64,000 bases of DNA, from assembly GCF_002938435.1 (NCBI RefSeq), contig NZ_POQT01000017.1, positions 1-64,000 of the forward strand, given 5' to 3'. A model generated the notes under the pieces. That model made no database searches, had not been told where the DNA came from, and saw nothing but the letters and a program-made list of their open reading frames with translations. This document shows, piece by piece, positions 1 to 64,000 of the stretch (positions within the stretch are counted from its first letter, which is position 1; the number at the start of each line of letters is the position of its first letter). This DNA is from Blastococcus saxobsidens (GTDB taxonomy: Bacteria > Actinomycetota > Actinomycetes > Mycobacteriales > Geodermatophilaceae). Made by a program: the position numbers and the translations under genes.

Positions 1-1
1 G

Positions 2-904
2 CCGGATGCGGCGCCGACGGCGGCGTTCACCTCGGTGGTGGACGGGCTGGCGGTGGCGGTGGACGGTTCGTCGTCGGCTGATGCGGAGGGGCCGGTGGCG
101 TCCTACGCGTGGGACTTCGGGGACGGCGGGACCGCGTCGGGTGCCAGGGCGTCGCACACCTATGCGTCGGCGGGGGAGTACCCGGTGACGTTGACGGTGA
201 CCGACTCGGCGGGGTCGACGGGCAGGGTGACCCGGCAGGTGGCGGTGACCGGGCCGGCGCCGGCCGACGGGTTGGTGGCCGCGGACGCCTTCGACCGCGA
301 GGTGACCGGGGGCTGGGGTCCCGCCGACCTCGGCGGGAACTGGACGGTCTTCGGTGCCGTGGTCGGCGCCACGGTGACCGGCGGGACGGGTGTGCTGTCC
401 GCGGCCGTGGGGGCCTTCCTCGGTGCCGAGTTGCCGGTGGCGGCCGAGGACCTTGCGGTGCAGGCGGACGTGCGGCTGGACGCCGCCGCCACGGGCGGTG
501 GCAGCTACGTACGACTGATCAGCCGGCACGTCGGCGCGACCCGCTACGAGCTGCGCCTGCGATACAGCGCCACCGGTTCGGTGACGGCCAACCTGCTCGC
601 GGTCGTGAACGAGGTCGGGACCGTGCTCGACTCCTACCGGGTGGCGGAGAGCTACGTGCCGGGCACCGTGCTGACGGCCCGGTTCGAGACGGCCGGTAGC
701 GGCACGACGGCGCTGCGAGCCAGCATCTGGGCCGCGGGCAGCGAGCAGCCGGCGGAGTGGCAGCTCGAGGCCACCGACACCACCGCCGCACTCCAGCGAC
801 CGGGAGCGGTGCGGGTGAATCTCTACAACTCCACCTCCGCGACCTCGGCGCAGGCCGCCCGCGTGGACAACCTGTCCGTGCAGGACCTGGGGGCCACTCC
901 CTGA
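2..904 (+). CDS. PKD-domain surface protein, 3' part (gene starts left of the window)
   Basis: The reading frame is open from the first bases, so the start lies outside the window. The visible part opens with a PKD domain (about the first 85 residues) with the family signature YAWDFGDGG and the closing strand YPVTLTVTDSAG. PKD domains are immunoglobulin-like folds of secreted or cell-surface proteins. The remaining 200 or so residues (from ADAFDREVTGGWG) look like a concanavalin-type beta-sandwich found in actinobacterial surface proteins; that assignment is by pattern only. No catalytic residues are visible, so the enzymatic part, if any, lies upstream. It precedes the exopolysaccharide genes and is followed by two hairpins, so it is probably transcribed separately from the glycosyltransferase operon. 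Confidence 0.85.
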   Translation, partial: PDAAPTAAFTSVVDGLAVAVDGSSSADAEGPVASYAWDFGDGGTASGARASHTYASAGEYPVTLTVTDSAGSTGRVTRQVAVTGPAPADGLVAADAFDREVTGGWGPADLGGNWTVFGAVVGATVTGGTGVLSAAVGAFLGAELPVAAEDLAVQADVRLDAAATGGGSYVRLISRHVGATRYELRLRYSATGSVTANLLAVVNEVGTVLDSYRVAESYVPGTVLTARFETAGSGTTALRASIWAAGSEQPAEWQLEATDTTAALQRPGAVRVNLYNSTSATSAQAARVDNLSVQDLGATP

Positions 905-908
905 ACGG

Positions 909-938
909 GGTGCCGGTGGGGCTCGTCCCGCCGGCACC
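909..938 (+). terminator. Hairpin after the PKD gene
   Basis: Arms GGTGCCGG (909-916) and CCGGCACC (931-938) pair perfectly, with an inner GGG/CCC extension closed by GCTCGT. It starts five bases after the stop codon. There is no T-tract, as is common for actinobacterial terminators. Confidence 0.6.
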
Positions 939-956
939 GTTGCTCGACGCGCCGCC

Positions 957-1006
957 GGACGACGGTGGGCGGACCCGCCTACGGGCCGGTCTGCCCACCG
1001 TCGTCC
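957..1006. repeat. Long inverted repeat between the PKD gene and the glycosyltransferase operon
   Basis: Arms 957-974 and 989-1006 are 18 bases each with one mismatch, which would be a G-U pair in RNA, around a 14-base loop. The core is GGACGACGGTGGGC paired with GCCCACCGTCGTCC. It lies about 120 bp before the next start codon, so it could be a second terminator or a hairpin in the leader of the operon. Confidence 0.6.
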
Positions 1007-1126
1007 GAGTCCGTGCCACGGCACTCACCCCGCCGGGGGAAGACGTCCCGCCCGGCCGGCCGGAGGATTGCGGGGCGGTCGTGGTGATCCGACGCCACCG
1101 CCCGGACGGGGAAGGAGGCACACCCT

Positions 1127-3283
1127 GTGGGAACCGGGCGGCCAGGCCGGAGTGGTTCCACGCGACAGGCGGTTCCGAGGGCGGTGAGCACGATCGTCCC
1201 CTCCGGGCCCCGGCTGCACCGGAGCGGTACCGGCGCCCCGCTGGGCGTCGTCGTCGTCTCCTACGGCAGCGCCGAGCTCCTCAGGCGCAACCTCGCCCCC
1301 GCGGGCCTGCCGGGTACGGACGTGCGCGTCGTCGTCGTCGACAACTTCTCCTCGGCGGCCGAGCGGGGCGCGGTCCAGGAGCTCGGCGCGGCGCACGGCT
1401 GGCACGTCGTCGCCATGCCCGACAACCGCGGCTTCGGCGCCGCGTGCAACGCTGGGGTCGAGGTCGCCCGGGAACTGGGCTGCCGCACCTTCCTGTTCCT
1501 CAACCCCGACGCGGTCGTCACGCCCGGCGTGGTGGCCGAGTTGCGTGCACAGAGCCTGCGCGAGCCGCTCTCGCTCATCAGCCCGCGCCTGCTGTCGAGC
1601 GACGGGGACGTCGTCTTCCTCGCGGCCCGCACCGACCTGCGCGACGGCCGGGTGCGCCGCCGCCCGAGTGCCGACGGTCCGCGCAGCACCGAGCCCGGGG
1701 ACTGGCTCTGCGGCGCCTGCATGGTCGTCCACGACGAGCTGTTCAGCCGGATCGGCGGCTACGACGAGGACTACTTCCTCTACTGGGAGGACGTCGACCT
1801 CGGCTACCGGGCGGTCGCCGCAGGTGCCACCGTGGTCCTGCGCGAGGACCTGGTGGCCGTGCACGACGAGGGTGGCACCCACGGCCCGCGCCACGGACGC
1901 GCCAAGTCCGCTCTGTACTACCGCTGGAACTGCCGCAACCGCCTCGCCTTCGCGGCGCGGAATCTGGACCGGCGGCTGCTGCTGCGGTGGGTGCTCGCCA
2001 CCCCGGCGGTGAGCTGGGACATGCTCCTGCGCGGAGGCCGGCGCCAGCTGCTGCGCTCCCCACGGCTGCTGTGGGCGGCGGTGGCCGGCTCGCTCGCGGG
2101 GCTGGCGATCGCGCTGCCCGTGGTCGTGACCGGCCACCGGCCGCCCCGCCCGGCAGTCCTCGTCGTCCATCCCGGCGCGGAACTCTACGGTTCCGACCGG
2201 GTGCTGCTGGAATCGGTCGAGGCCCTGGTCCGGCGGAGCGCGGTGACCGTCGCACTCCCCGGGCCAGGCCCACTCGAGGCCGAGCTCGAAGCGCGCGGGG
2301 CCCAGGTGGTCCACTGCCCGATGCCGGTGCTGCGCAGGGCGGCCCTGCGCCCTCGCGGCGCCCTCCGGTTGCTCGGTGACGCCGTCCGGGGACTGGTGCC
2401 GGCGTACCGCCTGCTGCGGCGGCACGGTGCCGGCGGGGTGTACGTCAGCACGCTGACGATCCCCTCCTGGGTGCTGCTGGCCCGGGCCGCCCGCCGGCGG
2501 GTGGTGTGCCACGTGCACGAGGCCGAGCGGGGTGCACCCCGGCTGCTGCGCCGGGGCATGGCGCTGGGGCCGGCGCTCGCGCACGGGGTGGTGGTCAACA
2601 GCCGCTTCAGCCTCGAGGTGCTCGTCGAGGTCACCCCGCGGCTGCGCGGCCGCAGCACGGTCCTCTACAACGGAGTGCGGGGACCGGGGACGCCGGTTCC
2701 CGCGCGGGCCGGGCTGACGGGCCCGGTCCGTCTCCTCTTCATCGGCCGGCTGTCCGCGCGGAAGGGGCCGCAGGTGGCGGTCGCCGCGCTGCGCGAACTG
2801 GTCGCCCGCGGCGTGGACGCCCGCCTGGCGCTGCTCGGCTCGGTGTTCGAGGGCTACGAGTGGTTCGAGGACGAGCTGCGCGCCGCCGTCTCGGCCGGCG
2901 GGCTCGACGACCGGGTGGAGTTCCTCGGGTTCCACCGGGACGTCTGGCCGCACCTGGCCGCAGCCGACGTCGTGCTCGTGCCCTCGGTGGTCGACGAGCC
3001 GTTCGGCAACACCGCGGTCGAAGCGGTGCTAGCCGCCCGGCCGCTCGTGGTGAGTGCCACCAGCGGCCTGCGTGAGGCCGCGGCGGGGTACGCCTCCGCC
3101 CAGGCGGTCGACCCGGCCCGGCCGGCGGCCTGGGCCGACGCGGTCGAACGGGTCGCGGCGGACTGGGCCACGTTCCGTCGGCTGGCCCTCGACGACGCCG
3201 CGACCGCCCGGGACCGGCACGCGCCCGCCCGGTACCGCGAACGGCTGGCCGACATCGTCGTCGGCCCGGCGGGGGGCGCATGA
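1127..3283 (+). CDS. Bifunctional glycosyltransferase, GT2 fused to GT4
   Basis: The N-terminal domain (about 38-290) is a rhamnosyltransferase-like GT2: VVVVSYGSAELL, LNPDAV, and YFLYWEDVDLGYRA near the acceptor site. A hydrophobic segment (about 310-332) follows, then a GT4 domain (about 345-715) with HPGAELYGSDR at its start and EPFGNTAVEAV, the nucleotide-sugar E(X7)E-type region, near its end. The protein is 718 residues, about the sum of two ordinary enzymes. It probably adds two successive sugars to a lipid-linked glycan at the inner membrane face. The GTG at 1127 is chosen because AAGGAGG lies 8 bases upstream; a later GTG at 1184 has only a weak site. It is the first gene of a three-gene operon and overlaps the next gene by 4 bp. 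Confidence 0.88.
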   Translation: MGTGRPGRSGSTRQAVPRAVSTIVPSGPRLHRSGTGAPLGVVVVSYGSAELLRRNLAPAGLPGTDVRVVVVDNFSSAAERGAVQELGAAHGWHVVAMPDNRGFGAACNAGVEVARELGCRTFLFLNPDAVVTPGVVAELRAQSLREPLSLISPRLLSSDGDVVFLAARTDLRDGRVRRRPSADGPRSTEPGDWLCGACMVVHDELFSRIGGYDEDYFLYWEDVDLGYRAVAAGATVVLREDLVAVHDEGGTHGPRHGRAKSALYYRWNCRNRLAFAARNLDRRLLLRWVLATPAVSWDMLLRGGRRQLLRSPRLLWAAVAGSLAGLAIALPVVVTGHRPPRPAVLVVHPGAELYGSDRVLLESVEALVRRSAVTVALPGPGPLEAELEARGAQVVHCPMPVLRRAALRPRGALRLLGDAVRGLVPAYRLLRRHGAGGVYVSTLTIPSWVLLARAARRRVVCHVHEAERGAPRLLRRGMALGPALAHGVVVNSRFSLEVLVEVTPRLRGRSTVLYNGVRGPGTPVPARAGLTGPVRLLFIGRLSARKGPQVAVAALRELVARGVDARLALLGSVFEGYEWFEDELRAAVSAGGLDDRVEFLGFHRDVWPHLAAADVVLVPSVVDEPFGNTAVEAVLAARPLVVSATSGLREAAAGYASAQAVDPARPAAWADAVERVAADWATFRRLALDDAATARDRHAPARYRERLADIVVGPAGGA

Positions 3284-4290
3284 CCGCCCGGATGCCGGCG
3301 CCGTCCGTCCCGGGCACCGCGCAGGACGCGGTCCGGGTGACCATCGCCGTGCCCACCTACCGGCGCCCCGACGAGCTCCGCGCGCTGCTGCCGCTCCTGC
3401 TGGCGCAGGCGCGCGAGGTGGCGGCCGGCGGCTATGCCGTCGACGTCCTGGTGGTGGACAACGACCCGGGCCGCGGAGCCGCGGTCACGGTGTCGGAAAT
3501 GACCGCTCCGGAGCTGCGGTACGCCGCGGAACCGACCCCGGGGATCGCCGCCGTCCGCAACCGCGCGCTCGCCGAGGCCGCCGGTGCGACGCTGCTGGCC
3601 TTCATCGACGACGACGAGCGCCCGCAGCCGGGCTGGCTGGCGGCCCTGCTCGACACGTGGTCGGCCACCGGCGCCGCCGCGGTGTCCGGCGTGGTCATCA
3701 GCGAGTACGCCGGTGCGCTGGATCCGTGGATCGACGCGGGGAACTTCTACTTCCGCAGCCGCAGGCCCACCGGCACCCCCATCGACGTGGCCGCCTGCGG
3801 GAGCCTGCTCCTCGACCTGGACCAGATCCGGTCCCTCGGCGTGCGGTTCGAGTCCGCCCTCGGCCTGGCCGGCGGCGAGGACACCCTCTTCAGTCGTGCC
3901 CTGACCCGCGCCGGCGGCCGCATCGTGTGGTGCGACGAGTCGGCCGCGATCGACTGCGTGCCGGTCGAACGGATGACCCGGGCCTGGGTGCTGACCCGGG
4001 CCTGGAGCCACGGGAACACCGCGGTCCTCACCGAGCTGCGACTGACCACCGGTGCGTCAGCCCGGCTGCGCGTGCGCGCAGCCGGGCTGGGCGGCGGGGT
4101 GGGGCGGGTCGTCGCCGGGGCCGTGCGCTGGAGCTGGGGGATGCTGTCGCGGTCGGACCGCCACCAGGCCCGAGGGCTGCGGGCGCTCCTGCGCGGCGCC
4201 GGCATGGTCGGCGGGGCCTGCGGCCTGGTCTTCGAGGAGTACGCCCGGTCCGGTCGCCGCTGGCGGCTGGCACGAGGAGGAGTCCGATGA
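3280..4290 (+). CDS. GT2 family glycosyltransferase
   Basis: A 336-residue family-2 glycosyltransferase with the GT-A nucleotide-binding strand VTIAVPTYRRPDEL at the N-terminus and the metal-binding region LLAFIDDDERPQPGWL around residue 107. GGEDTLFSRAL marks the acceptor-side helix. The C-terminal 100 residues are Arg-rich and hydrophobic, consistent with peripheral membrane attachment. The start overlaps the upstream stop as ATGA, so translation is coupled. It is clearly paralogous to the minus-strand GT2 at 6564-7649 (same DDDERP and GEDTLF motifs and same C-terminal layout). Sugar and acceptor cannot be told from sequence. Confidence 0.9.
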   Translation: MTARMPAPSVPGTAQDAVRVTIAVPTYRRPDELRALLPLLLAQAREVAAGGYAVDVLVVDNDPGRGAAVTVSEMTAPELRYAAEPTPGIAAVRNRALAEAAGATLLAFIDDDERPQPGWLAALLDTWSATGAAAVSGVVISEYAGALDPWIDAGNFYFRSRRPTGTPIDVAACGSLLLDLDQIRSLGVRFESALGLAGGEDTLFSRALTRAGGRIVWCDESAAIDCVPVERMTRAWVLTRAWSHGNTAVLTELRLTTGASARLRVRAAGLGGGVGRVVAGAVRWSWGMLSRSDRHQARGLRALLRGAGMVGGACGLVFEEYARSGRRWRLARGGVR

Positions 4291-5030
4291 ATGCGCTGGC
4301 AACAGCACGATCGGCCGCCGTGGCCGCGCGGCGGTCCGCCCGCCGCTCGGCCGGGACGCTGCTGGGCTCGGCGGTCGAGGTGCGCACCGAGCGGCCGGAG
4401 GTGGTGCTCACCTTCGACGACGGCCCGGAGCCGGGCGGGACCGACAAGGTGCTGTCCGCCCTGGACGGCGCCGGGGCGACCGCGACGTTCTTCGTGCTGC
4501 TCACCCGGGTCCGGAGGTATCGCTCACTGCTCGACGAGGTGCTGGCCGCCGGGCACGAGGTCGCCCTGCACGGGGTCGACCACCGGGCGTTGCCCACGTT
4601 GCCCGCGGACGAGGTGGCTCGGCTGGTGCGCGGTGGCCGGGCGGAGCTGGAGGATGCGACCGGCCGGCCGGTGCGCTGGTTCCGCCCGCCGTACGGCCGG
4701 CAGACGTTCCGGAACTGGCGTTCGGTCACCGGTGCAGGATTGATCCCGGTGCTGTGGGGGCCCACCACCTGGGACTGGAAGGACGTGTCGGTCGCCGAGC
4801 GCGTCGCCAAGTCGCAGCAGGGCGTCCGGTCCGGCGCGATCGTCCTGGCCCATGACGGCTTCGCCGGGCCGGCGGACGGCGCCTGCGACGGGCCGCCGCC
4901 GGTACTGGACCGCGGAGAGGTGATCGCCGGGGTGCTGGAGGCGTACGCCGATCACGGCCTCTCCGCCTGCTCGCTGGAGCACGCGCTGCTCTCCGGTGAC
5001 CTGGTCCGCGAGACCTGGTTCCCGGGCTGA
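4287..5030 (+). CDS. Polysaccharide deacetylase (NodB homology domain)
   Basis: The 247-residue protein carries the carbohydrate esterase 4 motifs in order: LTFDDGPEP with the catalytic and metal Asp pair, ALHGVDHR as the metal-binding H-x3-H, RWFRPPYGR, and VLAHDG with the C-terminal His. It should remove acetyl groups from N-acetylated sugars of the locus polysaccharide or of peptidoglycan. The N-terminus has many Arg and Ala but no clear signal peptide, so its compartment is uncertain. The ATG overlaps the preceding stop (ATGA) and follows GAGGAGG at 4274-4280. Its last 79 bases overlap the 3' end of the flippase gene on the opposite strand. Confidence 0.9.
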   Translation: MNALATARSAAVAARRSARRSAGTLLGSAVEVRTERPEVVLTFDDGPEPGGTDKVLSALDGAGATATFFVLLTRVRRYRSLLDEVLAAGHEVALHGVDHRALPTLPADEVARLVRGGRAELEDATGRPVRWFRPPYGRQTFRNWRSVTGAGLIPVLWGPTTWDWKDVSVAERVAKSQQGVRSGAIVLAHDGFAGPADGACDGPPPVLDRGEVIAGVLEAYADHGLSACSLEHALLSGDLVRETWFPG

Positions 5031-6571
5031 GCGACCCGGTCCGAGGGGTCACCCCCGCCCCGCCGCGAGGCCATCTGCCGTCCCCAGGCCGCGACGCCGG
5101 CCAGGTCCCGCCGGATCGGCGGCGCCACGGCGGCCAGGGCGTAGGCGGCCAGCCCGGTGAGCAGGCCGGCAGCCAGGCGGCCGGCCGAGGGCCAGCCGAC
5201 CGACATCTGGGTCGCGGCGAAGCATGCCGCGCCGGCGGTACCGGCGCACGCGGTGACCCGTAGCGCGCCGAGGTAGAGGTCCCGGACCGGCACCACCGTG
5301 GTGCGGGACAGCCACCACAGGGACAGCGGCCACTCGATCAGCGCGGCCGTCGCGTAGCCGGCCGCCACCCCCACCACCCCGAAACGGCTGCCGACGCCGA
5401 TGCACACCGCGCTGAGCACCAGGGATACGAGGGTGTACCGGAACAGGGCACCGGACAGCCCCCGGGAGAGGTAGACCCAGTAGCCCACGAAGGACAGCGT
5501 CTGGGCGCTGCCGGCCACGGCCAGCAGCGCCAGCACGGGGGCCACCTCCGTCCACCGGTCGCCCAGCATGACGTCGACGAGGGGCCCTGCGGCGCCGGCG
5601 GCCAGTGCCATCCCGGCCACGAGGGAGTACCCCAGCGCGAGCTGGCTGCGGCGCAGGTACTCAGCCGCCCGGTCCGGATCGTCCTGGAGCCGTGACAGCA
5701 CCGGGACGGCGACCGTCGTCGCCGGCGAACGCAGCTGGTTGAGGGGGGTCATCAGCAACTGGAAGCCCCGGTTGTAGATGCCGAGGGCCGCCGGTCCGGC
5801 GGTGAGGCCCAGCAGCAGGTTGTCCAGGTTGTTGCCGACGTAGTACACCAGCTGGGTCCCGGTGAGGCCGCTGCCGAACCGTACGAGAGGGGTCAGCCCC
5901 ACGCCCCTCCTGGGCCGGCGCGGCCTCCACCGGCCGAGGCGGACCACGATCACCAGCGCAACGGTTCCCTGGGTCAGCTGCTGGGCAACCAGCGCCCAGT
6001 AACCGGCCCCGGCGGCAGCGGCACTGATCGCGACCCCGAAGGCCGCCAGCTGGGCCGCCAGATCGCAGCCGGCCACGCCCCCGAAGCGGAGGTCGCGGAT
6101 CAGCCCCGCCCGGTACTGGGCGGCCAGCCCGTTGAGCACGAAGGTCAACGCCAGGCAGCGGACGACCCCGGTGAGCTCCGCCTCCCCGAATGCCCCGGCC
6201 ACCGGCTCAGCGGCGAGCACCGCGACCCCTGCCAGCGCAAGGCCCGCGGTGACGTTGAGCCAGAACAGGCCGTCCCGCTGCGCGGCGGAGAGCTTGGGGG
6301 CCCGGATGGCCGCGGTCGACAGGCCCAGGTCCCGGAAGACCTCCCCGATGCCCACGACGACCAGTCCGACGGCGAGCAGGCCGTAGTCCTCGGGGCTGAG
6401 CAGCCGGGCGAGGACGACGACGGACGCCAGTTGGAGGAGGATGCGCAGGCCCTGACCGGCCAGGGTGACGCCGGCCCCCCGGGCGGCTGCCCGGCCGAGG
6501 CCCTCCGGCGACCGTCCGACCGTGTCCCCCTGCGACGGCGCGGGCACGGCGGGAGCGGTGCTCTCACGCAT
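4952..6571 (-). CDS. Polysaccharide flippase (Wzx/MOP superfamily)
   Basis: A 539-residue polytopic protein with 12-14 hydrophobic segments and a charged C-terminal tail. Sequence landmarks of the lipopolysaccharide/teichuronic acid exporter branch are LARLLSPEDYGLLAVGLVVV after the first helix and GNNLDNLLLG in the middle. It should translocate lipid-linked repeat units across the membrane for the polymerase encoded upstream. The start at 6571 overlaps the preceding glycosyltransferase by 8 bp, and the order polymerase fusion, GT2, flippase forms one minus-strand operon. The last 26 or so residues are encoded opposite the deacetylase gene and may be non-essential. Confidence 0.88.
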   Translation of the reverse strand: MRESTAPAVPAPSQGDTVGRSPEGLGRAAARGAGVTLAGQGLRILLQLASVVVLARLLSPEDYGLLAVGLVVVGIGEVFRDLGLSTAAIRAPKLSAAQRDGLFWLNVTAGLALAGVAVLAAEPVAGAFGEAELTGVVRCLALTFVLNGLAAQYRAGLIRDLRFGGVAGCDLAAQLAAFGVAISAAAAGAGYWALVAQQLTQGTVALVIVVRLGRWRPRRPRRGVGLTPLVRFGSGLTGTQLVYYVGNNLDNLLLGLTAGPAALGIYNRGFQLLMTPLNQLRSPATTVAVPVLSRLQDDPDRAAEYLRRSQLALGYSLVAGMALAAGAAGPLVDVMLGDRWTEVAPVLALLAVAGSAQTLSFVGYWVYLSRGLSGALFRYTLVSLVLSAVCIGVGSRFGVVGVAAGYATAALIEWPLSLWWLSRTTVVPVRDLYLGALRVTACAGTAGAACFAATQMSVGWPSAGRLAAGLLTGLAAYALAAVAPPIRRDLAGVAAWGRQMASRRGGGDPSDRVAQPGNQVSRTRSPESSACSSEQAERP

Positions 6572-7649
6572 GCGTCGGGTCCTGGAGCGCGGGGGCCTCG
6601 CGTGGGAGCGGGGCGCCGGCGACGCGGGCGTACTCGCCCATCACGTGGCCGAAGGCGCCGGTGACCAGGCCGGCATAGCTGGCCAGCGTGGCCGCCGCCC
6701 GTCCCCGGGCGCGGAGACGGCCGGTACCCACGGCCACAGCCCATGCGCCGGCTGCCTGGATCAGCCGGACGGCGGCCCTGGCCACGACGGTGGCGCGCAA
6801 CCGCATCCGCCCGGCCGGGCCCTGCGAGAGCACGAGCTCGGCCCGGCTCCAGGAGCTGCCGGACCGGAAGCAGCGGCGCAGCACCCACCGCCGCGTCAGC
6901 CGGTCGGCGGGCACGGGCTCGACGGCTTCGGCCTCGTCGCACCAGCGGATCTCCTCGCCCGCACGGACGAGGGCATGCGTGAAGAGGGTGTCCTCGCCGC
7001 CGGTGAGGCCCAGCTGCTCGTCGAACCGGAGGCCCAGCGCCCGCACCGTGGGCAGATGGAGCAGGAGGTTGCCGGCGCCGGCGCCGGCAACGCGCGACCC
7101 GGTCGGCTTGCGGGGGCGGTCGAAGACACCGCTACCGGCGATCCAGGGGTCGATCGACTCGGGGACCGCACTGCTCACGGGACCGGCCACCGCGGCGCAG
7201 CCCCAGTCGCGCCAGGCGTCGGTGAGCCGGCGCAGCCAGTCGGGGAAGGGCCGCTCGTCGTCGTCGACGAACACCAGGACCGCAGCCTGCCCGGCTTCGG
7301 CCAGCGCACGGTTGCGGGCCGCGGAGATACCTGGCCGGGGCTCGTGCACGTACCGGACACCCCGCCCCGCCCAGCGCTGCACGACCTCGGAAGCGTCGCC
7401 GTCGGGATCGTTGTCCACGACCAGGATGCCGGCGCGGGGCACCACGGTGGAGGCCTGGGCCACCAGATCCGCCAGCAGGGTGGGCAGCAGATGCGTGCGC
7501 CGGTAGGTGAGCACGGCGATGACCGTGGCGGCCCCGGCGTCTTCCTCCACCACGTGCGGCTCCTCGGTCGTCGGTCCAGCCCGTAGTGCTCCATCGACCG
7601 CAGACGCCCGGAGCTTGACCCGTCCCGTTCCGTGCCCGGGCACGGTCAT
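6564..7649 (-). CDS. GT2 family glycosyltransferase
   Basis: 361 residues. IAVLTYRRTHLLPTL forms the first Rossmann strand, VFVDDDERPFPDWL holds the metal-binding acidic residues, and GGEDTLFTHALVRAG follows. It is a paralog of the plus-strand GT2 at 3280-4290. The ATG at 7649 overlaps the upstream stop by 4 bp (ATGA), which fixes the start; the frame stays open further upstream, but there it only runs antisense through the polymerase fusion frame. It probably adds one sugar of the repeat unit exported by the flippase downstream. Confidence 0.88.
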   Translation of the reverse strand: MTVPGHGTGRVKLRASAVDGALRAGPTTEEPHVVEEDAGAATVIAVLTYRRTHLLPTLLADLVAQASTVVPRAGILVVDNDPDGDASEVVQRWAGRGVRYVHEPRPGISAARNRALAEAGQAAVLVFVDDDERPFPDWLRRLTDAWRDWGCAAVAGPVSSAVPESIDPWIAGSGVFDRPRKPTGSRVAGAGAGNLLLHLPTVRALGLRFDEQLGLTGGEDTLFTHALVRAGEEIRWCDEAEAVEPVPADRLTRRWVLRRCFRSGSSWSRAELVLSQGPAGRMRLRATVVARAAVRLIQAAGAWAVAVGTGRLRARGRAAATLASYAGLVTGAFGHVMGEYARVAGAPLPREAPALQDPTHA

Positions 7650-10057
7650 GGGGCGGTGGCCGACAGGCGCGGCAGCGCGAAGGCCGGCTTGGGAGCGGGG
7701 GCCGCGGCGATCGCGCCGTCCTCGCGGATCGGTACGCGAGGCCGCAGAAGGAGCCCCAGTGCCAGCACCAGGGTGTCCACGTTGCTGGCCATCGGGCCGA
7801 AGAACAGGCCCCAGAGGGCCATCGGCACGAGCAGGCACACCAGGCCAGAGGCCTGCCGGCGGGCGAGCTGCTCGGCCAGCCCGATCAGCACGAGCACCCC
7901 CGTGGCCAGGCCGAGCAGGGCGCCGGCCGGTCCGAGCGCCGCCCACAGGTCGGCGACGATCGAGTGCAGCTGCACCCCGCGGGCCAGCATGAAGTTCTCG
8001 ACGTAGCTCTCGGCCGTGGGGATGTTGGTCACCGCGATGCCGGCCTTCGCGAGCAGCAGGTCCTCGCTGTTGGGCACGGTGCCCAGCCCGAAGCCGAAGG
8101 GATGCGCCGGGAGCAGCGCCCAGGTCACCGTCCACTCGGGGCGACCGCCGAGCAGGAGGGAACCGGTCTGGGCGATCTGGGTGGCCGTCCGCTGCTGGAC
8201 CTCGGCGCCGAGCGCCCCGGCGAGCATGAGCTCGGTCAGCAGCCGGTAACCGCCGTAACCGATCGCGGCGACCACCGGCAGGGCCGGCCAGCGCCACCGC
8301 CGGTGCACCGGGCGGTCCGGCGCAGGTCGCCGTTGCCAGAGGACCAGCGCCGCCCCCACCACGCAGAAGCCGAAGGCGCTGCGGGCGTCGTTCGTGACGT
8401 TCAGGAGGGCGAGGACGCCGAGCGCGGCCGCACCGAGGGCTGGTCGGCGTGCGCCGACGGCCAGCGACAGCGCGATCACCATGAGCGGTGAGGAGAGCTG
8501 GAACTTCCAGAGGTTGGCCGTGCCGGCTGCGGAGCTGAGCTCGGTGAGCAGCATGCCGACCCCGAAGGCGATGCCGAGCACCGGTATCGGCAGCACCCCG
8601 CGTGCCCACAGCAGCACCCCGACCCCGCCCACGGCGCCGAGGACCGCCGACCCGCGGGCGGCAGCTTCGTACGGTGCGAAGCCGTGGTCGGGGGAGTACC
8701 ACCAGGCGAGCAGGGCCCCCGACAGCAGTCCGACGCCGGTGAGGACGAGCAGGAGGGTCATCCCGCGGTGCCGGCGCACGGCGGGCAACCAGAGCGGCAG
8801 CAGGGCCACCGCGGCGAGCAGACCTGCGGACAGGCCCATGGGCAGGGGGCGGGTGACACCGACCATCGTGGTGGCCACCACCGCGACGGCCCGGGATGCC
8901 GCGACCTGGGCGGCTGCGGGTACCGCACGATTCGGGGACGAGAGGTCGGTCGCCGCGCAGCGGCCGTCGAGCCACCGGGTCGCGTCTCCACGGAGACCGG
9001 CCAGCAGCACCGCCCGCGCACCGGCGTTCGCCGGCAGGAGGCCGTCGACCACCACCCCGGTGAGCGGAAGACCGGAGGAGTGCACGTCCTCCAGCGCTGA
9101 GCTGAGATCGGGAGCGGTCGTCGCCCGCCCGTCGGCGACGACGAGCACGCCATCCCACGGCCCGCCGCTCCCGCGCAGCTCGTGCGGGCGGAGCGCGATC
9201 AGCTCCAGACCCGGGGCGCTCAGCTCGGCGGCGAGCGGCCCGGTGTCCGTGGCCGCCCCCAGGAGGGCGATCCGCCGACCGGACCCGCCGGTGGGCCCCG
9301 GGCGCAGGGTCCATCGCAGCCGGATGATCTCCTCGGCCCGATCCGGCAGGTCGACCGACGACCGGCGCACTGCCCACGGGGAGCGGCGCCCCTCGACCGC
9401 GAGTGCCGCCCCGGGCAGCAGGCCGAGCACGGGCGCGTTGGTCAGGCGGGCCACGTCCCAGCGCCCGCGGACGCGGGGACGGCCCAGCTCCGCCAGGCCG
9501 GCGGCGACCGCCGCCGCACCGGCGCCGGCCGCTGCACCGAGCACGAGCAGGACGGCCGCCGGGCGGGAGGCCGGCACGGGTGCCGCGGCGTCCTCCACCA
9601 CGGTCACGGCCAGCTGCGGTCCGTCGTCGCCGGCGAAGAGTTCCACAGCGCTGCGCCGCGTCTCCTCGGCCACGGTCCGCGCCACGGCGGCCGCCTCGGC
9701 CGGTGTGCCCCGGGTGGAGACGAGGTGGAGGACGCTCGCGTCGCGGTCGACGGTGACTTCGAGGCCGGCGCCGGGCGATCCGCCCGGATCCAGGCGGTCG
9801 GCCACCCGGGCGAGAACGGACGACGACGACGCGAGCTCCGCCACCGAGGGCAGGACGGTCGTCCGCACCCGGGCGGCCGACGACGGGTCCTGCTCATCGG
9901 CGACGACCGCCGCGTCCACGTAGAGGGTTGCCTGCGCCTGGTAGGCGGCCGGGGTCAGCAGGGCGGCGGCAGCGGCCAGGAGCATGCCGACCGCACCGGC
10001 CGTGACCACCCAGACCCAGCGGCCGGCGATCGCCCGGGCGTAATCCCTCAGTTCCAC
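7646..10057 (-). CDS. Wzz-like / degenerate BY-kinase / O-antigen polymerase fusion
   Basis: 803 residues in three parts. Residues 1-190 are a Wzz-type chain-length domain: short cytoplasmic start, a TM helix (about 14-34), periplasmic helices, and a second TM helix (about 166-190). Residues 207-345 align with the kinase domain of the divergent BY-kinase: APVLGLLPG, AEEIIRLRWTLR, then RRIALLGAATDTGPLA where a Walker A should be, and GVLVVADGRATTAPDLSSAL with GVVVDGLLP. Lys/Ser of the P-loop and the Walker A' and B acidic residues are gone. From about 388 the protein is polytopic and resembles O-antigen ligase/polymerase proteins, with a large loop around HPFGFGLGTVPNSEDLL. It should polymerise the exported repeat units. 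GTG at 10057 follows GGGAGGGGG on the coding strand. Confidence 0.8.
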   Translation of the reverse strand: MELRDYARAIAGRWVWVVTAGAVGMLLAAAAALLTPAAYQAQATLYVDAAVVADEQDPSSAARVRTTVLPSVAELASSSSVLARVADRLDPGGSPGAGLEVTVDRDASVLHLVSTRGTPAEAAAVARTVAEETRRSAVELFAGDDGPQLAVTVVEDAAAPVPASRPAAVLLVLGAAAGAGAAAVAAGLAELGRPRVRGRWDVARLTNAPVLGLLPGAALAVEGRRSPWAVRRSSVDLPDRAEEIIRLRWTLRPGPTGGSGRRIALLGAATDTGPLAAELSAPGLELIALRPHELRGSGGPWDGVLVVADGRATTAPDLSSALEDVHSSGLPLTGVVVDGLLPANAGARAVLLAGLRGDATRWLDGRCAATDLSSPNRAVPAAAQVAASRAVAVVATTMVGVTRPLPMGLSAGLLAAVALLPLWLPAVRRHRGMTLLLVLTGVGLLSGALLAWWYSPDHGFAPYEAAARGSAVLGAVGGVGVLLWARGVLPIPVLGIAFGVGMLLTELSSAAGTANLWKFQLSSPLMVIALSLAVGARRPALGAAALGVLALLNVTNDARSAFGFCVVGAALVLWQRRPAPDRPVHRRWRWPALPVVAAIGYGGYRLLTELMLAGALGAEVQQRTATQIAQTGSLLLGGRPEWTVTWALLPAHPFGFGLGTVPNSEDLLLAKAGIAVTNIPTAESYVENFMLARGVQLHSIVADLWAALGPAGALLGLATGVLVLIGLAEQLARRQASGLVCLLVPMALWGLFFGPMASNVDTLVLALGLLLRPRVPIREDGAIAAAPAPKPAFALPRLSATAP

Positions 10058-10303
10058 GGTGCCCCCTCCCGGCGTCCGTGGGCCATCGTGTCGCACATCC
10101 CGTGCCGATCGGCCGGCTCGGCGGTGATCCGTGCCCCTGCATGACCCCATGGGGTGGCTCCGGCCCGTGCAGCGCCGCCCGTACGACGTCGCGAGCAGCA
10201 CACTCGCGTGCATTGAGCCGGCCGGCGCAGGGCCGGACGGCCCCGTGCGTCCCGGGCGGCAGCGTCCCGCTGCGCCCGTGTGCACAGACGAGGAGTGCCA
10301 GTC
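10058..10303. promoter_or_regulatory. Divergent promoter region of the two polysaccharide operons
   Basis: The 246 bp between the polymerase fusion and the BY-kinase must hold both promoters. It contains a perfect 12-bp palindrome, ACCCCATGGGGT (10144-10155), and an inverted repeat CGCGAG / CTCGCG (10190-10195 and 10203-10208). Either could be an operator that controls both directions. I did not find a convincing -35/-10 pair. Confidence 0.4.
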
Positions 10304-11731
10304 GTGAACACCCGAGGTGCGTTGCACGTCCTTCGCCGGCGGTGGACCGCGGTCCTCGCCACGACCGTGGTCGGCCTGCTCGGTGGGCTGGTGTACTCCG
10401 CGACGGCGCCGGTCACCCACGAAGCCACAGCAGGGGCCTTCTTCTCGCTCGTCTCGGGCAGCTCGGCCTCGGACCTGGTGCAGGGATCGACGTACGCCCA
10501 GAACCAGGTGGAGTCCTTCGCCCAGCTGGCCAGGACCCCGGAGGTCCTCCAGCCGGTCATCGACGAGCTGGGGTTGGCCGCGACCCCGGCCCAGCTCGCC
10601 GCCCAGATCGAGCCGACCGTGCCGACGGGCACCGTGATCGTCCAGGTGACGGCGACCGACGAGTCCGCCGAGCGCAGTGCCGCGCTGGCCAACGCGGTGA
10701 TCATCTCGCTGTCCGACGTCGTCGAGCGGATCGCCCCGAAGGACGAGGGCGGCCGGTCGACCGTCGTGGCCACCACGGTGGCCCCCGCGGAGGTCCCGAC
10801 CGCTCCGGCGTCGCCGGACGTGCCCCTGGCCGTCGTCGCCGGTCTCGTACTGGGCCTGCTCGCCGGGTTCGCGCTCGCCTGGCTGCTGGAGGCCTTCGAC
10901 ACGCGGGTCCGCGACGCCGAGGTGGTGGCGGAGCTGACCGACCTCCCGGTCGTCGGCAGCCTGCCGGCCTGGCCGGCGGACAGCGGGCAGGTGGTGGTGA
11001 CCGCTGCGCCGCACAGCCCGGCGGCGGAGAGCTTCCGCCAGCTGCGTACCAACCTGGAGTTCCTCCGCGTGGGCGAGGGGGGCGTCCTCGACGAGGGACG
11101 GGCCCAGGTCCTCGCCGTGACCTCGGCGCTGTCCGGTGAGGGCAAGTCGACGGTGTCCGTGAACCTGGCCGCGACCCTGGCCGAGACCGGCGCGCGGGTC
11201 CTTCTCGTGGATGCCGACCTCCGTCGTCCGGCGGTGGCCGGCGTGCTCGGGATCGAGGGCGGTGTCGGGCTGACCACCGTGCTGGCCGGCCAGGCCGACG
11301 TCGAGGACGTCGTCCAGGAATGGGGCCCGGTCGGGCTGCACGTGCTGCCCTCCGGCGCCGTCCCGCCGAACCCGGCCGAGCTGCTGAGCTCGCCGGCGAT
11401 GCGCGCACTGATGGCCCGGCTGCGCGGCACGTACCAGTACGTGGTCGTCGACACGACACCCGTGCTGCCGGTGGCTGACGCGACCGTGCTCTCCCGGGTC
11501 GTGGACGGGATGATCGTGGTGGCCAACGCCCGCCGGGTCCGCCGGCGCCAGGTGGGCCAGACCCTGGCCGGTCTGGCCCAGGTCTCCGCCCGCGTCCTCG
11601 GGGTCGTCCTCAACCAGGTGCGCCGCGACGAGGAGGCGTACTCCTACGCGCGCACGCCCTCCGCGGCGGAGCCGGCCGACGGCGCCCTGCAGGCGAGCGC
11701 GGACCCCGTCGCCCGCCAGCCGGTCGGGTGA
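10304..11731 (+). CDS. Polysaccharide-biosynthesis tyrosine autokinase (Wzc/CpsCD-like BY-kinase)
   Basis: 475 residues. A Wzz domain lies between TM helices at about 14-32 and 175-195, followed by a cytoplasmic kinase domain with LPVVGSLP, AESFRQLRTNLEFL, Walker A SALSGEGKST (about 274-283), Walker A' VLLVDADLRRP (about 299-309) and Walker B YVVVDTTPV. The tail has two tyrosines (about 446 and 448, EEAYSYAR), a small cluster for a BY-kinase. Such kinases autophosphorylate and set chain length and export with the polymerase. GTG at 10304 is chosen because GAGGAG lies 8 bases upstream; GTG at 10280 lacks a site. It overlaps its phosphatase by 4 bp. Confidence 0.9.
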   Translation: MNTRGALHVLRRRWTAVLATTVVGLLGGLVYSATAPVTHEATAGAFFSLVSGSSASDLVQGSTYAQNQVESFAQLARTPEVLQPVIDELGLAATPAQLAAQIEPTVPTGTVIVQVTATDESAERSAALANAVIISLSDVVERIAPKDEGGRSTVVATTVAPAEVPTAPASPDVPLAVVAGLVLGLLAGFALAWLLEAFDTRVRDAEVVAELTDLPVVGSLPAWPADSGQVVVTAAPHSPAAESFRQLRTNLEFLRVGEGGVLDEGRAQVLAVTSALSGEGKSTVSVNLAATLAETGARVLLVDADLRRPAVAGVLGIEGGVGLTTVLAGQADVEDVVQEWGPVGLHVLPSGAVPPNPAELLSSPAMRALMARLRGTYQYVVVDTTPVLPVADATVLSRVVDGMIVVANARRVRRRQVGQTLAGLAQVSARVLGVVLNQVRRDEEAYSYARTPSAAEPADGALQASADPVARQPVG

Positions 11732-12312
11732 GCGGCACCGGAGTAGGGCCGCTGCTCGTCGTGTGCACGGGCAACATCTGCCGTTCGCCGGCCGCAGAGC
11801 TGCTGCTCCGCGCAGGCCTGGGGGACGACGCCGGCATCGCCGTCGCCAGTGCCGGCCTCGACGCCCGTGCCGGTGAACCGCTCGCGCCGCCGACGGCCCG
11901 GCTGCTGGCCGCGCGCGGGCTAGAGCCCGGTGGCTTCGTCGCCCGTCAGCTGGAGCCGGCGCTCCTGCGCACGGCCGGGGTGGTGCTGACCATGACGCGC
12001 GCCCAGCGCTCGGCGGTGGTGGCCCAGGCCCCGGCCACCGTCCGCCGGGCGTTCACGCTGCACGAGTTCGCCGGGCTGGCCCGGTTGTCGGGCGCCCTTG
12101 CGGGCGACGGTGGGCCCGCGGGCCGGCTGTCCGCCCTCGTCGCGGCGGCGCCCCGGCTGCGCGCCCTGCGCACCGGCGCCCGGGACGACGACATCGAGGA
12201 TCCCTACCGGAGGTCCGAGGAGACGTTCGTGCGTGTGCTGACTCGGATCGAGTCCGACGTGGCCACGCTCCTCGACGTCCTGACCCCCGGGTTCGTCAGC
12301 GACTCTGCGTGA
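11728..12312 (+). CDS. Low-molecular-weight protein-tyrosine phosphatase
   Basis: The P-loop VCTGNICRSP is at residues 12-21 (nucleophile Cys13, Arg19), and the general acid lies in EDPYRRS near residue 158. At 194 residues it is longer than the usual 150 or so because of an insertion around 110-145. It should dephosphorylate the tyrosine cluster of the kinase encoded just upstream; the GTGA overlap of the two genes couples their translation. This kinase/phosphatase pairing is standard for exopolysaccharide loci. Confidence 0.92.
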   Translation: MSGTGVGPLLVVCTGNICRSPAAELLLRAGLGDDAGIAVASAGLDARAGEPLAPPTARLLAARGLEPGGFVARQLEPALLRTAGVVLTMTRAQRSAVVAQAPATVRRAFTLHEFAGLARLSGALAGDGGPAGRLSALVAAAPRLRALRTGARDDDIEDPYRRSEETFVRVLTRIESDVATLLDVLTPGFVSDSA

Positions 12313-12388
12313 GGGGGCGCGCCTGGTCGGGCCCTACTCGGTCCCGCACCATCAGGTGAATGACCCCTCGGGGCGATGACAGTACGTA

Positions 12389-12415
12389 GTCAGTCCTGGT
12401 GGACTGGTCACTGAC
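12389..12415 (+). promoter_or_regulatory. Weak inverted repeat ahead of the cytidylyltransferase gene
   Basis: GTCAGT (12389-12394) and ACTGAC (12410-12415) are separated by 15 bases in the 136-bp gap before the next gene. The gap interrupts the operon, so an independent promoter is likely here; no clear -10 box is visible. Confidence 0.25.
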
Positions 12416-12448
12416 ATCGGCAGTGGACTGCCACGGGGGAGATGCAGC

Positions 12449-12931
12449 ATGACTCGAGTCGTCGGCTACGCGCCGGGCGCGTACGACCTGTTCCACGTCG
12501 GACACCTCAACCTGCTCCGGCATGCGGCCCAGCACTGCGACCACCTCATCGCGGGTGTCGTCGCCGACGAGGTGCTCGTGCAGACTAAGGGGCGGGCGCC
12601 GCTCATCCCGCTGGCCGAGCGGATGGACATCGTCCGCAGCCTGCGCATCGTCGACCAGGTGCACGCCGAGGTGGTGCCCGACAAGCTGGACACCTGGCGC
12701 GAGGTGGGCTTCGACGTCATCTTCAAGGGCGATGACTGGCGCGGCAGCGAGAAGGGCCGCCGGCTCGAGCGGGACTTCGCCGCCGTCGGCGTCGAGGTCC
12801 GCTACTTCCCGTACACCGTGCACACCTCGAGCACGGCGCTGCGCCGTGCCCTGGCCGCCCTCGAAGGGGCTGCGGTGCGCGAGTCCCACAGGGCGCAGGC
12901 CATGGCCTTCGCCCACGACCGCCGGAGCTGA
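12449..12931 (+). CDS. Adenylyltransferase/cytidylyltransferase family protein (TagD-like)
   Basis: 160 residues, a single nucleotidyltransferase domain. GYAPGAYDLFHVGHLNLL carries the HxGH nucleotide-binding motif (HVGH at about 17-20); IFKGDDW follows in the middle, and TVHTSSTALRR stands where TagD has its RTEGISTT motif. It probably makes a CDP- or ADP-activated alcohol, for example CDP-glycerol, for decorating the polysaccharide. The altered last motif means substrate is uncertain. GGGGGAG lies upstream of the ATG. Confidence 0.82.
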   Translation: MTRVVGYAPGAYDLFHVGHLNLLRHAAQHCDHLIAGVVADEVLVQTKGRAPLIPLAERMDIVRSLRIVDQVHAEVVPDKLDTWREVGFDVIFKGDDWRGSEKGRRLERDFAAVGVEVRYFPYTVHTSSTALRRALAALEGAAVRESHRAQAMAFAHDRRS

Positions 12932-13091
12932 CGCGATGGCGTCGCCGACCGGCGACGGCGACCGGCCGGCCCGCGGTCGACTGCCCCGTTGGGGGTGGTG
13001 CCGCGGCTGGACCGTTGGAAAAGCGCCCGTCCACCGGTGGACTGACGTGAGGACCGGGGCCCCGTCGGGGTCGGGCCGGAGGGGCTGGGCG

Positions 13092-13850
13092 ATGACCGTG
13101 GACACCAAGACCGGACCGTCGGTGCGCGCGCGCATCGCATCGGTCGGCCCGATGCCGCTGCTGGCGGCATTGGTGGCGGTGGACCTCGCGCTCGTCGTCA
13201 CCTCGGTCGTCCGCCTCGTCACGGCCGGGCCCGACGACGGCGACCCGTGGCTGCTCGAGACCGACCGCGGGGTCGCGGAGTTCGCCGGTTACGCGCAGCA
13301 GGCGGCTCTCGTCGTCCTGCTGCTGGCCCTGTGCCGGCTCACCGGGCACCTGGTCTGGGTCGCCTACGCCCTGGTCTTCCTCGGCGCCCTGGCCGACGAC
13401 TACCTGCGCCTGCACGAGAGCAAGGGCGCCTGGCTGGCCGAGCAGTTGTCGCAGGACCTCTGGTTCCCGGCCGACGGGTTCCTGGGCCTGCGCGCCAACG
13501 ACCTCGGCGAGATGATCGTCTGGGGCCTGCTGGGCGTGGTGCCCATCCTCGCCGCCATCCTCCTGCACCGGCGCAGCGACGGCTGGAACCGCCGGGCCAG
13601 CCTCGGCATGGCCGCCCTCCTCGGGGCCTACGTCTTCTTCGGCGCCGTCCTGGACCAGGTCCACGTGCTGTTCCTCGGGAGCTGGCTCGGCGACGTCGTC
13701 GGGACGCTCGAGGACGGCGGGGAACTGCTGGTCCTCAGTGCCTCCGTCGGCTACGTCGTCGGCCGTCTCCTCGCAGCCGGCCGGCACCGGACGCCGCAGC
13801 TGCCGGAGTCGACGCCGGTGCCCGAAGCCGTGATGGCACCAGGCAGGTGA
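13092..13850 (+). CDS. Polytopic membrane protein of unknown function
   Basis: 252 residues with about six hydrophobic segments (for example LLAALVAVDLALVVTSVVRL and MIVWGLLGVVPILAAILL) and conserved-looking polar patches DDYLRLHESKGAWLAEQL and FLGLRANDLGEM between them. I do not recognise the family. It lies between the TagD-like gene and an acyltransferase and overlaps the latter by 4 bp (GTGA), so it probably works in polysaccharide modification. The ATG at 13092 is preceded by GGAGGGG with 7 bases spacing. Confidence 0.75.
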   Translation: MTVDTKTGPSVRARIASVGPMPLLAALVAVDLALVVTSVVRLVTAGPDDGDPWLLETDRGVAEFAGYAQQAALVVLLLALCRLTGHLVWVAYALVFLGALADDYLRLHESKGAWLAEQLSQDLWFPADGFLGLRANDLGEMIVWGLLGVVPILAAILLHRRSDGWNRRASLGMAALLGAYVFFGAVLDQVHVLFLGSWLGDVVGTLEDGGELLVLSASVGYVVGRLLAAGRHRTPQLPESTPVPEAVMAPGR

Positions 13851-14980
13851 CCGGGACCGTCGCGGTCGTCCGGTCCGCGGTGCCCGGGGACGACCGGCAG
13901 TTCCTGCCCGCGCTCGACGGGCTCCGGGCGGTGGCCGCTCTCCTGGTGGTCGGCTACCACGCCGCACTGACGACCTGGCCCCTCGACGTGGGCTGGGCCG
14001 GCGTGGCGATCTTCTTCGTCCTGAGCGGCTACCTCATCACCCGGCTCTCGCTCGCCGACGAAGCGGGGCGGGGGTTCTCCTTCCGGGGATTCTGGATCCG
14101 CCGGGTCGCCCGCATAGTCCCGCTCTACCTGCTCGCCGTGGCCGCGTTCATGGTCCTGCCCTTCGTCGGCGAAGGTGGCGGTTGGTCGACGGTCGCACGA
14201 ACCCTGCCGTACTACCTGACCTTCAACGGGGAGTTCGTCGAGGACGGCCCGATGAGCGTCGCCTGGTCACTCGGCATCGAGGAGAAGTTCTACCTGCTCT
14301 GGCCGATCGTGGCCTTCGCGCTGTTCGCCGGACGTCGTGGCCGCCTGCCGGCCACGGGTACCGCAGCGGTGCTGTGCCTGGTGACCGCCGTCCTGCTGCC
14401 CGTCCCGGGGCTCAGCGGCTATGCCGGTCTCCTCGTGGGGGCAGCGCTGGCCTTCCTGGAGCGCCGCTGCGGCTGGGTGGCGGACGGGCTGCCGGGTGCC
14501 CTCGCACGGCCGGTCGCCGGCTGGCTGAGCACCCTGGCCGTCGCCGGCGTGCTCGTCGCCGCGAACGTCCCGGCCGACGACTCCGTCGTCTACCTGCTCC
14601 TCTGCCCATTGGTGGCCGTCCTGCTCCTGCACCTGGTGCACGGCCGTTCCGCGGTGACGCGGTTCCTCGGCACCGCCCCGATGCGGTGGCTGGGCCGGCG
14701 CAGCTACGGGATCTACCTGCTGCACACGCTGGCCCTCACGGTGTGCGCGAAGGCGCTGCCCGCCGGCCTGCCCGCCCGCGACCTGTGGGTCGGCGCCGGG
14801 TGCCTGGCGCTCACCCTCGTGGTCAGCGACGTGGCCCACCGGCTGGTCGAGCGGCCCTTCATCCGCCTCGGCCGTGAGTGGTCGCGGAGTGCGGAGGCGG
14901 ACCGGGCACCGGGGGTCGGTGCCCGGGTGGAGCTCGGGCGGGTCCCCGGTAGCCGGGCGTCGCGGCGGCACCAGGGCTAA
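13847..14980 (+). CDS. Acyltransferase 3 family protein (OafA/YrhL-like)
   Basis: 377 residues, about ten TM segments. The N-terminus FLPALDGLRAVAALLVVGYHA holds the family's RAVA...H motif, followed by FFVLSGYLITR, FWIRRVARIVPLY and SVAWSLGIEEKFYLLWP. The C-terminal RRSYGIYLLHT and LVERPFIRL are also typical. It should transfer an acetyl or other acyl group onto the exported sugar at the membrane. GTG at 13847 overlaps the upstream stop as GTGA. Confidence 0.92.
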   Translation: MTGTVAVVRSAVPGDDRQFLPALDGLRAVAALLVVGYHAALTTWPLDVGWAGVAIFFVLSGYLITRLSLADEAGRGFSFRGFWIRRVARIVPLYLLAVAAFMVLPFVGEGGGWSTVARTLPYYLTFNGEFVEDGPMSVAWSLGIEEKFYLLWPIVAFALFAGRRGRLPATGTAAVLCLVTAVLLPVPGLSGYAGLLVGAALAFLERRCGWVADGLPGALARPVAGWLSTLAVAGVLVAANVPADDSVVYLLLCPLVAVLLLHLVHGRSAVTRFLGTAPMRWLGRRSYGIYLLHTLALTVCAKALPAGLPARDLWVGAGCLALTLVVSDVAHRLVERPFIRLGREWSRSAEADRAPGVGARVELGRVPGSRASRRHQG

Positions 14981-15047
14981 CCTGGCTGTCCGGCCCTCCG
15001 CGCATCCGGCGCGGCGTGTGCGGCCGACGGAACCCAGGAGATTCTGC

Positions 15048-18592
<3,545 letters not shown>

Positions 18593-18593
<1 letters not shown>

Positions 18594-18648
18594 CAGCCGC
18601 GGCGGGCGCCACCGCGCGAGGCGCGGAACGCGCGCGCACGGCGGCTGT
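18593..18648 (+). terminator. Terminator hairpin after mfd
   Basis: ACAGCCGC (18593-18600, starting within the stop codon) pairs with GCGGCTGT (18641-18648), with further GCGCG/CGCGC pairing inside. A second, weaker hairpin, CCTGCC / GGCAGG, spans 18661-18694. Confidence 0.65.
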
Positions 18649-18818
18649 CTGCGGGGTCGCCCTGCCTCCCGAGCTGCGGCCCGACGGGGGCAGGACGCGG
18701 GGGCCCGGCCGACGGGGCCTCACCCGTTGGGATCGGACGGGGTGCCGGCGCCCGGCGCGGTGCGCGAGAGTCGGCGGTGCGCGCTCGTCCGACGTGTGGT
18801 GAACAGGGGGATTCCGCT

Positions 18819-20198
18819 GTGCGCACTGACCATGACCACCAGGCTCTGCCTGCGCGGACTGCGTTCGCGCGCCGCGCGTTCCAGGCCAAGTCGGCGACGA
18901 TCCGCCGTCGCAGCGGAGCCTTCCTCGACGAGCTGATGACCCAGCAGGCCCTGCCGCCCGAGGCGCTGCGGGACCTCCAGTGGGACCGGGCGGCCCGGCT
19001 CCTGCGCTGGGCCACCGAGGCCACCGCCTTCTACCCGGCGCACTACGCGCGTGCCGGTGTCGACGTCCCTGCCGTCCGCGGGTGGGACGACTGGGAGGCG
19101 ATCCCGCTCATCGACCGCACCGTCGTCAAGGACCACGCCGCGGACTTCCCCTCCACGGAAGCCGTCGGTGGGAACATCCGCGAGGCCAGGACCGGTGGCA
19201 GCACCGGGCAGCCGCTGCGCACCATGCAGGATGCTCGCGTCCCCTCGCTGGCGCTGGCCTGGCGGATGTACTCCTGGTGGGGCGTCCAGCCGTGGGACGA
19301 CCTGGCCCGGATCGGGAAGTGGGGCTTCGGTCGGAGGGACGCCCTGAAGAACGGCGTCCAGTGGTGGCCCTCACGCCAGACCTACCTGGACGCCGCCCTG
19401 CTGGGCCAGGAGTCGATGCGCGCGTTCCACCGGCGCATCAGCGCGTCCCGGCCGGCCCTCCTCGAGGGTTATGTCGGCTCGATGCTGGAGTTCGCCGACT
19501 TCCTCGAGGATGAGGGTCTGCAGGCCCCGCGCCTCGCCGCGGTCGCGACGACCGCGGCGCCGCTCACCACGTCGGTCCGCCGGCGGCTGGAGTCCTTCTT
19601 CGACGCCCCCGTGTACGACGAGTACCGCTGCTCCGAGTTCGGCTGGATGGCGGGTGAGTGCCGCGAGCGCAGGGGCCTGCACCTGTTCGCCGACGTCCGC
19701 CTCGTGGAGGTGGTCGACGAGCAGGGCCGGCGTCTCCCGCCGGGTGAGGTCGGCGACCTCGTCGTCACCGATCTCAGCAACCGCGTGTTCCCGCTCATCC
19801 GCTACAAGATCGGCGACCGGGGTGCGCTGGTCGAGGAGCAGTGCAGCTGCGGGGTCACGCTCCCTCTGATGCGCCAGCCGGAGGGCCGTTCCACCGACGT
19901 GCTCCGGCTGCCGAGCGGCAAGGCGGTCGGGCACCGGCTCATGGCCATGTTCAGCGGCCACCCCGACAGCGTGCGCCTGTTCCAGATCCACCAGCGTGCC
20001 GACCACTCGATCGTCGTCCGTGTCGTTCCCGGACCCGTCGCCGACCACCGGGTCCACGTCGAGGCCGCGGTCGAGGACCTGCGCCGGCGCATCGGCTACG
20101 AGGTGCCGGTCACGACGGAGTACGTGGACCAGTTGCCGTTCACCGGCGGGAAGGTCAAGTACGTGGTCTCCGACGTCGCCGCCCCGGTTCCGGCCTGA
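18819..20198 (+). CDS. CapK/phenylacetate-CoA ligase-like adenylate-forming enzyme
   Basis: 459 residues. RTGGSTGQPL is the P-loop-like AMP-binding motif, YDEYRCSEFGWMAGEC the A5-type region, and IRYKIGDRG the hinge region with the adenylate-contacting Asp. GGKVKYVVSD at the end has the lysine position used in CoA ligases. Proteins of this branch (CapK) are common in capsule loci and activate a carboxylate through an acyl-adenylate; the substrate is unknown. GTG at 18819 is chosen because AGGGGG ends 8 bases before it. It is separated from the other sugar genes by mfd, so its link to them is inferred from family. Confidence 0.82.
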   Translation: MRTDHDHQALPARTAFARRAFQAKSATIRRRSGAFLDELMTQQALPPEALRDLQWDRAARLLRWATEATAFYPAHYARAGVDVPAVRGWDDWEAIPLIDRTVVKDHAADFPSTEAVGGNIREARTGGSTGQPLRTMQDARVPSLALAWRMYSWWGVQPWDDLARIGKWGFGRRDALKNGVQWWPSRQTYLDAALLGQESMRAFHRRISASRPALLEGYVGSMLEFADFLEDEGLQAPRLAAVATTAAPLTTSVRRRLESFFDAPVYDEYRCSEFGWMAGECRERRGLHLFADVRLVEVVDEQGRRLPPGEVGDLVVTDLSNRVFPLIRYKIGDRGALVEEQCSCGVTLPLMRQPEGRSTDVLRLPSGKAVGHRLMAMFSGHPDSVRLFQIHQRADHSIVVRVVPGPVADHRVHVEAAVEDLRRRIGYEVPVTTEYVDQLPFTGGKVKYVVSDVAAPVPA

Positions 20199-20253
20199 CC
20201 GGAGCGGGCGACGCCTGCGGCGCGGATCACGCGTGGTGTGGGAGTCTCCCGGC

Positions 20254-21270
20254 GTGCTGATGCGTCGAGCTGCCCGCGCGCGTGCCGCCGTGCTCCTGGT
20301 GGCCGTGGCCCTACCGGTCCTGGTCGGGTGCCGGTCCGCGCCCGCCGTCGCCGCCTACGTGGGCGACGAGCAGATCACGGTCACCGAGCTGGAGGCCGCC
20401 GTCACCGAACGGCTGGACGACGAGCGGATCGCCGCGTTCGCCGAGGGGCGCAGGGACGAGTTCACCCGCCGGGTGCTCGACGGGCTGGTCGCACGCCAGG
20501 TCCACGCGGCCGCGGCGGAGCGCTACGGCGTCAGCGTCGGCGACCGCGAGGTCCGCGACCGCATCGACGCGCTGCTCGCCGGGGACGACCCCGAGGCGGT
20601 CTTCGCCCAGCTGGCCGAGCAGGGCATCGGCCGGGCCGACGTGCAGGAGACCGTCCGCCAGCAGCTGCTGCGCCGCGAGCTCGCCGAGGCCGAGGGGGAG
20701 GCCGGCGCGCTCGACGCGGCCGCCCTGCGGCAGCGGTACGACGAGGTGCGCGAGGAGCTGGCCGAGGTCGAGTTCGGCTACATCACGGTGCCCGACCAGC
20801 CCACCGCCGACGCGCTGGTGGCCGACCTGTCGGCGGATCCCGCTCGGTACGCCGAGCTGGCGGCGCCCTTCGCCGGGCCGTACACGCTCGCTGAACTGCA
20901 GCGGCAGCCGGCGGAGGAGCTCCCGCCCGCCTTCGCCGAGCGGCAGGGCACCACGCCCCCCGGCACCGCCTTCACCGTTCCGGTGCCCGAGGCCGGCGGC
21001 GTCGTCGTCGGCTTCCTCGGCGACACCGTCTACCCGACCTTCGAGGAGATCCGGCCGCAGCTGGAGGAGGAGGCCGCCGGTCAGGTGGAGGCCGTCGGAG
21101 CCGAACTGGTCGACGACGTCCGCGAGGATCTCGACGTCACGGTCAACCCGCGCTACGGGGTGCTGCGCGACGGCCGGCTCGTCCCCGGCGAGGACGGCGT
21201 GGTCGACCTGCTCGAGGAACCCGCCGCGGCCGAGCAGCCTCCGGCGCCGGAGGGCGGCCCGGCAGACTGA
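20254..21270 (+). CDS. SurA N-domain lipoprotein (peptidyl-prolyl isomerase-like)
   Basis: 338 residues. The signal ends with a lipobox, LPVLVGC, so the mature protein is anchored at the outer face of the membrane. A SurA-type helical chaperone domain (about 30-170) follows, with AAYVGDEQITVTELEAAV at its start, then a parvulin-like region (about 170-290) that lacks clear catalytic Cys/His/Asp residues. It probably helps fold exported proteins. GTG at 20254 has GGAG 9 bases upstream; an ATG two codons later is an alternative. It sits between mfd and mazG, its usual actinobacterial neighbourhood. Confidence 0.87.
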   Translation: MLMRRAARARAAVLLVAVALPVLVGCRSAPAVAAYVGDEQITVTELEAAVTERLDDERIAAFAEGRRDEFTRRVLDGLVARQVHAAAAERYGVSVGDREVRDRIDALLAGDDPEAVFAQLAEQGIGRADVQETVRQQLLRRELAEAEGEAGALDAAALRQRYDEVREELAEVEFGYITVPDQPTADALVADLSADPARYAELAAPFAGPYTLAELQRQPAEELPPAFAERQGTTPPGTAFTVPVPEAGGVVVGFLGDTVYPTFEEIRPQLEEEAAGQVEAVGAELVDDVREDLDVTVNPRYGVLRDGRLVPGEDGVVDLLEEPAAAEQPPAPEGGPAD

Positions 21271-21274
21271 CCGG

Positions 21275-22189
21275 GTGCCCGTCATCGCCGTTCCCGTCAG
21301 CCCCCGCCTGCCCGGTCTGCTGAGCCCCGCCGGGTGGCGGGCGGTCTCCGCCGGCCACCCGCTGGCCGCCCTGCCCGGCGCAGCCGGCACCGCGGAGGTG
21401 CTGCGCGGCGAGGGGATGGCGGTCGCCGACGTGCCCGACGTCGCCGCCGTCGGCGAGCTGGACGGCGACGTCGTCCTGCTCGTCCCCGCCGGCGAAGCGG
21501 TCCCGGGGGCGGAGACGGTGGCGGGCGTCCCCGAGCCGCCGGGCGCCCGGCTGCTCGACGTCGTCGCCGTCATGGACCGGCTCCGCTCGCCCGGGGGCTG
21601 CCCGTGGGACGCCGAGCAGACGCACGCCTCGCTGCGCGGCTACCTGCTGGAGGAGGCGCACGAGGCCTACGACGCCATCGTCGACGACGACCCCGTCGGC
21701 ATGCGCGAGGAGCTGGGTGACGTGCTGCTGCAGGTCGTCTTCCACGCCCGCGTCGCCGCCGAGGCCGGTGCGGAGCGCCGCTTCGACGTGGACGACGTCG
21801 CCGGCGACCTGGTGGACAAGCTGGTCCGCCGGCACCCGCACGTCTTCGGGGACGCCGGCCCGCGTGATGTCGCCCAGGTCGAGGCCGGCTGGGAGGAGAT
21901 CAAGAAGGCTGAGAAGCAGCGCAGCTCGCCCACCGAGGGGGTCTCCCGCTCGCAACCGGCGGCCTCCTGGGGGGCGGCGCTCGTCCGCCGGGCCGGGCGG
22001 GCCGGGTTGCCGACGCCGGCGCCGGCGGAGCTGACCGTCCGCAGCCCCGAGGAGCTGGGGGAGCGGCTGCTGGGCGTCGTCACGGCCGCCGAGGCCCGCG
22101 GCTGGGACGTCGAGGACGCGCTGCGCGAGGCGGTCCGCCGCTACGCCGGCGAGCTGGACGCCGCGGCGCAGGAGCGCCTCCGGGGCTGA
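21275..22189 (+). CDS. mazG: Nucleoside triphosphate pyrophosphohydrolase MazG
   Basis: 304 residues. An N-terminal segment of about 95 residues typical of actinobacterial MazG is followed by the catalytic domain: RLRSPGGCPWDAEQTHASL, LLEEAHEAYDAI and REELGDVLLQVVFHA, which supply the EExxE...ExxD metal site. It hydrolyses (d)NTPs to NMP and PPi, cleaning damaged nucleotides and lowering ppGpp. The C-terminal helical part (DLVDKLVRRHPHVFGD) is also family-typical. GTG at 21275 lies four bases after the SurA-like gene, so the two are likely co-transcribed. Confidence 0.95.
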   Translation: MPVIAVPVSPRLPGLLSPAGWRAVSAGHPLAALPGAAGTAEVLRGEGMAVADVPDVAAVGELDGDVVLLVPAGEAVPGAETVAGVPEPPGARLLDVVAVMDRLRSPGGCPWDAEQTHASLRGYLLEEAHEAYDAIVDDDPVGMREELGDVLLQVVFHARVAAEAGAERRFDVDDVAGDLVDKLVRRHPHVFGDAGPRDVAQVEAGWEEIKKAEKQRSSPTEGVSRSQPAASWGAALVRRAGRAGLPTPAPAELTVRSPEELGERLLGVVTAAEARGWDVEDALREAVRRYAGELDAAAQERLRG

Positions 22190-22221
22190 CGGGCCGGTGC
22201 CGGCGCGGACGGGCCGACCCC

Positions 22222-22227
22222 TAGCGT
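22222..22227 (+). promoter_or_regulatory. Probable -10 box of the MscS gene
   Basis: TAGCGT fits the actinobacterial TANNNT -10 pattern and would start a leader of about 40 nt that includes GGAAGGAG at 22262-22269. Confidence 0.45.
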
Positions 22228-22320
22228 GGACGTCCGGCAGCCGCTCGGAAGCCCCCGCCCCGGAAGGAGCCCGCCCTGTCCCGCGAACCGTTCGCCGCAC
22301 CGTCGCCGGCCGTCGACGAG

Positions 22321-23562
22321 GTGGAGGACCTCGTCCCGGACGAGGCCTGGCAGGCCCTGGTGCTGGTCGCCGTCGCCGCCCTCGGCGCGTGGCTGGTGGG
22401 TGTGCTGATCGGGGTTCTCGTGCGCCGGCTGGCCCGCCGCTCCCCGGTGGCCGCCGACCTCTCCCGGCGCGGCCGGGCGCCGCTGCGCACCCTGCTCGTC
22501 CTCATCGCGGTCACGGTGGTCCTCGACGCCGGCCCCGCGCTGGGCGGCTGGCGGGACCCGGTGGTGCGCGGGCTCGGCCTGGCGCTGATCGCGACCGTCG
22601 GCTGGCTGCTGGCCGTCGCGGTCCACGTGGTCGCGGACGCGGCGCTGGCCCGCTACGACGTGGACGTCGTCGACAACCGGCACGCCCGCCGGGTGCGCAC
22701 GCAGATCTCGCTGCTGCGCCGGCTGGCGGTCGTCGTCGTGGGGCTGCTGACCGTCGCGGCCATGCTGCTGACCTTCCCGTCCGCCCGGGCGGCCGGTGCC
22801 AGCATCCTGGCCAGCGCCGGGGTCATCTCGATCGTCGCCGGCCTGGCCGCCCAGACCTCCCTGGCCAACGTCTTCGCCGGGCTGCAGCTGGCCTTCACCG
22901 ACGCCATCCGGGTGGACGACGTCGTCGTCGTGGAGGAGGAGTGGGGACGGATCGAGGAGATCACCCTCACCTACGTCGTCGTCCACATCTGGGACGACCG
23001 CCGGCTGGTGCTGCCCTCCACCTACTTCACGACCACCCCCTTCGAGAACTGGACCCGCAAGGAGTCCGCGGTGCTCGGGTCGGTGGAGCTGGACGTGGAC
23101 TGGACGACGCCGTTCGACGACATGCGCACCGAGCTGCACCGGCTGCTGGAGGACGAGGGCGGCCGGGGGCCGGAGCTGTGGGACGGCCGGGTGGGCGTGC
23201 TCCAGGTGACCGACGCGGTCGGCTCGGTGGTGCGGGCGCGCGTGCTGGTCAGCGCCCAGGACGCCGGGACGCTGTTCGACCTGCGCTGCCACGTGCGCGA
23301 GCAGCTGGTGGGCTGGCTGCAGCGCGAGCACCCCGAGGGGCTGCCGAGGGTGCGGGTCGAGGGGGCCGGGGCCGCCCCGGCCTCCGCCCGCGGAGATCGG
23401 CGGGCCCCGGCGCAGTCGGCGACCGACAGCTCGTTGTTCACCGGCAGCAGCGAGGCGCTGGAGCGCTCGCGGGCCTTCGCCGGACCGAACCAGGAGGAGG
23501 TCGCCGACCGCGACACGACCCCCGGACCTCCGGACGACGACCGCCCCGCACGCGGCAGCTGA
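22321..23562 (+). CDS. MscS family mechanosensitive channel
   Basis: At least 413 residues with four to five TM helices, then the MscS pore and beta domains: SILASAGVISIVAGLAAQTS and LANVFAGLQLAFT (about 160-195), DDVVVVEEEWGRIEEITLTY, and RRLVLPSTYFTTTPFENWTR. It releases solutes on hypo-osmotic shock. The last 60 residues are polar and probably disordered. GTG at 22321 is the first conventional start but lacks a good ribosome site; GGAAGGAG at 22262-22269 sits 6-7 bases before an in-frame CTG at 22276 (LSREPFAAP...), which may be the true start. Confidence 0.9.
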   Translation: MEDLVPDEAWQALVLVAVAALGAWLVGVLIGVLVRRLARRSPVAADLSRRGRAPLRTLLVLIAVTVVLDAGPALGGWRDPVVRGLGLALIATVGWLLAVAVHVVADAALARYDVDVVDNRHARRVRTQISLLRRLAVVVVGLLTVAAMLLTFPSARAAGASILASAGVISIVAGLAAQTSLANVFAGLQLAFTDAIRVDDVVVVEEEWGRIEEITLTYVVVHIWDDRRLVLPSTYFTTTPFENWTRKESAVLGSVELDVDWTTPFDDMRTELHRLLEDEGGRGPELWDGRVGVLQVTDAVGSVVRARVLVSAQDAGTLFDLRCHVREQLVGWLQREHPEGLPRVRVEGAGAAPASARGDRRAPAQSATDSSLFTGSSEALERSRAFAGPNQEEVADRDTTPGPPDDDRPARGS

Positions 23563-24873
<1,311 letters not shown>

Positions 24874-24883
24874 GCAGGGGCGG

Positions 24884-25492
24884 ATGAGCAGCGTTCGGGG
24901 TCGGCGGGGCGGGCCCGCGGCCGACGGACGGCGCGCGACCGGCCGGGTCCCGCGGGTGCACACCACCCGGCCGGTGCGCACCGGCCTGCGGTCGGGCGCG
25001 TCCAGCCGCCCCGGGCAGCGGCGCACCGACCGCCGCCCCGAGCGCCGGCCGGCCGGGGCGTCGGCCCGCCGGCGGCCGCTGTTCACCGGGCGCGCCGTCC
25101 TGCTGGTCGGGCTCATCCTGGTGCTCGCGCTCACCCTGGCCGGCCCGATCCGCCAGTACCTCGCCGGTCAGGCGGAGCTGGCGCAGCTGGCCGCGGAGGG
25201 GCGCGAGCTGGACCTGCGTGCCGCCGACCTGGAGGCGCAGCTGGACCGCCAGTCCGACCCCGCCTACGCCGAGCGGCAGGCGCGGGAACGGCTCGCGTAC
25301 GTGCTCCCCGGCGACCGGCTGGTCATCGTGGTCGACGGCGAGGCGGTCGAGGGCGACGCGGGGACCCTGGCCGCGGCGGCCCGGCAGCTCGAACCGCGGC
25401 CCTGGTACGAGGGGCTCATGGAGTCGGTGGCCACCGCCGACGGCGACGACGAGGCGGACGACGAGCCGCGCAACGGAGGAACGGGCGAGTGA
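24884..25492 (+). CDS. ftsB: Septum formation initiator, FtsB/DivIC-like
   Basis: 202 residues. A long basic, Arg/Pro-rich cytoplasmic N-terminus (1-65) leads into one TM helix (about 69-87, AVLLVGLILVLALTLAGPI), then a short coiled coil (LAAEGRELDLRAADLEAQLDR) and the family motif YAERQARERLAYVLPGD. It belongs to the divisome bridge FtsB-FtsQ-FtsL. The position directly after eno is diagnostic in actinobacteria. The acidic tail is variable in the family. Confidence 0.92.
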   Translation: MSSVRGRRGGPAADGRRATGRVPRVHTTRPVRTGLRSGASSRPGQRRTDRRPERRPAGASARRRPLFTGRAVLLVGLILVLALTLAGPIRQYLAGQAELAQLAAEGRELDLRAADLEAQLDRQSDPAYAERQARERLAYVLPGDRLVIVVDGEAVEGDAGTLAAAARQLEPRPWYEGLMESVATADGDDEADDEPRNGGTGE

Positions 25493-25493
25493 G

Positions 25494-25559
25494 ATGAAGG
25501 ACCCCACTGCCCCCCAGACCTCGCCCGCTCGGCCCGGGCCCCTGCAGCGGGGCCGTTCC
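25494..25559 (+). repeat. Dispersed hairpin repeat, copy 1
   Basis: It begins two bases after the ftsB stop codon. It matches copy 2 (27008-27072) without gaps at 52 of 65 positions by hand count. GGACCCC near the start and CGGGGCC near the end form the outer stem, with CTGC / GCAG inside. This copy also supplies the ATG and first 22 codons of the DUF501 gene. Confidence 0.7.
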
Positions 25560-26063
25560 AGCCCCGTCAGCGAGGAGGACCGCGAGATCGTCGCCCGACA
25601 GCTCGGCCGCCCCCCGCGGGCGCTGGTCGCCGTCGCGCACCGCTGCCCGTGCGGGCAGCCCGACGTCGTGGAGACCGCCCCGCGGCTGGAGGACGGCACC
25701 CCGTTCCCCACGATGTACTACCTGACCTGCCCCCGGGCGTCGGCCGCCGCGAGCCGGCTGGAATCCGCCGGCCGGATGCGCGAGTGGCAGGAGGAGCTCG
25801 GCACCGATCCGGAGCTGGCGGCCGGTTACCGCGCGGCGCACGAGTCCTACCTGGCCGCCCGCGACGCCAAGGACGTGCTGCCGACCCGGGCCACCGCCGG
25901 TGGCATGCCCGATCGCGTCAAGTGCCTGCACGCCCTGGCGGGGCACGCGCTTGCCGCCGGCCGCGGGGTGAACCCGATCGGTGACCGCGCGGTCGACGGG
26001 ATGGGGGAGTGGTGGGCCAAGGGCCCGTGCGCCCTGCCCGAGGGGCCCGGGGACCGGGCATGA
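25494..26063 (+). CDS. DUF501 domain protein
   Basis: 189 residues. The domain starts near residue 32: VARQLGRPPRALVAVAHRCPCG, then ETAPRLEDGTPFPTMYYLTCPRA. The two Cys-containing motifs could bind metal, but function is unknown in the family. It is always near eno/ftsB/ppx in actinobacteria, which supports a real gene. The first 22 or so residues come from the dispersed repeat and look unlike the family, so the annotated start could be an exaptation; an in-frame CTG at 25542 is the only alternative I see. The gene follows ftsB by one base and overlaps ppx by 4 bp. Confidence 0.88.
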   Translation: MKDPTAPQTSPARPGPLQRGRSSPVSEEDREIVARQLGRPPRALVAVAHRCPCGQPDVVETAPRLEDGTPFPTMYYLTCPRASAAASRLESAGRMREWQEELGTDPELAAGYRAAHESYLAARDAKDVLPTRATAGGMPDRVKCLHALAGHALAAGRGVNPIGDRAVDGMGEWWAKGPCALPEGPGDRA

Positions 26064-27010
26064 CCCGGGTCGCCGCCATCGACTGCGGCACCAACTCGAT
26101 CCGCCTGCTGGTCGCCGACGTGCCGGCCGAGGGCGGGCACACCGACCTGCTGCGCCGCATGGAGGTGGTGCGCCTGGGTCAGGGGGTCGACGCCACCGGC
26201 CGCCTGGCGCCCGAGGCCATCGAGCGCACGCGGGTGGTCCTGGCCGAGTACGCCGCGGCCGCCCGCGACCTCGGCGCCGCCGACGTCCGCATGGTCGCCA
26301 CCAGCGCCACCCGCGACGCCGCCAACCGCGCCGACTTCGAGGGCATGGTGCGCAGCACCCTCGGCCGCACGCCCGACGTGGTCACCGGCCGGGAGGAGGC
26401 GGAGCTGTCCTTCCTCGGCGCCACGGGGTCGGTCGACGCCGCGGCCGCCGGCCACGGGCTGCGGCCACCCGAGGCCCCGTACCTGGTGGTGGACATCGGC
26501 GGCGGGTCGACGGAGTTCGTGCTGGGCGACGCCGCGGGCGTGACGGCCGCGCGGTCGGTCGACATCGGCTGCGTCCGGCTCACCGAGCGGCACCTGCGCG
26601 ACGACCCGCCGACCAACGAGCAGATCGCGCTCGCCGAGCGGGACATCCGCGCGGCGCTGGCCGACGTCGCCGCCGCGGTCCCCGTCGGCCGGGCCGCGAG
26701 CCTGGTCGGGCTGGCCGGCTCGGTGACCACCGTGGCCGCGCTCGCCCTCGACCTGCCCACCTACGACTCCGACGCGATCCACGGCTCCCGGATCCCCGTC
26801 GCCGACGTGCGCCGGATCTCCGCGGACCTGCTCGCCGCCACCCGTGCCCGCCGGGCCGCCTCGCCGGTGATGCACCCGGGCCGGGTCGACGTCATCGGTG
26901 CCGGGGCGCTGATCCTCCGGGTGCTCATGGACGAGTTCGGCCTGCCCGAGGTGACGGTCAGCGAGCACGACATCCTCGACGGCATCGCGCTGCGGCTCGC
27001 CCGCGGCTGA
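26060..27010 (+). CDS. ppx: Exopolyphosphatase (Ppx/GppA family)
   Basis: 316 residues, the short actinobacterial form. AAIDCGTNSIRLL is the phosphate-1 loop of the actin-like fold, ATSATRDAANR follows, LVVDIGGGSTEFVLG is the phosphate-2 loop, and GLAGSVTTVAAL the adenosine-side loop. It hydrolyses polyphosphate or pppGpp. The C-terminal HD domain of E. coli Ppx is absent, as usual for this branch. The start overlaps DUF501 (ATGA); its TGA is the first element of repeat copy 2. Confidence 0.95.
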   Translation: MTRVAAIDCGTNSIRLLVADVPAEGGHTDLLRRMEVVRLGQGVDATGRLAPEAIERTRVVLAEYAAAARDLGAADVRMVATSATRDAANRADFEGMVRSTLGRTPDVVTGREEAELSFLGATGSVDAAAAGHGLRPPEAPYLVVDIGGGSTEFVLGDAAGVTAARSVDIGCVRLTERHLRDDPPTNEQIALAERDIRAALADVAAAVPVGRAASLVGLAGSVTTVAALALDLPTYDSDAIHGSRIPVADVRRISADLLAATRARRAASPVMHPGRVDVIGAGALILRVLMDEFGLPEVTVSEHDILDGIALRLARG

Positions 27011-27072
27011 AGGACGCCGGTGCCCCCCACGACTCGCCCGTTCGCCGCGGAACCCTGCACCGGGGCCGTGCC
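27008..27072 (+). repeat. Dispersed hairpin repeat, copy 2
   Basis: It starts at the ppx stop codon and ends immediately before the GTG of the glycosylase gene. Relative to copy 1, base 27020 changed C to G and its pairing partner 27060 G to C, which keeps the stem (GTGC / GCAC). Confidence 0.7.
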
Positions 27073-27843
27073 GTGACCGCACGGGACGCGGGCGGTTTCC
27101 CGGTCACGCGGACCCCGGCCGGGGTCGTCCGGTCGGCCCGGAGCACCCCGGACCTGGCCGTCCTCGACACGCGGATCTCCGGTTGCTACGCCTGCCCCCG
27201 ACTGGTCGCCTGGCGGGAGGAGGTCGCGCGGGTCAAGCGCGCGTCCTTCCGGGAGGAGGACTACTGGGGCCGGCCGGTGCCGGGCCTGGGCCCGGCCGAT
27301 GCACGGATCGCCGTCGTCGGGCTGGCGCCGGCCGCGCACGGCGGGAACCGGACCGGACGGGTGTTCACCGGGGACCGCAGCGGCGACTGGATCTTCGCCG
27401 CCCTCTGGCGGGCGGGCCTGGCCAACCAGCCGACCTCCACGCACCTGGGGGACGGCCTCGAGCTCACCGACGTCCGGGTCGCCGCAGCCGTGCGCTGCGC
27501 GCCGCCGGCCAACGCCCCGACCCCGGAGGAGCGCGACACCTGCTCGCCGTGGCTGGCGCGGGAGCTGGAGCTCCTGCCGCGCCTGCGGGTGGTCGTCGTG
27601 CTCGGCGGGTTCGGCTGGACGGCGCTGTGGCCGGTGCTCGCCGCGGCCGGGTACGCCCTGCCCCGACCGCGGCCGGTCTTCGGGCACGGCGTCGAGGTGG
27701 CGCTGGAGGGGCCGCGCGGCCCGCTGACCCTGCTGGGCAGCTACCACGTCAGCCAGCAGAACACCTTCACCGGCAGGCTCACCGAGTCGATGCTCGACGC
27801 CGTGCTCAGCCGGGCCACCGAGCTGGCGGCCCCGGGCGGCTGA
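27073..27843 (+). CDS. Uracil-DNA glycosylase, family 5 (UdgB-like)
   Basis: 256 residues. GLAPAAHGGNRTGRVFTGD is motif A of family-5 enzymes, and GSYHVSQQNTFTGRLTE the C-terminal motif with the catalytic-side His. Cysteines in GCYACPRL and in CAPPANAPTPEERDTC can hold the [4Fe-4S] cluster of this family. It removes uracil, and in this family also other deaminated bases, from DNA. The GTG directly abuts repeat copy 2; there is no ribosome site, so expression may depend on read-through from ppx. Confidence 0.88.
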   Translation: MTARDAGGFPVTRTPAGVVRSARSTPDLAVLDTRISGCYACPRLVAWREEVARVKRASFREEDYWGRPVPGLGPADARIAVVGLAPAAHGGNRTGRVFTGDRSGDWIFAALWRAGLANQPTSTHLGDGLELTDVRVAAAVRCAPPANAPTPEERDTCSPWLARELELLPRLRVVVVLGGFGWTALWPVLAAAGYALPRPRPVFGHGVEVALEGPRGPLTLLGSYHVSQQNTFTGRLTESMLDAVLSRATELAAPGG

Positions 27844-27847
27844 CCGG

Positions 27848-28317
27848 TCAGACCGCCTCCAGGTGTGCGGCCAGCGCCTCGCCCAGTGCGCGACAGCAGT
27901 CGTGGACTCGCAGACCGAGCCGGCCGAGACCTGGAAGACGTACCCATGCCGTCGAACCGGCGCAGGTCGACCGGCACGCCGGCGGCGCGGGCGCGATCGG
28001 CGAGCCGCACGGCCTCCCCGAGCAGGATCTCGTCGCCGCCTGCACGACCAGCGGCGGGAGATAGGCGAGCTCGGCGGCGAGCGGGACCAGCTCGGGGCCG
28101 CGCAGGTCGCGACCGGGCGCGAAGTCGGCGGCGCAGCGGGCCAGCCACGCGGGCTGCAGCATCGGGTCGACCCGGTCGCCGGGCCGGTCGTCGCCGGAGA
28201 GGTCCAGCAACGGGGGGATGAGAGCGAGCGCGGCCGGCAGCGGGCTGCCCTCGTCGCGCAGCCGCAGGGCCGCGGTGAGGGCGAGCCAGCCGGTCCCGTC
28301 CTGCTGCGCCCGGCACC
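27848..28317 (-). pseudogene. Alpha/beta-hydrolase (HSL-type esterase) remnant, 5'-truncated and frameshifted
   Basis: Pieces of one esterase are spread over three frames of the minus strand. The first frame gives GWLALTAALRLRDEGSPLPA, then LIPPLLDLSGDD and LAYLPPLVVQA. The next frame gives GGDEILLGEAVRLADRARAA and VDLRRFDGMG. The third gives YVFQVSAG, and the first frame resumes with CCRALGEALAAHLEAV and a stop. This is the usual order of the C-terminal half of acetyl-esterase/lipase proteins (catalytic Asp in GGDEIL, catalytic His lost). The nucleophile elbow and everything before it are missing. The remnant ends beside the tRNA gene. At least three indels are needed, so sequencing error alone is unlikely. 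Confidence 0.75.
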
Positions 28318-28334
28318 GCTAGCGTTCCTCCAGC

Positions 28335-28408
28335 GCCCCCGTAGCCCAATCGGCAGAGGCAGGCCCCTTAAAAGGGTCCCAGTGTCGGTTCGAATCCGAC
28401 CGGGGGCA
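28335..28408 (+). tRNA. tRNA with anticodon UAA but class I (short) variable loop
   Basis: Acceptor stem 28335-28341 / 28401-28407 pairs 7 of 7. D-arm 28344-28360 has a 3-bp stem, anticodon stem 28362-28366 / 28374-28378 pairs 5 of 5 with one G-U, the loop is CTTAAAA, and the T-arm 28384-28400 has 5 of 5 pairs and TTCGAAT. The discriminator is A; CCA is not encoded. With U33 at 28368 the anticodon is TAA (Leu, codon UUA), yet the variable loop is 5 nt, whereas bacterial leucine tRNAs carry a long arm. No alternative folding gave another anticodon with an intact stem. It could be an unusual Leu isoacceptor, a differently charged tRNA, or a non-translational tRNA-like gene. Confidence 0.8.
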
Positions 28409-28423
28409 CGCGCCGGCTCGCCT

Positions 28424-28486
28424 GGGCGATTGCGCGCAGAAGCACCCCTCGGCGGCCCGATGGGGTCCTTTTCTGCGCAATCGCCC
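28424..28486 (+). terminator. Long hairpin downstream of the tRNA
   Basis: Left arm 28424-28441 and right arm 28471-28486 pair over 16 bp with a two-base CG bulge (GGGCGATTGCG and CAGAA against TTCTGCGCAATCGCCC). ACCCC / GGGGT pairs inside and a TTTT lies just before the right arm. It is probably the tRNA terminator. Confidence 0.6.
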
Positions 28487-28531
28487 GGGGGATCCATTGT
28501 GAGCAACTGCACCGACCTCTTCGGGCGGAAA

Positions 28532-28562
28532 ACCGACCGATTCGGTCGGTCTCTCGTACCGT
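28532..28562 (+). promoter_or_regulatory. tetR promoter with operator palindrome
   Basis: ACCGACCGA (28532-28540), a central T, and TCGGTCGGT (28542-28550) form a perfect 19-bp palindrome. The -10 box TACCGT (28557-28562) is 6 bases before the GTG, so the mRNA is leaderless and the palindrome covers the -35 region. This is the expected arrangement for TetR autorepression. Confidence 0.65.
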
Positions 28563-28568
28563 GGACGC

Positions 28569-29162
28569 GTGGCGCGACCGTTCCGGCAGCAGATCGACGA
28601 GGGCATCCTCGATCGTGCCGCCGCGCTGTTCGCCCGCCGCGGCTTCGCGAAGACCTCGCTGCAGGACGTCGCCGACGCCGTGGGCCTGTCCAAGGCCGGG
28701 CTGCTGCACCACTTCCCGAGCAAGGACGCGCTCCACGAGGCCGTGCTGGCGCAGGCGGAGGCGAAGGCCCGCGGGGTGCTCGACGAGGTCGGGCCGCTGC
28801 CGTTCGGCGAGGCCCGCGACCGCCGCGCCGTCGACGTCGTCCTCGACGTCGCCCTCGCCCACCCCGGGCTCGTGGCGCTCATGCTCGCCCCGGTGCTGCA
28901 GGCCGACGCCGACCCCGGGGCGGGAAAGGGCGCCTCCGGGGCCGCGCTCGCGGCGTTCGGTGTCGACCTGGAGACGTCGGATCCCGAGCGCCTGGTGCGG
29001 GTGCTGGGCGCCCTCGGTGCGCTCGCCGTCCTGTCGCTCGCGGCCCACCACGAGGGCCAGACCACCGCGTGGCGGGCGCACGTCGCCGCCACCTGCTTCG
29101 ACGCGCTCGGCCACCGCCGACCCGGCGCCGAACGTCCCAGCTCCGACCAGGTGGAGGCCTGA
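28569..29162 (+). CDS. TetR family transcriptional regulator
   Basis: 197 residues. The N-terminal HTH is clear: ILDRAAALFARRGFAKTSL, DVADAVGLSKAGLLHHFPSK (recognition helix) and DALHEAVLAQ. The C-terminal ligand domain is variable. It should repress itself and the MMPL transporter gene six bases downstream through the palindrome in its promoter; the ligand is probably a transporter substrate. GTG at 28569 is supported by the leaderless promoter. Confidence 0.92.
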   Translation: MARPFRQQIDEGILDRAAALFARRGFAKTSLQDVADAVGLSKAGLLHHFPSKDALHEAVLAQAEAKARGVLDEVGPLPFGEARDRRAVDVVLDVALAHPGLVALMLAPVLQADADPGAGKGASGAALAAFGVDLETSDPERLVRVLGALGALAVLSLAAHHEGQTTAWRAHVAATCFDALGHRRPGAERPSSDQVEA

Positions 29163-29167
29163 TCAGC

Positions 29168-31357
29168 ATGGCTCTTGCGTTGTCCCGACTCGGTGCCTTC
29201 TCGCACCGGCACCGGCTGGCAGTGGTCCTCGTCTGGCTCGTCGTCCTCGTCGCGGGCGGCGTCGGTGCGGTGACCCTGGCCGGTGAGACGTCGAGCAGGT
29301 TCGACATCCCGGGCCAGGAGTCCACGGTGGCCCTGGACCGGATCGGCGAGGAGTTCGGCGCCGGCAGCGAGGGCGCCACCGCGCGGGTCGTGGTGGTGGC
29401 CCCCGACGGCCAGACCGTCACGACGCCGGAGAACGCCGGTGCCCTCGGTGCGCTGGTGGCCGAGATCGGCGAGCTGCCCGGCGTCACCTCCGCCACCAAC
29501 CCGCTGGACCCGGCGGCCCCCTCGGTGAACCGCGAGCAGACGACCGCCTACAGCACGGTCACCTTCGACGCCGCGCCCGGCGAGGTGACGCCGGCCCAGC
29601 AGGAGGCGCTGCTCGACGTGGTCGAGGGCGCCGGCGAGGGCGGTCTCACCGTCGAGGTGACCGGCGAGGCCACCCAGGAACCCCCGCACGTCGGCGGGCC
29701 GGCCGAGGCGATCGGCGTCGTCGTCGCGCTGCTCGTCCTGGCCGTCACCTACGGCGCGCTGGCCGTCGCCGGCATGAACCTGCTGTCGGCACTGGTCGGC
29801 GTCGGCATCGGCGTCATGGGCGTCACGATCGCCACCGGGTTCGTCGACCTGTCGTCCACGACCCCGACGCTGGCCGCGATGCTGGGCCTGGCCGTGGGCA
29901 TCGACTACGCCCTCTTCATCATCACGCGCTACCGGCAGGAGCTGCGCCACGGTTCCGACGTCGGCACCGCGATCGCGACCGCCGTGGGCACCGCCGGCTC
30001 GGCCGTGGTCACCGCCGGGCTCACCGTGGTCATCGCGCTGGCCGGTCTGTTCGTCGTCGGCATCCCGTTCCTGACCCAGATGGGTGTGGCCGCGGCCGCG
30101 ACCATCGTCGTCGCCGTCCTGGTCGCGCTCACCCTGGTGCCCGCCGCCCTCGGCTTCCTGGGCCTGCGTGCGCTGCCGCGCACGCAGCGCGGCGCCGCGG
30201 CCGACGGCGGCGGCGAGGCCGGCGGCCGTGGGTTCCTCCTCGGGTGGGCCGGCACGGTGACCCGCCGCCGCGTCGGCAGCCTGCTGCTCGCGGTGGTGGC
30301 TCTCGCCGTCATCTCCGTCCCGTTCTTCTCGATGCAGACGACCCTCGTGCAGATGCCGCCGGAGGGCAGCACCCAGGCGCGGGCCGACGACCTGCTCGCC
30401 CGGGGCTTCGGCGAGGGCTTCAACGGCCCGCTCACCGTGCTCTTCGAGGGTGACGGCGCGGCCGAGACGGCGGCCCGGGTAACCCCGGCCGTGGCCGAGC
30501 TCGACGACGTCGTCATCGTCACCCCGCCCATCCCCGACGCCGACGGGGACGCGGCGCTGCTCACCGTGATCCCGGAGTCGGGACCGACCGATCCCGCGAC
30601 CGAGCAGCTCGTGGCCGACCTGCGGGCGGAGCTGACCGACCTCGACGGCGGCGTGCAGGCCTCCGTCACCGGCCAGACCGCCGTCAGCGTCGACGTCGCG
30701 CGCAGCCTGGACGACGCGCTGCCGGTGTACCTGACCCTCGTCGTCGGCCTGGCCCTGGTGCTGCTCGTGCTGGTCTTCCGCTCGATCCTGGTGCCGCTGG
30801 TCGGCGTCCTGGGCTTCCTGCTCACCATCGGCGCCTCGCTCGGCGCGACCGTCGCGGTCTTCCAGTGGGGCTGGCTGGCCGACGCGGTCAACCTCGACTC
30901 GACCGGCCCGCTGATCAGCCTCACGCCCATCCTGGTGATCGGCATCCTGTTCGGCCTGGCGATGGACTACCAGATCTTCCTGGTGTCCCGGATGCACGAG
31001 GCGCACAGCCACGGTGTCTCGCCGCTGGAGTCCATCCGCACCGGCTTCCGCCAGGCCGCCCCGGTGGTCGTCGCGGCCGCGCTGATCATGTCCTCGGTCT
31101 TCGCCGGCTTCGTCCCCGCCGGTGAGGCGACCATCAAGTCGATCGCCTTCGCGCTGGCGTCGGGCATCCTCTTCGACGCCTTCGTCGTCCGGATGGTCAT
31201 CGTCCCGGCCGCGCTCGCCCTGCTGGGTGAGCGGGCCTGGTGGCTGCCCCGCTGGCTCCGGTGGCTGCCCGTCCTGGACGTGGAGGGCGCGGCGCTGGAG
31301 AAGGCGGCGGGCCGGCACGCCGAGCGGCCGGACCTGGTCGGCGCGACCCGCCGCTGA
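29168..31357 (+). CDS. MMPL family (RND-type) transporter
   Basis: 729 residues with the duplicated RND plan: TM1, a periplasmic domain (about 40-175), five TM helices, then TM7, a second periplasmic domain and five TM helices. GLAVGIDYALFIITRYRQEL in the first half and GILFGLAMDYQIFLVSRMHE in the second are the proton-relay GxxxDY motifs typical of MMPL proteins. It probably exports a lipid or hydrophobic drug by proton antiport. The ATG lies five bases after the tetR stop, with GGAGG inside the tetR 3' end. Confidence 0.94.
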   Translation: MALALSRLGAFSHRHRLAVVLVWLVVLVAGGVGAVTLAGETSSRFDIPGQESTVALDRIGEEFGAGSEGATARVVVVAPDGQTVTTPENAGALGALVAEIGELPGVTSATNPLDPAAPSVNREQTTAYSTVTFDAAPGEVTPAQQEALLDVVEGAGEGGLTVEVTGEATQEPPHVGGPAEAIGVVVALLVLAVTYGALAVAGMNLLSALVGVGIGVMGVTIATGFVDLSSTTPTLAAMLGLAVGIDYALFIITRYRQELRHGSDVGTAIATAVGTAGSAVVTAGLTVVIALAGLFVVGIPFLTQMGVAAAATIVVAVLVALTLVPAALGFLGLRALPRTQRGAAADGGGEAGGRGFLLGWAGTVTRRRVGSLLLAVVALAVISVPFFSMQTTLVQMPPEGSTQARADDLLARGFGEGFNGPLTVLFEGDGAAETAARVTPAVAELDDVVIVTPPIPDADGDAALLTVIPESGPTDPATEQLVADLRAELTDLDGGVQASVTGQTAVSVDVARSLDDALPVYLTLVVGLALVLLVLVFRSILVPLVGVLGFLLTIGASLGATVAVFQWGWLADAVNLDSTGPLISLTPILVIGILFGLAMDYQIFLVSRMHEAHSHGVSPLESIRTGFRQAAPVVVAAALIMSSVFAGFVPAGEATIKSIAFALASGILFDAFVVRMVIVPAALALLGERAWWLPRWLRWLPVLDVEGAALEKAAGRHAERPDLVGATRR

Positions 31358-31420
31358 GCGTTCCCGGCCTTTCCCGGGCACGGTGGTTCGATCGCCGGCC
31401 GGAACGGGAACGGGCAGCCG

Positions 31421-31711
31421 GTGACGGCGGCGCGGGTGGCGGCGACCGGCCGGTGGGTCGATCCCGACGACGGGATCCGGTATCCCGCCGGTGAGGTCCA
31501 CGGGTGGGAGCCCGGGCGGAACGAGACGGTCTGCGGCCTCTCCCTGAGCAGATCGGCCCTGGCGCGCTTCCCGCACGTGCCCTGGGCCGACGTCCAGCCC
31601 GAGTCCGGCCGGCACGCCGAGGAGGTGCGGTCGGTGTGCCGGCGCTGCCGCGCGGGCCTCGGCGGCCGCCGGGACGACCGCGGCTGGCAGCGCACCGACC
31701 CCCGCCCCTGA
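31421..31711 (+). CDS. Small hypothetical protein with Cys motifs
   Basis: 96 residues, not recognised. It has RYPAGEVHGWEPGRNETVCG, a conserved-looking PHVPWADV, and VCRRCRAGL; the single Cys plus CxxC arrangement (C38, C72, C75) suggests a small metal-binding protein. Codon usage has the strong third-position GC of its neighbours, which supports coding. GTG at 31421 lies 64 bp after the transporter and lacks a strong ribosome site. Confidence 0.6.
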   Translation: MTAARVAATGRWVDPDDGIRYPAGEVHGWEPGRNETVCGLSLSRSALARFPHVPWADVQPESGRHAEEVRSVCRRCRAGLGGRRDDRGWQRTDPRP

Positions 31712-31796
31712 CCGCACACGGTGCGCACCGCCCCCCGTGCGCCACCCGCGCGGGGGATCGGTGCGGCTCCGTGGAACGCTTCAGGCGTGTCGGGCG

Positions 31797-31834
31797 TTGA
31801 CCTGACCGAGTGGAGTGCAGGAAATTGACTCCAC
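31797..31834 (+). promoter_or_regulatory. Promoter of the Bax-inhibitor gene with inverted repeat
   Basis: TTGACC (31797-31802), 18 bases, then GAAATT (31821-31826). The inverted repeat GTGGAGT (31810-31816) / ACTCCAC (31828-31834) encloses the -10 box, so a bound protein would block it. Confidence 0.45.
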
Positions 31835-31863
31835 GACCGACGAGTCACCTCGAGGAGATGACG

Positions 31864-32745
31864 ATGCCCAGTAAGAACCCGGCGTTCAGCCGTGGCTTCG
31901 GCAACGCGGGCCCCGGCCAGCCGTACGCGGGTTGGGGCAACGCTCCGCAGCAGCAGCACGGGGCCCCCCAGTACGGGGCGCCCCAGTACGGCGCTCCGCA
32001 GTACGGTGCTCCGCAGTACGGTGCGCCCGCCCCCCAGCAGGACCAGTACGCCGCGCCGTCCCCGTACGGGACCACGCCGGACACGCGCTACATGACGATG
32101 GACGACGTCGTCACCAAGACGGGCCTCTCGTTCCTGGTGACCGTCCTGACCGCGGCCGCCGTCTGGGCGCTGCCGGGCAACGCCGCCTGGGGCTTCGCCC
32201 TCCCGGCAGTGCTGGTCGCGTTCGTCCTCGGCCTGGTGATCGCCTTCAAGCAGATCGCCAACCCGGTCGCGACGCTGGCCTACGGCGCCCTGTACGGCGT
32301 CGCGCTCGGCGCGATCAGCGAGGCCTTCAACAGCATCTACCCCGGCATCGTGGTGCAGGCGCTGATCGGCACGTTCGGTGTCTTCGCCGGCATGCTGGTG
32401 GTCTACAAGACCGGCGCCATCCGCGTGACGCCGAAGTTCACCCGCTGGATGATGGCGGCGCTGATCGGTGTCCTGGTCCTGATGGTCGCCAACCTGGTCG
32501 CCGGCTTCTTCACCGACGGCGGTCTGGGCCTGCGTGACGGTGGCCCGCTGGCCATCATCTTCAGCCTGGTCGTGATCGGTGTGGCGGCGTTCTCGCTGCT
32601 GCTCGACTTCGACATGGCCGACGAGGCCATCCGCCGCGGCGCCCCGGCGAAGTTCGCCTGGTACATCGCCTTCGGTCTGCTCGTGACCGTGGTGTGGCTG
32701 TACCTGGAGATCCTGCGTCTCCTGAGCTACCTCCAGGACGACTGA
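31864..32745 (+). CDS. Bax inhibitor-1/YccA family membrane protein
   Basis: 293 residues. A cytoplasmic N-terminus of about 75 residues rich in Gln, Pro and Tyr contains four GAPQY repeats; seven TM helices follow (about 95-290), with AYGALYGVALGAISEAFN, GTFGVFAGMLVVYKTGAIRV and a C-terminal LLDFDMADEAI region characteristic of the actinobacterial YccA branch. Members are putative calcium-leak or stress-protection proteins; the function is not established for bacteria generally. ATG at 31864 is chosen because GAGGAG (31852-31857) is 6 bases away; the ATG two codons earlier would abut it. Confidence 0.9.
   Translation: MPSKNPAFSRGFGNAGPGQPYAGWGNAPQQQHGAPQYGAPQYGAPQYGAPQYGAPAPQQDQYAAPSPYGTTPDTRYMTMDDVVTKTGLSFLVTVLTAAAVWALPGNAAWGFALPAVLVAFVLGLVIAFKQIANPVATLAYGALYGVALGAISEAFNSIYPGIVVQALIGTFGVFAGMLVVYKTGAIRVTPKFTRWMMAALIGVLVLMVANLVAGFFTDGGLGLRDGGPLAIIFSLVVIGVAAFSLLLDFDMADEAIRRGAPAKFAWYIAFGLLVTVVWLYLEILRLLSYLQDD
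31969..32028 (+). repeat. Four 15-bp tandem repeats encoding QYGAP units
   Basis: Units at 31969, 31984, 31999 and 32014 are each CAGTACGGNGCNCC plus one base, differing only at wobble positions. They lie within the N-terminal tail of the Bax-inhibitor protein. Confidence 0.85.
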
Positions 32746-32748
32746 CAG

Positions 32749-32800
32749 AAGCACTCCCTGCCCCCGCCGCGCAAGCTCGCGGCGGGACCCTGCAGGGGGC
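32749..32800 (+). repeat. Dispersed hairpin repeat, copy 3 (likely terminator)
   Basis: It starts four bases after the Bax-inhibitor stop codon. Inner stem CCGCCGCG (32764-32771) / CGCGGCGG (32778-32785) with loop CAAGCT; outer stem CCCTGC (32756-32761) / GCAGGG (32792-32797). It shares GGGACCCTGCAG and the closing GGGGCC with copies 1 and 2. Confidence 0.6.
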
Positions 32801-32811
32801 CTGAGAACGAG

Positions 32812-32847
32812 CAGTGGCCCGGTCCCCGTGAGGGGGCCGGGCCACTG
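32812..32847. terminator. Strong hairpin with GNRA tetraloop
   Basis: CAGTGGCCCGG (32812-32822) pairs with CCGGGCCACTG (32837-32847). A U-G pair and CCCC/GGGG continue the stem to 16 bp, closed by GTGA. It lies between convergent genes and could act on both strands. Confidence 0.75.
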
Positions 32848-32892
32848 TCATGTCCGGATCCGGGGACTCGCAGTAGAGCGATCAACCCCCGG

Positions 32893-32949
32893 GCATGGGA
32901 AGCGATACACCCGTTGGGGCGGCCAGAACGGGTGTATCGCTTCCCATGC
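32893..32949 (-). terminator. Perfect 23-bp inverted repeat at the thiolase 3' end
   Basis: Arms 32893-32915 and 32927-32949 are perfect complements (inner part AAGCGATACACCCGTT) around an 11-base loop. The right arm ends 9 bases from the thiolase stop codon, so on the minus strand it is placed as a terminator. Confidence 0.65.
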
Positions 32950-32958
32950 TGGGGTGGG

Positions 32959-34179
32959 TCAGGAGAGGCGCTCCAGCACCATCGCCATGCCCATGCCGCC
33001 GCCGACGCACATGGTCTCCAGACCGAACGTCTTGTCCCGAGTCTGGAGGCCGTTGATCAGCGTGCCGGTGATGCGGGCGCCGGTGCTGCCGAACGGGTGC
33101 CCGACGGCGATGGCGCCACCGTGCACGTTCAGCTTGTCGATGTCGACGCCCAGGTCGCGGTAGCTGGGGATGACCTGCGCGGCGAACGCCTCGTTGATCT
33201 CGACGAGGTCGATGTCGTCGATGGTCATGCCCGCGCGCTGCAGGGCGAGCTTCGAGGCGTCGACCGGGCCGTAGCCCATGATCTCCGGCGACAGGCCGGT
33301 GACCGCGGTGGAGACCACGCGGGCCAGCGGGGTGAGGCCCAGCTCGGCGGCCTTGGTGTCGCTCATGACCACCACGGCGGAGGCGCCGTCGTTGAGCGGG
33401 CAGGCGTTGCCGGCGGTGACCCGGCCGTCGGGGCGGAAGACCGGCTTGAGGCCGGAGATGCCCTCGAGCGTGGTGCCGGGGCGCGGGCCGTCGTCCTTGG
33501 TGACCACGGTGCCGTCGGGCAGCGTGATCGGGACGATCTCGCGGTCCCAGAACCCGTTGTCGATGGACTCCTCGGCCAGGTTCTGGCTGCGGACGGCGAA
33601 CTCGTCCATCTCCTGGCGCGAGACGCCCTTGAGCAGCGCCAGGTTCTCGGCGGTCTGGCCCATGGCGATGTAGACGTCGGGGACATCGCCGTTCTCGCGC
33701 GGGTCGGTCCAGGAGTCGGCGCCGCTCTCGGCGACCTTGGCCACCCGCGCCTGCGCGTCGGCGAACACCGGGTTCTGGGTGTCGGGCAGCGCGTCGCTGT
33801 TGCCCTTCACGAACCGGGAGACGGTCTCGACGCCGGCGGAGATGAAGACGTCGCCCTCGCCGGCCTTGATGGCGTGCATGGCCATGCGGGTGGTCTGCAG
33901 CGACGAGGAGCAGTAGCGGGTGATCGTGGTGCCGGGCAGGTGGTCCATGCCGAGCAGCACGCTCACCACGCGGCCCATGTTGTAGCCCTGCTCACCGCCG
34001 GGGAGGCCGCAGCCGAGCATCAGGTCGTCGATGTCGGTGGGGTCGAGCGAGGGCACCTTGTCCAGGGCGGCGCGGACGACGGCGGCGGCCAGGTCGTCGG
34101 GCCGCATGTCCTTGAGCGACCCCTTGAACGCGCGGCCGATGGGCGAGCGCGCAGTCGCGACGATGACGGCTTCGGGCAT
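32959..34179 (-). CDS. Acetyl-CoA C-acyltransferase (thiolase)
   Basis: 406 residues, full-length thiolase. Nucleophile Cys90 is in TRYCSSSLQT; NEAFAAQV, GGAIAVGHPFGSTGAR (catalytic His) and CVGGGMGMA (second Cys) follow in order. It cleaves 3-ketoacyl-CoA in beta-oxidation or condenses two acyl-CoAs. The ATG at 34179 has GGAGG six bases upstream on its strand. No partner hydratase/dehydrogenase is adjacent, so it is probably a single-gene unit with its own terminator. Confidence 0.95.
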   Translation of the reverse strand: MPEAVIVATARSPIGRAFKGSLKDMRPDDLAAAVVRAALDKVPSLDPTDIDDLMLGCGLPGGEQGYNMGRVVSVLLGMDHLPGTTITRYCSSSLQTTRMAMHAIKAGEGDVFISAGVETVSRFVKGNSDALPDTQNPVFADAQARVAKVAESGADSWTDPRENGDVPDVYIAMGQTAENLALLKGVSRQEMDEFAVRSQNLAEESIDNGFWDREIVPITLPDGTVVTKDDGPRPGTTLEGISGLKPVFRPDGRVTAGNACPLNDGASAVVVMSDTKAAELGLTPLARVVSTAVTGLSPEIMGYGPVDASKLALQRAGMTIDDIDLVEINEAFAAQVIPSYRDLGVDIDKLNVHGGAIAVGHPFGSTGARITGTLINGLQTRDKTFGLETMCVGGGMGMAMVLERLS

Positions 34180-34313
34180 GGGAGTCCTCCACGATGAGGC
34201 GGGTCCGGGCGGGTCGCCGGACGTCGGTCACCTCGGAAACTACCCCGGCCCCGGGTCGCGGGATCCTGCCGTCGGGGCCCCGATCGCCCGTTGTGGTCCG
34301 CGTCACGCAGCGG

Positions 34314-35342
34314 TCAGTGGGACGCCTCCGCCTCCGCCTCGGTCTCGGCGCGCTCGGCCTCTTCCGGGGTGGGCACCTCGGTGGGGCGCGGGCGGCGCAG
34401 CAGCGCCCAGGGCCCGCGCGGTCCGGTGTCGGAGCCCGCGACCTCGGTGCCCTGCACCTCGGTGCCCGGCCGGTTGGCCGCGCGCGCGGCCGCGAGGGCC
34501 ACGGGCCGGACCGACTCGCGGCGCAGCGCCCGCAGACCGCGTCCGGTTCCGGTGGGCCACACGCCGACCGCGTCTGCGACCGCCGGCAGCAGGACGGCGG
34601 CGGCCGCGGCGTAGCCGACCGCGCTGGGGTGGAACTGGTCATTACTGAACATGCCGTGGTCCGAGGCGAAGGCGGGGCCCAGCAGCGAGCCCAGGGACAC
34701 CGTGCGCCCGCCGGCCTCGACCACGGCGACGGTCTGCGCGGCGGCCATCTGCCGGCTCCATCGGCGGGCGAGGGTGCGCAGCGGCTGGGCGATCGGCCGG
34801 ATCGTGCCCAGGTCGGGGCAGGTGCCGACCACGACCTCGCAGCCGACGGCGGTCAGCCGGCGCACGGCGTCGGTGAGGTGGGCGACGGAGACGGAGGTGG
34901 GCGTCCGGCTGGTCACGTCGTTGGCGCCGATCATGATCAGCGCGACGGCGGGGCGCTCCTCGAGCGCGCGGTCGACCTGGGCGTCGAGGTCACGCGCCCG
35001 GGCACCGGACACAGCGAGCCGGACGAGGCGCACGGGCCGCTCGGCGAGCTCGGTCAGCCCCGCGGCCACCAGCACCCCGGGGGTTTCCGACGCCCGGGTG
35101 ACGCCGAGGCCGACGGCGCTGGAGTCGCCCAGCACCGTGAAGACGATCGGCTCGGCGCGGCCGCGTCCGTAGACGCCGTCCCCCGACGGCGGGTCCAGCT
35201 TCGTCGTCCGGGCCTCGACCTTGCGGCGTGCGGCGCGGGCCTCCTCCCGGAGGAGGGCCACCAGGGCCGCTCCGGCGATGGTCACGCTGCCACCGCCGTA
35301 GGCGGCGTAGGGCGCGAGCCGTCGGGCGGTATCGGTACGCAT
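34314..35342 (-). CDS. SGNH/GDSL hydrolase family protein
   Basis: About 342 residues. An N-terminal hydrophobic stretch (about 10-30) may anchor it in the membrane. The catalytic blocks are FTVLGDSSAVGLG (Ser), SGARARDL (Gly), MIGANDVTS (Asn) and DQFHPSAVGY (Asp and His). It is an esterase or lipase of unknown substrate. The C-terminal 80 residues are Arg-, Pro- and Glu-rich and probably disordered. Two adjacent ATG codons exist; the second (35342) is chosen because GGAGG then lies 7 rather than 4 bases away. Confidence 0.88.
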   Translation of the reverse strand: MRTDTARRLAPYAAYGGGSVTIAGAALVALLREEARAARRKVEARTTKLDPPSGDGVYGRGRAEPIVFTVLGDSSAVGLGVTRASETPGVLVAAGLTELAERPVRLVRLAVSGARARDLDAQVDRALEERPAVALIMIGANDVTSRTPTSVSVAHLTDAVRRLTAVGCEVVVGTCPDLGTIRPIAQPLRTLARRWSRQMAAAQTVAVVEAGGRTVSLGSLLGPAFASDHGMFSNDQFHPSAVGYAAAAAVLLPAVADAVGVWPTGTGRGLRALRRESVRPVALAAARAANRPGTEVQGTEVAGSDTGPRGPWALLRRPRPTEVPTPEEAERAETEAEAEASH

Positions 35343-35400
35343 CATCGTGCCTCCGTCCCTGCTCGGCGCCGTCGTAGCACCACTGACGTTATCGGCCGCC

Positions 35401-35406
35401 TACGGT
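35401..35406 (+). promoter_or_regulatory. Leaderless -10 box of the DUF2252 gene
   Basis: TACGGT followed by 7 bases and GTG at 35414. Confidence 0.6.
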
Positions 35407-35413
35407 GCAAGCT

Positions 35414-36787
35414 GTGGCCTCCTCCCCCGCTGGTGTGACCCGTCCCACAGACGACGACCGGACCAGGCAGATCGTCGACGTCCTCGTCGACGCCTTCGGC
35501 GACCTGATGGACGCCGACGCCGACGCGTTCCGCACCAAGTTCCGGAAGATGGCGGCCGATCCGTTCGCCTTCTACCGCGGCAGTGCACCCCTGTTCTACG
35601 CGGACATGGCGACGGTCGAGGACCGGTGGTGCGACGAGCGGACGTCGCGCGTGTGGATCCAGGGTGACCTGCACGCGGAGAACTTCGGCACGTACATGGA
35701 CAGCGCCGGCCGGATCGTGTTCGACGTCAACGACTTCGACGAGGCCTACCTCGGCCACGTCAGCTGGGATCTGCGCCGGTTCGCGGCCAGCTTCGCGCTG
35801 CTGGCCTGGCGCAAGGCGCTGGGCGACGACGTCATCTCCGAGCTGCTGAGCGGCTACCTGCAGGCCTACCTCGACCAGGTGGAGGCCTTCACCCACTCCG
35901 ACGAGGACCGCTCCTTCGCGCTGCGGGCCGACAACACCGAGGGGGCGGTCCGCGAGGTCATCCACGAGACCACCACCCGCACCCGGCTCGGCCTGCTGGA
36001 GCGGATGACGGTCATCGAGGGGTACCACCGGCGGTTCGCCGACCGCCCGCGCAACCGGCGGCTGGAGGACGACGAGCGCGACCGCGTGCTGGCCGCCCTC
36101 GAGCGCTACCGGGAGACCGTGCCCAAGGGTCAGCGGCGCCGGGAGGTCACCTACGACGTCAAGGACGTCATCGCCACCGGCGGATTCGGCATCGGCAGCG
36201 CGGGGCTCCCGGCCTACAACGTGCTGCTGGAGGGGTACGACCAGGCGCTGGAGAACGACGTCGTCCTGTCGCTGAAGCAGGGCAACGTGCCGGCGCCCAG
36301 CCGGGTGGTGACCGATCCGGAGATCCGGGCCTACTTCGAGAACGAGGGCCACCGGACCGCGGTGAGCCAGCGGGCGCTGCAGGCCAACACCTCGCAGTTC
36401 CTCGGCTACACCGAGATCGACGGCCGCGGCTTCGTCGTCGCCGAGCTCTCGCCGTACGAGCTGGACCTGGACTGGGAGGACCTCACCGAGCCGGAGGACA
36501 TCGCCCCAGTCATGGTCCAGCTGGGACGGGCCACCGCGAAGCTGCACTGCGTGGGGGACGCCGACAGCGACCACTCCCTCGTGCCGTTCCAGACCGAGGA
36601 GGCCATCTCCGCGATGGTCGGGGATCGGCGGCAGGAGTTCGTCGCCGACCTGGTGGAGTTCGCGCACTCCTACGCGCGGCGGACGCAGGAAGACTTCCGG
36701 TTGTTCGTCGACGCGTTCCGGGCCGGGCAGATCCCGGGGATCAGCTCGAGCGGCTCGCACCCGCTGCCCGGGGACCGACGGCGGTGA
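35414..36787 (+). CDS. DUF2252 domain protein
   Basis: 457 residues. QGDLHAENFGTYMD and FDVNDFDEAYLGHVSWDLRR resemble the catalytic and metal-binding loops of protein-kinase-like phosphotransferases (HxxN and D motifs), so a small-molecule kinase role is plausible but unproven. The rest is helical, with DVKDVIATGGFGIGSAGLP in the middle. The GTG at 35414 is set by the leaderless promoter; an in-frame GTG three codons earlier would lie within the -10 box. The last 47 bases overlap the GNAT gene on the other strand. Confidence 0.85.
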   Translation: MASSPAGVTRPTDDDRTRQIVDVLVDAFGDLMDADADAFRTKFRKMAADPFAFYRGSAPLFYADMATVEDRWCDERTSRVWIQGDLHAENFGTYMDSAGRIVFDVNDFDEAYLGHVSWDLRRFAASFALLAWRKALGDDVISELLSGYLQAYLDQVEAFTHSDEDRSFALRADNTEGAVREVIHETTTRTRLGLLERMTVIEGYHRRFADRPRNRRLEDDERDRVLAALERYRETVPKGQRRREVTYDVKDVIATGGFGIGSAGLPAYNVLLEGYDQALENDVVLSLKQGNVPAPSRVVTDPEIRAYFENEGHRTAVSQRALQANTSQFLGYTEIDGRGFVVAELSPYELDLDWEDLTEPEDIAPVMVQLGRATAKLHCVGDADSDHSLVPFQTEEAISAMVGDRRQEFVADLVEFAHSYARRTQEDFRLFVDAFRAGQIPGISSSGSHPLPGDRRR

Positions 36788-37223
36788 GCATGCCGACGGA
36801 CGGGCCCACGTCCGGCTTGTCGAACGGACCGCTCACCACGGAGAACCCGAGCCGCTCGTAGAAGCCGACCGCGGTGGTGCGGGCGTCGCACCAGACGAGG
36901 TCGCCGCCGAGGGCGGCCACGCGGGCCAGGCCCTCGGTCACCAGCGCCCGGCCGACCCCCGAGCCGCGGACCGACGGGTCGGTGGCCATGCCGCGCAGCT
37001 GCCAGGGCGCCAGCGCCCCGGGCCGGTACGGGCAGGGAGCGGGGACGAAGCGGACGACGCCGACCACCCGACCGTCGGGGGTCCGCGCCGCCAGGTGGAG
37101 CGTTCCCGGCGGGTCCGCGGGCCGGTCGACGGGACGGCCGTCGCGCAGCACGTCCCGCCACAGCGGGTAGGTCGTCGCGGCGTCGGACCGCTCGACGGTG
37201 ACCGTGCCGCTGTCGTCGTCCAC
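36741..37223 (-). CDS. GNAT family N-acetyltransferase
   Basis: 160 residues. The acetyl-CoA pyrophosphate loop is VRGSGVGRAL (Q/RxxGxG/A), preceded by QLRGMATDPS and followed by WCDARTTAVGFYERLGF. It is most like the ElaA/YitI branch of GNAT proteins. GTG at 37223 lies 8 bases after the VWA gene's stop, so it is the last gene of the MoxR-VWA operon. Its 3' end runs into the DUF2252 gene on the opposite strand. Substrate unknown. Confidence 0.86.
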   Translation of the reverse strand: MDDDSGTVTVERSDAATTYPLWRDVLRDGRPVDRPADPPGTLHLAARTPDGRVVGVVRFVPAPCPYRPGALAPWQLRGMATDPSVRGSGVGRALVTEGLARVAALGGDLVWCDARTTAVGFYERLGFSVVSGPFDKPDVGPSVGMLTAVGPRAAGASRSS

Positions 37224-37231
37224 CCGGCGGC

Positions 37232-39217
37232 TCAGCGGGCCCGGCGGCCGCGGCGGGTGCGCAGGTAGTCGGCGACGACGTACTCGCCGAGCCGCTCGGG
37301 ATCGGGCTGGAACACCCGGCCGCCGGCGCGCTGGGTGAGGTCGTGCACGAAGTGGATCAGCCCCGGGTCGGGGTCCAGCGCGAACACGTTCACCGTCGCG
37401 CCCGACCGGGCCACCCGCTCGACCTCGGCCACGGTGCGGGCGATCGTCTCGGGCATCGGCGGCCAGCAGAAGAACGGCGTCCCGTCGTCCTCCAGGTGCG
37501 CGGTCGGCTCGCCGTCGGTGACCACCAGGACCACCGGCTCGGCATCCCGGTGATGGGCGAGGAAGCGCCGGGCCAGCATCAGGCCGTGCTGGAGGTTCGT
37601 GCCCTGCAGGGTGTCGACCGACAGCTCGGCGAGGGTCTCCGGACGCAGCACCTGCGCGGTGGAGGAGAACCCGATGATCTCGATGGCGTCCTGCGGGAAT
37701 CGGGTGGTCACCAGGGAGTGCAGCGCCATCGCCGTCGACTTCGCCGCCCCCCAGGTGCCGCGCAGCGCCATCGAGTAGGAGAGGTCGACCAGCAGGGCCA
37801 CGGCGGCGCCGGTGCGCCGCTCGGTCTCCACGACCTCGAAGTCCTCGACGGCGATCCGGACGCGTCGGTCGCCGTCGCCCCGAGGGATCCCGGCCGTCCG
37901 GAGGACGGCGTTCTTCACCGTGCGGACGACGTCGAGCGGCTGCTCGTCGCCGAACCGCCACTCCCGCGAGCTCCCGGTGAGCTCACCGGCGGCCCCGGCG
38001 TCGGCGACGTCGTGCTCACCGCGGCCGGCGGCGTCGAGCTTGGCGAACACCCGGCGCAGCGCCGTCGCCCCCAGCCGGCGGACCGCCTTGGGGGAGAGCT
38101 CGAGCGTGCCGTCGGTGCGGTGCAGGTAGCCCTGGCGCTCCAGCTCGCGCTCCAGCCGGCGCAGGGCGGCCAGGTCGTCGGCGGCCGAGCGGCCCAGGGC
38201 GCGCGCCAGCAGCTCCTCGTCGACGTCGGCGAGCGAGGCGCCGGCGTAGCCCTGCGACAGCTGGTTGGACAGCGCCTCCAGGTCGGCCATCTCGGCGACG
38301 GCGGTGGTGGCGTCCCCGAGGCCGAGGGCCTGCTCGCCGTCGGGGACCTGCCCGCGCTGCCCCCACGGCAGGTCGGGACGGGCCTGGCGCAGCGCGTCCG
38401 ACAGGTGCGCCATCTCGCTGGCCAGCCCCATGTCCTCCATGGTCTGGGCCATCAGCTCGCCGAGCTCGGCGCGCTGCTCGGGGGAGAGGCCGGCCATCAT
38501 CCGCTCCTGGGCGGCGGCGCGGCGGGCGAGGGAGTCGATGAGCTCCTCGACCGACTGCGGGTCGTCCGGGAAGAACTGGCCGTGCTTCGCCATGAACTCG
38601 GTGAACTGCTGGTCGGTGTCCTCGCCGCGGTTGTGCGCGTCGACGAGCCGGGACAGGTCGGCGACCATGTCCTTGACCGCCTGCATGTCCTCGGCGGTGG
38701 CGTTCTCCAGGGCCTGCTTCATCGAGGCGAAGGAGCTGTCGAGCACCTCCCGGCGCAGCAGGTCCTGGATCTGCTCGTAGGCCTGCCGCGCCTCCTCCGA
38801 GCGCCACTGCCGGTCCTTGAGCGCCCGCACGGCACCGGCGGTGTCCTCCGGCAGGGCGTCCAGCTCCGCCTCGGCCAGCCGCGCGGCGTCGTCCGGGTCG
38901 GGGAACAGCTCCCGCCGCTCCGCCTCGACGGCGCGGTCGAGCAGCTCGCGGACCTCCTGCAACGTGCCGTCCAGCCGGCCGGCGGTGCGGGCCTTGCGCA
39001 GCCGGTCGCGCACCGCCCGGCGCAGCTCGTCCAGCCCGCGGCGGCCCTCGGTGCCGCGGCGCAGCAGCTCGCGCAGCGCCTCCCGGACGCCGCTGCCCCC
39101 GAGCACCGAGTCGCCGATCTCGTCGACGGCGTTGCCCAGGTCGTACGGTGGCGCCAGCGGGTCGGGTCCGCCGTGCCACTTGCCGTACCGGTAGCCGCGT
39201 GGCGGTCGGGCGGGCAC
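37232..39217 (-). CDS. VWA domain protein of a MoxR-VWA pair
   Basis: 661 residues. The N-terminal two-thirds are helical and charged (Arg/Glu-rich) with no recognised domain. The C-terminal 200 residues are a von Willebrand A domain with an intact MIDAS: VDLSYSM (DxSxS), GTNLQHGL (Thr) and VTDGEPT (Asp). Such proteins work with a MoxR AAA+ ATPase to assemble or insert cofactors in client complexes. The gene starts one base after the stop of the AAA+ gene, typical for this pair. The client is not obvious nearby. Confidence 0.9.
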   Translation of the reverse strand: MPARPPRGYRYGKWHGGPDPLAPPYDLGNAVDEIGDSVLGGSGVREALRELLRRGTEGRRGLDELRRAVRDRLRKARTAGRLDGTLQEVRELLDRAVEAERRELFPDPDDAARLAEAELDALPEDTAGAVRALKDRQWRSEEARQAYEQIQDLLRREVLDSSFASMKQALENATAEDMQAVKDMVADLSRLVDAHNRGEDTDQQFTEFMAKHGQFFPDDPQSVEELIDSLARRAAAQERMMAGLSPEQRAELGELMAQTMEDMGLASEMAHLSDALRQARPDLPWGQRGQVPDGEQALGLGDATTAVAEMADLEALSNQLSQGYAGASLADVDEELLARALGRSAADDLAALRRLERELERQGYLHRTDGTLELSPKAVRRLGATALRRVFAKLDAAGRGEHDVADAGAAGELTGSSREWRFGDEQPLDVVRTVKNAVLRTAGIPRGDGDRRVRIAVEDFEVVETERRTGAAVALLVDLSYSMALRGTWGAAKSTAMALHSLVTTRFPQDAIEIIGFSSTAQVLRPETLAELSVDTLQGTNLQHGLMLARRFLAHHRDAEPVVLVVTDGEPTAHLEDDGTPFFCWPPMPETIARTVAEVERVARSGATVNVFALDPDPGLIHFVHDLTQRAGGRVFQPDPERLGEYVVADYLRTRRGRRAR

Positions 39218-39218
39218 G

Positions 39219-40682
39219 TCAGGCCCCGTAGACCGTGCGGCCGCCGTCGGTGTCCTTGGCCAGCCGGCGGGTCAGGTACAGGCCCTCCAGCGCGAACTCG
39301 ACCGCGGCGGCGGCCTGCTCGGCGGACTGGTCGCCCTCGGGCACGCCGAGCCGGCCGAGCAGCTCGGCGAGCTTCGGGATGGTGCCGAGCTGCCCGAGCA
39401 GCGCCGGTGCGGGCACCAGCTCGCCGGACTCCACGGTCTCCCCGCCGGTGAAGTGCTCCTGCAGGCCGGTGAGGTCCAGTCCGGCGCACCGCGCCCGGAA
39501 CGTCTGCGCGGTGGCCTGGCGCAGCAGGTGCTCGAGGATCTCCACCTCGCGGTCGTCGTCGGGGTCGGAGCCGGCGTCGGCGAACTCCACCTTGCCCCGG
39601 CTGGCCGGGACGATGCTCGGCAGGTCCACGACGCGGGCCACCGGTCGCGTCTCCCCGGCGACGGCGGCCCGGCGGACGGCGGAGGCGGCGATCGTCTCCA
39701 GCCCCGCGATGGCGAAGCGGGCGCTGACGCCCGACCGCTGGTCGACGTGGCTGGACTCGCGCACCAGGCGGGTGAAGCGGGCGACGATCTCGACCAGGTG
39801 GTGGGGGACGACCGGCTGGGCCAGGTGGTCGGCGCCGGACGCCGTCGGCCAGGTGACCGCGGCCTCCTGCTCGAGCAGCCGGATCTCGTCGGCGAGCTCG
39901 ATCGGGTAGTGGGTGCGCACCTCGGCGCCGAACCGGTCCTTCAGCGGGGTGATGATCCGGCCGCGGTTGGTGTAGTCCTCGGGGTTGGCGCTGGCGACCA
40001 GCAGCAGATCCAGCGGCAGCCGCACGCGGTAGCCACGGATCTGGATGTCCCGCTCCTCCAGCACGTTGAGCAGCGCCACCTGGATGCGCTCGGCCAGGTC
40101 GGGCAGCTCGTTGACGCTGAAGATGCCGCGGTTGGTGCGCGGCACCAGCCCGTAGTGCACGGTCTCGGGGTCACCGAGGGTGCGGCCCTCGGCCACCTTG
40201 ATCGGGTCGACGTCGCCGATCAGGTCGCCGACGCTGGTGTCCGGGGTCGCCAGCTTCTCGCCGAAGCGCTCGCTGCGGTGCAGCCAGCCGACGGGGGTGG
40301 CGTCGCCGTGCTCGGCGACCTGCCGGTGCCCCCAGACGCTGATCGGGGCGAGCGGGTGCTCGTTGAGCTCGCTGCCGACCAGGACCGGGGTCCACTCGTC
40401 GAGCAGGCCGACGAGGGTGCGGATGAGCCGGGTCTTGCCCTGGCCGCGCTCACCGAGCAGGACCAGGTCGTGGCCGGCGATCAGCGCGCGCTCGACCTCG
40501 GGCAGGACGGTGTCCTCGAACCCGACCATGCCGGGCAGGGACGGAACGCCTGCGGCGAGACGGGCCAGCAGGTTGGCGCGGATCTCGGCCTTGACCGGGC
40601 GGAACGCGGTGCCGGTGGCGCGGAGCTCGCCGAGCGTGGTGGGGGCGGGGGAGGGGGCGGCCGGTGCGGGGGTGTCCGTCAC
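39219..40682 (-). CDS. MoxR/magnesium-chelatase-like AAA+ ATPase
   Basis: 487 residues. Walker A LLGERGQGKTRLIR, Walker B region GIFSVNELPDLAERIQVALL, the sensor and post-Walker segment LLVASANPEDYTNRGRIITPLKDR (read in parts), and an arginine-finger region follow. The long insertion after Walker A (LNEHPLAPISVWGH) matches the magnesium chelatase ChlI-like branch. It should act with the VWA protein encoded one base downstream. GTG at 40682 is chosen because TACCGT lies 7 bases upstream on the coding strand, a leaderless arrangement; longer forms lack any start signal. Confidence 0.9.
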   Translation of the reverse strand: MTDTPAPAAPSPAPTTLGELRATGTAFRPVKAEIRANLLARLAAGVPSLPGMVGFEDTVLPEVERALIAGHDLVLLGERGQGKTRLIRTLVGLLDEWTPVLVGSELNEHPLAPISVWGHRQVAEHGDATPVGWLHRSERFGEKLATPDTSVGDLIGDVDPIKVAEGRTLGDPETVHYGLVPRTNRGIFSVNELPDLAERIQVALLNVLEERDIQIRGYRVRLPLDLLLVASANPEDYTNRGRIITPLKDRFGAEVRTHYPIELADEIRLLEQEAAVTWPTASGADHLAQPVVPHHLVEIVARFTRLVRESSHVDQRSGVSARFAIAGLETIAASAVRRAAVAGETRPVARVVDLPSIVPASRGKVEFADAGSDPDDDREVEILEHLLRQATAQTFRARCAGLDLTGLQEHFTGGETVESGELVPAPALLGQLGTIPKLAELLGRLGVPEGDQSAEQAAAAVEFALEGLYLTRRLAKDTDGGRTVYGA

Positions 40683-40689
40683 CTCAGCC

Positions 40690-40695
40690 ACGGTA
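40690..40695 (-). promoter_or_regulatory. Leaderless -10 box of the AAA+ gene
   Basis: On the minus strand TACCGT is followed by 7 bases (GGCTGAG) and the GTG at 40682. Confidence 0.6.
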
Positions 40696-40889
40696 CGACG
40701 GTCGAGCGCGTCCATGGCGCCGTCGCGCCGTCGCGCCGTCGCGCCGCAGCGGCCGCGACGCCGGCCGGGGTCGACCCGCGCGGCCGGCCCTCTGCCCGCG
40801 CCACGGCGCGGCTCGGCTGCCGGGCGTGCGGGTCGACCCGCGCGAGCGACGCACCCGGGCGGCGCACCGCCGCGGCCGGTCGTTGCTGC

Positions 40890-40895
40890 CAGGAT
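40890..40895 (+). promoter_or_regulatory. Possible leaderless -10 box of the threonine dehydratase gene
   Basis: CAGGAT with 7 bases to GTG 40903; A2 and T6 fit the pattern but T1 does not. Confidence 0.35.
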
Positions 40896-40902
40896 CGGGG
40901 GC

Positions 40903-42129
40903 GTGGTCGATCCCGGCAGTGCCCCACTGGTCAGCGGCGCGGACGTCGAGGCGGCGGCCGAGCTCCTCGCGGGCGTCGTCCGGCGCACTCCGCTGGAGCA
41001 CTCCCGGGGGCTGGCCGACCGCGTCGGTGGGCCCGTGTGGCTCAAGTGCGAGAACCTGCAGCGCACCGGCTCGTTCAAGATCCGCGGCGCCTACAGCCGC
41101 ATCGCCCGGCTGACCGACGAGGAGCGGGCCCGCGGTGTCGTGGCCGCCAGCGCCGGCAACCACGCGCAGGGCGTGGCGCTGGCCGCCCGCCTGCTCGGCA
41201 CCCGCGCGACCGTCTACATGCCCGAGAGCGCGCCGCTGCCGAAGGTCGCGGCCACCGAGGCCTACGGCGCCCGGATCGAGATGTTCGGCCAGTCGCTGGC
41301 CGAGCCGCTGCTCGCCGCCGCCGACCACGCCGAGCGCACCGGCGCCGTCTTCATCCACCCGTTCGACCACCCCGACGTCATCGCCGGGCAGGGAACCGTC
41401 GGGCTCGAGGTGCTCGAGCAGTGCCCCGAGGTGGCCACGGTGCTGGTGTGCGCCGGGGGCGGGGGACTGGTCTCGGGGATGGCCGCGGCGGTCAAGGCCC
41501 GCCGCCCCGACGTCCGCGTGGTGGCGGTGCAGGCGGAGGAGGCGGCGGCGTTCCCGGGGTCGCTGGCCGCCGGCCGGCCGCTGGCGCTGGAGTCCATGTC
41601 CACCATGGCCGACGGGATCGCCGTCCCCCGGCCCACCGACCTCACGTTCGCGCACGTGCAGGGCCTCGTCGACGAGGTGCGCACGGTCAGCGAGGAGGAG
41701 CTCTCCCGGGCGCTGCTGTTCTGCCTGGAGCGGGCCAAGCTGGTCGTGGAGCCGGCCGGGGTGGCCGCCGTCGCGGCGGTCCTGGCCGACCCGACCGCCT
41801 TCGCGCCGCCGGTGGTCGCGGTGCTCTCCGGCGGCAACATCGACCCGGTGCTGCTGCTCAAGGTGGTGCAGCACGGCATGGCCGCGGCCGGGCGGTACCT
41901 GTCGCTGCGGTTGCAGGTGCCCGACCGCCCGGGCTCGCTGGCCGCCGTCCTGGCGGAGCTGGCCGCGGTGGGCGCCAACGTGCTGGAGGTCGAGCACGAG
42001 CGGACGACGGCCCGGCTCGGCGTCGGCGAGGTCGAGGTCTTCGTGGTGCTGGAGACCCGGGGCCCGGTGCACGCCGGGGAGGTCATCGCCGCGCTGCGCC
42101 GCGGGGGCTACGCCGTCACGACGGAGTGA
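40903..42129 (+). CDS. ilvA: Threonine ammonia-lyase
   Basis: 408 residues, the single-ACT form. The PLP lysine is at about residue 59 in RTGSFKIRGAYSR; SAGNHAQGVA, AGGGGLVSG (phosphate-binding glycine loop) and VLSGGNIDP follow. The C-terminal 80 residues (RLQVPDRPGSLAAVLAEL) are one ACT domain. It deaminates threonine to 2-oxobutanoate; with a single ACT domain it may be either the biosynthetic or the catabolic type. The gene diverges from the MoxR operon. Confidence 0.93.
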   Translation: MVDPGSAPLVSGADVEAAAELLAGVVRRTPLEHSRGLADRVGGPVWLKCENLQRTGSFKIRGAYSRIARLTDEERARGVVAASAGNHAQGVALAARLLGTRATVYMPESAPLPKVAATEAYGARIEMFGQSLAEPLLAAADHAERTGAVFIHPFDHPDVIAGQGTVGLEVLEQCPEVATVLVCAGGGGLVSGMAAAVKARRPDVRVVAVQAEEAAAFPGSLAAGRPLALESMSTMADGIAVPRPTDLTFAHVQGLVDEVRTVSEEELSRALLFCLERAKLVVEPAGVAAVAAVLADPTAFAPPVVAVLSGGNIDPVLLLKVVQHGMAAAGRYLSLRLQVPDRPGSLAAVLAELAAVGANVLEVEHERTTARLGVGEVEVFVVLETRGPVHAGEVIAALRRGGYAVTTE

Positions 42130-42246
42130 GCGGTCCCCGGCGCCGATGAGTTCCGGTCGCCGGGGCTGTCCTGGCTTCCGTGGAACTTCTCGAGGAGTTG
42201 TCGAGCCGGCCGGAAAAAGCGGTCGGGAACTGTCACCGTCGACGCC

Positions 42247-42252
42247 TAGCGT
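42247..42252 (+). promoter_or_regulatory. Leaderless -10 box of the ABC exporter operon
   Basis: TAGCGT followed by 7 bases and ATG 42260. Confidence 0.6.
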
Positions 42253-42259
42253 GGCCGTC

Positions 42260-43270
42260 ATGACCGTCATGACCGACGCGATCGTCGTCGAGGGGTTGGC
42301 GAAGCGCTTCGGCGTCACCACCGCCCTCGACGGAGTGGATCTGACCGTGGCCGAGGGCTCGGTGCTCGGGCTCCTCGGCCCGAACGGCGCGGGGAAGACG
42401 ACGGTGGTGCGGATCCTCACCACGTTGCTCCTCGCCGACGCGGGACGGGCCGAGGTGCTCGGGCTGGACGTGGTGCGCGACGCCGATGCGGTGCGCGCGT
42501 CCATCGGCCTCACCGGCCAGTACGCCGCGGTCGACGAGTACCTGACCGGCTTCGAGAACCTCGAGATGGTGGGGCGCCTCTACCACCTGCCCAAGGCGGA
42601 GGCCCGGTCCCGGGCCGGCGAGCTGCTGGAACGGTTCGACCTGTCCGGCGCGGCCGATCGGCCGGCCAAGACGTACTCCGGGGGCATGCGCCGGCGGCTG
42701 GACATCGCCGCCTCGCTGATCAACCGCCCCCGCATCCTCTTCCTCGACGAGCCGACCACCGGGCTGGACCCGCGCAGCCGGCTGGCCATGTGGGAGTTCA
42801 TCGCCGAGCTCGCCGACGGTGGGACGACGATCCTGCTCACCACCCAGTACCTGGAGGAGGCCGACCGGCTGGCCGACCGGATGGTCGTCATCGACCGCGG
42901 CCGGGTCATCGCGCGCGGCACCGGTGACGACCTCAAGGCGCAGGTCGGTGGGCAGCGGCTGGAGTTCACGCTGAGCCGGGCCGAGGACCTGACGGAGGTA
43001 GCGGCCCGGCTGCGTCCGCTGGCCTTCGAGGACGCGCGGACCGACGAGCAGACCCGGCGGCTGAGCCTGCCGGTGCACGGCGGCACGGAGCTGCTGGCCG
43101 AGGCACTGCGGCTGCTTGAGGGCAGCGGCGTCGAGGTGCTCGACGTGGGCCTGCGCCGGCCCGACCTCGACGACGTCTTCCTCACCCTGACCGGACATGC
43201 GGCCGAGGACGTCCCGACCGCCGACGAGACCACGTCCGAGCCGGTGCCCGCCGCAGGAGGGACCCGATGA
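42260..43270 (+). CDS. DrrA-like ABC transporter ATP-binding protein
   Basis: 336 residues. Walker A GPNGAGKTT (about 39-47), Q-loop in GLTGQYAAVDEYLTG, signature YSGGMRRRLD, Walker B ILFLDEPTTGLD and the H-loop region LLTTQYLEEADRLADR. The C-terminal 100 residues form the daunorubicin-type regulatory extension ending in RRPDLDDVFLTLTG. With the permease downstream it forms an exporter of the DrrAB class. ATG at 42260 is set by the leaderless promoter; its 3' end overlaps the permease by 4 bp. Confidence 0.94.
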   Translation: MTVMTDAIVVEGLAKRFGVTTALDGVDLTVAEGSVLGLLGPNGAGKTTVVRILTTLLLADAGRAEVLGLDVVRDADAVRASIGLTGQYAAVDEYLTGFENLEMVGRLYHLPKAEARSRAGELLERFDLSGAADRPAKTYSGGMRRRLDIAASLINRPRILFLDEPTTGLDPRSRLAMWEFIAELADGGTTILLTTQYLEEADRLADRMVVIDRGRVIARGTGDDLKAQVGGQRLEFTLSRAEDLTEVAARLRPLAFEDARTDEQTRRLSLPVHGGTELLAEALRLLEGSGVEVLDVGLRRPDLDDVFLTLTGHAAEDVPTADETTSEPVPAAGGTR

Positions 43271-44073
43271 CCGCGCTGGCCATGGCCGTCTCCGACAGCC
43301 TGACGATCACCCGCCGCAACCTGATCAAGGTCAAGCGGGTGCCGGACCTGATCGTCTTCGCGACGCTCTCGCCGATCATGTTCGTGCTGCTGTTCCGCTA
43401 CGTCTTCGGCAGCGCGATCCCCGTGCCCGGCGGCCTCAGCTACGCCGAGTTCCTGCTGCCCGGGATCTTCGCCCAGACCGTGGTCTTCGGCAGCACCATC
43501 ACCGGCGCCAGCCTGGCCGAGGACCTCCAGAAGGGCCTGATCGACCGCTTCCGGTCCCTGCCGATGGCGCGGTCGGCGGTGCTGGTCGGGCGCACCGTCG
43601 CCGATCTGCTGCTCAACGTCCTCACCATCGCCGTCATGATGATCACCGGCTTCGTGGTCGGGTGGCGGATCAACACCTCCATCGGGGAGGCGGTCCTCGG
43701 CGTCCTCCTGCTGCTGACCTTCGCCTACGCGATGTCGTGGGTGATGGCGTTCGTCGGGCTGCTGGTCCGGACGCCGGAGGTGGTGAACAACGCGAGCTTC
43801 ATCGTGATCTTCCCGATCACCTTCATCGCCAACACGTTCGTGCCGATCGACAACTTCCCGTCGGTCCTGAAGACGTTCGCGGAGTGGAACCCGGTGTCGG
43901 CGGTGGTTCAGGGCGCCCGGGAGCTGTTCGGCAACGTCGTCCCGGGTGCGCCGGAGCCCAACGGGTGGGCGCTGCAGAACCCGGTGCTGTACGTGTTCAT
44001 CTGGGTGGCCGTCTTCCTCGCCGTCTTCGTGCCGCTGGCCGTGCGGACCTACCGCCGGACCGCCAGCCGCTGA
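43267..44073 (+). CDS. DrrB-like ABC-2 type permease
   Basis: 268 residues with six TM helices; LLPGIFAQTVVFGSTITGASLAEDL (read in parts) and GLIDRFRSLPMARSAVLVGR are typical of ABC-2 permeases for drug or glycolipid export. It pairs with the ATPase upstream (ATGA overlap). Substrate cannot be inferred, and no biosynthetic genes are adjacent. Confidence 0.93.
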   Translation: MTALAMAVSDSLTITRRNLIKVKRVPDLIVFATLSPIMFVLLFRYVFGSAIPVPGGLSYAEFLLPGIFAQTVVFGSTITGASLAEDLQKGLIDRFRSLPMARSAVLVGRTVADLLLNVLTIAVMMITGFVVGWRINTSIGEAVLGVLLLLTFAYAMSWVMAFVGLLVRTPEVVNNASFIVIFPITFIANTFVPIDNFPSVLKTFAEWNPVSAVVQGARELFGNVVPGAPEPNGWALQNPVLYVFIWVAVFLAVFVPLAVRTYRRTASR

Positions 44074-44085
44074 GGGATGCCTCCC

Positions 44086-44105
44086 CGACCAGCGGTGCCT
44101 GGTCG
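44086..44105 (+). terminator. Hairpin after the ABC exporter operon
   Basis: CGACCAG / CTGGTCG with loop CGGTGC, 12 bases after the stop codon. Confidence 0.55.
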
Positions 44106-44182
44106 CACCGAATGGGCCCGATGGACTCCGTGCAGGTGCGACGACGGGGCGCCGCGCGGGTCGACCACGGCTCCTCGCCGCG

Positions 44183-44218
44183 ATGTGACCCGGAGGATCA
44201 CGATGTAATGGGCGACGA
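44183..44218 (+). promoter_or_regulatory. Start-stop leader before the M3 peptidase gene
   Basis: GGAGG at 44192-44196 is followed after 6 bases by ATG immediately followed by TAA (44203-44208). TAATG then opens a 6-codon frame that ends at 44228, past the peptidase ATG at 44218. A second ATG-TGA pair lies at 44183-44188. The good ribosome site therefore serves a minimal frame, not the gene. Confidence 0.45.
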
Positions 44219-46281
44219 TGACTGCTGACGACGCCACCACGATGTCCGTCGACAACCCGCTGGCCCGGCCGTCGGAGCTGCCGTTCCGGCTGCCGCCGTT
44301 CGCCGGGATCACCCTCGAGCACTGCCGGGAGGCACTGCTGGCGGGCATGGCCGAGCACCGGCGCGAGGTGGCCGCCATGGTCGCGGACCCCGAGCCGCCC
44401 ACCCTCGAGAACACGATCGTCGCGCTGGAGCGGTCGGGGGCGCTGCTCGACCGGGCCTGGTCGGTCTTCGGCAACCTCTCCTCCTCGGTCGCCACGCCGC
44501 GGCTGCGCGAGATCGAGCGGGAGATCGCCCCGCTGGCCGCCGCGCACGACGACGCCCTGCGACTCGACCCGGCCGTCTTCGCCCGGGTCGACGCGGTGCA
44601 CGGCGCGCGGCACGAGGCGGGCCTGGACGCCGAGGCGCTGCGCCTCGTCGAGCGGTACCACCTCGACTTCGTGCTGGCCGGCGCCCGGCTCGACGACAGC
44701 GGGCGTGCCCGGCTGAGCGAGCTCAACCAGGAGCTCTCGGAGCTCTCGACGACGTTCGGGCAGAACCTCCAGCTGGCCACCGAGGCGGCGGCGGTGCACG
44801 TCACCGACGCGGCGGAGCTCGACGGGCTGGGCGAGGAGGAGATCGCCGCGGCCGCGCGGGCAGCCGGTGACCGCGACTTCGACGGGTACCTGCTCACCCT
44901 CGTGCTGCCCACCGGCCAGCCGGTCCTGGCGAAGCTGCGGAACCGGGAGCTGCGCCGGCGGGTGTTCGAGGCGTCGGCCGGCCGCGCCTCGACCGGGGCG
45001 TACGACAACGGTCCGGTCGCCGAGCGCATCGCCCGGGTGCGGGCCGAGCGTGCCCGGCTGCTCGGCTTCGACACCCACGCCGACCTCGTGCTGGCCGACC
45101 AGACCGCCGCGACGACCGGGGCGGTCGACGCGATGCTGGGGTCGATGGTGCCGGCGTCGGTGGCCAACGCCGAGGCCGAGGCCACGATCCTCCGCGAGGC
45201 GGCCGCCCGGGACGGCGTGGAGCTGGCCGCCTGGGACTGGGCGTTCTACAGCGAGCGGGTGCGGGCCGAGCGCTACGCCGTCGACACCACGACGCTGCGG
45301 CCGTACTTCGAGCTGGACCGGGTCCTGGTCGATGGCGTGTTCCACGCCGCCGAGCTGCTCTACGGCTTCCGCTTCACCCCCCGCGCCGACCTGGCCGGGT
45401 ACCACCCCGACGTCCGCGTCTGGGAGGTCACCGATTCCCACGGCACCGCGGTGGGGCTGTACCTGGGCGACTTCCTCGCCCGGGACGGCAAGCGGGGCGG
45501 GGCCTGGATGAGCTCCTTCGTCCGGCAGTCCGGCCTGCTGGGCACCCGCCCCGTGGTGGTCAACAACCTCAACGTCTCGCGGGCTCCGCAGGGGCGGCCG
45601 ACGCTGCTCACCCTCGACGAGGTGAACACTCTCTTCCACGAGTTCGGCCACGCGCTGCACGGGCTCAGCTCCGCGGTGACCTACCCGCGGTTCTCGGGCA
45701 CCAGCGTGCCGCGGGACTTCGTCGAGTTCCCGAGCCAGGTCAACGAGATGTGGGCGATGTGGCCGGAGGTCCTCGCCCACTACGCCCGGCACGTCGAGAC
45801 CGGGGAGCCGCTGCCGTCGGCCGTCGTGGAGGCCATCGACGCCGCGCAGCTGTGGGGCGAGGGGTTCGGGACCCTGGAGTACCTGGCCGCCACGCTGCTC
45901 GACCAGGCCTGGCACCGCATCACGCCGGAGACGGAGGTGGGCGACCCGGTGGAGTTCGAGCGGGCCGCGCTGGAGGCCGCCGGTGTGGCCTCGGAGCTGG
46001 TGCCGCCCCGCTACCGCACCACGTACTTCCAGCACGTCTTCGCGGGCGGCTACTCGGCCGGGTACTACTCCTACATCTGGTCGGAGGTGCTCGACGCCGA
46101 CACCGTGGAGTGGTTCAAGGAGAACGGCGGCCTGCGCCGGGAGAACGGCGACACGTTCCGGCAGCTGCTGCTCGCCGTCGGCGGGTCGATCGACCCGCTG
46201 GCCGCCTTCCGCGCCGTCCGGGGGCGGGACGCCGACCCGCAGCCGCTGCTCCGGCGGCGCGGCCTCGCACCCGCCACCTGA
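44218..46281 (+). CDS. M3 family metallopeptidase (oligopeptidase A / Dcp-like)
   Basis: 687 residues, normal for thimet-type oligopeptidases. The zinc motif TLFHEFGHALHGL (HExxH) is at about 474; ENTIVALERSG and the substrate-binding GGYSAGYYSYIWSEVLDADT near the C-terminus are also diagnostic. It degrades cytoplasmic peptides. ATG at 44218 is the annotated start, but it lies 21 bases from the nearest ribosome site; ATG 44242 is a shorter alternative. Confidence 0.94.
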   Translation: MTADDATTMSVDNPLARPSELPFRLPPFAGITLEHCREALLAGMAEHRREVAAMVADPEPPTLENTIVALERSGALLDRAWSVFGNLSSSVATPRLREIEREIAPLAAAHDDALRLDPAVFARVDAVHGARHEAGLDAEALRLVERYHLDFVLAGARLDDSGRARLSELNQELSELSTTFGQNLQLATEAAAVHVTDAAELDGLGEEEIAAAARAAGDRDFDGYLLTLVLPTGQPVLAKLRNRELRRRVFEASAGRASTGAYDNGPVAERIARVRAERARLLGFDTHADLVLADQTAATTGAVDAMLGSMVPASVANAEAEATILREAAARDGVELAAWDWAFYSERVRAERYAVDTTTLRPYFELDRVLVDGVFHAAELLYGFRFTPRADLAGYHPDVRVWEVTDSHGTAVGLYLGDFLARDGKRGGAWMSSFVRQSGLLGTRPVVVNNLNVSRAPQGRPTLLTLDEVNTLFHEFGHALHGLSSAVTYPRFSGTSVPRDFVEFPSQVNEMWAMWPEVLAHYARHVETGEPLPSAVVEAIDAAQLWGEGFGTLEYLAATLLDQAWHRITPETEVGDPVEFERAALEAAGVASELVPPRYRTTYFQHVFAGGYSAGYYSYIWSEVLDADTVEWFKENGGLRRENGDTFRQLLLAVGGSIDPLAAFRAVRGRDADPQPLLRRRGLAPAT

Positions 46282-46394
46282 GCGGCTCTGGAAGTGTTCG
46301 CCCGGAGCCGTCTGCAGGACGTGCCGAGCACGAAGGTCACCCCCGAAGCGGCCGGTCGCCAGGCCGGTCGTCCCACTGCACGTGGAGGCAGTCG

Positions 46395-47321
46395 ATGGAC
46401 CTCTTCCCGCCGATGCCGTACGCGGCGTGGTCGGACACCCTTGCCACGATCCACCGGTTCGCGCAGGTGGTCGGCCGGGTCCGCCTGCTCCGGAGCCCGC
46501 GGCGCAACCACTGGTGGAACGTGCCCCTGCACCTGACCGGGCGTGGGCTCACGACCCGCCCGATGGGCCTGGAGCCCACGTTCACCGTCGACCTCGACCT
46601 GCTCGACCACCGGGTCGACGTGAGCACGGTGAGCGGCCGCCGGGCGTCCTTCGGCCTGGTCGGCCGCTCCGTGGCCGACTTCCACGGCGAGCTGCAGCAC
46701 GCGCTGGCGGCCGTCGGGGTGCACGGCGTGGACATCGCCGGGGCGCGGCCGTTCGACCTGCCCGACGCCGACCGGCCGTTCGCCGAGGACACCGAGCACG
46801 CGAGCTACGACCCGGCGGCGGTGACCCGGTACTGGCAGGTGCTCAGCCAGGTCAACGTGGTCCTCGAGGAGTTCGCCGGCCGGTTCTCCGGCAAGACCAG
46901 CCCGGTGCACCACTTCTGGCACACCTTCGACATCGCGGTCACCCGGTTCTCCGACCGGGTCGTCCGGCCGGCCGACGGCGCCGACCCCGTGACCCGGGAG
47001 GCGTACTCCCGCGAGGTGGTCAGCTCCGGGTTCTGGTTCGGCGACGCGTCGTTCCCCGAGCCGGCCTTCTACTCCTACACAGCACCTGAACCTGCCGGGC
47101 TGGCCGAGGCGGCCCTGCCGCACGGCGCTACCTGGGTCCCGCGGGGCGGCAGCCACCTGGCCGTCCTGCCCTACGACGCCGCGCGGGCCGCCGGCGACCC
47201 GAAGGCAGCGGTGCTGGACTTCCTCGAGGCCGCGTACCAGGCGGGGGCCACGCGGGCCGGGTGGGACGTCGAGGGGCTGGCCTGCCACGGCGGGGTGACC
47301 GACCCCCTGCTCGGGGCCTGA
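46395..47321 (+). CDS. DUF5996 family protein
   Basis: 308 residues, unknown function. Landmarks are WNVPLHLTGRGLTTRPM near the start, HFWHTFDIAVTRFSDR in the middle, and FWFGDASFPEPAFYSYTAPE in the last third. No TM segments or signal peptide. GGAGG lies 6 bases before the ATG. A hairpin-like CGGCTC / GAGCCG pair in the upstream gap may terminate the M3 gene. Confidence 0.85.
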   Translation: MDLFPPMPYAAWSDTLATIHRFAQVVGRVRLLRSPRRNHWWNVPLHLTGRGLTTRPMGLEPTFTVDLDLLDHRVDVSTVSGRRASFGLVGRSVADFHGELQHALAAVGVHGVDIAGARPFDLPDADRPFAEDTEHASYDPAAVTRYWQVLSQVNVVLEEFAGRFSGKTSPVHHFWHTFDIAVTRFSDRVVRPADGADPVTREAYSREVVSSGFWFGDASFPEPAFYSYTAPEPAGLAEAALPHGATWVPRGGSHLAVLPYDAARAAGDPKAAVLDFLEAAYQAGATRAGWDVEGLACHGGVTDPLLGA

Positions 47322-47421
47322 GCCCACGGCCTCGCGACAGCCGGCTCTTCTCGCGGTCGGGGACCCGGGCAGGACACGCGCGAGTCCGACCCCGAGCCGC
47401 GGGGTGGTCGGCCGCTGTGCA

Positions 47422-47438
47422 GGAAGTCGGCGACTTCC
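47422..47438. terminator. Small hairpin between convergent genes
   Basis: GGAAGTC / GACTTCC with a 3-base loop, between the DUF5996 and RNHCP genes. Confidence 0.4.
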
Positions 47439-47469
47439 ACCGTTCGAGGCGACCGAAGGCCATGGGGTC

Positions 47470-47802
47470 TCAGAGCCAGGGGAGCGAGAGCACCAGGTCG
47501 AGGTCGTCGGGGGCGTCGCCGTCGCGGACCAGCCGGTTGGGCTGGCGGTGGCCGCACGCCGTGCAGCGGTGGACCACCTGCCAGCCCTTGCCCGACTTCT
47601 CCACCAGGCCGATCGGCTCCATGGGCTGCCGGCACCCGCTGGCGCGGTCACCGGGCAGCTCGTCGACGTGCAGCGACCACAGGCAGTACGGGCAGTGGTT
47701 GCGGTAGTGCCCGTCGGTGTTCGCCGGTACGGGTGCGGCGCAGTGCACGCACGGGAAGCCGGTGTTCTCCGCCCGCCGGGAGCGGGCGCGCGGTGCCGTC
47801 AC
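47470..47802 (-). CDS. RNHCP domain protein
   Basis: 110 residues. It contains the name-giving motif in HYRNHCPYCLWSLHVD, plus FPCVHCAAPV near the start and HRCTACGHRQPNRL near the end, giving three CxxC pairs for zinc binding. Function is unknown; an RNA- or DNA-binding role is likely for such ribbons. GTG at 47802 lies 8 bases after the greA stop codon, so the two are co-transcribed. Confidence 0.9.
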   Translation of the reverse strand: MTAPRARSRRAENTGFPCVHCAAPVPANTDGHYRNHCPYCLWSLHVDELPGDRASGCRQPMEPIGLVEKSGKGWQVVHRCTACGHRQPNRLVRDGDAPDDLDLVLSLPWL

Positions 47803-47809
47803 CTGACGG

Positions 47810-48313
47810 TCAGGGGACGAACGGCTCGATGCCGACGACCTCGACGGTGATGTCCCGGCCGTTCGGCGCCTGGTACGTGACCTTCTTGCCCGGCTTCGCA
47901 CCCATGATCGCCGAGCCGAGCGCCGACTCCGGCGAGTAGACGGTCAGTGCCGTCGTCCCGGCGATCTCGCGGGACCCCAGCAGGAACTTCTCGGTGTCGT
48001 CGTCGCCCTCGAACCGGATGGTGATCACGGTGCCGGTGGCGGCGTGGGTGACCTTCGTGGGCGGCTCGCCCACCTGGGCCTTGCGCAGCAGGTCGGTGAG
48101 CTGGCGGATCCGGCCCTCCTGCTTGCCCTGCTCGTCCTTGGCGGCGTGGTACCCGCCGTTCTCCTTGAGGTCGCCCTCCTCGCGGCGGGCGTTGATCTCG
48201 GCGGCCATGGCCGGGCGGTTCGCCACCAGCTGGTCGAGCTCGGCCTTCAGCCGGTCGTAGGCGTCCTGGGTCAGCCAGATGCCCTGGTCGTGCTCGTCAG
48301 TGGGGGTGGACAC
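47810..48313 (-). CDS. greA: Transcription elongation factor GreA
   Basis: 167 residues. The N-terminal coiled coil contains YDRLKAELDQLV and AEINARREEGDLKENGGYHA with the acidic tip that enters the polymerase secondary channel; the C-terminal FKBP-like domain has VYSPESALGSAIMGAKPGKKV (read in parts). It stimulates cleavage of backtracked RNA. GTG at 48313 has AGGAG 9 bases upstream on its strand; longer in-frame starts lack a site. Confidence 0.96.
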   Translation of the reverse strand: MSTPTDEHDQGIWLTQDAYDRLKAELDQLVANRPAMAAEINARREEGDLKENGGYHAAKDEQGKQEGRIRQLTDLLRKAQVGEPPTKVTHAATGTVITIRFEGDDDTEKFLLGSREIAGTTALTVYSPESALGSAIMGAKPGKKVTYQAPNGRDITVEVVGIEPFVP

Positions 48314-48421
48314 GTGGAGGAACTCCTGGAACTCGGGTAGGCCACCCGGGCGGGCGGCCGTAGGTCGATCCAGCCAAGCTAACACCGCGAAACAGCGCGA
48401 TGCAGTCACGCGGCGCGCTGC

Positions 48422-48450
48422 ACCGGATACGAGACGCCAGGGTATCCGGT
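48422..48450. promoter_or_regulatory. Inverted repeat in the greA-mca divergent region
   Basis: ACCGGATAC (48422-48430) and GTATCCGGT (48442-48450), perfect 9-bp arms, 11 bases apart. The 244-bp region between the divergent genes must hold both promoters, so this is a candidate operator. Confidence 0.45.
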
Positions 48451-48545
48451 TGTGCCGGACCTCTTGAGACGCCCGACCGGGTGGCCCGCGGAGAGGCGTC
48501 GACCACACCTGACCGGGGTTCCGTCGTCTGCCGGGCCGGGCGAGG

Positions 48546-48551
48546 GACACT
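48546..48551 (+). promoter_or_regulatory. Leaderless -10 box of mca
   Basis: GACACT then 6 bases and GTG 48558. The same element with the same spacing precedes the gene at 62653. Confidence 0.5.
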
Positions 48552-48557
48552 GTGCAG

Positions 48558-49445
48558 GTGACCTCAACCGATCGGCTGCGGCTGCTCGCCGTGCACGCTC
48601 ATCCGGACGACGAGTCGAGCAAGGGCGCCGCCACGATGGCGAAGTACGTCGCCGAGGGCGTGCGCGTGATGGTGGCGACCGCCACCGGAGGCGAGCGGGG
48701 CTCGGTGCTGAACCCGGCCATGGACCGCCCCGAGGTGTGGGAGCGGCTGCCGCAGATCCGCGTCGAGGAGATGGCGAAGGCCCGCGAGATCCTCGGCATC
48801 GAGCAGGAGTTCCTCGGCTTCGTGGACTCCGGGCTGCCCGAGGGCGACCCGCTGCCGCCGCTGCCGGAGGGCTGCTTCGCCCTCGTCCCGCTGGAGGAGG
48901 CCGCGGCACCCCTGGTCGCGCTGATCCGCCGGTTCAAGCCGCAGGTGGTCACCACCTACGACGAGCGCGGCGGGTACCCCCACCCGGACCACATCAAGAC
49001 CCACGAGATCTCGGTCCACGCCTTCGAGGCCGCCGGTGACCCCGACCGGTACCCCGAGCTCGGCGAGCCGTGGCAGCCGAGCAAGCTCTACTACCACATG
49101 AGCTTCACGCTGCCCCGTACGAAGGCGCTGCACGAGGCCATCCTCGCCACCGGGTCCGAGTCGCCCTACGCCGAATGGCTGGCGAACTGGGACCCGGCTC
49201 ACGACATCTCCCACCGCGTCACGACCCGCGTCCCGTGCGCCGAGTACTTCCCGGTGCGCGATGCGGCGCTGATCGCGCACGCCACCCAGATCGACCCGCT
49301 CGGGCGCTGGTTCGCCTGCCCGGTGGACACCCAGCAGCAGGTGTGGCCGACCGAGGACTACGAGCTGGCCCGCTCGCTGGTCGACACCGAGACGCCCGAG
49401 GACGACCTGTTCGCCGGAGTCCGCAGTGAGGTGACCGTCCCATGA
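48558..49445 (+). CDS. mca: Mycothiol S-conjugate amidase Mca
   Basis: 295 residues, LmbE/PIG-L fold. The zinc site is AVHAHPDDES (HxDD) and GYPHPDHIKTH (HPDH). ATGGERGSVLNPAM and the C-terminal WFACPVDTQQQVWPTEDYEL separate it from MshB. It cleaves mycothiol-toxin conjugates to mercapturates for export. This implies that the host makes mycothiol. GTG 48558 is preferred over GTG 48552 because of the leaderless -10 box. The next gene overlaps it by 4 bp. Confidence 0.94.
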   Translation: MTSTDRLRLLAVHAHPDDESSKGAATMAKYVAEGVRVMVATATGGERGSVLNPAMDRPEVWERLPQIRVEEMAKAREILGIEQEFLGFVDSGLPEGDPLPPLPEGCFALVPLEEAAAPLVALIRRFKPQVVTTYDERGGYPHPDHIKTHEISVHAFEAAGDPDRYPELGEPWQPSKLYYHMSFTLPRTKALHEAILATGSESPYAEWLANWDPAHDISHRVTTRVPCAEYFPVRDAALIAHATQIDPLGRWFACPVDTQQQVWPTEDYELARSLVDTETPEDDLFAGVRSEVTVP

Positions 49446-49783
49446 GCACGTCCGTGACAGAACTCTTCGCCGTCGCCGTCAACCAACAGCCGGAGGACGT
49501 CGGCAAGGCCGGCCCGCTCGGCCTGCTGCTGCTGGTGCTGCTGCTCATCGCCGCCGCGCTGCTGGTGCGGTCGATGACCACGCACCTCAAGCGGTTGCCG
49601 CGCAGCTTCGACCCGGTCGACCAGGAGCCGCTCGTCGAGGTTCCCGACGACCTCTCCGAGCTGGACGAGCCCCGGCCGGGGCAGGACGTCCTGGACACGC
49701 TGCGCCGCGCGCCGCTGGCGATCGAGCCGCCGCGCCCGGACGCCGGCGACGACCGGACGGGTGGGCCCGCCGAGCGCGGGTGA
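49442..49783 (+). CDS. Small single-TM protein next to mca
   Basis: 113 residues: a short N-terminus, one TM helix (about 25-42, LGLLLLVLLLIAAALLV), then a basic stretch (TTHLKRLPRSF) and an acidic Pro-rich tail. Similar small membrane proteins follow mca in actinobacteria; no function is known to me. ATGA overlap with mca indicates co-translation. Confidence 0.82.
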   Translation: MSTSVTELFAVAVNQQPEDVGKAGPLGLLLLVLLLIAAALLVRSMTTHLKRLPRSFDPVDQEPLVEVPDDLSELDEPRPGQDVLDTLRRAPLAIEPPRPDAGDDRTGGPAERG

Positions 49784-49810
49784 CCCGTCCGGCCGCCGCC
49801 GGGGGATGCC

Positions 49811-50377
49811 TCACCAACGGTGGGCGACGTCGATCACCAGGCGCGGCCCCTCGCCGGACGACGCGACGCCCGGCAGGACGAACACGCGGAACGGCAGCCG
49901 GGCGCGCACCCCGAGCGCCAGGGTCGTCCGTCCTTCGAAGCTGCCTGCCCAGGCGACCTGCCGGAAGGTCGTGTAACCGGTGACGTCCACGACCTCCGTG
50001 CGGCTCGGCGGCCGGTAGGTCGCGTTGCCGTACTGGTCGTGGGCCGGTGCGCCGACGACGACCTGCAGGTCCGCGGCGCCGCGGACGGGCACCGGCCGGC
50101 CCGAACCGTCCTCGTGGACGGTGGGCACGTAGCCGACGTCGAAGGTGGCGAACCGGGTGTCCTCGCCGTTGAGGTCGATGACGAGGCGGTCGAAGCACGC
50201 ATGCCGGCCGGATCGGACGTCGTGGACCATCTCCCGGTCCCCGGACGCTGCTGTCTCCGCCAGCGAGCCCCAGGAGATCCCGCAGTAGGGCGCGGCCTGC
50301 GCCGGTGCGGGCGCCATCACGGCGGCGACCGCCGCGATGGCGAGGAGGACGAGCGGGCGGTGGATGGAACTGGTCAT
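49811..50377 (-). CDS. Secreted protein with AMIN-like domain
   Basis: 188 residues. A signal peptide (RPLVLLAIAAVAAVMAPAPA then AQA) ends near residue 28. The mature part, DRLVIDLNGEDTRFATFDVGY through FRVFVLPG and RLVIDVAHRW, is the AMIN-like beta-sandwich of many actinobacterial exported proteins; AMIN domains bind peptidoglycan or other envelope glycans. Cys near residues 32 and 60 could form a disulfide. ATG at 50377 has AGGGAGG five bases upstream. Confidence 0.84.
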   Translation of the reverse strand: MTSSIHRPLVLLAIAAVAAVMAPAPAQAAPYCGISWGSLAETAASGDREMVHDVRSGRHACFDRLVIDLNGEDTRFATFDVGYVPTVHEDGSGRPVPVRGAADLQVVVGAPAHDQYGNATYRPPSRTEVVDVTGYTTFRQVAWAGSFEGRTTLALGVRARLPFRVFVLPGVASSGEGPRLVIDVAHRW

Positions 50378-50663
50378 GGCGGCCTCCCTGGCGCGCTTCG
50401 GACGCGGCTGCGTCGCCGTCAGAGTCCGCCGACACGCCCCGTACCACCACGGGTCGCGAATGCCAGGTATTGCCGATCTTCCGGCGTGTCGTCCGGCAGG
50501 ATGTGTGGTGATGCGCGGGTCTGTGACTGATCGTGATCGGGCGGATGTCGCCGGTGGACGGCGGCGCTCCACGAGGCTGCCCGGGCAGGCGCCGCGCCCG
50601 CCGTTCCGACGTCTCCGGGGCGGGGGGCGGAACGCATGGTGCGGCCGCGCCGTTGGGCTGGTC

Positions 50664-51479
50664 GTGATCTCCTGCCTGCGGCGGCTCCTGCTGGTGCTCG
50701 GCGCCGTCGTCGTCCTGACCGGTTGTGCCGGTCCGGCCGCCCCGACGTCCGCCGGTCCGCAGGTGCTCGCGGCGGAGGAGGTGTTCGCGGCGGCTCCGGC
50801 CGTGGTGCCCGATCCCTCGGGTACGTCGGCGACCCTGGAGGTCTCGACCGACATCGACATGGCCTGCGCGGTGGTGTTCGGCCGCGACGAGTCCCTCGGG
50901 GACGGGATCGCCACGGATGCCGACATGGGCGGTGGTGCCCACGCCCAGCACCAGGCGGTCATGCGCGGGCTCGAGCCCGACACCGAGTACTTCTACCGGG
51001 TGCAGGGGTCCGGCGCCGACGGCAGCCTCTACCGCAGTGAGCTGATGAGCTTCCGGACGGCGCCGGCGGAAACCGTCACCGTGCCCGGTGCGAACGTGGC
51101 TCCGGAGGCGGACGTCGCCGGGGTCAGCTCCGAGTTCTCCGCTGCCTACGCCGCAGCCAACGCCGTCGACGGCGACCTCGCCACGGAGTGGTCCAGTGAC
51201 GGCGATGGCGACGACGCGTCGGTCACCCTGGACCTGGGCCGACCGGTCGACGTGGTGGGAGTGGCGCTGCGCAGCCGGTCGATGAGCGACGGCTCGTCGG
51301 TCATCGAGACCTTCACCGTCACGGTGGACGGTGGGCAGGTCCACGGTCCCTTCGAGGCGGGCACGGACGTCGTGGTCAACGAGGCCGACTTCACCGGCCA
51401 GGTGCTCAGGATCGACGCCGTGACGACCAGCGGCGGCAACACCGGTGCTGCAGAGATCGAGGTCTACGAGCGGCAGTGA
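50664..51479 (+). CDS. Lipoprotein with FN3-like and F5/8-type C (discoidin) domains
   Basis: 271 residues. The signal LLLVLGAVVVLTGC ends in a lipobox. A fibronectin-III-like domain (about 45-130) ends in LEPDTEYFYRVQG and MSFRTAP, as in purple acid phosphatase N-domains; a discoidin-type domain (about 135-270) follows with NAVDGDLATEWSS and VTLDLGRPVDVVGVALRSR. It is likely a carbohydrate-binding surface lipoprotein. No catalytic domain is present. The GTG start has no strong ribosome site; it is picked because it directly precedes the signal peptide. Confidence 0.82.
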   Translation: MISCLRRLLLVLGAVVVLTGCAGPAAPTSAGPQVLAAEEVFAAAPAVVPDPSGTSATLEVSTDIDMACAVVFGRDESLGDGIATDADMGGGAHAQHQAVMRGLEPDTEYFYRVQGSGADGSLYRSELMSFRTAPAETVTVPGANVAPEADVAGVSSEFSAAYAAANAVDGDLATEWSSDGDGDDASVTLDLGRPVDVVGVALRSRSMSDGSSVIETFTVTVDGGQVHGPFEAGTDVVVNEADFTGQVLRIDAVTTSGGNTGAAEIEVYERQ

Positions 51480-51645
51480 GCCGCAGCGCCGCCGAGGTGT
51501 GGCCCACGTCCACCCCGGCGAGGCCGAGCAGGTGACCACGCGAGCTCCCGGGTCGATCCTCGCGGCGAGGAGCGCTGTGACGACCCCGACGATCGCGTGT
51601 TCCGTGCGGGGCGTCGCCCGGCGCTGCGGCGGGTGCTGGATGCGG

Positions 51646-53043
51646 TCACAGGCCCCGGTCGGCTTCGAGCAGTCGCAGCCAGACCTCGCTGACGGTCGGG
51701 AACGCGGGCACGGCGTGCCACAGGGTGTCGATGGGAACCTTGCCGACGACGGCGATCGTCGCCGCATGCAGCATCTCGCCGACGTTCGGCCCCACGAACG
51801 TCGCGCCGACGACGACCCGCTGCTGCTGGTCGATCACCAGTTGGGCCCGGCCGCGCACCTCGTCGCCGAGCAGCGCCCCACCAGCCACCGAGCCGATCTC
51901 GTAGGTGACCGTCTTCACGTCGACCCCGGCGTCGCGCGCCTGCTGCTCGGTCCGCCCGACCGCTGCGAGCTCCGGGTCGGTGAACATGACCTGGGGCACG
52001 GCTGTGTGGTCGGCCCAGGCCGAGCGGTCCTTGCCGGCGACGATGTCGCCGACCAGCCGTGCCTGGTACTTGCCCTGGTGCGTGAGGAGCGCGCGCCCGT
52101 TGACGTCCCCCGCGGCGTACAACCAGCCGCCGTCCACCGCCGTCACCCGCAGCTGGTCGTCGACCCGCAACGGCCCGCCTGGTTCCAGGCCGACGGCCTC
52201 GAGGCCGAGGTCGTCGGTGTTGGCGGCCCGGCCGGCCGCGACGAGGAGCTCCTCGCCGACGAGTTGGGTGCCGTCGTCCAGCGCGATGGTGACCGGCCCG
52301 TCCACGCCGTCCCGGGAGGCGTGGACGACGGACCTGCCGGTGCGCACGGTGATGCCCTCGGTGCGGAACGCGTCGGCGAGCAGCTCGCTCGCCCAGGGCT
52401 CGAAGCCGCCGACCAGGCGGTCGGACCGCTCCACGACGGTGACCTCGCGCGCGCCCAGTCGCCGGTACGCCTGGGCCATCTCGCAGCCGGCGACGCCGCC
52501 ACCGAGGACGAGCAGCCGGTCGGGGATGTCCTTGGCCGTGGTGACGTCGCGGTTGTCCCAGGGCCGGATCTCGTCCAGTCCGTCGACCGGGGGAGTGGTG
52601 GCCCGCGACCCCGTCGCAACGACGACGGCTCGCCGGGCGAGCAACCGCTGCCTCGCACCGTCGGCCGAGGTCACCGTGACCTCGCGCTCGCCGGTCAGCC
52701 GTGCCTGCCCCCGGACCAGGGTGGCGTCGATGCCGTCGAGCCACTGCACCTGCCCGTCGTCGTGCAGGTGGGAGATGAAGCCGTCCCGCCGGCGCAGCAC
52801 CGCATCGGTGTCGACGTCCCCGGTCACCGCCTCCGCGGCGCCGGGCAGCCGGCGCGCGGCAGCAAGGGCATGGGTGGGGCCGAGCAGCGCTTTGCTCGGG
52901 ATGCACGCCCAGTAGGAGCACTCCCCGCCGACGAGCTCTCGCTCGACGACGGCCACACTCAGCCCGTTGTCGCGGGCGTACCAGGCGACGTTAGTGCCGG
53001 TCGATCCGGCTCCCAGGACGATGACGTCGTAGGTGGTGCTCAT
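51646..53043 (-). CDS. Flavin disulfide oxidoreductase (mercuric reductase/dihydrolipoamide dehydrogenase-like)
   Basis: 465 residues. FAD site VIVLGAGSTGTNVA at the start, redox-active pair in GGECSYWACIPSK (Cys42, Cys47), NAD(P)H site LLVLGGGVAGCEMA, second FAD motif LYAAGDVNG, and C-terminal HAVPAFPTVSEVW with the interface His. Family members reduce disulfides or quinones. It lies directly upstream of the mycoredoxin remnant on the minus strand's far side, and mycothione reductase is a possible role, but motifs differ enough that I do not assign it. Confidence 0.87.
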   Translation of the reverse strand: MSTTYDVIVLGAGSTGTNVAWYARDNGLSVAVVERELVGGECSYWACIPSKALLGPTHALAAARRLPGAAEAVTGDVDTDAVLRRRDGFISHLHDDGQVQWLDGIDATLVRGQARLTGEREVTVTSADGARQRLLARRAVVVATGSRATTPPVDGLDEIRPWDNRDVTTAKDIPDRLLVLGGGVAGCEMAQAYRRLGAREVTVVERSDRLVGGFEPWASELLADAFRTEGITVRTGRSVVHASRDGVDGPVTIALDDGTQLVGEELLVAAGRAANTDDLGLEAVGLEPGGPLRVDDQLRVTAVDGGWLYAAGDVNGRALLTHQGKYQARLVGDIVAGKDRSAWADHTAVPQVMFTDPELAAVGRTEQQARDAGVDVKTVTYEIGSVAGGALLGDEVRGRAQLVIDQQQRVVVGATFVGPNVGEMLHAATIAVVGKVPIDTLWHAVPAFPTVSEVWLRLLEADRGL

Positions 53044-53079
53044 CGAGTGCCCTCCGAGGGTCTCAGGGTGGATGGCCCG

Positions 53080-53322
53080 CTACGCGCCGAGCCGGGCGAC
53101 GACGTCGTCGAGTGGCGGGTTGGTGAGTGCCGACCCGTCGTCGAACACGACCGTGGGGACGGTCTGGTTGCCCCCGTTGACGCTCATCACGTACTACGCG
53201 GCATCGGGGTCCCGTTCGATGTCGACGGCGGTGTAGGCGATACCGGCACGGTCGAGCTGCTTCATCAGTCGATGGCAGTAGCCGCACCACGGCGGGCTGT
53301 AGACGGTGAGTTCCCGACGCAT
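53080..53322 (-). pseudogene. Mycoredoxin/glutaredoxin interrupted by an in-frame TAG
   Basis: ATG at 53322 opens RRELTVYSPPWCGYCHRLM with the CxYC redox motif, and continues to VDIERDPDAA. TAG follows at 53196-53194. The same frame goes on with YVMSVNGGNQTVPTVVFDDG and LTNPPLDDVVARLGA to a stop at 53080. The uninterrupted length (80 residues) matches mycoredoxins, which have an acidic residue where the TAG stands, so a GAG-to-TAG change is the simplest explanation. The truncated product would have the active site but lose the cis-Pro TVP loop. Confidence 0.85.
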
Positions 53323-53396
53323 GGGTCGCTCCTGCGTTCGTGGGGGTGTCGCGGGCCGGGTGCTCCCGCCCCGGCCCGCGACGGCGGCGACTCGGG

Positions 53397-53936
53397 TCAG
53401 AGGGCCGGGGCCGGGGGGAGGTCCAGGTCGGTCTGGACCAGGTGGTTGAAGTAGTTGGTGAACAGGTTCAGCGCGACGTGCGCCGACGTCTCGGTGAGCT
53501 CGGCGTCGGTCCAGCCGGCGTCGAGCGCCGCCTGCCAGGTGGCGTCCTGGACGTGCCCGACCTCGCTGGTCTGTTCGCGCACCAGTGCGAGCAGCGCACC
53601 CAGCTTCGGGTCCTCGACCTGGCCGCGGCGGATGTCGATCGTCTCCTGCTGGCTGAGCCCGGCTGCCTTGCCGCCGGCGGTGTGCGCGGCCTGGCAGTAG
53701 GAGCACTCGTCGACGTTGGCCACGGCGAGTGCGATGGCCTCACGGGTCCGGCCGTCGAACGTGCCGGTGTCCTGCATGACCTGCTGGATGGCGGCGTAGG
53801 TCTGGAGCACGGCGGGGGAGTGCGCCATCCCGCCGTGGATGTTGAGGACCTTGCCGAACCGGGCCTCGAGGGCCTTGAGCACGTCACGGCTGCCCTCGGG
53901 CGCGGAGTCGACGGTGTGGACGGGGATGCGGGGCAT
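53397..53936 (-). CDS. Carboxymuconolactone decarboxylase / AhpD family protein
   Basis: 179 residues, all helical. The redox motif is ECSYCQAAHTAGGKAAG (CxxC with downstream His), as in AhpD-like alkylhydroperoxidases. It probably reduces peroxides with electrons from a thiol system. AAGG lies just before the ATG. It is 74 bp upstream of the mycoredoxin remnant on the same strand, which fits a thiol-redox operon whose mycoredoxin has been lost. Confidence 0.9.
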   Translation of the reverse strand: MPRIPVHTVDSAPEGSRDVLKALEARFGKVLNIHGGMAHSPAVLQTYAAIQQVMQDTGTFDGRTREAIALAVANVDECSYCQAAHTAGGKAAGLSQQETIDIRRGQVEDPKLGALLALVREQTSEVGHVQDATWQAALDAGWTDAELTETSAHVALNLFTNYFNHLVQTDLDLPPAPAL

Positions 53937-54052
53937 GGTTCGCCTTTCGTCGGAGGTGGGAGATGCGGCCCTGCGGCCTCGGCGGCACAGCGCCGCCGGC
54001 TGCGTGGCTGTGCCGGGTTTGTCACCTGGATTGCAGTCTTGGGGGCGATCCG

Positions 54053-54703
54053 TCACGCGGCGAGCGACTGGACCGTCTCGTCCGTCGTCAGGACAGCGCC
54101 GGCGATGTACCGGAAATTGGTGAGCGCGGCGGCGTACCCGTCCCCCATCTCGGGGTGCTGCGCGGCGGCGGTGGCGTCGGAGACGACGGCCACCTCGAAG
54201 CCCTGCTCGAGCAGTTCGCGCAGGTGGCTCTCGACGCACAGGTTCGCGGACATGCCGGCGAGGACGACCTTGGTGACGCCGCGCTTGCGCAGTTGCAGGA
54301 CGAGGTCGTTCTGCTCGGGCCCGTAGACCTTGTGCGGGCTGCACACGACGGTCCGCCCGTCCTCGAGGTAGGGCTTGTACTGCTCGAGCCAGTCGGCGCC
54401 GGAACCGGTGAAGCCCTGCATCTGCAATGGGCCGGGGCGGTCGAACATGCCGATCTCGTGCATCTTCTGCTCCAGCGTGCCGCCGAACTCCCACTCGTGA
54501 TCGTGCGGGAAGTAGTAGTGCGGGCTGACGAAGAGGGGAATACCGGTCTGCTCGGCGGCGGTCAGCAGTTGCTCGATGTGCTCGACCGTGCCGTTCTCCT
54601 CGACGCTGGTGCCCACCAGTTCCCAGGTGGCGCCGTCGGGGCTGAGGAAGTCGTTCTGCGGGTCGGTCAGTACCAGGGCGGTGTCGCCGGTGGTGAGTTG
54701 CAC
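54053..54703 (-). CDS. Isochorismatase-like cysteine hydrolase
   Basis: 216 residues. The triad is Asp in LTDPQNDFLS, Lys in SPHKVYGP, and Cys in GMSANLCVESHLREL. The cis-peptide bond region precedes the Cys as usual. Substrates in this family range from isochorismate to amides such as nicotinamide; this one cannot be assigned. GTG at 54703 is preceded by GGAGG. It lies upstream of the AhpD-like gene on the same strand with a 116-bp gap. Confidence 0.9.
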   Translation of the reverse strand: MQLTTGDTALVLTDPQNDFLSPDGATWELVGTSVEENGTVEHIEQLLTAAEQTGIPLFVSPHYYFPHDHEWEFGGTLEQKMHEIGMFDRPGPLQMQGFTGSGADWLEQYKPYLEDGRTVVCSPHKVYGPEQNDLVLQLRKRGVTKVVLAGMSANLCVESHLRELLEQGFEVAVVSDATAAAQHPEMGDGYAAALTNFRYIAGAVLTTDETVQSLAA

Positions 54704-54804
54704 GGGTCCTCCAGGGCGGTCGGACGGGATTCGTCGTGCTCCGGCCATCCCCAGCGCGGGCAGGTCGAGGCGTCGACTGTCATCCCGGATGCCGAGTCGG
54801 TCGG

Positions 54805-54822
54805 CACCGGCCATTCCCGGTG
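54805..54822 (-). terminator. Small hairpin downstream of the Crp-family gene
   Basis: CACCGG / CCGGTG with loop CCATTC, about 80 bases past the regulator's stop codon in a 196-bp gap. Confidence 0.35.
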
Positions 54823-54899
54823 AATGACGGCTGCCGTGCTCCGTGGTGGGTGCCGTCTCTGAACCCGGCACTGCCGAGAGGTGAATGCGCCTCAGGTGG

Positions 54900-55610
54900 C
54901 TATCCGCGCGTTGGTTGCGGCAGGAGATCCCCACCGAGCAGTGCCTTCAGCCCCGGGACGTCGAGCAGCTCCACCTGGCCGTAGCCGTTCCTGATGAGCT
55001 CGGCCTCGGTGAGGGTGCGCATGACCCGGCTCACCGACTGCCGTCGGGCCCCGACCAGGTCGGCTATCACTTCGTGGGTGAGCCGGACGACGACCCGGCC
55101 GGATTGCTGCTCCTGCTGTTCCAGCAGGATGAAGGTCACCTGCGCCTCCAGGCGGCGGGTCATCATCACGGCCAGCCGACGGCGGTCGGCATCCAGGCGG
55201 CGGGCGATCGAAGCCATCCAGCGCAGGGAGAGCGCCGGGAACTGCTGCAACAGGCGGATCCATTCATCGTCGGTGATCTCGATCACCCAGGTATCGCGGG
55301 AGGCGACGGCGTCGAAGGGCATCGGCGATCCGAGCAGGACGGGGATGTCGGCGATGACGCCGCCGCGGCGCACGAGTGCCATGACCACCCGCCCGCCGCT
55401 GGGCAGCCGGGCCAGCAGTTCCAGCTCACCGTCGAGGACGACCAGGACCCGGTGGGTCTCCTGGCCGGCTGCGGCGACGAGCTGCCCGGCCGCAGCCCCT
55501 CGCGGGGTACCGGTCTTGCGCAGATGGGCGAGCATCTCACCCTCCAGGAGCGTCAGGTCGTGCCGGGCGGAGACTCCGCTGATCCAGCGACCGCGCGGCC
55601 CCACGGTCAT
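54900..55610 (-). CDS. Crp/Fnr family transcriptional regulator
   Basis: 236 residues. The cyclic-nucleotide-binding beta-roll is at about 20-130 (LLARLPSGGRVVMALVRRGG), a dimer helix follows, and the HTH is LTHEVIADLVGARRQSVSRV at about 175-195. The Arg/Ser pair of cAMP-binding Crp is not obvious in the roll, so the ligand may differ; there is no Fnr-type Cys cluster. It may control the redox genes around it. Palindromic half-sites lie upstream at 55728-55757. Confidence 0.9.
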   Translation of the reverse strand: MTVGPRGRWISGVSARHDLTLLEGEMLAHLRKTGTPRGAAAGQLVAAAGQETHRVLVVLDGELELLARLPSGGRVVMALVRRGGVIADIPVLLGSPMPFDAVASRDTWVIEITDDEWIRLLQQFPALSLRWMASIARRLDADRRRLAVMMTRRLEAQVTFILLEQQEQQSGRVVVRLTHEVIADLVGARRQSVSRVMRTLTEAELIRNGYGQVELLDVPGLKALLGGDLLPQPTRG

Positions 55611-55727
55611 GTGCTCTCCTCTGGTGTGCGGTGGTCTTCGGATCGTGCACGTGCCCGCCGGTCGGTGCTCCGTGCGCGCGCACCGCCGAGAGCCGAGCCA
55701 CGCACGAGCGGCGGTGCGAAGCCCTGA

Positions 55728-55757
55728 CTGTCACCTCGAGTGCGGTGACAGTGTCAC
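55728..55757. promoter_or_regulatory. Three Crp-like half-sites
   Basis: CTGTCAC (55728-55734), GTGACAG (55745-55751) and an overlapping TGTCAC (55752-55757). The first two form an inverted repeat with a 10-base spacer; the last two form a near-perfect palindrome, GTGACAGTGTCAC. They lie about 120-150 bp upstream of the Crp-family gene. Confidence 0.5.
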
Positions 55758-55843
55758 CGGAGCCGTGTCGAGCACCAGCTCGTGAGTCCGCTGTACCGCG
55801 CCAGTCGCCGGCCTGGTGCCGTCCGCCGGCGCAAGGAGGAGTG

Positions 55844-56002
55844 ATGGTCACGAGGGAGCTGGTCAGCGACGCGGCACCGGCCGGAGCCACCGGCTACCGC
55901 GGGCCCCTCGACGACCGGGCGCACACCGGTAGCTCAGCCGGCACCGCGGCACCGCCGCCGCGGCAGTCGCCTGGCGGTGGTCGTCGGCGACCACGAGGAT
56001 GA
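55844..56002 (+). CDS. Possible small protein, 52 residues
   Basis: It has a strong ribosome site, AAGGAGG at 55833-55839, 4 bases before the ATG. The product begins MVTRELVSDAAPAGATGY and ends in a basic, Gly/Arg-rich tail; no family is recognised. It could be the start of a decayed gene, since other frames downstream also look partly coding. Confidence 0.35.
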   Translation: MVTRELVSDAAPAGATGYRGPLDDRAHTGSSAGTAAPPPRQSPGGGRRRPRG

Positions 56003-56155
56003 CGTCCGGGTGCTGGTCGTGAGTGCAGGAGGTCCCGCAGTCCTCGTCCTGGCCGGTGTGGACGCCGGCGTCCTGCATGCCGGCGTCCTGGACGCCGGCC
56101 GCGACCTCCGGCGTGCACCGGGCGATGCGTCCCCGGCCCACATCGATCCGCAGGG

Positions 56156-56338
56156 GTGGGGTGGCACGTGATGGTGCACGGGAGCGCGCTGCTCCGCCTC
56201 GCCCGTGCCGCACGCCGGCCGGCCATGACCGGGCCCGCCCACGCGAGGATCGTCGAGGTGGTCGCTCCCGTCCCGGTCGGCAACCGGTACGTGCGCGTCG
56301 ACCCCGGACGGGCCGGGGACGGGCCGTGGCGGCGATGA
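56156..56338 (+). CDS. Possible small protein coupled to the TVP38 gene
   Basis: 60 residues, no recognised domain (MVHGSALLRLARAARRP, then ARIVEVVAPVPVGNRYV). The only support is that its TGA overlaps the next gene's ATG as ATGA, a sign of translational coupling; no good ribosome site is seen. Confidence 0.3.
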   Translation: MGWHVMVHGSALLRLARAARRPAMTGPAHARIVEVVAPVPVGNRYVRVDPGRAGDGPWRR

Positions 56339-57039
56339 CCGCCCACCTCGGTCCGTCAGCGGACCGGCCCGTCGAGGACGAGGGACGACGACGTTTCGTG
56401 TGGGGCCGGCTGACCCTGCTGGTGCTCGTGGTCACGATGGGGGCGGTGGTCGCGGCCCTGGTCGGGTTGCCCGATGCGGAGCAGGTGCGGGCGGACGTCG
56501 CCGCGATGGGGCGGGCGGCGCCTGCGCTGTTCATCCTGCTGTACGCCGGGGCGACCCTCGCGCCGCTTCCGAAGAACGTGCTCAGCGCGGCGGCCGGTCT
56601 GCTGTTCGGGCTCGTCGAGGGGGTCGGGGTCGTCCTGCTGGGGGCGCTGCTGGGTGCGCTGGCCGCCTTCGCGCTGGGACGGGCGCTGGGCCGGGATGCG
56701 GTCGAACGACTCACCGGCGCACGGGTGGCCCGCGTCGATGCGCTGCTCAGCCGGCATGGGCTGCTGGCGGTCCTGGGCGTGCGGTTGGTGCCGGTGCTGC
56801 CCTTCACCGCGATCAACTACGCCGCCGGGCTGACCGCCGTCCGCATCCGCGACTACGTGCTCGGCACCGCCCTCGGGATCATCCCCGGCACGGTCGCGTA
56901 CGTCGCGCTCGGCGCATACGGCACGTCCCCGGGATCGTGGCCGTTCGTCGTGGCCGCCCTGGTCCTCGTCGCGCTGACCGCCGGAGGCGTGGTCGCCGCG
57001 CGCCGCTACCGCCGCCGCGGAACGGTGCCGGAATCGTGA
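56335..57039 (+). CDS. TVP38/TMEM64 family membrane protein
   Basis: 234 residues, about five to six TM segments. The SNARE-associated/DedA-like core is LAPLPKNVLSAAAGLLFG, then FALGRALGRDAVERL, and VRLVPVLPFTAINYAAGLT. Members are proposed undecaprenyl-phosphate or lipid scramblases or stress transporters; the role here is unknown. The ATG overlaps a small upstream frame. Confidence 0.9.
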   Translation: MTAHLGPSADRPVEDEGRRRFVWGRLTLLVLVVTMGAVVAALVGLPDAEQVRADVAAMGRAAPALFILLYAGATLAPLPKNVLSAAAGLLFGLVEGVGVVLLGALLGALAAFALGRALGRDAVERLTGARVARVDALLSRHGLLAVLGVRLVPVLPFTAINYAAGLTAVRIRDYVLGTALGIIPGTVAYVALGAYGTSPGSWPFVVAALVLVALTAGGVVAARRYRRRGTVPES

Positions 57040-57244
57040 GGACGCTTCCGGGGCCGTGCCGGAGGTCGTCTCGGTGACCGGTTCGGCCGCCGAGCCCGAC
57101 CGGCCAGGGCGGCGCAGGAAGGCACCGGTTCCCGCCGGCCGACACGGGTGACGGGTCCGGCGTCCCGTCTCCCGGCGCCCTGCCGTGCCGCCCGGCCATC
57201 GGGGGGTGCCGCGGCACGACCGAGCGGATCCCGGCGGTCCCGCC

Positions 57245-57250
57245 TACGGT
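57245..57250 (+). promoter_or_regulatory. Leaderless -10 box of the DUF427 gene
   Basis: TACGGT followed by 6 bases and ATG 57257. The 14-mer CCTACGGTCGGATC (57243-57256) recurs on the minus strand upstream of wrbA. Confidence 0.6.
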
Positions 57251-57256
57251 CGGATC

Positions 57257-58051
57257 ATGTCGCTGACTCTCGGCACCGGCCCGCTCGCCCGGCCCTCGGA
57301 GGGCAGCCTGAACGCCGACCTGTGGTCGGTCGCCCCGGCGCATGCGCTCTACCTGCACCCGTTGCAGGAGCGCATCCGCGGAGTGCTGGCCGGGCAGACC
57401 GTCGTCGACACCACCGGCGCGCTGCTGCTGCACGAGACCGGGCTGCTCCCCCGCTGGTACCTCCCGCTGGCTGACATCGCACCCGGCCTGCTGCAGGCCA
57501 GCGACACCCGCACGACCTGTCCGTTCAAGGGGGAGGCCACCTACTGGCACCTGCAGGTCGGCGAGCACCGGGTGGAGGACGCCGCCTGGTCCTATCCCGA
57601 TCCGGTTCCCGGGTGCCCCCCGTTGGCCGGGCTGGTCTCCTTCTACCCCGAGCGCCTCGACACCTGGCTGATCGAGGAGGAGGAGATGCTCGGCCACCCA
57701 CGTGATCCGTTCCACCGGGTCGACGCCCGGCGCTCCGCCCGGCACGTCGTCGTCAGCGTCGGCGGGCAGGTGGTCGCCGAGACGCGGGCCCCGGTGGCGG
57801 TCTTCGAGACCGGCCTGCCGGTGCGCTGGTACGTCCCGGAGGCCGACGTGCGCGACGGAGTGCTCGAGCCGAGCGACACCACGACGGTCTGCCCGTACAA
57901 GGGGGTGGCGGGCTACGAGCACGTCACCGTCGACGGCCGGCGGTACGACGACGCGGCGTGGTGCTACCGCGATCCGCTGCTGGAGGCTCTCCCGGTGGCC
58001 GGGTACCGCTCCTTCGACGGGGACGACGTCACGGTGCAGGTGAGCGCCTGA
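57257..58051 (+). CDS. Protein with two DUF427 domains
   Basis: 264 residues in two copies of the same fold. The first half has TCPFKGEATYWHL, the second VCPYKGVAGYEHV; each is preceded by RWYLPLAD or RWYVPEAD and followed by a WSYPDP/WCYRDP segment. The repeated C-P-[FY]-K-G motif is the family hallmark. Biochemical function is unknown. The mRNA seems leaderless. It ends 6 bp from the convergent HAD gene. Confidence 0.88.
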   Translation: MSLTLGTGPLARPSEGSLNADLWSVAPAHALYLHPLQERIRGVLAGQTVVDTTGALLLHETGLLPRWYLPLADIAPGLLQASDTRTTCPFKGEATYWHLQVGEHRVEDAAWSYPDPVPGCPPLAGLVSFYPERLDTWLIEEEEMLGHPRDPFHRVDARRSARHVVVSVGGQVVAETRAPVAVFETGLPVRWYVPEADVRDGVLEPSDTTTVCPYKGVAGYEHVTVDGRRYDDAAWCYRDPLLEALPVAGYRSFDGDDVTVQVSA

Positions 58052-58057
58052 CGCGGG

Positions 58058-58729
58058 TCAGCTGAGCTGCTCGGCCAGGTCGGTGAGGCCGGTGGCGCGC
58101 AGTGACGGCGGGGTGAACGACCGCGGGTACGGCGTCCCGGCGCGGTCGATCCAGGCGGTGCCCAGCCCCGCGCGGGCGGCGCCGTCGACGTCCCACGGGT
58201 GGACGGCGACGAGCAGCATCCCGGCCGGGTCGGTGCCGCAGGTTCGGGCGGCGTACTCGTAGGCCACGCGGGACGGCTTCCAGGCGCCGGCGTCCTCCAC
58301 CGACAGCAGCGCCTCGAACTGGTCCCGGATGCCGGCGCCGGTGAGCAGTGCCTCCGACACCGAGGTGGAGCCGTTGGTCAGGGTGACCAGGCGCCGTCCC
58401 GACGCGCGCAGGGTCCGGATGCCGTCGGGCACGTCCGGGTGGACGGCGAGCCGGCTGAACCCGCCCATGACGTGGTCGACGGCGGCGTCGAGATCCCGGT
58501 CCAGATCCACGCCCCGCAGCAGCGTGTGCAGTCCGTCGACCCCCACCTCGGCGAAGGGGCGGGCTCCACCGGCGGCGGTGAGGGCGAAGCCGTCGCGCAG
58601 CAGCGAGGCGAACCACAGCTTGGCCAGATGCGCGGGTGCTCCGACGTCGGTGAACCGCTGGGCCATCGGGCTCATGTCGGACAGGGTCTCGTTGACGTCG
58701 AAGACGACGACGGACGGCGAGGCGCTCAA
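58058..58729 (-). CDS. Haloacid dehalogenase type II (L-2-haloacid dehalogenase-like)
   Basis: 223 residues. HAD motif I VVVFDVNETLSD holds the nucleophilic Asp10, motif II LTNGSTSV, motif III Lys in AGAWKPSRVAYEYA, and motif IV VAVHPWDVDGA. This is the HAD branch that displaces halide from 2-haloacids through an aspartyl ester. The start is TTG (58729), chosen because AGGAG lies 7 bases upstream. It is the last gene of a minus-strand run of three dehalogenase-type enzymes. Confidence 0.87.
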   Translation of the reverse strand: MSASPSVVVFDVNETLSDMSPMAQRFTDVGAPAHLAKLWFASLLRDGFALTAAGGARPFAEVGVDGLHTLLRGVDLDRDLDAAVDHVMGGFSRLAVHPDVPDGIRTLRASGRRLVTLTNGSTSVSEALLTGAGIRDQFEALLSVEDAGAWKPSRVAYEYAARTCGTDPAGMLLVAVHPWDVDGAARAGLGTAWIDRAGTPYPRSFTPPSLRATGLTDLAEQLS

Positions 58730-58793
58730 CGCGGGGCTCCTGGGGGTCGGGGAGGCGAGGGGCGGGAAGCGGACCGCGGCCGCGGGCCGGCGC

Positions 58794-59567
58794 TCATCCG
58801 GCGTCCGTGCTGGAGGCCACCAGCACCAGGACCCGGGGCAGGGTCACGAGATACGCGTCCAGCACGGCGGCCATGCCGGGGCGCACATCGGTCAGGCCGG
58901 CCTGTTCCAGGGCGTCCGGCGTGGCGGCGACCCGCCACGGGAGCCGCGGCGCGAACTCGGACGCCGTCGCCTGCAGGTCGTCGGCGGCCGGCCGGGTGTG
59001 CGCCACCTGGGATCGCAGCGCCGCCCAGGCCGGATCCAGCAGGTCCTGCCGAGCCAAGCTGCGCCAGATGCTGTTGATGATCGGCGTCTCCAGGGCGGCG
59101 CGGATCTCGCCGTAGACCTCGGGGGCCGGGGCATCCTGCGGGGACGGCGCGGGACTGCGCGGCGCCACCGGGCGGGGGGCCGGAGCGTTTCCCGGTGCGG
59201 GCGGCACATCGAGCTCGCCGTCCAGTGCCAGCCGCAGACCAGCGGTCAGGAGCAGCATCCCGCTCAGCGGGCCGGCGAACTCCGCGAGCCCGGCCCGGAC
59301 GTCGGCGTCGGCGGGCGGCTGCGCGACCTCCCGGACTGCGGCGACCAATCGCTGGGCGGAGGAGCCGAACGAGGCGTCCGGCAGCACGGGCGCGGCCTGC
59401 TCGTGGGCCAGCACGAGATAGCCGGGACAGAGCGCGAGCGACTTGAACAGGCTCGGCACGAAGGGCATCCCGTCCAGCAGGTCGGCGTACACCCCGGCGA
59501 CGACGCCCGTGGCCTGTTCCTCCTCCACCATGGGGTAGCCCACGAACCCGCCGGCGTCACCGGTCAT
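58794..59567 (-). CDS. DehI family protein (group I 2-haloacid dehalogenase)
   Basis: 257 residues, helical. The N-terminal YPMVEEEQATGVVAGVYADL and MPFVPSLFKSLALCPGYLVL match the repeat unit of DehI-type proteins, and a second similar unit (EVYGEIRAALETPIINSIWR) follows after a Pro/Ala linker. DehI enzymes hydrolyse D- and L-2-haloacids by direct water attack; the catalytic Asp cannot be verified by eye. The start overlaps the upstream hydrolase by 11 bp. Confidence 0.8.
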   Translation of the reverse strand: MTGDAGGFVGYPMVEEEQATGVVAGVYADLLDGMPFVPSLFKSLALCPGYLVLAHEQAAPVLPDASFGSSAQRLVAAVREVAQPPADADVRAGLAEFAGPLSGMLLLTAGLRLALDGELDVPPAPGNAPAPRPVAPRSPAPSPQDAPAPEVYGEIRAALETPIINSIWRSLARQDLLDPAWAALRSQVAHTRPAADDLQATASEFAPRLPWRVAATPDALEQAGLTDVRPGMAAVLDAYLVTLPRVLVLVASSTDAG

Positions 59568-60414
59568 GGGCGGTGCCCCGTCCCGGTGCAGCGCCCGTCG
59601 AGGGTGGCGTGAGCAGCTCGTTGACGGCTGCCGCGATGACGTCGGGATGGTCCTCGGGCGTGAAGTGCCTGCCGCCGGGGATCGGCTGCAGCGTCGTCCC
59701 CAGGTCGGCGGCCAGACGGCGGCCGTACTCGACCTTCTGGAACTGGTCGGCGTCCCCCCACACCACGCGGGCGGGCAGGCCGAGGCCGGGCAGCTGGTCG
59801 GCGACGGCGATCGTGTCCTCGACGCGCAGCGACGTGACCTGACGCATGAGGCTGCGCGCGGCGCCGTGGGCCACGTAGTGCTGCCAGTGCACGCCGATCG
59901 ACTCCAGCGCCCGGGCGCGGTCATCGTGCCCGCGGTGGATCAGCTGGACGAACGAGGGGTAGAGCAGGCTCTCGGGCAGGTACCTCAGCGCGGGGGCGGC
60001 GCTCCGCATGGCCTTGACGCTGGGGATGGGCCACGAGTCGTAGCAGACGGCGTTGGTCAGCACGAGACCGGAGAACCGGCCGGGAGCCCGGGTGGCGGCG
60101 ATCTGCGCCACCCCACCGCCGAGGTCGTGACCGACGAGGACCGGCGCCTCGACACCCACCATGTCCAGCCAGCGCAGCAACCGGTCGGCCTGAGCCGAGA
60201 GGCTCAGGTCCCGGTCCTCGCCGTCGGGGATGGAGCTGCCGTACCCGGCCATCTCCAGCGCGAGGGAACGGCCGCTGACCAGCGGCATGACGTGGCGCCA
60301 CAGCCGGGGTGAGGTCGGGATGCCGTGCACGAGGACGACGGGGGAGCCCTCGCCGTGCTCGAGCCACCGGATCGGTTCGCCGTCCAGGAGGTCCTCGTGC
60401 AGGTGCCCGTTCAC
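59557..60414 (-). CDS. Alpha/beta hydrolase with Asp nucleophile (haloalkane dehalogenase / epoxide hydrolase type)
   Basis: 285 residues. Oxyanion region VLVHGIPTSPRLW, nucleophile elbow VLVGHDLGGGVAQ with Asp (not Ser), acid Asp in VVWGDADQF, and His in PGGRHFTPEDHPD. The Asp nucleophile places it with haloalkane dehalogenases, fluoroacetate dehalogenases and epoxide hydrolases; which substrate is not decided by sequence. GTG at 60414 overlaps the VKOR-like gene by 4 bp (GTGA), and its own 3' end overlaps DehI. Confidence 0.85.
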   Translation of the reverse strand: MNGHLHEDLLDGEPIRWLEHGEGSPVVLVHGIPTSPRLWRHVMPLVSGRSLALEMAGYGSSIPDGEDRDLSLSAQADRLLRWLDMVGVEAPVLVGHDLGGGVAQIAATRAPGRFSGLVLTNAVCYDSWPIPSVKAMRSAAPALRYLPESLLYPSFVQLIHRGHDDRARALESIGVHWQHYVAHGAARSLMRQVTSLRVEDTIAVADQLPGLGLPARVVWGDADQFQKVEYGRRLAADLGTTLQPIPGGRHFTPEDHPDVIAAAVNELLTPPSTGAAPGRGTAHDR

Positions 60415-61004
60415 GAGCGGCCCCGCAGGCGGCGGAGGGCGGCGCGCGCTTCGGGCAGGGCCAGCGGGAGGGTGGCGACCTGGGCCGCCGCGGCGACGGT
60501 GCACCAGGAGCAGACCTTGCGGTGCTTGGTCACCTGCTCGATGAACAGGTAGATGCCGCCGCCGGCGTCCGCCGCGGTCTTCGCGGCCAGCGCCAGCGGT
60601 ACCCACGGTCTCGTCCGGGCGCGGTCCCGGTCACCCATCCCGGCCAGCGCGAGCGTGACCCCCGCGCTCAGCAGGCCGATCGCGGCGTCCGGCGTCTTCA
60701 GCTGCTGGTAGGCCTCGCCCGAGGCGTCGACGGCGTCGGCGCCGAGGAAGGGCAGGGACGGCTCCGGCACCCTGCGCAGCAGCCCGAACTGGTAGAGCCC
60801 CACCACACCCAGCGCGGCCGAGGCCAGTGACGTCAACCCCGCCACCCGGCGGCGCTGCTCCAGGAAGCTGCCGCTGCCCCGCCGCAGGTCGTCGCTCACC
60901 CGCTCCGCCACCGGCGAGCTCGACCGGCCGACCCCTCCGGGCCCGGGGCGCACGGTCGCTGCCGGTGGTCCGGCCGGGCGCCGTCGCACGGTGGTCGAGC
61001 GCAT
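60411..61004 (-). CDS. VKOR-like membrane protein
   Basis: 197 residues with an Arg-rich N-terminus and four TM helices. KVCSWCTVAAAAQ places a CxxC (about 165-168) at the start of the last helix, as in vitamin K epoxide reductase proteins that regenerate disulfides with a quinone. The second Cys pair of full VKOR is missing, so it is a partial or divergent member. ATG at 61004 has GAGGAGG 7 bases upstream. It is the first gene of the overlapping hydrolase run. Confidence 0.72.
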   Translation of the reverse strand: MRSTTVRRRPAGPPAATVRPGPGGVGRSSSPVAERVSDDLRRGSGSFLEQRRRVAGLTSLASAALGVVGLYQFGLLRRVPEPSLPFLGADAVDASGEAYQQLKTPDAAIGLLSAGVTLALAGMGDRDRARTRPWVPLALAAKTAADAGGGIYLFIEQVTKHRKVCSWCTVAAAAQVATLPLALPEARAALRRLRGRS

Positions 61005-61138
61005 CGCGGGTCCTCCTCTGGTCGGTGGATCTCCGGGCTGCCATGCCCGGCCGGCAACCGTCCGACGCGCCCGGCGGCACACTTTCGGTGCGAGGCCCCG
61101 AGATCGAGGTCGGGTGCCGACGACCTGCCGGCCGGTGC

Positions 61139-61182
61139 CCCCGGGACGCGCTTCGTGCTCTCGGCCGCGGCGCGTCCCGGGG
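61139..61182 (-). terminator. Terminator hairpin after wrbA
   Basis: CCCCGGGACGCGC (61139-61151) and GCGCGTCCCGGGG (61170-61182) are perfect 13-bp arms around 18 bases, 10 bases past the wrbA stop. It separates wrbA from the hydrolase run. Confidence 0.7.
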
Positions 61183-61192
61183 CCGCGGCGAG

Positions 61193-61795
61193 TCAGGCGA
61201 CGAGCTTGGCGGTGACCTCGGCCAGGCGCCGGCCCTGGTAACGGGCGGCGGCGAGCTCGGCCTCGGAGGCGGTGGCGGACTTGCCGCCGGAGGCGGTGGA
61301 GACGCCGTAGGGGTTGCCCCCCGCGTCGAACAGCAGGGGGTCGGTGTACCCGGGCGGCACGATGACGGCCCCGAAGTGGGAGAAGACGTTGAACAGCGTC
61401 AGGATCGTCGACTCGTTGCCACCGTGGGCGTTCTGCGCACTGGTGAACGCGGTCGCGCCCTTGTTCGCGAGCTTGCCGGTGAACCACAGGCCGCCCAGGC
61501 TGTCGATGAACTGCTTCAGCTGGGCCGCGGGGGTGCCGAACCGGGTCGGCGTGCCCAGGGCGTACCCGTCGGCCCACTCCATGTCGGCGGGCGTGGCCAC
61601 CTCGACCTCGCCGGCTGTGGTGTCCACGTGGGCCCGCCACAGCGGGTTGGAGTCGATCGCCTCGTCGGGCGCCAGCTCCGGCACCCGGCGCAGGCGCACC
61701 TCGGCGCCTGTCTCGCGGGCGCCGTCGGCCAGGGCGGCGGCCAGCTGGTGGACGTTCCCCGTGGACGAGTAGTAGATGACAGCGATGTTGGGCAC
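61193..61795 (-). CDS. wrbA: NAD(P)H:quinone oxidoreductase, WrbA type
   Basis: 200 residues. The flavodoxin-like FMN phosphate loop is YYSSTGNVHQLA, then GTPTRFGTPAAQLKQF and a second FMN-contacting loop GGNEST; GNPYGVSTASG near the C-terminus is a WrbA signature. It reduces quinones by two electrons and avoids semiquinone radicals. GTG at 61795 has AGAGGAG upstream. It lies downstream of a palindrome-regulated promoter. Confidence 0.94.
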   Translation of the reverse strand: MPNIAVIYYSSTGNVHQLAAALADGARETGAEVRLRRVPELAPDEAIDSNPLWRAHVDTTAGEVEVATPADMEWADGYALGTPTRFGTPAAQLKQFIDSLGGLWFTGKLANKGATAFTSAQNAHGGNESTILTLFNVFSHFGAVIVPPGYTDPLLFDAGGNPYGVSTASGGKSATASEAELAAARYQGRRLAEVTAKLVA

Positions 61796-61844
61796 GGTTC
61801 TCCTCTGGGTGGTCGGTGCGGTCGAGGGCGGCCGGCGCTTCTCA

Positions 61845-61875
61845 TTGAGTGCTCAACCACCGATCCGACCGTAGG
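61845..61875 (-). promoter_or_regulatory. wrbA promoter and operator
   Basis: On the minus strand TACGGT (61873-61868) is the -10 box; the palindrome TTGAGTGCTCAA (61845-61856) lies immediately downstream, across the expected transcription start. A repressor bound there would block wrbA. Confidence 0.5.
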
Positions 61876-61956
61876 TCGCGCCGGACGGTCCCGCGAACCG
61901 GGAGGGCGTGTTCGCCGAGGGCGCAGTGCAGAGGCCACCACGGCGGCGAAGGAAGG

Positions 61957-61976
61957 CTTACGGTGTAAGCGTGTAA
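61957..61976 (+). promoter_or_regulatory. Operator-like repeats before the RHH gene
   Basis: Palindrome CTTACGGTGTAAG (61957-61969) overlaps two direct repeats GTGTAA at 61963 and 61971, 8 bases apart. The arrangement suits a ribbon-helix-helix dimer array. Confidence 0.45.
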
Positions 61977-61999
61977 TCAAGTCGCCCAGGGAGGTCGCC

Positions 62000-62611
62000 A
62001 TGCACGGTCATCGATTCGCAGAGGCAGCGTTCGGCTCGGGCGTCGGGCCGGGACCGGGACGCCGCGGCCGCGGCGGTCGCGGGCGCGGCCCGGAATCGCC
62101 TCCGCCGGTCGACCGCGCGGAGGTCGCCGGCTGGTTCGCCGGCCGGCTCCCGGACAGCTGGTTCACCGGCTCCGTCGAGCTCACCATCGACCGCGACGAG
62201 ATCACCGTCGTGGGCACGCTGCCCGAACCGGACGCCGGCGAGGGGGACGCCGACGCCGCGCTCACCGGCCGCATCGAGCGGTTCCGGGAGGAGACCCGGG
62301 GCGCGCGCATGGCGATCGCCGACGCCGCGCAGGAGCGCTACGGCCGCTCGGTGGCGTGGGGTGCGGCGTGCGGCACGGCCCGGCACCTGTTCACCCACGC
62401 CTCGGTGCCGGTGATGACGCGGCTGCGGCAGCCCGAGCGGCTGGTGCTGGACACGCTCGTCGACGCGGGGGTGGCCCGTTCGCGGTCGGAGGCGCTCGCG
62501 TGGGCGGTGCGGCTGGTCGGCCGGAACGCCGACGAGTGGCTGGGTGAGCTGCGGGCCGCGATGGCGGCGGTCGAGGAGGTCCGCGGGCGGGGGCCCGGGT
62601 CCCAGGCCTGA
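62000..62611 (+). CDS. Protein with C-terminal ribbon-helix-helix-like segment
   Basis: 203 residues. A Gly/Arg-rich N-terminus (1-35) is followed by a central domain (WFAGRLPDSWFTG, DRDEITVVGTLPEP, FREETRGARMAIADAA) that I do not recognise, then VPVMTRLRQPERLVLDTLVD and SRSEALAWAVRLVG, which fits the beta strand, helix and RSEA turn of an RHH DNA-binding unit. It may regulate itself through the GTGTAA repeats upstream. ATG at 62000 has GGGAGG five bases away. Confidence 0.75.
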   Translation: MHGHRFAEAAFGSGVGPGPGRRGRGGRGRGPESPPPVDRAEVAGWFAGRLPDSWFTGSVELTIDRDEITVVGTLPEPDAGEGDADAALTGRIERFREETRGARMAIADAAQERYGRSVAWGAACGTARHLFTHASVPVMTRLRQPERLVLDTLVDAGVARSRSEALAWAVRLVGRNADEWLGELRAAMAAVEEVRGRGPGSQA

Positions 62612-62640
62612 GCGGTGCACGCCCCGTCGTCCCGACCAGG

Positions 62641-62646
62641 GACACT
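62641..62646 (+). promoter_or_regulatory. Leaderless -10 box of the geranylgeranyl-reductase-family gene
   Basis: GACACT then 6 bases and GTG 62653, as for mca. Confidence 0.5.
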
Positions 62647-62652
62647 GGGCCG

Positions 62653-63906
62653 GTGACCTCCGTGCCCGCGCCCGCCGCGACCGACGTCCTCGTGGTGGGG
62701 GCGGGACCCGCGGGCTCGGCGGCCGCCACCTGGGCCGCGCGCGCCGGGCGCGACGTGGTGCTCGCCGACGCCGCCGTCTTCCCGCGGGACAAGACCTGCG
62801 GGGACGGGCTGACCCCCCGGGCGGTCGCCGAGCTCGACCTGCTGGGTCTCGGGGACTGGGCGCGGTCCAAGGCGCGCAACCGGGGCCTGCGCGCGGCCGG
62901 CTTCGGCCGGCAGTGGGAGCTGCCCTGGCCCGGCGGCGAGTTCCCCGACCACGGCAGCGCCGTGCCCCGCACCGAGCTCGACGCCCGCATCCGCCAGGTG
63001 GCGCTGGAGGCAGGCGTGCTGCCGTTCGAGGGAGCCCGCGCCGTCGACGTCGAACGCGACGGCGAGCGGGTGACCGGTGTGGTCTTCGAGCTGGACGACG
63101 ACAACCGGGTCACCGTCGGCTGCCGGCGGCTCGTGGTCGCCGACGGCGTCCGCTCGCCCCTGGGCCGGCTGCTCGGCCGCGAGTGGCACCGCGACACCGC
63201 GTACGGGGTCGCGGCGCGAAGCTACGTCCGGTCCGGTCACGCCGACGACGAGTGGATCAGCTCGCACCTGGAGCTGCGCGGCACCCAGGGGGAGCTGCTG
63301 TCCGGCTACGGCTGGGTGTTCCCGCTCGGGGCGGAGGCGGGCGAGGTCAACCTCGGGGTGGGGACCCTCGCCACCGCACGGCGCCCGGCCGGGGTGCAGC
63401 TCAAGCCGCTGCTGGAGTTCTACGCCGAGAGCCGGCGCGAGGAGTGGCAGCTCGACGGGCCGGTGCGCGACGTCGCCTCGGCACTGCTGCCCATGGGCGG
63501 AGCGGTGTCGGGGGTGGCCGGCCGGAACTGGGCGCTGGTCGGCGACGCCGCCGGGTGCGTGAACCCGCTCAACGGGGAGGGGATCGACTACGGACTGGAG
63601 ACCGGCCGCACCCTCGCCGGGATGCTGGACGACGACGACTGGACGGCGGCGTGGCCGGCCACCCTGCGCCGGCACTACGGCGAGGCGTTCTCCATCGCCC
63701 GCCGGCTGGCCGGCCTGCTCACGGTGCCGCGTTTCCTGCCCGCGGCCGGTCCGGTCGGCATGCGGTCCCGCCCGCTGATGACCGTGGCGCTCCGCGTCAT
63801 GGGCAACCTCGTCACCGACGAGGACCGCGACGTCGTCGCCCGGCTGTGGCGGACCGCGGGGCGGTTGTCCGTACGGATGGACGAGCGCCGGCCCTTCGGA
63901 GCCTGA
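62653..63906 (+). CDS. Geranylgeranyl reductase family FAD protein
   Basis: 417 residues. FAD-binding VLVVGAGPAGSAAA at the start, KTCGDGLTPRAV as the family's conserved loop, LVVADGVRSPLGRLLG, and WALVGDAAGCVNPLNGEGI as the second FAD motif. It should saturate isoprenoid double bonds, for example in menaquinone (MenJ-type) or archaeol-like lipids; menaquinone is the likely target in an actinomycete. The GTG is preceded by a leaderless promoter. Confidence 0.9.
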   Translation: MTSVPAPAATDVLVVGAGPAGSAAATWAARAGRDVVLADAAVFPRDKTCGDGLTPRAVAELDLLGLGDWARSKARNRGLRAAGFGRQWELPWPGGEFPDHGSAVPRTELDARIRQVALEAGVLPFEGARAVDVERDGERVTGVVFELDDDNRVTVGCRRLVVADGVRSPLGRLLGREWHRDTAYGVAARSYVRSGHADDEWISSHLELRGTQGELLSGYGWVFPLGAEAGEVNLGVGTLATARRPAGVQLKPLLEFYAESRREEWQLDGPVRDVASALLPMGGAVSGVAGRNWALVGDAAGCVNPLNGEGIDYGLETGRTLAGMLDDDDWTAAWPATLRRHYGEAFSIARRLAGLLTVPRFLPAAGPVGMRSRPLMTVALRVMGNLVTDEDRDVVARLWRTAGRLSVRMDERRPFGA

Positions 63907-63933
63907 GCCGACGCGGGGGAGGCAGCACCGTCG

Positions 63934-63993
63934 GCCCCGTCCGGAGGCTCACCCCGAGCGTGCGAGGGGTGAGAGGGACGGGGTCCTCTTTCA
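63934..63993 (-). repeat. Dispersed hairpin repeat, copy 4
   Basis: On the minus strand it begins at a TGA (63993-63991), then AGAGGACCCCGTCC; inner stem CTCACCCC / GGGGTGAG and outer stem GGACCCC...GGGGCC. It implies that a minus-strand gene ends at 63991, entering from beyond the right edge. Confidence 0.6.
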
Positions 63994-64000
63994 GAGGAAC

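Follow-up and report, generated by a model that had tools for sequence, protein, structure and literature searches.

Why should a surface-polysaccharide polymerase, a chain-length regulator and a dead piece of a tyrosine kinase form one protein, as they appear to do in some soil actinobacteria? The window analyzed here, a stretch of 64,000 nucleotides from Blastococcus saxobsidens, contains such a gene (Table 1). A preliminary description of this DNA had claimed one uninterrupted three-part frame, and we find a single open reading frame of 803 amino acids on the minus strand (7649-10057), with its stop codon at 7646-7648 and, judged by eye, a GGGAGGGGG-like ribosome site preceding the GTG start. 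The architecture is new; the pathway is a known one. We interpret the protein as a polysaccharide co-polymerase (PCP) and its cognate Wzy polymerase that have been fused naturally, an overall account to which we give a probability of roughly 0.62.

Table 1. Coordinates of the fused gene, its parts and its neighbors in the window.
Feature	Coordinates	Strand	Basis
Fused gene, 803 aa, GTG start: Wzz domain, putative BY-kinase remnant and predicted Wzy-type polymerase	7646..10057	-	both halves in 13 genomes, window included
aa 1-195, Wzz/PCP domain, TM-like 13-39 and 167-192 with a 134-residue intervening loop	9473..10057	-	PF02706 E 3e-4; hydropathy averaged over 13 homologues
aa 196-345, putative cytoplasmic BY-kinase remnant: juxtamembrane element and shrunken alpha/beta core, without Walker motifs	9023..9472	-	profiles, patterns, AF2
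aa 346-388, linker, poorly conserved	8894..9022	-	identity and pN/pS
aa 389-803, Wzy/O-antigen-polymerase-like multi-TM domain	7649..8893	-	PF04932 E 2.6e-3, below cut-off
Divergent active-type BY-kinase, Wzz and kinase in one chain, PCP-2a type, tail with two Tyr (YSY)	10304..11731	+	
Divergent intergenic region between both starts, 246 bp	10058..10303	.	
Presumed low-molecular-weight tyrosine phosphatase (Wzb-like)	11728..12312	+	named by CTGNICRSP motif
Presumed Wzx-like flippase	4952..6571	-	named by sequence

A search of related genomes for the three-part architecture recovered the whole fused chain in 13 of 112 genomes of the family, from 4 of its 12 genera, the other 99 being without such a fusion. 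Outside the family, no Wzz or remnant match lay in frame with the polymerase in 10 genomes from an order search of 298, nor in 2 further polymerase-bearing genomes from a class search of 148. Phylogenetic analysis placed the fused Wzz domains in one clade (100/100), on the same side of a 99/94 split as the Wzz domains of the neighboring kinases; this tree excludes L001-L019, L036 and L050-L059, and its label "wzzonly" denotes a short locus without a kinase match, nothing more. The placement of the L087 kinase in it is not settled (62/11), which we count against our main account. The fused polymerases also form one clade (100/100) versus 12 stand-alone polymerases, in a tree that excludes the fragment L070. 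At L087, a Wzz-kinase gene lies directly upstream of a stand-alone polymerase on the same strand, which is plausibly the order that preceded the fusion.

The N-terminal part has the PCP-2a feature of two TM helices around an extracytoplasmic Wzz domain, as judged from PF02706, TIGR01006 and rough hydropathy. PF02706 matched residues 2-87 of the window protein with 21.3 bits in hmmscan, below the cut-off of 25.5, and scored 26.6 bits, narrowly above it, in the genome search. Of the 13 fused members, 10 matched it with E no higher than 1 (the lowest being 1.1e-5), and 12 matched TIGR01006. In the C-terminal part, PF04932 (Wzy_C) matched residues 547-715 of the window protein with 18.0 bits against a cut-off of 31.7; at E up to 1 it matched 6 of the 13 fused members, with 5.8e-7 in the best relative. 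R559, R639, E641, H698, W705, G709 and G712 are identical in all 25 aligned fused and stand-alone relatives. Hydropathy alone gives roughly 9-10 TM-like segments past residue 389, with an 83-residue loop at 617-699; an excerpt of PMC12004945 gives Wzy 10-14 TM segments. A plasmid search returned one record, from Actinomyces oris, which matched residues 499-699 of the polymerase part only. Judging by its sequence, the C-terminal part very likely has Wzy activity.

Residues 196-388 make up the whole cytoplasmic segment between the Wzz-type domain and the Wzy-like polymerase. Since a BLASTP comparison between the fused protein and the neighboring kinase aligned the Wzz parts only (13-215, the remaining pieces being chance), relating the middle to kinases required profiles; residues 216-388 of the window protein had no convincing Pfam or NCBIfam match, and phmmer with the single sequence returned no match in the PDB. 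In PDB profile searches the top match of the middle segment was a BY-kinase (E 0.0015), and with the full-length profile all 11 matches were BY-kinases aligned to the middle, each of them weak (E 0.02-1.7). The remnant scored 73.5 against a kinase profile, while 150 shuffles scored at most 18.8. The preliminary description had this segment aligning with the kinase motif by motif; the profiles bear out the kinship but not that extent, as hhalign was confident for residues 300-341 only, and alignment of the more N-terminal juxtamembrane element, helix and first strand emerged only with low-confidence columns admitted. Of 19 kinase ORFs, the remnant HMM found only 12, which also counts against the main account.

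AF2 models, built from alignments of two rows (the window protein and relative L036), gave the remnant a core at residues 260-339 with pLDDT of 63-78 per ten residues and values below 50 elsewhere; in this low-confidence model the core is four-stranded. For the whole protein the model, with a mean pLDDT of 37.5, was of no use. A Foldseek search with the remnant model had no BY-kinase in the best 50 of 1440 rows, and the top E among the matches listed was 2.3e-3, with generic alpha/beta folds; because 103 of the 183 model residues were below pLDDT 50, we read this null as no support and not as refutation. The remnant is about 150 residues long, versus about 240 for the kinase domain, the nucleotide-binding middle is missing from the alignment, and the complete BY-kinase fold is not there. 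What it shares with BY pseudokinases is homology to BY-kinases with loss of the catalytic motifs. On sequence grounds, the middle segment is what remains of a BY-kinase domain that has shrunk.

Walker A, A' and B had been described as absent, and pattern searches agree: none occurs in residues 196-388 of any of the 13 fused proteins. The A' and B patterns are present in all 12 neighboring kinases, as is GKST. EX2RX2R, searched as [ED]..R..R, is missing from the ring-interface helix of all 13 fused proteins and found in 11 of the 12 kinases; elsewhere in the fused proteins there are 6 matches, in 5 of them. The Tyr tail is missing as well, with no Tyr beyond residue 775 in any of the 13 and 0 or 1 within 190-388, against 2-3 in the tail of each of the 12 kinases. 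All 13 fused proteins share P209 and V210 in the juxtamembrane element, together with R240 and R246 at the helix corresponding to the kinase ring interface, and most of them keep the pattern DGxxVVxDxRxTT...GVVxDG. Head-to-head with the fused gene, where an active kinase was said to lie, there is indeed one of active type: the neighbor exceeds the TIGR01007 cut-off (174 vs 108 bits), and a BY-kinase has this orientation in all 12 loci with flank. All 11 relatives with flank have a phosphatase homologue close to the kinase, and a flippase homologue is found in 7 of 12 relative loci (L037-L048).

We consider it highly probable that a kinase paralogue was joined before wzy and then eroded. A paralogue of the cluster's Wzc-type BY-kinase would have joined in frame upstream of wzy, and its kinase domain would have dropped the nucleotide-binding middle, leaving a small cytoplasmic alpha/beta module.

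An assembly or annotation artefact fusing two genes has a negligible chance of explaining the join. In the genomes searched outside the family the polymerase stands as its own gene, yet the objection that the join is an assembly error fails on its recurrence in 13 genomes, Geodermatophilus sp. DSM 45219 for example, with no stop within any match. The C-terminal part could also be an O-antigen-ligase-like enzyme that attaches the finished polymer, in line with PF04932, which is named O-antigen ligase and spans both activities, and with the retained loop Arg and His. This is improbable: other clusters carry a Wzy_C-like gene in the same position of the locus, and no second polymerase was recognized in the cluster when the window's genes were read by eye.

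As for the remnant, it may be a passive decayed relic that merely connects two membrane parts. In four close relatives its identity (50-57%) is below that of Wzz (59-71%) and the polymerase (68-75%), and the fused proteins have between 150 and 211 residues in the 190-388 stretch. Its pN/pS is relaxed, at 0.65 for residues 196-345 against 0.58 for Wzz and 0.46 for the polymerase, values that come from 5 close sequences, compared in 10 pairs and GC-rich at their sites, and of which only the domain ranking is meaningful. Several distant relatives, however, conserve the remnant no less than Wzz (36 vs 30% identity in L043, 38 vs 32% in L046), the DGxxVVxDxRxTT...GVVxDG pattern persists, AF2 gives a compact core, and that core is more constrained than the linker (pN/pS 0.69 vs 0.90); a purely passive relic is possible, though on the unlikely side. 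Doubtful, too, is the docking proposed in the preliminary description, in which a pseudokinase remnant would attach to the active kinase and so bring the polymerase there. The constant presence of the partner kinase, the invariant P209, V210, R240 and R246, and a constraint on the remnant that is weak but real (0.65 vs 0.90 for the linker) would all fit docking, and there is a precedent in EcpK, a BY pseudokinase that is proposed as a scaffold for its PCP in an excerpt of PMC12004946. The authors of that study nevertheless argue that EcpK is independent of active BY-kinases, the interface helix of the fused proteins has lost the motif that nearly all the kinases have, the Tyr tail is gone, and related kinases, one within the partner clade (L119), adjoin unfused polymerases.

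Returning to the fusion of a co-polymerase to its polymerase, we think its main function is probably to tether the one to the other. The Wzz hairpin would be permanently kept beside the polymerase, so that co-polymerase contact would be independent of assembly from separate proteins. The remnant would be mainly a folded cytoplasmic spacer from the second Wzz helix to the first Wzy helix, possibly with docking to the active kinase as an extra role, and phosphorylation control would remain the task of the head-to-head kinase and the phosphatase, both of them separate proteins. The WzzE:WzyE ratio of about 8:1, from an excerpt of PMC10030265, could hardly be achieved by a ring of fused proteins only, and tethering thus requires a mixed ring or a different stoichiometry. 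More speculatively, and in our view improbably rather than probably, the fused protein might be a keystone subunit whose Wzz hairpin joins a ring of the active kinase's Wzz parts. One polymerase would then occupy the lumen of each mixed ring, and the eroded kinase part would let that position accept or end kinase-ring contacts. If true, such an arrangement would square a 1:1 fusion with the co-polymerase to polymerase ratio of 8:1 seen elsewhere.

Like Wzc and other PCP-2a proteins, the fused protein carries in one chain a Wzz domain and, after it, a cytoplasmic domain of BY-kinase origin; unlike them, its kinase part is shrunken and without Walker motifs, EX2RX2R or Tyr tail, and a polymerase follows. 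In WzzE-WzyE, a membrane co-polymerase and a polymerase also act together, but as two proteins, according to the excerpt of PMC10030265, whereas the fusion is one chain and 1:1 unless mixed with the separate kinase. EcpK, HfsB and single-chain PCP-pseudokinases such as SMc01795 share a catalytically dead BY-kinase-like domain that works with or is joined to a co-polymerase. The excerpt of PMC12004946 describes no joined polymerase for them, and compared with what it reports, the domain of the fused protein is more reduced and an active-type kinase is retained next door. Stand-alone Wzy proteins of related actinobacterial clusters (L049, L061-L069, L087, L088) belong to the same polymerase family, several beside a BY-kinase, but lack a preceding Wzz or kinase remnant. 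A natural covalent join, conserved between a Wzc-derived co-polymerase and Wzy, is evolutionary evidence that both work in contact, and a single polypeptide offers that contact, normally hard to study, for structure solution.

Related species with an unfused polymerase at the same locus would serve as natural controls. At 11 loci a related kinase is accompanied by an unfused polymerase in the corresponding position, which, like the 99 family genomes that have no fusion, weighs against our main account. In a quick kinase tree without bootstrap, the L119 kinase is nested within the partner-kinase clade and adjoins an unfused polymerase; the tree excludes L020-L036 and ORFs whose Wzz part missed E 1e-20, and as a result just one of its kinases from outside the family adjoins an unfused polymerase. 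L119 and the unfused loci contradict an obligatory fusion for the partner kinase, and we reject that idea. Pfam Wzy_C was always below cut-off where it matched (L082, L083, L086, L127); L121, L119 and the L123 protein had no match, and neither did the stand-alone polymerases of L061, L062 and L087. The wzy2 HMM has L082, L083 and L086 as its source sequences, and hence matches them by construction. A point in favor of the main account is L123, a single genome in which a Wzy-like protein and a complete kinase are joined with the order reversed.

The Wzz domain, a cytoplasmic middle (residues 196-345), a linker (346-388) and a Wzy-like polymerase half (389-803) are encoded in one frame on the minus strand that runs from a GTG at 10057 to 7649 without a stop, giving 803 residues. 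The single uninterrupted frame of the preliminary description is thus borne out, and a GGGAGGGGG-like ribosome site is seen by eye ahead of the GTG. Residues 2-87 match Wzz (PF02706) below the cut-off (E = 3e-4). Hydropathy, as the mean of 13 homologues, places TM-like segments of the Wzz part at 13-39 and 167-192, separated by a 134-residue loop, followed by 201 residues lacking such a segment and then by roughly 9-10 segments from residue 390, with one 83-residue loop at 617-699. The Wzy_C match to the C-terminal half is weak (E = 2.6e-3); among the 13 relatives, 6 match with E of 1 or less, the lowest value being 5.8e-7. R559, R639, E641, G655, G657, H698, W705, G709 and G712 are invariant in 25/25 aligned fused and stand-alone polymerases, which is what a working enzyme would show.

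The divergently encoded protein carries Wzz and kinase in one chain and passes the NCBIfam tyrosine-autokinase model (174 versus 108 bits), in agreement with the active-type BY-kinase first proposed for this position. Neighboring genes, which by eye from the ORF list we take to encode glycosyltransferases, a flippase, a low-molecular-weight phosphatase and a cytidylyltransferase, with mfd further out, indicate by these names that the locus is a putative Wzx/Wzy-type polysaccharide cluster.

Coordinates of the fused gene, its neighbors and compared loci
Feature	Locus	Position	Strand	Length (residues)
Fused gene	window	7646-10057	-	803
BY-kinase, divergent from fused gene	window	10304-11731	+	475
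Glycosyltransferase-like frame	window	1127-3283	+	718
mfd-linked locus (also L037-L048, L082-L086, L119-L129)	window	1127-18593		
BY-kinase upstream of stand-alone polymerase	L087	11219-12571	-	
Wzz and BY-kinase-like protein, window's own genome	L071 (contig C3, ~103688-105046)	8689-10047	-	453
Wzy-like protein, Wzz and kinase in one frame	L123 (genome G058)	8012-10894	+	961

Profile comparisons indicate that the middle of the fused protein is a BY-kinase remnant. Pfam and NCBIfam scans gave no convincing family over residues 216-388. Aligned in hhalign with a profile built from the BY-kinase domains of 35 actinobacterial sequences, the middle reached a probability of 97.2 and a score of 73.5, against 16.8 for the reversed control and at most 18.8 for 150 column shuffles. 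A middle-only profile searched against the PDB ranked VpsO first (E = 0.0015), with BY-kinases making up 6 of the top 8 and 9 of the 19 matches at E up to 10; the second-ranked match was a de novo design (E = 0.026). All 11 matches of a full-length profile were BY-kinases within profile positions 269-345, each of them weak (E = 0.02 to 1.7). Scanning 2642 ORFs from the window and 23 loci (E < 0.01) with an HMM of the middle recovered the 13 fused proteins and 12 of 19 kinase ORFs and no others. The confidently aligned part is residues 300-341 ("DGVLVVADGRATT...GVVVDG"), equivalent to the final stretch of a kinase domain. An AF2 model from two sequences has strands at 261-267, 284-289, 303-309 and 332-338 with helices interspersed, at pLDDT 63-78 per ten residues across 260-339 and below 50 outside. 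BY-kinases were absent from the best 50 Foldseek matches listed for this model (best E = 2.3e-3), so the fold comparison does not single them out and lends no support.

As described at the outset, Walker A, A' and B are missing: a pattern search found them in 0/13 fused proteins, and GKST is present in 12/12 neighboring kinases. A "VALDSP" or "VAVDSP" stretch, noted by eye in two relatives (L038 and L040), may represent a degenerate Walker B strand. PMC3795738 describes EX2RX2R as half of the BY-kinase octamer interface. [ED]..R..R occurs at the expected helix in 11/12 kinases and 0/13 fused proteins, which have two invariant arginines, R240 and R246, in that region; elsewhere the pattern matches six times in five fused proteins. 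The C-terminal tail with two or three tyrosines (12/12 kinases) has no counterpart in the fused proteins, and juxtamembrane P209 and V210 are retained in 13/13. The window's own genome also encodes a separate Wzz and BY-kinase-like protein (L071) in which Walker A or B is not recognizable by eye, likely a PCP-pseudokinase.

A search of related genomes for the three-part architecture showed that it recurs. Among 112 family genomes (E up to 1e-5), 64 had some match and 13, in 4 of 12 genera, had both halves in one frame, one of these proteins losing its N-terminus at a contig end (L041); one further genome (G026) had the polymerase half alone. The kinase is head-to-head in 12/12 fused loci with flank, window counted, and a phosphatase homologue lies near the kinase in 11/11 relatives with flank. 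Outside the family, the polymerase half alone was found in 10 of 298 genomes of the order (E up to 1e-10) and 2 further genomes of 148 in the class, and among 149 genomes of the phylum (E up to 1e-8) the window's own polymerase was the sole polymerase match. These draws are mutually overlapping samples, and the fusion may therefore exist outside the family.

Fused Wzz domains and fused polymerases each form a single clade (100/100 in both trees), and the fused and neighboring-kinase Wzz domains share one side of a 99/94 split. The simplest account would be a single origin, in which a kinase paralogue was joined to wzy and decayed afterwards. Stand-alone polymerases have a head-to-head BY-kinase neighbor in L062, L064 and L065 and a co-directional one in L061, L070 and L087. 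In L087 an intact kinase, with Walker motifs and a C-terminal tail lacking tyrosine, is directly upstream of the polymerase, an arrangement from which the join could arise; this kinase is weakly placed in the Wzz tree (62/11).

The observed part of a mechanism is the join, its conservation, the kinship with kinases and the lost catalytic motifs. A complex of WzzE and WzyE at about eight to one, with Wzy inside the ring lumen, has been reported (PMC10030265), and PCP-2 function has been modelled as assembly and disassembly governed by BY-kinase phosphorylation (PMC12004946). Fusion would make the contact of co-polymerase with polymerase permanent, leaving control to the separate kinase and phosphatase. 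A putative mixed ring of fused protein and paralogous kinase would be attractive, because a fused-only ring could hardly hold eight polymerases. By pN/pS the polymerase is most constrained (0.46), followed by Wzz (0.58), the remnant (0.65) and the linker (0.90); among distant relatives, conservation of the remnant often equals or exceeds that of Wzz. No PCP-Wzy fusion was reported among the literature matches listed, a set with most subscription papers outside its scope that leaves absence unproven, nor is one mentioned in the accessible parts of PMC12004945 and PMC7310880; we file the protein as a new architecture in a known pathway.

Across the family, the mfd-linked locus combines related kinases with at least three polymerase types, resembling serotype cassettes swapped at a fixed site. 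In 11 of 16 loci examined (L082-L086, L120-L122, L124, L128 and L129), the kinase has a second-type, unfused gene head-to-head with it; three of these genes match Wzy_C under the cut-off, and that of L121 does not match. A third type lies in a separate frame on the kinase's own strand in L119, L125, L126 and L127. BLASTP of the window polymerase against these loci gave zero matches at E 0.01. The L119 kinase, nested inside the fused-partner clade (SH-aLRT 99 and 98; quick tree), stands beside an unfused polymerase; the fusion is thus dispensable for the kinase.

In L123, a third-type Wzy-like membrane protein, 57-62% identical to its four separate counterparts, precedes a complete Wzz and an intact-looking BY-kinase. 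Compared with the window's fusion, the order of polymerase and kinase is reversed and the kinase is complete. Such a frame occurs in 1 of the 108 genomes covered by a search at E up to 1e-120 and, if confirmed, would show that these two partners were joined a second time, independently. The glycosyltransferase-like frame of the window reads by eye as GT2-like then GT4-like in one chain, and some relatives align over just about 300-420 residues.
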